Of a stretch of DNA of 21,272 nucleotides, positions 1 to 21,272 are shown in pieces (position 1 is the stretch's first letter; every line of letters begins with the position of its first letter). The stretch is from a virus. A model generated the notes under the pieces. It ran no database searches and was not told the DNA's origin. It was given only the letters and a program-made list of their open reading frames with translations. The position numbers and the translations under genes are program-made. The DNA lies in the IMG/VR virus record IMGVR_UViG_3300025466_000209, positions 1 to 21,272 of that record; one strand, written 5' to 3'.

Positions 1-1
1 A

Positions 2-496
2 ACTAACAATTTTTATTATAGAATAAGTAAACATAAATACACTTTAAAAAACAATACTCATATAAATGAGCATTTACAACGTGCTTGGAACAAATATGGG
101 GAAGATAACTTTGTTTTTGAAATTTTAGAAGAATGTTGTTTAGACCATTTATCTTCACAAGAACATTATTGGTGTAATTTATTAGATGCATTTAATTATC
201 AAGTAGGATATAATATAAGACCTACACATCCATTTAATAAGGGTACAAATAGCCCTGAAATGATTGAAAAAGTAAAAAAAGCTCTCACTGGAAAAAAGTT
301 ATCTGAAGAACATAGATTAAAACTATCATTAGCTAAAAAAGGAAGAATTTTGTCAGAAGAAACCAAACAAAAAATGTCAAAAGCTAGCAAAGGAAAGAAA
401 AAGTCAGAAGAAACTAAAAAAAGAATAAGTGAAGCAAAATTAGGAGACAAAAATCCAAGATTTGGTAAGCCTGCTTGGAATAAAAAACAAAAGTAA
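2..496 (+). CDS. GIY-YIG homing endonuclease with NUMOD3 repeats (5' end off the window)
   Basis: The reading frame is open from base 2, so the start and the GIY-YIG signature itself lie to the left of the window. The visible part has the second half of a GIY-YIG nuclease domain: HLQRAWNKYGEDNFVFEILE, then an E-H-Y-W segment and a GYNIRP motif, as in phage seg-like and intron-encoded enzymes. From about base 245 the protein becomes lysine-rich with three to four NUMOD3-type repeats (SEEHRLKLS, SEETKQKMSKA, SEETKKRISEA), the DNA-binding modules that follow the nuclease domain, ending in NPRFGKPAWNK. Such enzymes nick or cut DNA at an intronless or endonuclease-free allele and promote their own spread. 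Whether it is free-standing or within an intron cannot be judged from here. The ATG at 260 is internal to the frame and should not be used as the start. Confidence 0.9.
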   Translation, partial: TNNFYYRISKHKYTLKNNTHINEHLQRAWNKYGEDNFVFEILEECCLDHLSSQEHYWCNLLDAFNYQVGYNIRPTHPFNKGTNSPEMIEKVKKALTGKKLSEEHRLKLSLAKKGRILSEETKQKMSKASKGKKKSEETKKRISEAKLGDKNPRFGKPAWNKKQK

Positions 497-508
497 AATT
501 AAATACAT

Positions 509-721
509 ATGATAGTAGAATTAATTGAAGAATCACAGTTTAACAGACCAGCATGGTATGATTTAGTAATTGATGGAAAATACATCACTGGATCAGGAAA
601 TTTAGAGAGTATGCAAAAACTTTATAAGGATGTGTTAAATGATCCAAGTATGGTAAAAACTAAGAAAAAAGTTTTGAAATCTGATGAAATTAACGTACCT
701 TTAGAGCAAGAAAACAACTAA
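509..721 (+). CDS. Small hypothetical protein
   Basis: This 70-residue protein is not recognised. It has an N-terminal half of mixed beta and alpha character (IVELIEES, YDLVIDGKYITGSGN) and a charged tail rich in Lys and Glu. The motif around IDGKYITGSGNLE followed by a helix (LESMQKLYKDVL) suggests a compact domain. It lies 12 bases after the endonuclease and 2 bases before the start of the damaged Sak4 gene, so it is probably co-transcribed with the recombination genes. The upstream sequence is A/T-rich with no Shine-Dalgarno motif, as elsewhere in the window. Confidence 0.7.
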   Translation: MIVELIEESQFNRPAWYDLVIDGKYITGSGNLESMQKLYKDVLNDPSMVKTKKKVLKSDEINVPLEQENN

Positions 722-723
722 AT

Positions 724-1379
724 ATGGCAAGTAAATTAATCGGAATTGTTGCAAATCAACATCAATTAAACATTTAAACCCACAAGAAACCTACATTATT
801 AATGTAGCAAAGAAAGAACTCCCATTTAAAGGTGCAGAGAAACTTTATAATGAGGAAAACAAGAATTACAAGGAAATTGATAGAGCTGATCTAGTGATAG
901 ACCAACTATTGAAGATTTCAAAGAATGCTCCTCACATCAAGAACATCATCATTGAGGATTCAAACTATTTAATGGGCTTTACACTATTGGATCAAATCTC
1001 TATTAAAGGCTTTGAGAAGTTTAGTATAATGGCTAAAGAAATGGTTGAGCTCTTCAGAACAGCTAGAAAGCTACGTGATGATATCAAGGTGTTTTATTTC
1101 ACACATCCAGAAACTATTGAAGATTCTGGTGAAATAGTGGGATATAAGATTAAAACCGCAGGTAAGTTAATAGATAATCAAATAGTTCTTGAAGGATTAA
1201 TGACCATTTGTCTTTACACTCATGTTGAGGAAGATAAAGATGGTAAAGGAATTTATAGTTTTGTAACTAATAGATTCAAGAAATATCCAGCTAAAAGTCC
1301 TGATGGAATGTTTGATAGTATTAAAATACCAAACAACTTACAAGAAGTAGCAACTACAATAGACAATTATTATAACTAA
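724..1379 (+). pseudogene. Sak4-type RecA-fold ATPase with deleted Walker A and frameshift
   Basis: The first reading frame (ATG at 724) gives MASKLIGIV, a typical start for a phage Sak4-like single-strand annealing ATPase, then reads out of frame and stops at 775-777. From base 753 another frame resumes exactly with KSTSIKHLNPQETYIINVAK and continues to 1379. Only two bases (751-752) separate the GTT codon from the AAA codon. A normal GxxxxGKS P-loop would need six codons there, so about 16 bases are missing. The rest looks intact: Walker B-like IKNIIIEDSNYL, then YFTHPE and a C-terminal FVTNRFKKYPAKSPDGMF segment common in this family. Translation could restart at the internal ATG at 894, but that product lacks the P-loop and could not bind ATP normally. 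The ssDNA-binding protein gene follows directly, the usual partner. A full-length RecA is encoded at 16217. Confidence 0.8.
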
Positions 1380-1398
1380 CAGAAAAACAAAACAGTAT

Positions 1399-2271
1399 AT
1401 GAGTATTAACATTGGTGGTAAAAAAAGAGAACAACTAGAAAATACAGAATTTGCAAAGAAAGTGGGCCTATTTGAGGCTAAAGTGATAGCAATCAATCCT
1501 AGTGTAGAAGAATATAAAGACATCTTAAACATGGAGCTTAAAGAAGATAGCAAGCTCACAGAATATCTATCTAAGAGTAGAGATGATAATGATTCTCTTA
1601 AAATAGACATCTGGTTACAGGAGATTAAGAATAATGATAAGTTTAAGGTAACATTCTTCCTAGAGAACAAACCAAAGGTGAATAAAGATGGTACCAAGAA
1701 ACAATATATCAATTCTGTTGGTCAATGTACTTGGGCTGATGATCCAAACAATCTTCCTGAATGGTATACCAAACGTGAATATCGTGTAGCATTTGAAGGA
1801 GAAGAGTTATTATTTAACTTCTTACGTACATGGTTTGGTAATCTTGATCTAAGAGATAGTGAATCTACATTACAATTGGAGTGGAAGAAGCTAATGAAAG
1901 GTAATGTTAAAGACCTAAGAGATCAAATTGGTGGAGAATGGGTTACAAATGTTGTAGCTTTAGCCACAATCAAAACTGTAGAGAAAGAAGATGGTACAAA
2001 AGAATATCAGAGTGTTTATAATAAATCATTCTTAGCTCCATACAATCTTAAACAATTCAGACTATTAGATTATCAAGATGATAATGTATTAAGAAACATT
2101 ACCACTAAGAAACCTAAGGATCTAAAACCTCACGAACGTTTTGTTAAGGATGTTGTAGGAGAATATGGATGTAAAGACTATTATATTCTAAAAGATTTAA
2201 GAGAATATACTTCAGGAGATAACTTGGTTGCTTCAGACAAAGTTATAGCTGAAGATGATTCAGATTATTAA
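1399..2271 (+). CDS. Probable single-stranded DNA-binding protein
   Basis: The protein has 290 residues. The call rests on position directly after the Sak4-type ATPase, the beta-rich central part with alternating charged and aromatic residues (DIWLQEI, KVTFFLENKPKV, GQCTWADDPNNLPEWY, YRVAFEGEELLFNFLRTWF), and a strongly acidic C-terminal tip ending EDDSDY, as seen in SSB and gp32-type proteins that use an acidic tail to recruit partners. I infer that it coats ssDNA during phage replication and recombination. No OB-fold signature can be proven by eye, so a structural comparison would be needed for certainty. It is the last gene of its transcription unit: a terminator hairpin lies about 20 bases downstream. 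Confidence 0.55.
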   Translation: MSINIGGKKREQLENTEFAKKVGLFEAKVIAINPSVEEYKDILNMELKEDSKLTEYLSKSRDDNDSLKIDIWLQEIKNNDKFKVTFFLENKPKVNKDGTKKQYINSVGQCTWADDPNNLPEWYTKREYRVAFEGEELLFNFLRTWFGNLDLRDSESTLQLEWKKLMKGNVKDLRDQIGGEWVTNVVALATIKTVEKEDGTKEYQSVYNKSFLAPYNLKQFRLLDYQDDNVLRNITTKKPKDLKPHERFVKDVVGEYGCKDYYILKDLREYTSGDNLVASDKVIAEDDSDY

Positions 2272-2291
2272 TACAATCCCTCCCTGTCTAG

Positions 2292-2325
2292 AAAGGGCTT
2301 CACGTAATGTGGGGCCCTTTTATTA
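2292..2325 (+). terminator. Rho-independent terminator
   Basis: The stem AAAGGGC (2292-2298) pairs with GCCCTTT (2314-2320). The inside can extend through TCAC/GTGG around a short loop. A T-rich stretch (TTTTATTAATTT) follows. It sits between the ssDNA-binding protein gene and the primase gene. No good promoter of the TAnnTTTG type is visible before the primase, so read-through may supply it. Confidence 0.75.
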
Positions 2326-2329
2326 ATTT

Positions 2330-3337
2330 ATGACTATGATACAAGGAAAAAGAAAGGAAAACCTTACACCAGAAGCTATATTTGAGAAACTCACTGATTA
2401 TGACATATTTAAGTATTATATGCCTCATCCTTGGAAGCTCAATGTAGTTGCTCTATCTCCATTTAGACAGGAGCACAATCCTTCTTTTATAATAGGTAAC
2501 AAGCGTGGATTTATATCATTTATAGACTTTGCTGACACCAGTAAGAGAGGTAATTGTTTTGAGTTTGTAAAGCTGTTATTCAATCTACAATCATTTGATG
2601 ATGTTCTTAAGATGATTGATAGAGATTTTGGACTAGGGATAGCTAGTGGAAAAAGTACACAGGAATATAAGAAGATAACTGCTAGCTATAAACAACCTGA
2701 GCTAGAGAAAAGATATTCTCTTATACAGGTGAAGACTAGGAAGTTTAATAAAGAAGAGCTAGCTTATTGGAATGAGTATCACCAGGATATCCAGGATCTT
2801 AGAGATAATAATGTATATGCAATCAAATCTGTCTATCTAAACAAGAGTAGGTTCCCTATCAAGGAGAATGAACTTACATTTGGTTATTTGTATGAAGGAC
2901 AATATTGGAAGATATATAGACCATTTGCTGATAGAAAGAGTAAATGGGTGCCCAATAATGTTCCTATTACAACAATGGATGGTAAGGAAGACATAAGATA
3001 TTGCAATACAGCATTTATCAATAAGAGTAAGAAGGATTATATGGTGATGAAAAAGATCTTTCCTTGTTGCTGTGCTGTTCAGAATGAAGGTATAGGATGT
3101 TTCTCCCTAGAGAATGTAGCCTATTTGAAAGATAATTCTGACATACAAATATTAAGCTTCGATAGTGATGTTACAGGTGTACAGAATTCACAACAGATAA
3201 CCAAGCTGTTTGATTTTGGTTATTGTAATGTACCTAGAAAGTATCTAACAGATGGTATTAAAGACTGGGCAGACCTAGCCAAAGAACATGGACTACCAGT
3301 GATTGAACAGTATTTAAAGAAAAAAAAATTATTATGA
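2330..3337 (+). CDS. DnaG-like primase (CHC2-like N-terminus plus Toprim)
   Basis: The 335-residue protein resembles phage DnaG-type primases that make RNA primers for replication. The N-terminal region (about residues 35-105) has the CHC2 domain layout: LSPFRQEHNPSF, then ISFIDFADTSKRGNCFEFVKLL and DDVLKMIDRDFGLG. Most of the zinc-binding cysteines of the classic domain are replaced, so the zinc site is probably lost. The C-terminal half has a Toprim-like core: NKSKKDYMVMKKI (a variant first motif seen in phage primases), then LSFDSDVTGVQNSQ, whose FDSD matches the metal-binding DxD strand, and a final WADLAKEHG helix typical of Toprim ends. ATGs at 2330 and 2336 are both possible starts. 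The stop overlaps the next small gene in an ATGA junction. Confidence 0.8.
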   Translation: MTMIQGKRKENLTPEAIFEKLTDYDIFKYYMPHPWKLNVVALSPFRQEHNPSFIIGNKRGFISFIDFADTSKRGNCFEFVKLLFNLQSFDDVLKMIDRDFGLGIASGKSTQEYKKITASYKQPELEKRYSLIQVKTRKFNKEELAYWNEYHQDIQDLRDNNVYAIKSVYLNKSRFPIKENELTFGYLYEGQYWKIYRPFADRKSKWVPNNVPITTMDGKEDIRYCNTAFINKSKKDYMVMKKIFPCCCAVQNEGIGCFSLENVAYLKDNSDIQILSFDSDVTGVQNSQQITKLFDFGYCNVPRKYLTDGIKDWADLAKEHGLPVIEQYLKKKKLL

Positions 3338-3492
3338 CACTAAATGATTTAATTGAAGAAGTAAAAGATAATACAGAATATCTATGTACAACAGATGAAG
3401 ATCTTGTTGAATGCATTGGTATAGAAAACCTAGAAGGTATATTAACTAGATATTTTAATAAAACTATAAAATTAACAGACGATGGAAACTAA
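3334..3492 (+). CDS. Small acidic hypothetical protein
   Basis: A 52-residue ORF (MTLNDLIEEVKDN... to TDDGN) starts in an ATGA overlap with the primase stop and ends 11 bases inside the next gene, whose ATG is at 3482. This double overlap, and the filling of an otherwise empty 140-base gap in a tightly packed operon, are the main support for it being real. The protein is acidic and mostly helical with no recognised motif. Function is unknown. Confidence 0.6.
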   Translation: MTLNDLIEEVKDNTEYLCTTDEDLVECIGIENLEGILTRYFNKTIKLTDDGN

Positions 3493-4270
3493 CACTTATA
3501 ACACTACAAAAGCAATTCTTCTTTCAACACCTCTTCCTACACAAACAAGAACATATAAGCCTGTAGGACATGGTCAATTAATTGATCTTACATTGAATGG
3601 TATTGAGAAAGCTGGATTTAAATTAGATAAAGAAACCTATTCATCAGCTAGAGAAGGTCAAATAGCCAATGGTAGATTTACCATTAGTAATGTAGCTGAT
3701 AGTGAAATGCAATTACAAATTGGCTGGCAGAATAGCTACAATAAGCAATTAACATTAAAGTTTGCTATTGGTACACGCATATTCATTTGTCAAAATGGTT
3801 GTGTATCAGGAGATTATGGTGCATTCAAGAAGAAACATGTTGGTGAAGTGCAAACTTTTACACCAAATGCTATTGTAGAATACATTAAATCTGCAGCAGA
3901 TGCATTCAAAAAGATGCAATTTGAAAGAGATGCTATGAAGCAAATAGAAATCACTAAGCGTGTTAAAGCTGAATTGATTGGTAGAATGATAATTGAAGAA
4001 CAATTCATTAGTTCTACACAGCTCAACATCATTAGTAAAGAACTTCAAGCTCCTACACATGATTATGGTGCTAAAGATAGCTTATGGGAATTGTATAATT
4101 ATACAACATTCTCTATGAAAGAAGTTCATCCTAGCTTATGGATGGAAAGTCATATGGATGCTCATAAGTTCTTTGTAGATGCAAGTGGAGCTATATCTAA
4201 CTTCCCTGCAATGCCTGAAATAATACCTGTAGAAGAAAATATGTTTACACAATTAGAAATGACATTTTAA
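3482..4270 (+). CDS. DUF932-like protein
   Basis: The 262-residue protein resembles the DUF932 family common in large phages and plasmids. Its N-terminal half has alternating beta segments with the pattern QLQIGWQNSYNKQLTLKFAIG followed by FICQNGCVSGDYGAFKKKH, which matches the conserved core of that family (native-DNA-like 'NSYDK...CxNG' motif). The C-terminal half is helical (FKKMQFERDAMKQIEITKRV) and includes a YNYTTFSMKEVHP segment. Biochemical function in the family is unknown to me. It lies between primase and uracil-DNA glycosylase homologue, inside the replication operon, with a 1-base gap to the next start. Confidence 0.6.
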   Translation: METNTYNTTKAILLSTPLPTQTRTYKPVGHGQLIDLTLNGIEKAGFKLDKETYSSAREGQIANGRFTISNVADSEMQLQIGWQNSYNKQLTLKFAIGTRIFICQNGCVSGDYGAFKKKHVGEVQTFTPNAIVEYIKSAADAFKKMQFERDAMKQIEITKRVKAELIGRMIIEEQFISSTQLNIISKELQAPTHDYGAKDSLWELYNYTTFSMKEVHPSLWMESHMDAHKFFVDASGAISNFPAMPEIIPVEENMFTQLEMTF

Positions 4271-4271
4271 T

Positions 4272-4988
4272 ATGAGGTGGGAAAAATTTCAAAATCAGTT
4301 TCACGAGAGTTGGCATAGGTTTATGCAACCATTTATTGAGAGTGAGGAGTGTGATAACATCTACAAAACTTTAAAAGCTGAAAGTGCGAGGGGTAAGAAG
4401 ATTGCCCCTCTTTCAGCTAATGTTTATAGATGCTTTAAAGAAACACCCTTTGATGATTTAAAAGTGGTGATTATGGGCATGTGCCCCTATCACACATTAA
4501 AAGATGGTTCTCCTATAGCAGATGGTTTGTTGATGGGCTGTTCAACAACAAATGTATTACAGCCTTCTTTACAACAATTCTATGATGGTATAGAAAGAGA
4601 GCTTTATGATGGACTTGAGTTAAATGTATTTAAGAATCCAGATGTATCCTATTTAGCTAATCAAGGAGTGTTAATGTTTAATGCAGCCCTAACCACTGAA
4701 GCAAATAAAGCGGGAAGCCATATTGCTTTGTGGGAACCATTTACGAAATATGTGTTTGAACAAATACTCACATATACAGGAGCTCCTATTATATTCTTAG
4801 GCAAAGATGCTGCTAGGTATGAGAGATGCATTCCACCATTTAGTTGGGCATTCTCTGTAACACATCCAGCATCAGCTAGCTATAAGAATTCTGAATGGAA
4901 TACAGAAGGTGTATTTACTAAGGTGAACAAAATATTAAAAGACAACAATGGATTTGAAATCAAATGGTTAGATGAACTACCATTTTAA
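4272..4988 (+). CDS. Uracil-DNA glycosylase (UNG family) homologue, catalytic Asp replaced by Cys
   Basis: The 238-residue protein follows the family 1 UNG layout. Motif A is VVIMGMCPYH at about residues 65-74, compared with GQDPYH in UNG. Then come ADGLLMGCS, PSLQQFYDGIERE, YLANQGVLMFNAALT (Asn137 fits the uracil-reading Asn), SHIALWEPFTKYV and a C-terminal THPAS (His199) for the HPS loop. Known UNG enzymes remove uracil from DNA by base excision, with the Asp of motif A positioning the water. Here that position is Cys71 (codon 4482-4484), so activity is uncertain. The protein could be a glycosylase of altered mechanism, a uracil-DNA binder, or inactive. A dUTPase is encoded at 17272, consistent with uracil control by this phage. 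The short N-terminal part (WEKFQNQFHESWHRFMQPFI) is normal for the family. Confidence 0.85.
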   Translation: MRWEKFQNQFHESWHRFMQPFIESEECDNIYKTLKAESARGKKIAPLSANVYRCFKETPFDDLKVVIMGMCPYHTLKDGSPIADGLLMGCSTTNVLQPSLQQFYDGIERELYDGLELNVFKNPDVSYLANQGVLMFNAALTTEANKAGSHIALWEPFTKYVFEQILTYTGAPIIFLGKDAARYERCIPPFSWAFSVTHPASASYKNSEWNTEGVFTKVNKILKDNNGFEIKWLDELPF

Positions 4989-4999
4989 AAAACAATTAT

Positions 5000-5302
5000 A
5001 TGGCAAGAATAGAAGTTTATGTAGAAAATATGGAAGGTGCACCACTTGATCATGATTATAACATAATCAAAGTGTTTGATAACCTAGAAATGTATAATTC
5101 TGATAGCTCTGATTGGGCTAAGAAAAATGAATTTGTTGGAAGTATTAAAGATGATGGGAATGGTATCATCATAACAATGGGCTCTATGAAAAAGCCTATT
5201 GAAATGAATTACCAGAATGCTCAAGAACTATTTATATTATTAGCAATGCATAACACTGCAAAAATGGAATTTAAAAAATCAGAAACTATTAAAACTATTT
5301 AA
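5000..5302 (+). CDS. Hypothetical protein
   Basis: This 100-residue protein is not recognised. It appears as a small beta-rich domain (ARIEVYVENM, IIKVFDNLEMY, EFVGSIKDDGNGIIITMGS) with a C-terminal helix (NAQELFILLAMHNTAKMEF). It has no cysteines, signal peptide or membrane segment. It lies between the glycosylase homologue and another unknown gene with gaps of about 11 and 1 bases, so it is part of the same operon. Confidence 0.7.
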   Translation: MARIEVYVENMEGAPLDHDYNIIKVFDNLEMYNSDSSDWAKKNEFVGSIKDDGNGIIITMGSMKKPIEMNYQNAQELFILLAMHNTAKMEFKKSETIKTI

Positions 5303-5303
5303 C

Positions 5304-5663
5304 ATGTATGAAGTAACAATAGGAGGAATACTTGAAAAAGGAGATATGATAGCTGTTTCTACTGGTGGTAATTTTTATATTGCTGTTTATTTGGGTATGG
5401 GACGTAATACAGTACAATATTATCCACCACAGTATGTCATTCATAATAAAGAACATTATGATAAATTGCCTGAAGTTAATGCTAAAGGTGAAAAGAAGAA
5501 ACCTTTTTCATTAAAACACATTTGGAAATGTTATCTAAATACTCCTAGAAAAAGTAGAATAATAAAGCTAAATAGGAACAATTTTACAGATGTAGAACAA
5601 ATACAAGAAATAGAAAAAGCAAAAGAAATCTTAAAAGAACTTGGAATAAACGTAAATTACTAA
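5304..5663 (+). CDS. Hypothetical protein
   Basis: This 119-residue protein is not recognised. The first 50 residues look like a small beta-barrel (VTIGGILEKGDMIAVS, NFYIAVYLGMGRNTVQYYP) and may form an SH3-like fold, while the C-terminus is a lysine- and glutamate-rich helix (EIEKAKEILKELGI). It lies 1 base after the preceding gene and 2 bases before the RIIA gene, indicating shared translation with RIIA. No function can be assigned. Confidence 0.7.
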   Translation: MYEVTIGGILEKGDMIAVSTGGNFYIAVYLGMGRNTVQYYPPQYVIHNKEHYDKLPEVNAKGEKKKPFSLKHIWKCYLNTPRKSRIIKLNRNNFTDVEQIQEIEKAKEILKELGINVNY

Positions 5664-5665
5664 TT

Positions 5666-8017
5666 ATGATCTTAGAAAAACAAACAGAAGCCCACATCCT
5701 TGAGGAAGGAACAACACAGGAAACTGTGAAAATGTCACTAGACTTAGATTCTGCTCAAATATTGATGCAGATGTTAAGTAAAAATCTGTATTCAGATGCA
5801 ATAGGCTCTACTATCAGAGAATGTGCAAGTAATGCACTTGATAGTCATAGAAGAGCTGGATGTGACAAACCTATCATTGTTTCTTTTAGAAAGAATGAAC
5901 ATACAGACACAATTGAGTTTGCTGTTGAAGATTTTGGTATTGGTTTAGATGCAGATGATGTAAAGAATATCATCAGTAAATATGGTAAGAGCACTAAACG
6001 TAACAGTAATACAGAACTTGGTATGATGGGATTGGGATTTAAGGCCCCTCTTGCCTATAGTTCTTCTTTCTATTTTATAGCTAGAAAGGATGGAATGGAA
6101 AGAAAATATATGATGTATGAAGGAGAAGATACTAATAGTATTGATCTTTTGTATGAAGTGGAATCAAATGAAGCTAATGGTGTTAAGGTGATTGTTCCTG
6201 TTAATTATTCTGACAGAAGAAGTTATGCTGATAAAATTGCACAGCAGCTAGCTTATTTTGAAAATGTATATTTTGACATAGACAGTTCTTTAACTTATTC
6301 AAACATTACCAATGATTTTACCATTCATAGAGCTGAAGACTATCAGTTTTCTAGTTTGGCTAGTAGTCACAGTTTACATTTATGTTTAGATAATGTCACC
6401 TATCCAATTGATTGGGAGAAGATTGGGATTAGTTCTATTGATTTTCCTGTAGCATTACGCTTTAGCCTATCTGATGGAATATTTCCTACACCAAATAGAG
6501 AGTCTATTAGATATACACAAGAAGCTAAGCAGATAATATTAGATAAGATAACTAAGCTGGCTAATGTATTCATGACTAAATACAATGAAACTATCACTGG
6601 AGAAGGTAATCCTATATCCATTATTGAGTTTTATAGTAATAATGAGAGATATATCACTAACATCTTTAAGGATAACTCTGGTATGTTGAAGATTGATAAT
6701 CTTTTAAAATATGCCACTATTCCTATATCCACTCCTAAAATGAATGGTGTAGATACATTAGACTGGAAGAGAATGTCTGGTGTCCTTAAAGAGTATTTCT
6801 TAGGTGAATATCATTTGAAGTTTAGATATGACAGAGGTAAGTTTAAAGATGCTACTAGACATTATTACAAATCTCTTACATATGAAGACATTAAGCCTAG
6901 ATGGGGTAAACCAGCAAAGATATATACATATGCTGATAGACTACCTAAAAGTAAACAAGACTATCTAAGAACTATACTAGGTAATGATGAATGTATATTT
7001 GTTAAGAAACATCCATTTAAACTAAAAGCTAAACATGGTACAGATTATCAGTCTTACCAAGACGTATTAGCTCTTTATAACTATCCTAAATATAAATGGA
7101 GAAAGCTTATCCAGGAGTTCCAAACTGTTGTAAAGTTCTTTGAAAAGGATTTTATAGATTCAGATGCTATTCAGATTTCACAAACATGGATAGATGAACA
7201 GAAAGCCAAGAGAAAGAAAGTGTTAACAACATCTGTAACAGTGGGTGGTGCTAAGAAAGTGAGAATGAAAGGTGAGTTCTCTGGTAAAGTGGGTGAATCT
7301 ATGCAAGTGACTTTATCTGATCAGTATTGTAAGTTTGTTCCTAAAACATTTAAGATGGAAGAGATATATTCTAATAAATCTTTAAATGTTTATGCTAAAG
7401 AATTTGATAGAAAGCAAATGGATAAATTATGGTCTTGTTTTAGAAAAGACGCTAAATTTATCATTGTAGCAGATTCTACATATAAAAACTTACTAACTGC
7501 TGATGCACACAATTGGATAACTATGGATAAATTTATAGAAGGAAAGAATAGACCATTTAGAACAATGGCTACAACATTCTTATTGGAACAGTTTATGAGT
7601 GAGTATGACTCTATATTTAGAAGAGTGGATTTTATTAATAAAGTATCAACAGATCTTGCAGATAAAATATCTATTCTTGAGAAGTATCATCGTGCAAATG
7701 ATCAAAGATATGCAGATAGAGACACTAAACAATATATAATTGAGCATGCTACAGATCATAATTTGTTTAACCAAGAAATATATATTATTTACAAACAAGT
7801 AAAGGAAGTATTTGAGAAGCTTTCTTTCTTAAAGCCTATGCTAAACCAGTTTAGTTATTATATCAATGATGATATGATAGCTAAAGCTGTAGCAGATTTA
7901 TTTAAATATCACAAGCATAGAGTGAATTTAAAACATTATGCAATAATACTAAATGAAGACAAACCTTTGAAAGAAGAACTAACAGAGGACACAATTGATC
8001 AATTACAAACAATCTAA
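5666..8017 (+). CDS. rIIA: RIIA-like protein with GHKL ATPase domain
   Basis: The 783-residue protein begins with a GHKL (histidine-kinase/Hsp90-type) ATP-binding domain. The N-box is RECASNALDSH at residues 51-61 (Glu52, Asn56), the G1 box is VEDFGIGLD at 87-95 (Asp89, Gly91, Gly93), and the glycine-rich lid is LGMMGLGFK at 118-126. The order and spacing match T4 RIIA-like proteins. The C-terminal 500 residues are not recognised and are rich in Lys and Tyr. In T4, RIIA and RIIB are needed to escape exclusion by the lambda RexAB system and associate with membrane. In other phages the role is unknown. The RIIB-like gene follows 11 bases downstream, the usual arrangement. The gene symbol reflects family resemblance rather than tested function. 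Confidence 0.88.
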   Translation: MILEKQTEAHILEEGTTQETVKMSLDLDSAQILMQMLSKNLYSDAIGSTIRECASNALDSHRRAGCDKPIIVSFRKNEHTDTIEFAVEDFGIGLDADDVKNIISKYGKSTKRNSNTELGMMGLGFKAPLAYSSSFYFIARKDGMERKYMMYEGEDTNSIDLLYEVESNEANGVKVIVPVNYSDRRSYADKIAQQLAYFENVYFDIDSSLTYSNITNDFTIHRAEDYQFSSLASSHSLHLCLDNVTYPIDWEKIGISSIDFPVALRFSLSDGIFPTPNRESIRYTQEAKQIILDKITKLANVFMTKYNETITGEGNPISIIEFYSNNERYITNIFKDNSGMLKIDNLLKYATIPISTPKMNGVDTLDWKRMSGVLKEYFLGEYHLKFRYDRGKFKDATRHYYKSLTYEDIKPRWGKPAKIYTYADRLPKSKQDYLRTILGNDECIFVKKHPFKLKAKHGTDYQSYQDVLALYNYPKYKWRKLIQEFQTVVKFFEKDFIDSDAIQISQTWIDEQKAKRKKVLTTSVTVGGAKKVRMKGEFSGKVGESMQVTLSDQYCKFVPKTFKMEEIYSNKSLNVYAKEFDRKQMDKLWSCFRKDAKFIIVADSTYKNLLTADAHNWITMDKFIEGKNRPFRTMATTFLLEQFMSEYDSIFRRVDFINKVSTDLADKISILEKYHRANDQRYADRDTKQYIIEHATDHNLFNQEIYIIYKQVKEVFEKLSFLKPMLNQFSYYINDDMIAKAVADLFKYHKHRVNLKHYAIILNEDKPLKEELTEDTIDQLQTI

Positions 8018-8028
8018 AATTAAAACAA

Positions 8029-9576
8029 ATGCTAAGTTTAAAATGGTTTAAGAGTGCTGTACAAAACAGTATAGAAAAAGTAGTAGAAAAGAAAATAGAA
8101 CAATTAGAAAAAGAAGAGGGGGAAAATATCCCCTCTTCTATTTACACATCTGAAAATATAGGAGCATGTGGTACAGGAGAATACATAAAGGTTGCATTAA
8201 AGCCTTATTTGAACATTAAAATGGTAAATGATGTACTAACTATTGTATTAGTTGATGGTGGTATATTAACCAAGAACAATGCTACAGCTGATGATTTTAA
8301 TACAGCTAGAACTGCTACAACAGAACAACAACTATTTGCTTTAGTTGCTTCTCCAGAAATAAGAGATGAAAGACGTAAAGAAGAAGCTGAATATGAGAAA
8401 GCTAGTGCTATTAAGAATGGTGTAGAATATCTAAATAAGCTAGATGATTTTGAAATGAAAGATGGTTCTTTGTATCTAAAAGGTATTAGCAGAAGCATTC
8501 CTCCTCTAATGGTAGAAGAATTCTTACAAATCGTTGGTCGTTATCCATTTGTTGGAACAATATCTAAAGATGAAGTGAGTATGTTGCTTGAAGAAGATGA
8601 AGAATATCAAGCTCTTAAGAGGTTCTTTATGTGGTGTTGCTTAAATCCTAGAGCTGAAGTGGCTGATAAATTGTATAACTTCTTAAAGAAGAATGCATTT
8701 AAAATCACTAAGCAAGGATTCTTTGCTGCTCTTAGAAATGTTGTTACAGTGCATGGATCTAATGAACTAGTTCACTTTATAAGTAATGCTTATAATAAAG
8801 TGAAAGCTGTATGGAAGAAGAAACCAGATGAATATCATGTATTCCTAGACAATGGTGAATACAAAATGGTTCATGAAGATGCTATGTATAAAAAAGAAAC
8901 ATGTACATGTTCTTATTGTGATGGTACAGGAACTATTCCTAAGTATGATGAAGAATATGATGATAGTGAAGAGTGTCCAGAATGTGATGGTTCTGGTGAA
9001 TATGAAGATATGGTTCTTGCAGTTAAAGGTGAGAACCTTGGTAACTTGACTGAGCTTTATCTTGATCTTCCTAATAGAGCAGAGAATAGATTCACAGATG
9101 CTTATAGTAGAACATTTGATATTCGCATTGGTAAAGCTGTAAACATGGACCCAGACAAGTGTCGTTGGAACACTGATGATTGTGGTGCTGAAGGTTTACA
9201 TTTCACTAGTGATGAAATTCACTATGTAGGATGTGGAGACACTTCTGTACTTGTGCTCATTAATCCAATGAAGGTGGTGGGAATTGGTGAATCTAAAGGC
9301 AGATGTTGGGAATATTTACCAATTATGACTGTTCCACGTGATGAAGCAACTAGTATATTACATGATCTTGACTTTGATATTCTAGAGCTAGATGAATCTT
9401 ATGCTGTACGTGAGTTAGAAAATCTTGCTGAAAAAGCTACATTAGGTTTTGTAACAGAAGCTACTAAGTATGAATTCAATCTTCCAGCAATTTCCACTGC
9501 TGAAATAAAAGCTATCGTTAAGAATCTCGATGAAATTAATGAACAAATTTCTAAGAGAATCGTAAAAATTGATTAA
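8029..9576 (+). CDS. rIIB: RIIB-like protein with DnaJ-type cysteine cluster
   Basis: The 515-residue protein is recognised by position after RIIA and by RIIB features. There is a region with GRYPFVGTIS and ALKRFFMWCCLNPRAEVADKLYNFLKKN, then KITKQGFFAALRNV, and a later CGAEGLHF motif at residues 385-392, equivalent to the CSxGLH motif of RIIB C-terminal domains. The N-terminus has a helical, charged stretch (residues 11-32). Between the two RIIB parts, residues 292-323 carry CxCxxCxGxG and CPECDGSG, two half-sites of a DnaJ-type zinc finger, linked by an acidic loop. This insertion is not part of T4 RIIB as I know it. It could bind zinc and mediate protein contact. It is the last gene before the tRNA-like and homing-endonuclease region. 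Confidence 0.78.
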   Translation: MLSLKWFKSAVQNSIEKVVEKKIEQLEKEEGENIPSSIYTSENIGACGTGEYIKVALKPYLNIKMVNDVLTIVLVDGGILTKNNATADDFNTARTATTEQQLFALVASPEIRDERRKEEAEYEKASAIKNGVEYLNKLDDFEMKDGSLYLKGISRSIPPLMVEEFLQIVGRYPFVGTISKDEVSMLLEEDEEYQALKRFFMWCCLNPRAEVADKLYNFLKKNAFKITKQGFFAALRNVVTVHGSNELVHFISNAYNKVKAVWKKKPDEYHVFLDNGEYKMVHEDAMYKKETCTCSYCDGTGTIPKYDEEYDDSEECPECDGSGEYEDMVLAVKGENLGNLTELYLDLPNRAENRFTDAYSRTFDIRIGKAVNMDPDKCRWNTDDCGAEGLHFTSDEIHYVGCGDTSVLVLINPMKVVGIGESKGRCWEYLPIMTVPRDEATSILHDLDFDILELDESYAVRELENLAEKATLGFVTEATKYEFNLPAISTAEIKAIVKNLDEINEQISKRIVKID

Positions 9577-9581
9577 ATTTG
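9574..9581 (+). promoter_or_regulatory. Candidate -7 box for the tRNA-like RNA
   Basis: TAAATTTG fits the Bacteroidota -7 consensus TAnnTTTG and overlaps the RIIB stop codon. The start of transcription expected a few bases downstream coincides with the first base of the tRNA-like structure. The -33 side is poor (TTTC at 9548-9551, 22-base spacing), so this is a weak call. Confidence 0.35.
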
Positions 9582-9587
9582 TATCAG

Positions 9588-9659
9588 CCTAGGGTAGCTT
9601 AAATCAGAAAAGCCCTTGATTGTATCTTGGAGATGTAGGTGCAAATCCTTCTCCTAGGC
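9588..9659 (+). tRNA. tRNA-like structure, possibly degenerate (anticodon uncertain, UGU Thr or GUA Tyr)
   Basis: A cloverleaf can be drawn. The acceptor stem CCTAGGG (9588-9594) pairs with TCCTAGG (9652-9658) and can extend by AG/CT outside. TA at 9595-9596 fits positions 8 and 9. The D-stem is GCTT/AAGC (9597-9600, 9610-9613). The T-arm is GTAGG-TGCAAAT-CCTTC (9635-9651) with one T-T mismatch. The anticodon arm is the weak part. CCTTG-ATTGTAT-CTTGG (9614-9630) would give anticodon UGU but has two T-T mismatches and no base 26; shifting by one gives GUA with a U at position 37. The D-loop lacks GG, the discriminator would be C, and no CCA is encoded. It may be a real but divergent phage tRNA, or a decaying one. 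Confidence 0.45.
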
Positions 9660-9670
9660 TTATTTTTATT

Positions 9671-10078
9671 ATGAGAAAGAAATCAATAAAGAAGAAAGCT
9701 GTTCCAAAGCCTAGAGTGGTTAAAACTAGAAATGCAGGTACATTAACAGAATCAGGATTCTGGAGCTTTATAAGAAGTGCATTGAGACAAAAGAGTAGAT
9801 GGTGGAAACCAATTACACAATGTAAAATGGAAGCACGTAGAGCATATAAAGGTGCTAATAAACGTCAGAAGTTTGAATATCAATGTAATGAATGTAAAGG
9901 ATGGTTTCCTGATAAACTGATTAATGTAGACCATATAGTTCCTGCTGGTAGCTTAAATTGTGCAGAAGATCTTCCAGGGTTTGTAGAAAGACTATTTATA
10001 GAAAATGAGGGGCTTCAAGTACTTTGTTCAAGTTGTCATGACAAAAAGACAGCATTAGAAAGAGAAAACAAATCATAA
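9671..10078 (+). CDS. HNH endonuclease
   Basis: From the ATG at 9671 the protein has 135 residues. It has a basic N-terminus (MRKKSIKKKAVPKPR), then FIRSALRQKSRWWKPI, a first CxxC (CNECKGWF), the HNH core VDHIVPAGS, and a second CxxC (CSSCHDKKT), which together form the ββα-metal nuclease with a structural zinc site. This compact type is common as a free-standing phage HNH protein and also occurs in homing elements. An earlier in-frame ATG at 9620 falls inside the tRNA-like structure, so I prefer 9671, which is preceded by TTTTTATT. A NUMOD1 fragment lies directly downstream in another frame, so the gene may belong to a homing insertion after RIIB. Confidence 0.85.
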   Translation: MRKKSIKKKAVPKPRVVKTRNAGTLTESGFWSFIRSALRQKSRWWKPITQCKMEARRAYKGANKRQKFEYQCNECKGWFPDKLINVDHIVPAGSLNCAEDLPGFVERLFIENEGLQVLCSSCHDKKTALERENKS

Positions 10079-10178
10079 AATATTTGGTAGTTTGCTCTTT
10101 TCTTGTTATAGAGGTGCTATTAGAAACTGTTTAGTTGGACTAGCTAAAACAGCAGGAGGATTTATTTGGAAATATTAA
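10059..10178 (+). pseudogene. NUMOD1 remnant of a homing endonuclease
   Basis: The 118 bases between the HNH gene and the next start hold an open frame without a usable ATG. It reads FGSLLFSCYRGAIRNCLVG and then LAKTAGGFIWKY followed by TAA at 10176-10178. The ending KTAGGFIWKY after a short helix-turn-helix is the signature of NUMOD1, a DNA-binding module at the C-terminus of many homing endonucleases. The frame differs from that of the HNH gene and opens only at about 10059. The rest of the nuclease is absent, so this is a scar of a deleted or recombined homing endonuclease, or the HNH protein once continued into it before a frameshift. Confidence 0.7.
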
Positions 10179-10196
10179 AACTAAATCAGACAAGCA

Positions 10197-10475
10197 ATGA
10201 AAGATGAAGAGAAAATAGAACTTTCTATTAATACAAAACCTTCTTTTACAGAGACATGGTATGAAGGACATGTTACATATTTAGGAGAAGAACATAAGTT
10301 CTGGTTGATACATCCTGATGGTGTAGATCCTAATAATAATGAGTATGAACTAGACATAAGATGGTTCTTTGCTAGAGTTCCTAGAGAAATCAGAGGATTG
10401 TATCCACAAATTATTTCAGCATTTAAACAAAAACAAAATGATACAAGGAACAACAAAGACAGAAGCTCATTATAG
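10197..10475 (+). CDS. Hypothetical protein
   Basis: This 92-residue protein is not recognised. Residues 15-50 look beta-rich (FTETWYEGHVTYLGEEHKFW, LIHPDGVDP), followed by IRWFFARVPREIRGLYPQII. It resembles a small conserved domain with aromatic residues on a sheet, but I know no function. Its last 38 bases overlap the start of the PD-(D/E)XK nuclease gene, which implies translational coupling. The C-terminal tail (KQKQNDTRNNKDRSSL) lies in that overlap and may be unstructured. Confidence 0.7.
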   Translation: MKDEEKIELSINTKPSFTETWYEGHVTYLGEEHKFWLIHPDGVDPNNNEYELDIRWFFARVPREIRGLYPQIISAFKQKQNDTRNNKDRSSL

Positions 10476-11475
10476 AGCTATAATAATGGATAGTTCATCA
10501 AGCTTAAAGGAATTCTCCACTAATAGAAGAAAGTATCATAAGAGATATATTCTTAATGAGAAGGTGGAAGAAGAAGATAGTAAAGCCTCTGTAATGGGTA
10601 GACTTGTAGAAACATTACTTATGGAAGAACATTTGTTCGATAAGAAGTTTCACATGTCTATTGTTACAAATGCTCCAACAGCACTTATGTTAGATTTTGT
10701 AGAGGCTCTATATAAACATACATTAGCAGCTACAGATGAGAATGGTGCAATTAGTAGAACATTTGAAGAAATAGCTATAGATGCACATAAAGATTCTGGA
10801 TTCAAGATTAAACTTGATGCTGTTCTTGCTAAGTTTATAGGAAGTGATGCTGAAGTGTATTATAAGGAGATTAGAGAGGTGAGAAGTAAAGGATTGACAG
10901 TTGTTACCACTGATGATGTTACACAAGCTAATAGAATCGTAGAGACTCTTAAGACTAATGATGCCACTGCTCCTATTGTAAACCTTGTAGAAAGTGATAG
11001 ATTTAACATTCATAATCAATTACAAATAGAAGGATATACAGTGTTAGGTCATACATTTAAAAGTATGATGGATAAGGTGGTGATAGATCATAAAGAGAAA
11101 ACTATTCAAGTGTACGATCTTAAATGTACTTGGTCTGTAGAGAATTTCTATGAAGAGTATTATCTATATAGAAGAAGCTACATTCAAGCATATTTATATT
11201 TTGAAGGTGCAAAGCAATCTTTTGCTGATCTAACTGATTACACTGTTCTCTATCCTAAGTTTATTGTTTGTGACAGTACAAACTATATGCGTCCATTAAT
11301 CTATGAAATGACTGACACCTCTATGGATCATGCATTCAGTGGATTTACACATAGAGGACGTGAATATCCAGGTGTTAAGAAGATCATTAAGGATTTACAA
11401 TGGGCTATTAAAAATGATACATGGGATGTATCTAGAGAAAACAGTATTGCTAATAGTGTGGTAAAAATAAATTAA
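10438..11475 (+). CDS. PD-(D/E)XK exonuclease (Exo8/RecB-like)
   Basis: From the ATG at 10438 the protein has 345 residues. It begins with a motif like those of phage Exo8-type nucleases (HYRAIIMDSSSSLKEF), then GRLVETLLME, whose Glu58 fits the first helix of the fold. The catalytic core is FKSMMDKVVID (Asp212), QVYDLKCT (Asp227-x-Lys229) and the helix YYLYRRSYIQAYLYF with the conserved Gln250. These enzymes digest double-stranded DNA from ends and feed ssDNA to a recombinase or annealing protein, so it would pair with RecA, the ssDNA-binding protein and an intact Sak4. An ORF from 10369 extends the frame upstream, but that part is the shadow of the preceding gene. The stop shares a base with the next start at 11475. 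Confidence 0.82.
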   Translation: MIQGTTKTEAHYRAIIMDSSSSLKEFSTNRRKYHKRYILNEKVEEEDSKASVMGRLVETLLMEEHLFDKKFHMSIVTNAPTALMLDFVEALYKHTLAATDENGAISRTFEEIAIDAHKDSGFKIKLDAVLAKFIGSDAEVYYKEIREVRSKGLTVVTTDDVTQANRIVETLKTNDATAPIVNLVESDRFNIHNQLQIEGYTVLGHTFKSMMDKVVIDHKEKTIQVYDLKCTWSVENFYEEYYLYRRSYIQAYLYFEGAKQSFADLTDYTVLYPKFIVCDSTNYMRPLIYEMTDTSMDHAFSGFTHRGREYPGVKKIIKDLQWAIKNDTWDVSRENSIANSVVKIN

Positions 11476-12026
11476 TGGAAGTAAAAAAGACAATCACTAG
11501 TATATTCATTGTTCCTACGCTTGGTATTGCAAAAGAGAAGCTTATAGACAATGGGTATATTAATGGATATATTAAGGATGAAAGAAAGGATGTACAGTAT
11601 GAAAATGCTGTATATCTTCTCTTTAAGCCTGCTGATTTATATAAATTCAAAAGCTTTTTAGATACAGAGTATGAACGTACAAAGTCTATAGTTGATGATT
11701 ATGATTATGAAGATGGGTATGTTGTAATAGTTTATACACTCAACAAAAGATTGGATGATGACATTGCTCTAATTAAAGCAGGTAAATATTCCCAAACTTC
11801 TAGTAAATTTCAAGGTATATTCCCTAAACTAGTCAAATTAAAGAGAAATGGATTGCATAAGGATGAAATAAGCATTCAATATCGCATCTTTAATAAGACA
11901 GAAGACCTACGTCAATATTGGGAAGATAAACTTGGGGTGGATTTTGAAGATGATTGGGAAGTATGGGATGGATTTAATGAAGAAGCAGAATCTCTTAACC
12001 TCGATAAACTTAAAGAAAATGTATAA
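11475..12026 (+). CDS. Hypothetical protein
   Basis: This 183-residue protein is not recognised. It has a beta-alpha start (SIFIVPTLGIAKEKLIDNGY), a middle part YENAVYLLFKPADLYKFKSF with alternating hydrophobic residues, and an acidic C-terminus (VDFEDDWEVWDGFNEEAE). The segment YEDGYVVIVYTLNKRLDDDI suggests a mixed alpha/beta domain. It overlaps the previous stop by one base and the next gene by eight bases, so it belongs to the same transcript as the PD-(D/E)XK nuclease and may act with it. Confidence 0.7.
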   Translation: MEVKKTITSIFIVPTLGIAKEKLIDNGYINGYIKDERKDVQYENAVYLLFKPADLYKFKSFLDTEYERTKSIVDDYDYEDGYVVIVYTLNKRLDDDIALIKAGKYSQTSSKFQGIFPKLVKLKRNGLHKDEISIQYRIFNKTEDLRQYWEDKLGVDFEDDWEVWDGFNEEAESLNLDKLKENV

Positions 12027-12237
12027 TAAAGAACTATTAGAACAGTTATTGAAAGAGTTTGGCTTAACCAATACAATTATATTCTGCAAAATGGAAGCAG
12101 CAAAGAATGACATCCTATACAAAGATTGTGTAGGAAAAGGAGATGATGAGTGTGTAGAATATGATTTTGAAAGAGACTGGTGGAAAAGCCAGCTTAAACA
12201 ATTAGATTTTGAATTAAAAGCACGTATAATCAATTAA
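12019..12237 (+). CDS. Small hypothetical protein
   Basis: From the ATG at 12019 this is a 72-residue protein (MYNKELLEQLLKEFG...). An in-frame ATG at 11932 is within the preceding gene and the residues it adds are not convincing. The sequence has an N-terminal helix, a CKMEAAKND segment, and an acidic, aromatic stretch ending WWKSQLKQLDFELKARI. Function is unknown. It is co-transcribed with its neighbours, with two bases to the next start. Confidence 0.6.
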   Translation: MYNKELLEQLLKEFGLTNTIIFCKMEAAKNDILYKDCVGKGDDECVEYDFERDWWKSQLKQLDFELKARIIN

Positions 12238-12239
12238 TT

Positions 12240-12623
12240 ATGACAGGACAAGAATTATTAGAAACCTATCCAAAAGCAGCTGGAGTAGTTAAAAAGTTCT
12301 ATTTAAATCAGCTAATGGACTCTCTACAAGATGATAGCATTAGTCCTGAATACAGAGACTCAATTAAAGCACAAGAGTCCTATTTTGGTAATGATATTAT
12401 TGCAAATTTTATTGATGTTTCTCCTAGAGGATTATTCGATGTATTTGATGATAATAAAGTGTATATAGAAATACTTGTAGATTATAAGGATGGTGTAATA
12501 TTTACATACACTGTCAGAGATCTTGGTGAAATGTACACAGAACCAATTAAGTACAATGTAAGAAAAGAAGCTGAAGCAGTTGCTGTAGAACAAGCATTTA
12601 AATTATTAAATGATAAACTATGA
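12240..12623 (+). CDS. Hypothetical protein
   Basis: This 127-residue protein is not recognised. It begins with helical segments (GQELLETYPKAAGVVKKFYL, NQLMDSLQDD), then a beta part (KVYIEILVDYKDGVIFTYTV) and a final helix (RKEAEAVAVEQAFKLLNDKL). The mixed layout suggests a small alpha-beta domain, perhaps like the short conserved proteins that accompany phage nucleotide genes. The stop overlaps the next ATG (ATGA). Confidence 0.65.
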   Translation: MTGQELLETYPKAAGVVKKFYLNQLMDSLQDDSISPEYRDSIKAQESYFGNDIIANFIDVSPRGLFDVFDDNKVYIEILVDYKDGVIFTYTVRDLGEMYTEPIKYNVRKEAEAVAVEQAFKLLNDKL

Positions 12624-12913
12624 GAAAAATAACAAGGGATGCATATGATGCATTTCAAGCAAAGAAAAGATTTAAAAAAGATAATACAGAAGTGAAGGTA
12701 TTTAATGGGGAGTCTCATTTATATCTATTTGGTAATGAAATAGTTAAGACAGATAAGGGTGATGTATGGATTTCAGATGGTAGATATCGTCCTAGCAAGA
12801 CCACTTCAGAAAGATTAAGTGCATTCGTATACATTAGAGTTAATAACGGACACTTTATTATTAACAATCAACTTAGATGGGATGGTCGTTGGTTAAATAT
12901 CTCAAAATTATGA
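12620..12913 (+). CDS. Hypothetical protein, basic, beta-rich
   Basis: This 97-residue protein is not recognised. It has a basic N-terminal helix (YDAFQAKKRFKKDNTEVKV), then a series of short beta strands (SHLYLFGNEIVK, DVWISDGRY, AFVYIRVNNGHFIINN) and a final NQLRWDGRWLNIS. The layout resembles a small nucleic-acid-binding or structural domain, but that is a guess. It overlaps the preceding stop and the next ATG by four bases each. Confidence 0.65.
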   Translation: MRKITRDAYDAFQAKKRFKKDNTEVKVFNGESHLYLFGNEIVKTDKGDVWISDGRYRPSKTTSERLSAFVYIRVNNGHFIINNQLRWDGRWLNISKL

Positions 12914-13161
12914 TAGATGAAATAGTAGAAGTGGTTGTAAAGAAGTTCTACACTAGAAGTAATGTAGGAATTACTAAATACAACACCACATTAAAAGAAA
13001 ACAATAAGGATAACTTTCTTAATCATCTACAGGAAGAGTTAATGGATGCCACTTTATATCTGCAGAAGCTTATGGATCTAGATATGGAATTAACTAAATT
13101 GGTTAATCAACATTCAAATGATGCAGAATTAGGAATGGCAATAAGGAAAATGGTTAGTTAG
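12910..13161 (+). CDS. Small helical protein, possibly MazG-like
   Basis: From the ATG at 12910, which overlaps the previous stop as ATGA, the protein has 83 residues. The segment NHLQEELMDATLYLQKLMD resembles the helix bearing the EExxD metal-binding motif of MazG-like nucleotide pyrophosphohydrolases, and its place just before ribonucleotide reductase would suit a role in nucleotide pools. The domain would be short compared with full MazG, and the second metal-binding motif is not obvious, so I keep this as a weak suggestion. The longer in-frame ORF beginning at 12877 is rejected because it would run further into the upstream gene. Confidence 0.5.
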   Translation: MIDEIVEVVVKKFYTRSNVGITKYNTTLKENNKDNFLNHLQEELMDATLYLQKLMDLDMELTKLVNQHSNDAELGMAIRKMVS

Positions 13162-13176
13162 AATTTTATAAAACAC

Positions 13177-13207
13177 TTGGTTTATAACAAGGGGTGTTGT
13201 AAATTTA
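13177..13207 (+). promoter_or_regulatory. Candidate promoter for ribonucleotide reductase
   Basis: TTG (13177-13179) followed after 20 bases by TAAATTTA (13200-13207) is close to the Bacteroidota pattern TTTG-N20-TAnnTTTG, with the last base of the -7 box differing. It lies in the 84-base gap before the reductase gene, about 40 bases from its ATG. Confidence 0.35.
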
Positions 13208-13213
13208 CACCCC
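13191..13213 (+). other. GC-rich hairpin before ribonucleotide reductase
   Basis: GGGGTGT (13191-13197) pairs with ACACCCC (13207-13213) around a 9-base loop, followed by four more C and TTATTATATAA. It could end the upstream operon or act as a regulatory hairpin in the leader. The U-tract is poor for a strong terminator. A run of eight C spans 13210-13217. Confidence 0.45.
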
Positions 13214-13245
13214 CCCCTTATTATATAACTAAAAAACAAACATTT

Positions 13246-14224
13246 ATGGATTTAGGACTGGAAGCATTGAGTAACATTACAATTTTTAGTAAATACGCAA
13301 AATATTTACCAGAATTGAAAAGAAGAGAAACCTGGGATGAGATAGTGGATAGGTATGAAAGTATGATGATCAAAAAGTATCCTAAATTAGAAATTGCTAT
13401 AAAGCAAAGTTCACAGTTTATAAGGGAGAAAAAGGTGTTACCATCTATGAGAGCTCTGCAATTTGCAGGAGTGGCAGCTGAAGTGAATAATTCACGCATA
13501 TACAACTGCTGTTTCCTACCAATTGATAGCTTACATAGCTTTAGTGAGACAATGTTCTTATTACTAGGAGGTACAGGAGTGGGATATTCTGTTCAGAAGC
13601 ATCATGTTGACCAACTACCCACTATTAAGAGAAAAGAAACTCACAAGAACAGAAACTGGCTTATTGAAGATTCTATCATGGGATGGGCAGATGCTATCAA
13701 AGTGTTGATGAAGTTCTATTTTGAAGGTGGTGCAAAGCCTAAGTTTGATTTTAGAGCCATTAGACACAAAGGAGCAAGACTAGTTACAGCTGGAGGTAAA
13801 GCTCCTGGTCCAGAACCTCTTAAAATATGTCTTATGCATGTAGATGCTATAATGGAACGTAAAGAGAATGGATCTAAGCTTACACCATTAGAATGCCATG
13901 ATATATTATGTCATATTGCTAATAGTGTTCTTGCAGGTGGAATTAGAAGAAGTGCAATGATTGCTTTGTTTTCTTATGATGATGAAGAAATGATCACTTC
14001 TAAGTATGGTGATTGGTGGGAATTGAATGAGCAAAGAGGTAGAGCTAACAATTCAGCTGTTCTTGAGAGAGGAGTTGTTACACAACAGGAGTTTAATTCT
14101 CTATGGGAAAGGATTGAAGCAAGTGGATCTGGTGAACCTGGAATCTATTGGACTAACAATAAAGATTGGGGTACTAATCCATGTTGTGAAATAGCTTTAC
14201 GTCCTTATCAATTCTGTAATCTCT
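13246..14224 (+). CDS. nrdJ: Class II ribonucleotide reductase, exon 1
   Basis: This is the N-terminal 326 residues of an adenosylcobalamin-dependent reductase of the monomeric RTPR type. It converts ribonucleotides to deoxyribonucleotides. Visible landmarks are PSMRALQFAG, YNCCFLPIDSLHSF (redox Cys), LLLGGTGVGYSVQ, and the active-site segment NPCCEIALRPYQFCNL. In that segment the Cys, Glu and second Cys fall at +0, +2 and +11, the same spacing as Cys408, Glu410 and Cys419 of the Lactobacillus leichmannii enzyme. I start it at the ATG at 13246, which follows an A-rich leader, rather than at 13177, whose extra residues come from the hairpin region. The frame stops just past the splice site at a TAA inside the intron. 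Exon 1 ends after T14224, where it is joined to 14953. Confidence 0.9.
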
Positions 14225-14422
14225 AAACTTTATGGAGATTTAAAACCCTGAGAATTGCTGGGAACTCTGACCACATAATGGTGAAGACAATCAGCAGCCG
14301 AGCTTAGAAATAAGAAGGTTCAACGACTAGTCGAAAGACGTACACTCAAGTGAGTGGAAGCACAGGGCCCCTAAAAAGGGTGATGATATAGTCTGAACAA
14401 TATAGAAATATATTGATGAAAA

Positions 14423-14454
14423 TTTGGAAATCTCGAATAAGTTTTGTAACTTTG
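14423..14454 (+). promoter_or_regulatory. Promoter inside the intron, before the endonuclease gene
   Basis: TTTG (14423-14426) and TAACTTTG (14447-14454) are separated by 20 bases, an exact fit to the Bacteroidota consensus TTTG-N19-21-TAnnTTTG. Transcription would begin about 10 bases before the ATG at 14470, leaving a very short leader. This would let the endonuclease be made from its own transcript rather than only from the unspliced reductase RNA. Confidence 0.65.
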
Positions 14455-14469
14455 TAAAAATACAAAATT

Positions 14470-14925
14470 ATGAGAATAAATCGAGAAGGTTATAAAATAT
14501 CTGAGACAGAACGAGAATGTACTAATTGTGGTACAATGTTTCTTAAAACCTCTAAAACAGTGACTCTTTGCAATAAATGTAATTCAGAACGAGTAAAATG
14601 TACAGATCCTGAATCAAAAATGTTACAAAGAGCAAAAAGTCGAGCTAAATTAAAAGGTTTAGAATTTGATTTAACTGTAAAGGATATTATTATACCAAAA
14701 TATTGCCCAATTCTAGGTTTAGAATTACTTTGTAAAACAGGAATTTCAGGAGGACAAAATAATTCTCCAGCATTAGATAGAATAGATTCAAAAGGGGGCT
14801 ATACTAAAACTAATGTAAGAGTTATAAGTCACTTAGCAAATATGATGAAAAGTTGTGCTAATAATTCTGAAATGATAAAATTTGCAGATTGGGTTAATAA
14901 AAACATTCCAAAGGATTCTAATTAA
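14470..14925 (+). CDS. Intron-encoded HNH-type homing endonuclease
   Basis: The 151-residue protein has an N-terminal zinc ribbon (CTNCGTMF, LCNKCN), then SRAKLKGLEFDLTVKDI, CPILGLELLCKTG, and the segment SPALDRIDSKGGYTKTNVRV followed by ISHLANMMKS. The DRIDSxxGYxxxNVRVIS pattern followed by N-x-M-K is typical of a group of phage HNH-superfamily endonucleases. The first catalytic His of a classic HNH is not obvious in it. It sits inside the group I intron, so it presumably cuts the intronless reductase gene near the splice junction and promotes intron homing. The ORF starts shortly after a promoter and ends 27 bases before the 3' splice site. Confidence 0.85.
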   Translation: MRINREGYKISETERECTNCGTMFLKTSKTVTLCNKCNSERVKCTDPESKMLQRAKSRAKLKGLEFDLTVKDIIIPKYCPILGLELLCKTGISGGQNNSPALDRIDSKGGYTKTNVRVISHLANMMKSCANNSEMIKFADWVNKNIPKDSN

Positions 14926-14952
14926 GAAGTAACGCACTTAATTGAACATATG

Positions 14953-15905
14953 GTGAGGTGAATGTTAGTGATATAGAAGATCAAGAAGATCTAAACAATC
15001 GTGTAGCTGTTGCAGCTTTCTTTGGTACATTACAAGCAGGATTCTTTAACTTCCATTATTTAAGAGATGTATGGCAGAAAACCACTGAAAAAGATGCTCT
15101 TTTAGGAATTGGTATGACTGGTATAGCTTCTGGTGAGATTTTGAAATACAACTTGGAATATGCTGCTAATACAGCTATGACAGTTAATAGAGACATCTCT
15201 GCTCTTATAGGAACTAATGAAGCAGCTAGAATCACATGTATTAAGCCTTCTGGGACCACTAGTCTTGTATTGGGTACTAGTTCAGGAATTCATGCTTGGC
15301 ATGCTCCTTATTACCTGAGAACAATGAGGTTCAATAAGAATGAAGACATTGCTATGTATCTAGAGATAAATCATCCAGAACTATGTGAAGATGATGTACT
15401 TAGACCAAAAGATACATTATGTGTAAGAATTCCTGTTAAAGCTCCAGAAGGATCTATATTCAGAACAGAGACAGCAATTGATACATTAGAGAGAGTTAAG
15501 AAGTTCTCTACAGAATGGATTAAACCAGGACACATCAAAGGAGATAACACACATAATGTAAGTGCTACAATTTCTATTGATAAAAATAGAATATACACTT
15601 CTATTGACATGTCTGATGGTAAAGGAAATCAGATTACATTATCAGAACAAGGTTGGTTAGATGAATGGAAAGCTGTAGGACTTTGGATGTGGGAGAATAG
15701 AGATGTATACAATGGCTTGTCAGTTTTGAATTATGATGGAGGGAGTTATGTTCAGGCACCTTTTGAAGATATTACAGAAGATCAATATAATGCACTAATT
15801 GGTACATTAAAATCTATAAATCTCATTAAGGTGATGGAACTAGATGATAATGTTGAATTTTCCCAAATAGCCAGTTGTGCTGGAGGAGCTTGTGAAATAG
15901 TATAA
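14953..15905 (+). CDS. nrdJ: Class II ribonucleotide reductase, exon 2
   Basis: This is the C-terminal 317 residues of the reductase. It begins with the two bases that complete the split TGT codon, then EVNVSDIEDQEDL. It includes LLGIGMTGIASGE, CIKPSGTTSLVLGTSSGIH (the conserved PSGTTS motif near the active site), HAWHAPYYLRTMRF, and the C-terminal CAGGACEIV with the Cys pair that transfers reducing equivalents. The ATG-less start at 14958 seen in a simple ORF scan is artificial. The joined protein is 643 residues, somewhat shorter than the 739-residue L. leichmannii enzyme. No other RNR subunit is visible, which fits a cobalamin-dependent class II enzyme. Confidence 0.9.
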
Positions 15906-15916
15906 AACTTAAATAT

Positions 15917-16105
15917 ATGGAAGAAAAGAAAGATTTTGTTAAAGGTGTAGATTATTATCTAGAGAATGGATATGTTATTTTTACAGAGAAGAATCTCAAA
16001 GAGAAAGGAGAATGTTGTGGCAATAAATGTAGACATTGCCCATATGATCCTTTTAATGTAAGAGGTACTACCACTGTGAAAAATAACGATACTCACACCT
16101 CGTAA
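15917..16105 (+). CDS. DUF5522-like cysteine-rich protein
   Basis: The 62-residue protein matches the short DUF5522 family found widely in Bacteroidota. It has YYLENGYVIFTEKNLKEKGE followed by CCGNKCRHCPY, in which the four Cys and one His probably bind a metal. Function of the family is unknown. It follows the reductase by 11 bases and is the last gene before a strong terminator, so it may be expressed with the reductase. The presence of this typical Bacteroidota family supports the host inference. Confidence 0.75.
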   Translation: MEEKKDFVKGVDYYLENGYVIFTEKNLKEKGECCGNKCRHCPYDPFNVRGTTTVKNNDTHTS

Positions 16106-16130
16106 ATTCATTTTGTTTTGATTTTGATTT

Positions 16131-16162
16131 CCCCTGGTGTTTCTACATTAGGGGTTTTTTTT
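16131..16162 (+). terminator. Strong rho-independent terminator
   Basis: CCCCTGGTGT (16131-16140) pairs with ACATTAGGGG (16145-16154) over ten positions, with two G-T pairs, around a TTCT loop. Eight T follow directly. It ends the reductase/DUF5522 operon. Confidence 0.9.
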
Positions 16163-16171
16163 ATTTTAAAA

Positions 16172-16200
16172 TGTCACAAAAAAAGAGTAAATTTGTGACA
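16172..16200 (+). promoter_or_regulatory. recA promoter overlapped by an inverted repeat (candidate operator)
   Basis: TGTCACAAA (16172-16180) and TTTGTGACA (16192-16200) form a perfect 9-bp inverted repeat with an 11-base spacer. The right arm overlaps TAAATTTG (16188-16195), an exact Bacteroidota -7 box. The -33 side would fall in the T-rich tail of the upstream terminator and is not clear. The arrangement, ending 16 bases before the recA ATG, suits a dimeric repressor or activator controlling the downstream operon. The repeat could also form a hairpin in DNA, but most of it lies upstream of the expected transcript start. Confidence 0.65.
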
Positions 16201-16216
16201 ATAAAACAACTAAATT

Positions 16217-17245
16217 ATGGCTAAGGCAATCAAGTCTCAAGAAGGCAATTCTAAGTTCCAAGAAGCATTAGATAAGTTAAATAAAACTTATGGTGCTGGA
16301 ACAGTTTTAACATTAGATTCTAAAACAAGTGGTAATTATGATGCAATCAGTACAGGAAGTATTGGATTTGATCATATTACATTAGGTACAGGTGGATTTG
16401 TAGCAGGTAAGATGTATGAGTTGATGGGTTGGGAAGGTTCTGGTAAATCTACTATTTGTGGACATGCTGTAGCTGAGTGTCAGAAGAAAGGAGGAGTGGC
16501 ATTATATATCGATGGTGAGCATGCTGTAGATAAGAAATACTTTGAAGCAATTGGTGTAGACACTACTAAGATGTTAATTGCTCAACCAAGTTCTGGTGAA
16601 GAAGGTTTTCAAATTGCTATGGATATGATTAACACTGGAGATATTAATCTAGTGATTATTGATAGTGATAGCTCATTGATTCCTAAGAAGGTGTTAGATG
16701 GTGATGTTGGAGATAGCTCTATTGGTAAGAAAGCTTTGTTAAATAGTAATGCATATCCAAAGCTTAAATCTGCTCTATCTGAACATAATGTTTGTGTTAT
16801 TGTAATTAGTCAATATAGAGAGAAGATAGGTATGATGTTTGGTAATCCAACAACCACTCAGGGTGGACATGCTTTGAAGTTTTACACTGATGTAAGGATT
16901 GAGGTGAGTAAGAGTTTAGGTAAGGATGGAGATGTTAATTATGGTAATATCACTAAGGTGAAAGCTACTAAAAATAAAATGTCTGCTCCTTATAGACTAC
17001 ATTCATTTGATATCATTTATGGCCAGGGTATTGATAAAATAGGAGAAGTTATGGAACTTCTTAATGAATTCAATCTAGGTAGGAAATATGGTAAGACCAT
17101 GACATTTAATGATGTGAAGTATGATCTTGATGAATTCAAAGCAATGGTGTTAGATAATGAAGATTTCTATAATGAGATAAAACAAAGTATTATTAACAAA
17201 ATTAATCAAACAGAAGTTAAAACAGAAGAAAATGTTGAAGATTAA
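16217..17245 (+). CDS. recA: RecA recombinase
   Basis: The 342-residue protein aligns by eye with bacterial RecA. The Walker A is GWEGSGKST at residues 71-79, YIDGEHAVD at 98-105 holds the catalytic Glu, and Walker B is LVIIDSDSSLIP. Next come GDSSIGKKALL (as GDSHMG in E. coli), ISQYREKIGMMFGNP at 198-211 and GGHALKFYTDVRIEV (DNA-binding loop 2 and signature). The C-terminal region is short and ends in an acidic tail. It would form filaments on ssDNA for recombination-dependent replication and repair. It heads an operon with its own promoter, followed by dUTPase. An intact RecA may explain why loss of the Sak4-type ATPase is tolerated. Confidence 0.93.
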   Translation: MAKAIKSQEGNSKFQEALDKLNKTYGAGTVLTLDSKTSGNYDAISTGSIGFDHITLGTGGFVAGKMYELMGWEGSGKSTICGHAVAECQKKGGVALYIDGEHAVDKKYFEAIGVDTTKMLIAQPSSGEEGFQIAMDMINTGDINLVIIDSDSSLIPKKVLDGDVGDSSIGKKALLNSNAYPKLKSALSEHNVCVIVISQYREKIGMMFGNPTTTQGGHALKFYTDVRIEVSKSLGKDGDVNYGNITKVKATKNKMSAPYRLHSFDIIYGQGIDKIGEVMELLNEFNLGRKYGKTMTFNDVKYDLDEFKAMVLDNEDFYNEIKQSIINKINQTEVKTEENVED

Positions 17246-17271
17246 CAATTAATTAAATCAAAAAGAACAAT

Positions 17272-17712
17272 ATGGAAGTAAAAATTAAAAAACTTCATAA
17301 AGATGCAAAAATTCCAACTTATGCACAGTATGGGGATGCAGGATTAGATTTATCTGCAGTTAATATAAGCTATCAAGATGATTATATTTCATATAAAACA
17401 GGACTTGCGTTTGAGATCCCTAGTGGTTATGTAGGATTATTATTTCCTAGAAGTAGTAATAGTAATAAAGATCTAATTTTATGTAATTCTGTAGGAGTAT
17501 TAGACTCAGGATATAGAGGAGAAGTAGAATTTAGATATAAGTTAGTTTATAATGGAGGAGCTTCAAGAGGATTACAACATATATATTCTATTGGAGATCG
17601 AGTTGGGCAAATTGTTATCATTCCTTACCCACAAATAACTTTTATTGAAGAAAAAGAATTAGAAGATTCTGAAAGAAGTACTAATGGTTTTGGAAGTACA
17701 GGACTTAAATAA
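17272..17712 (+). CDS. dut: dUTPase
   Basis: The 146-residue protein has all five motifs of trimeric dUTPases in order: GDAGLDL (21-27), PRSS (59-62), GVLDSGYRGEV (75-85, with the catalytic Asp), GDRVGQIVIIP (108-118) and RSTNGFGSTG (135-144). It hydrolyses dUTP to dUMP and pyrophosphate, which keeps uracil out of phage DNA and supplies dUMP. It lies 26 bases after recA. The uracil-DNA glycosylase homologue at 4272 belongs to the same theme. No thymidylate synthase is visible in this window. Confidence 0.95.
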   Translation: MEVKIKKLHKDAKIPTYAQYGDAGLDLSAVNISYQDDYISYKTGLAFEIPSGYVGLLFPRSSNSNKDLILCNSVGVLDSGYRGEVEFRYKLVYNGGASRGLQHIYSIGDRVGQIVIIPYPQITFIEEKELEDSERSTNGFGSTGLK

Positions 17713-17728
17713 AAATTAAAAAGTAATT

Positions 17729-18091
17729 ATGACAAGTGCACAAATATGTAAGATAAAGATATACCAACGTGAATTTCTAGAGACATTTGATAAGAAGCTA
17801 GAGATTGACTGGGAAGCTATGAATGGAATAACTAAGTATGATACAGAAGTTCCTTTAAACACAGAAGAAGCAATGAAAGTTCTACTTGATAATTGCATTA
17901 AGAAGCATGGAGCAGATTTAAATAAGCTCTTAGATAGAAAACGTAAACTTCATCATCATGATTTTATTAATGAGAGACTTGCATTGATAGAATATAGTAA
18001 GACAGTATTTGATAATAACGTAAACAAGATAAAAGCTGCTAAGTTAATTAACAGAGATCGTACATTATTATATCACTTTGCAAACTCTTAG
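17729..18091 (+). CDS. DnaA domain IV-like DNA-binding protein
   Basis: The 120-residue protein lacks an ATPase domain. Its second half resembles the DNA-binding domain IV of DnaA: a basic loop LDRKRKLHHHDFINERLALI, a helix YSKTVFDNNVN, and the final helix-turn-helix IKAAKLINRDRTLLYHF, comparable with the signature LGxDHTTVxHA in DnaA. I infer binding to a specific DNA site, perhaps at the phage origin or as a regulator. The N-terminal 55 residues are not recognised. It lies between dUTPase and the NinG-like nuclease, and ends with TAG one base before the next ATG. Confidence 0.55.
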   Translation: MTSAQICKIKIYQREFLETFDKKLEIDWEAMNGITKYDTEVPLNTEEAMKVLLDNCIKKHGADLNKLLDRKRKLHHHDFINERLALIEYSKTVFDNNVNKIKAAKLINRDRTLLYHFANS

Positions 18092-18092
18092 T

Positions 18093-18521
18093 ATGAAATG
18101 TAAGACATGTGGTAAGAATTCTGAATCAGAATATTGTTTTCAACATAAACCTAGAAAAGCTCTAGCAGCTACTAAAGGATTTAAAGTGAAAGTTCCTGAA
18201 AAAAGTTCTTCAAAACCTATGCAAGATTTCTTTCTATCTATATGGAATAAAAGATTGCATATTTCTGAAGTTAGTGGACGTTATTTAGGTAGAAAACCAT
18301 TGAGTGTATACTTTCATCATATTCTTCCAAAAGAAAAATATCCAGAATATGCATTTGATGAAGAAAATATCATACTTTTGACCCTAGATGAACATACTAA
18401 TGTAGAAAATGACATGTACAAGTATGAAGAAGTGAATAAAAGACGTGACCAATTAAAACTCAAATATGAGAGAATCAAACAGGGAGAGAAAACAGGAGAT
18501 CAAATACAATGTTCAGCTTAA
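18093..18521 (+). CDS. HNH/NinG-like nuclease
   Basis: From the ATG at 18093 the protein has 142 residues. It starts with a zinc ribbon (CKTCGKN, YCFQH), a basic linker, then FFLSIWNKRLHISEVSGRYL and VYFHHILPKEKYPEYAFDEE, followed by NIILLTLDEHTNVEND. The HHILPK, the N before ILLT and the final H fit the HNH fold, and the layout resembles NinG/Rap-type phage recombination nucleases that cut branched DNA. It lacks features of a homing endonuclease and sits in the recombination operon, so a resolving nuclease role is plausible. The end overlaps the PhoH gene by 56 bases, an unusually long overlap here. Confidence 0.7.
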   Translation: MKCKTCGKNSESEYCFQHKPRKALAATKGFKVKVPEKSSSKPMQDFFLSIWNKRLHISEVSGRYLGRKPLSVYFHHILPKEKYPEYAFDEENIILLTLDEHTNVENDMYKYEEVNKRRDQLKLKYERIKQGEKTGDQIQCSA

Positions 18522-19116
18522 TGAAGAACAAAAAGAAGCTAAAAGACTAATCAGAGATAACCAGATAATAATCATCACTGGTAGAGCTGGGTCTGGTAAG
18601 TCATTAGTTTGTGCTCAAACAGCACTTGATTTCTTGTTAAAGAAAGAATGTGACAATATATTTGTCACTAGAGCTACAATTGAAGTGGGTAATTCACTAG
18701 GATTTCTTCCTGGAGGATTAGATGAAAAGTTTAATCCCTATCTAGAGGCTTTCATGGAAAACTTAGCTAAGTGTAAGGAGAAAGAAATTCTAGATAAGCT
18801 AGTGTCTGAAAGTAAGATATTAGCCTATCCTATACAATTTATCAGAGGTAAAACTGTTGATGATGTATTAGTGGTGGAAGAAGCTCAGAACTTAACAAAG
18901 GATCAGATGTTAGCCATCCTCACCAGACTTGGTAAAACTGGTAAAATCATCATCAATGGTGATAATGAACAGAAAGATACTAAGTCTCACGAAAGTGGAC
19001 TCACCTATGCAATTGCTCTATCTAAGAAGATAGAAGAGATTAAGTGGATTAAGTTAAAAGAAAACCACCGTAGTGATATAGTGGGTAAAATCTTAGACTA
19101 TGAGTACGGTAAGTAG
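18466..19116 (+). CDS. phoH: PhoH-like ATPase
   Basis: The 216-residue protein has the PhoH core. VQLNEEQKEAKRLI is followed by Walker A GRAGSGKS at residues 39-46, VTRATIEVGNSLGFLPG with the loop LPGGLDEKFNPYL, Walker B VLVVEEAQ at 134-141, and IIINGDNEQKDT and LKENHRSDIVG near the end. PhoH proteins are RNA or DNA helicase-like ATPases related to superfamily I. Their exact role in phages is unknown though they are very common. The first in-frame ATG at 18466 is used since no later Met precedes the conserved QLNEEQ. It overlaps both neighbours. Confidence 0.88.
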   Translation: MRESNRERKQEIKYNVQLNEEQKEAKRLIRDNQIIIITGRAGSGKSLVCAQTALDFLLKKECDNIFVTRATIEVGNSLGFLPGGLDEKFNPYLEAFMENLAKCKEKEILDKLVSESKILAYPIQFIRGKTVDDVLVVEEAQNLTKDQMLAILTRLGKTGKIIINGDNEQKDTKSHESGLTYAIALSKKIEEIKWIKLKENHRSDIVGKILDYEYGK

Positions 19117-19555
19117 AACAATTGTGTATGTATTATGTATTTTAATATTTACAGTTGGTATTTTTTTATCAGTTAGAGAAAGTAATAACACAATGATCCA
19201 TTCTCAAAATTTCATAATTAATGGTGGTACATTTAATCTAGATGCATATGTAATTATTACAGATGATACAGATGCTGCTGTAAAGTTTGCAAATGATACA
19301 CTAGATCAAGAGTATACCAAAGATGATTTTAAAGCAGGTGGATTAACTCTATGTGATGATCTATGCACTACATTTGTAGTGTGGTTACCAGTTAATAGTA
19401 GTAAGAATACATCTATTGTACATCATGAATTAGTTCATTTAACATATGCAATATTACATGCTGTAGGAATAGAACTATCTCCTGAAACAGATGAAGTGTA
19501 TGCATACGAATTGCAACATTTATCAGAACAGTTTTATAAACAATTAAATCAATAA
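19100..19555 (+). CDS. Membrane-anchored zinc metallopeptidase candidate
   Basis: The 151-residue protein starts with a hydrophobic segment (residues 7-24, TIVYVLCILIFTVGIFLS) that acts as a signal anchor or uncleaved membrane span. The C-terminal part has HHELVHLTYAILHAVG (HExxH at 109-113) followed 19 residues after the second His by TDEVYAYELQHL, whose Glu132 could be the third zinc ligand. This is the pattern of short phage zincin-like proteins with unknown substrate. It would be placed at the inner membrane with the domain outside or inside depending on orientation; two Cys (85 and 89) lie before the motif. It overlaps the PhoH gene by 17 bases. Confidence 0.65.
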   Translation: MSTVSRTIVYVLCILIFTVGIFLSVRESNNTMIHSQNFIINGGTFNLDAYVIITDDTDAAVKFANDTLDQEYTKDDFKAGGLTLCDDLCTTFVVWLPVNSSKNTSIVHHELVHLTYAILHAVGIELSPETDEVYAYELQHLSEQFYKQLNQ

Positions 19556-19557
19556 AA

Positions 19558-19818
19558 ATGAGTCAGTTTTTTTATTCAAGAAAAGATGGAGAAGTTACAA
19601 GAACAGATAGCTTTAACCTAAATAAAGTGATTAGATCTGTAGAGATGGAAGATGGAAATCTTCTAGTGTTGTTAGATGATATGCATGAGCGTTCAGAAAA
19701 TGTTCCTGATATTGATCCTAAGACCAATAAAATGAAAGGAATGAAAAGAGAACGTAAAGTTTATCAATCAGAAATCACTCTTGAAGGAGATGATGTAGTG
19801 AAATTTAGAGCATTGTAA
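19558..19818 (+). CDS. Hypothetical protein
   Basis: This 86-residue protein is not recognised. It has a short strand-turn-strand region (FNLNKVIRSVEMEDGNLLVL, LLDDMHERSE) and a basic patch (KTNKMKGMKRERKVYQ), ending with a final strand (SEITLEGDDVVKFRAL). It looks like a small beta-rich protein. It lies 2 bases after the metallopeptidase and 2 bases before the glycosyltransferase gene, so the three are probably made together. Confidence 0.7.
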   Translation: MSQFFYSRKDGEVTRTDSFNLNKVIRSVEMEDGNLLVLLDDMHERSENVPDIDPKTNKMKGMKRERKVYQSEITLEGDDVVKFRAL

Positions 19819-19820
19819 TT

Positions 19821-20525
19821 ATGAAATACAAGGTAATACTCAAAACTAGTAATAAACATTCTGATAGAGTGTCCAACTGTGTTAACACATGGTTGGGCTC
19901 TCTTGATTATGTTTGTCTTACAGACAAGTTAACAGGAAACTATCCTGAATTCTCTGGATCATTAGATGATGGTTATGAGAGTAATGAGGAGAAGACAGTT
20001 AACTTCATCAATGTAGTGAGATCTACAAGTCAGTTTGATGAATATGATTGGTTAGTGTTTATAGATGATGATGCTATTCTAAATGTTTCTATGTTTGAAT
20101 CGATCATAGAAACATTAGATAAGTCTAAAGTTTATGGCCATAATATGATAGGTTGTTATTCTGGCGATAGAACATTAGCCTATCCCTCTGGAGGATGTGG
20201 ATATTTTATATCCCCTAGTGTTATCAAGGGAACTAGTTCTATGACTAATAAAGGATATGGGTATGAAGATGTTTGTATGGGAAAGTGGCTAGATGAGAAT
20301 AACATTTCTATTGACAGCAGTCTTAAACTGAATGGCTGGTTTCCTTTCCAGTCACATTATACAAAACTATGGGAACAAGGCAGTAAATATGTCCCTACAT
20401 TAATAGCAAGTCTATCTGATAAAGACAGAGACTTTCTAACCAACCATCTAACACATCATTATATAAGACATGTGGCCTTCATGGAGTATATAAATGATCT
20501 TATGAGAAACAAAAAAGCCTCCTGA
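19821..20525 (+). CDS. Fringe-like glycosyltransferase (GT31-type)
   Basis: The 234-residue protein has the layout of Fringe-like glycosyltransferases. The start KVILKTSNKHSDRVSNCVNTW is followed by DYVCLTD, a metal-binding DDD motif (WLVFIDDDAIL, residues 82-84), the acceptor-site GGCGYFISPSV at 124-134, and YEDVCMGKWL at 148-157 with the catalytic acidic residue. The family transfers a sugar from a nucleotide-sugar to a sugar or peptide acceptor using a metal ion. No membrane segment is seen, so it is probably cytoplasmic. Possible targets are phage DNA, virion proteins or host surface precursors; the sequence does not say which. Its last codons form half of the terminator stem. Confidence 0.75.
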   Translation: MKYKVILKTSNKHSDRVSNCVNTWLGSLDYVCLTDKLTGNYPEFSGSLDDGYESNEEKTVNFINVVRSTSQFDEYDWLVFIDDDAILNVSMFESIIETLDKSKVYGHNMIGCYSGDRTLAYPSGGCGYFISPSVIKGTSSMTNKGYGYEDVCMGKWLDENNISIDSSLKLNGWFPFQSHYTKLWEQGSKYVPTLIASLSDKDRDFLTNHLTHHYIRHVAFMEYINDLMRNKKAS

Positions 20526-20542
20526 TTAAAGGGGGCTTTTTT
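20511..20542. terminator. Bidirectional terminator between converging units
   Basis: AAAAAAGCCTCC (20511-20522) pairs with GGGGGCTTTTTT (20531-20542) around an 8-base loop. A tracts on one side and T tracts on the other let it work for both strands. It separates the plus-strand recA operon from the minus-strand genes. Confidence 0.85.
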
Positions 20543-20544
20543 AA

Positions 20545-20616
20545 TTATATATTGCTCTGTTCTAAGCATTTAGGGCAATCACCCTCGTAATAGATATCAT
20601 GTACTGTACAAATCAT
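20545..20616 (-). CDS. Very small CxxC protein
   Basis: A 23-residue ORF (MICTVHDIYYEGDCPKCLEQSNI) starts in an ATGA overlap with the stop of the upstream minus-strand gene and ends just before the bidirectional terminator. The CPKC motif and an extra Cys, with a His, could bind a metal ion. The tight coupling and position support it, but the length is at the limit of what can be trusted. Confidence 0.4.
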   Translation of the reverse strand: MICTVHDIYYEGDCPKCLEQSNI

Positions 20617-20753
20617 TTTGATAATCTTTTTTGTTTCATTGGCCACATAGGACTTTTAAGTCTCTCTTTTGTATCAGCTTCCTTCATAAAGTTGGGAGCT
20701 TTCCTACTAGGAGGTTTTACCTTTGGTGCCTTTCTTGGTTTACCTGCTTTCAT
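20613..20753 (-). CDS. Small basic protein
   Basis: This 46-residue, strongly basic protein begins MKAGKPRKAPKVKPPSRKAP and ends with KQKRLSK. It is proline- and lysine-rich and probably unstructured, which fits a nucleic-acid-associated or virion-internal peptide. It starts 1 base after the stop of the membrane-anchored gene upstream and overlaps the next ORF by an ATGA. No family is recognised. Confidence 0.55.
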   Translation of the reverse strand: MKAGKPRKAPKVKPPSRKAPNFMKEADTKERLKSPMWPMKQKRLSK

Positions 20754-20754
20754 A

Positions 20755-20943
20755 TTATATTGATTTTACTTCTTCTTCAACCTTAGTTACATCTTCTTTA
20801 ACAGTTGTTTCTACATCATTAACTACAGTGTCAATTTTCTTAACATCTGAATCAATGAGATCTTCTTCCTTAATAAAGAAAAATGCACCAACAGTAAATC
20901 CAATAAGACCTCCAACAATCAAAGGGAAAATAAAGTTTAACAT
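20755..20943 (-). CDS. Membrane-anchored coiled-coil protein
   Basis: The 62-residue protein has an N-terminal hydrophobic helix (residues 2-23, LNFIFPLIVGGLIGFTVGAF) and then an acidic, heptad-like segment rich in Val, Asp, Glu and Lys (VKKIDTVVNDVETTVKEDV). This is the layout of a small membrane-anchored protein with a coiled coil, comparable to phage spanin or tail-associated peptides, but no lipobox or Rz-like motif can be proven. It is in the minus-strand operon with the neighbouring small genes, likely the late or structural side. Confidence 0.65.
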   Translation of the reverse strand: MLNFIFPLIVGGLIGFTVGAFFFIKEEDLIDSDVKKIDTVVNDVETTVKEDVTKVEEEVKSI

Positions 20944-20960
20944 AGTTTAAGTTTTTAAGA

Positions 20961-21203
20961 TTATTTTAAATCCTTCCATTGAGATTTTGGAAGAGCTTTC
21001 CACCAAACACAAACATAATCTTCAGGATCAACAGGAATCTTTCCAGATCCACCATTCCATTTGATGTAGGACTTACCTTCACAAAGTTGTGTTTCCTTGT
21101 TCCATTTGGCACAATTAGCACACATAGCTCCTCCTTCAGGAACTACCTTTGCAGCTTTAAATCCTTCATCAAATTGAAGAGATATTTTCTTTTCTTCAGC
21201 CAT
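20961..21203 (-). CDS. Four-cysteine metal-binding protein (HiPIP-like pattern)
   Basis: The preferred start is the ATG at 21203-21201, which overlaps the preceding TAA (TAATG), giving 80 residues. The sequence has EGGAMCANCAKWNKETQLCE and, 23 residues on, DYVCVWWK. Cysteines follow C-x2-C-x9-C-x23-C, which could hold an iron-sulfur cluster or zinc. The pattern recalls small high-potential iron-sulfur proteins, but the spacing is not the classic one. The part between is glycine-rich and includes KIPVDPEDYVC. No known phage function can be assigned. Confidence 0.65.
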   Translation of the reverse strand: MAEEKKISLQFDEGFKAAKVVPEGGAMCANCAKWNKETQLCEGKSYIKWNGGSGKIPVDPEDYVCVWWKALPKSQWKDLK

Positions 21204-21272
21204 TAGTAGCAACCATTTTTGCATTTAGCCACCTTAGCTCCACCACCTTTACCAGAATAGTTTTTGCCAATT
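21203..21272 (-). CDS. C-terminal end of a minus-strand gene (start off the window)
   Basis: The last 22 residues of an ORF that enters from the right end read IGKNYSGKGGGAKVAKCKNG and CY before the TAA at 21205-21203, which overlaps the next ATG. The glycine- and lysine-rich tail with two Cys is all that is visible. The tight overlap with the following gene supports it as coding. Confidence 0.55.
   Translation of the reverse strand, partial: IGKNYSGKGGGAKVAKCKNGCY

Follow-up and report, generated by a model that had tools for sequence, protein, structure and literature searches.

The window analysed here is a 21,272-nt stretch of viral DNA (positions 1 to 21,272 of the IMG/VR record IMGVR_UViG_3300025466_000209), and the nrdJ exons and intron elements described below lie on its plus strand. 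The phage is classed as crAss-like on its uracil-DNA glycosylase and primase neighbours. Two reading frames with similarity to ribonucleotide reductase flank a 728-nt insertion at 14225-14952. The upstream frame (13246-14224) is exon 1 of nrdJ, with the N-terminal 326 codons and the T of codon 327, and begins at an ATG (13246) that is the start in most homologues. The downstream frame (14953-15905) is exon 2, in frame with exon 1 once spliced. The two exons match the PHROG ribonucleotide reductase family phrog_367 (9.6e-75 and 4.4e-38) and the NCBIfam model TIGR02505 for RTPR (1.5e-43 and 4.1e-22); the TIGR02505 scores are below the curated full-length cut-off, as would be expected when a short, divergent phage enzyme is matched in two pieces.

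Joining T14224 to G14953, as an earlier note on this DNA had proposed, restores an open 643-aa NrdJ that reads FCNLCEVNVSD, the motif across the junction being NPCCEIALRPYQFCNL-C-EVNVSD. The motif NPCCE...FC can be read directly in the spliced protein, with an NPC-x-E...C spacing that fits Cys408, Glu410 and Cys419 in the enzyme from L. leichmannii. The putative Cys419 equivalence rests on this spacing, and the alignment of NrdJ to 1L1L (1.2e-19) ends before the Cys419 motif. Homology and the NPCxE/Cys419 motifs together point to a class II (B12-dependent) ribonucleotide reductase as the interrupted gene, the identity already given to it in the earlier note. That note had placed the insertion two residues after the Cys. 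The active-site location stands, but the count changes slightly: starting from the Cys419 equivalent, the intron splits the third codon (C-N-L-C), with two residues between.

Four independent lines, namely P1, P10, the open spliced frame and intronless alleles, agree on the predicted intron boundaries. The 5′ exon reads ...TTC TGT AAT CTC T14224, and its last seven bases (AATCTCT, 14218-14224) pair with the internal guide sequence GGAGATT (14234-14240) in a 7-bp P1. The terminal pair is the previously suggested wobble U14224.G14234, and a U.G is present at this place in 13 of 13 relatives. At the 5′ junction, U14224 and the two bases that follow it spell an in-frame UAA. The last intron base is G14952, directly before GTGAGGTGAATG. 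With the junction between G14952 and G14953, the P10 intron strand (14227-14233) pairs with the 3′ exon (14953-14959) at 7/7 positions, and only there; shifting the junction by 1-3 nt leaves 2-5/7. In the relatives the loop and the exon both change and 5-7 P10 pairs are retained. Finally, the intronless alleles of two IMG/VR contigs, L018 and L019, read ...TTCTGTAATTTATGTGATGTAAATG... without a break and lack exactly 14225-14952, so the insertion lies at the position first proposed, with G14952 as its final base.

The insertion was identified as a group I intron by its match to RF00028, by the intronless alleles and by covariation. The Rfam match (14205-14415) scores 71.4 bits against a cut-off of 50, with E-values of 7.4e-18 and 3.1e-20. 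A fast-filter Rfam scan of the whole window missed this 71-bit intron and a slower setting recovered it; for stretches of this kind, no weight should be placed on a fast scan that finds nothing. We assembled 13 related introns on a hand-written structure of 55 pairs (P1, P3-P9, P7.1 and P7.2). Across this set 97.7% of the cells are paired, and 26 of the 55 pairs show changes on both sides, a count that exceeds that of every shuffle (0/500). When partners were slid by 1-3 columns, only 31-42% were paired. The group I call of the earlier note is thus borne out by both the model score and the covarying core.

Compensatory changes occur in most helices of the core. They affect 4/5 pairs of P3 (5′ strand 14246-14250, 3′ strand 14363-14367) and 4/6 pairs of P4 (14256-14261/14291-14296), which encloses P5 (14266-14268/14285-14287) and P5a within 14256-14296. 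They also affect 3/4 pairs of P6a (P6 and P6a, 14297-14319), 3/4 pairs of P8 (14369-14380) and 6/7 pairs of P9 (14398-14415). The guanosine-binding helix P7 (GACTA, 14325-14329; TAGTC, 14389-14393) is invariant in 13/13 introns and therefore contributes no covariation support. Between P7 and the 3′ strand of P3, all 13 introns keep two hairpins (14330-14356), of which P7.1 (14330-14339) has compensatory changes and P7.2 (14343-14356) is invariant. We take these two hairpins to be marks of subgroup IA and assign the intron accordingly, which, with the RF00028 score, supplies the covariance-model search and subgroup suggested earlier. A 3′ terminal hairpin (TTAAG/CTTAA, 14922-14941) includes the stop codon of the intron ORF, and its stem varies among the relatives, reading TCAAG/CTTGA in L007, L008, L009, L011 and L012.

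The intron contains a 151-aa ORF (14470-14925), absent from the earlier note, which we annotate as a putative homing endonuclease on the strength of its PHROG match, its profile and fold similarity to PacI and its dN/dS ratio. The best PHROG match is the endonuclease family phrog_3322 (8.8e-34), with a further endonuclease match at 3.6e-16; searches of Pfam and NCBIfam with the ORF gave nothing useful. Four cysteines (C17/C20/C34/C37) form a zinc ribbon, and D103-R104 and N124 align with D92-R93 and N113 of PacI. PacI (3ldy) is the best PDB relative by profile, at a weak E of 0.079. The AlphaFold model of the 151 residues (pLDDT 80, pTM 0.57) has strands at 100-104 and 116-120 followed by a helix at 121-129, and in a Foldseek search with this model PacI was the best hit and the sole one below 0.001 (E 7e-4, TM about 0.43, 15% identity). 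The weak profile match and the model-based fold match thus suggest a ββα-metal nuclease nearest PacI. Among 13 aligned relatives the active-site pair is D-R in 12 and D-K in L003; the classical HNH D-H pair is absent from this set, and PacI likewise has D-R. To our knowledge, the D-R pair has not been seen in characterised homing enzymes. The D-R...N...N pattern is conserved in the relatives, and omega values of 0.09-0.36 against them indicate that the ORF is kept by purifying selection.

Nine more IMG/VR contigs share this intron and its site, and L108 adds a partial one. Its presence was mapped on a tree of 66 NrdJ proteins, built with the columns around the intron site left out. The distribution requires seven changes, at least six of them forced by strongly supported branches. 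The introns of L004 and L006 are 96% identical to that of the window and their exons only 75-76%. The intronless L018 and L019, in turn, share about 99.7% identity with the window across 10-13 kb around nrdJ; exact-match scans for further members of the window's phage species found none beyond these two. The Leu codon before the insertion is CTC in 10/10 intron-bearing alleles and in 2/60 intronless ones. P1 requires CTC, which is otherwise the least common of the Leu codons here.

The purifying selection on the intron-encoded nuclease argues for a homing intron, and the scatter of the intron is at odds with the nrdJ tree; together they mark it as a probable mobile group I intron. The earlier note had suggested homing between unrelated phages. 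Homing itself is favoured by the selected nuclease, by near-twins with and without the intron and by co-conversion-like patches in the exons (below). Transfer between unrelated phages at this exact site is not: every contig found with the intron there has an nrdJ closely related to that of the window, and the unrelated cultured phages Rhizobium RHph_N3_13 and Roseobacter CRP-7 have a related intron 7 nt upstream of it.

Related nrdJ genes carry other insertions as well. In-frame intein-like insertions lie between the cysteines of NPC/C (active-site Cys408; the slash marks the insertion) in L095:2072-4921 and at IYNC/C in L051:2108-4948. The nrdJ of L006 has a second group I intron (L006:1071-2101, RF00028 56.2 bits) near codon 110 (GGTG/VGFS), with a GIY-YIG-type ORF, and thus contains two introns. 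Introns and intein-like insertions together occupy at least four different points in nrdJ.

Elsewhere in the window, a 78-aa ORF with NUMOD3 repeats only (260-496) is probably a homing endonuclease remnant. At 9994-10195, next to an HNH gene (9668-10078), the window has about 129 bases that contig G005 (that of L018) lacks (roughly 10048-10176), and differences between the two cluster there; contig G002 (that of L019) matches the window in this part. A tRNA-like match at threshold (RF00005, 30 bits), for which ARAGORN made no call, lies at 9588-9659, directly upstream of the HNH gene.

Differences between the window and its intronless near-twin L018 are concentrated around the insertion. Over about 9 kb there are 24 (or 28) differences, and 12 of them crowd into 293 exon bases, defining an unstranded patch at 14088-15108. 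For this pair, 6/12 differences fall within 13 codons of the junction (p 7e-5). Two other pairs of intron-bearing and intronless alleles have a similar excess in the 78 of about 1100 bases at the junction, with 6/15 differences for L010/L069 (p 3e-4) and 8/36 for L012/L061 (p 0.003). Pooled over the three pairs, 20 of 234 bases differ near the junction versus about 43 of 3081 elsewhere. As a control, 31 close intronless pairs showed a milder excess at the site (0.072 per base near it versus 0.046 elsewhere), so some recombination or variation is intrinsic to the region. One intronless pair, L032/L062, has a strong local excess at nrdJ codons 314-340 (17/59 differences in 78 bases), which possibly reflects old homing followed by loss, or intron-free conversion. 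Co-conversion on homing is textbook behaviour (PMC3984707). The junction-centred differences give moderate support to such co-conversion here, at a site that is not otherwise neutral. The 12 patch alleles have no match among the sampled intron-bearing alleles, which leaves the donor unsampled. Among intron-bearing phages, distance-binned identity at third codon positions had no clear rise near the site, which is consistent with short tracts and saturation.

The patch could also have arisen in the opposite direction. If the ancestor had the intron, an intronless nrdJ may have replaced the intron and its flanks in the L018 lineage, and L018 does have rare alleles (V at aa 379 and D at aa 328, for example) where the window has the common ones. 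However, alleles private to the L018 lineage are predicted by gain as well, the same junction pattern recurs in two other independent pairs, and the contrast between 96% intron and 75% exon identity implies arrival by transfer in at least some lineages. We consider such a loss improbable, if by no means far-fetched. Recent gain in the window's lineage is the simpler and likelier reading, because of this same contrast in identity.

Two further alternatives, both very unlikely in our judgement, concern whether the element works at all and what its ORF does. The insertion might be a degenerate, non-splicing relic that has broken nrdJ in two or left halves that work as separate polypeptides, and a split phage ribonucleotide reductase that works without splicing does exist (Aeh1 nrdA, PMC3653736). 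Yet all the core helices are intact and covary, P10 has been kept through changes on both partners, the intron ORF is under purifying selection, and both exons are intact and in frame, which speaks against a relic. The ORF, for its part, might be a host-takeover protein (an Srd-like sigma decoy) and not a homing endonuclease: relatives in RHph_N3_13 (L002:3001-3447) and S-CBS4 (L164:2794-3369) carry the annotation Srd sigma-factor decoy or anti-sigma factor, and the ORF itself has weak PHROG matches to Srd families (0.002-0.006). These are outweighed by its best PHROG matches, both endonucleases (8.8e-34 and 3.6e-16), and by the fold match to PacI, the location within an intron and the conserved active-site pattern. 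This endonuclease family had no Pfam match, and in some phages its members bear a sigma-factor decoy annotation.

We therefore regard it as very likely that the nrdJ of this crAss-like phage harbours a group IA intron that is mobile and self-splicing. Splicing, cleavage, and gain rather than loss in the window's lineage are inferred from sequence, and the following course of events is proposed. The end of the 5′ exon would pair with the guide in P1, and exogenous guanosine would attack after U14224. With the 3′ exon aligned by P10, the freed exon end would then attack after G14952, and joining of the exons would give the 643-aa reductase. In unspliced RNA, the in-frame UAA (U14224-A-A) would stop translation at the 5′ junction. 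In a mixed infection the PacI-like nuclease may cut or nick intronless nrdJ near the Cys419 codons, and repair from the intron-bearing copy would move the intron together with short flanking stretches of exon.

Relatives of the nuclease with 51-57% identity lie inside nrdJ group I introns of L002 (Rhizobium phage RHph_N3_13), L003 (Roseobacter phage CRP-7) and L014 (IMG/VR). These introns are inserted at TTCTGT/AAY, between the Cys419 and Asn420 codons, and have the guide GCAGAA. We judged the relationship of the ribozymes from identities and BLAST neighbours. The cores of the three are 63-75% identical to that of the window, whose core has nearer relatives in Staphylococcus phage introns (79% over 164 nt), and the L014 core has partial matches to another crAss-like phage. 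Free-standing nuclease relatives were also found immediately downstream of an uninterrupted nrdJ (L013:2968-3585, L127:2830-3441 and L129:2968-3435); two of these three are from bacterial metagenome bins and are possibly phage contigs. Tentatively, and with less confidence than we have in the intron itself, we suggest that one PacI-like nuclease lineage centred on the Cys419 codons has joined at least two group I ribozymes 7 nt apart and also exists free-standing. If so, nuclease and target together would stay constant and ribozymes would be recruited to them, as collaborative homing predicts. The two insertion sites 7 nt apart offer a concrete test of how nuclease and ribozyme become paired.

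Phage ribonucleotide reductase genes with homing group I introns are well known, and lists of split nrdJ genes exist (PMC3653736). A search of the open-access literature brought up no paper describing an intron in these phages or at this position of nrdJ. Demonstrations of homing usually rely on a few cultured phages. In the present case, near-twins with and without the intron, and their junction-centred differences, come from uncultured crAss-like phages, so that natural homing, tract length and an exon requirement (CTC set by P1) may be read from sequence.

Among known systems, the introns of Twort nrdE are placed close to residues important for function, and one of them codes for an HNH homing enzyme that is active (PMC3653736). 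The T4 introns (td, nrdB, nrdD) and those of Twort nrdE resemble the window's in the group I core with IA-type extra P7 hairpins, in the conserved site within a gene of nucleotide metabolism and in the presence of an ORF in a loop. In contrast to these, the window's host gene is the class II nrdJ, not a class I or III gene, its ORF follows P9 and encodes a PacI-like nuclease with D-R for D-H, and its host is a crAss-like phage. The introns of RHph_N3_13, CRP-7 and L014 share the class II nrdJ, the region of the gene and a related ORF, but differ in site, guide and core; the CRP-7 paper (PMC6918029) makes no mention of an intron. The system of F-CphI and the cyanophage psbA intron (collaborative homing, PMC6083498) likewise has a nuclease lineage that occurs free-standing beside the target gene and introns that occupy this gene elsewhere, and F-CphI belongs to the beta-beta-alpha-metal superfamily, as the window's nuclease is predicted to. 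However, F-CphI has the DHHRN (Endo VII) motif whereas the window's family has D-R, and the window's intron carries its own nuclease gene. PacI is a small beta-beta-alpha-metal nuclease, as the window's is predicted to be, with zinc-binding cysteines and aligned active-site residues, but it is a restriction enzyme with an 8-bp palindromic site and has low identity to the window's ORF. Set against these systems, the intron is a known kind of mobile element in a new position in its host gene.
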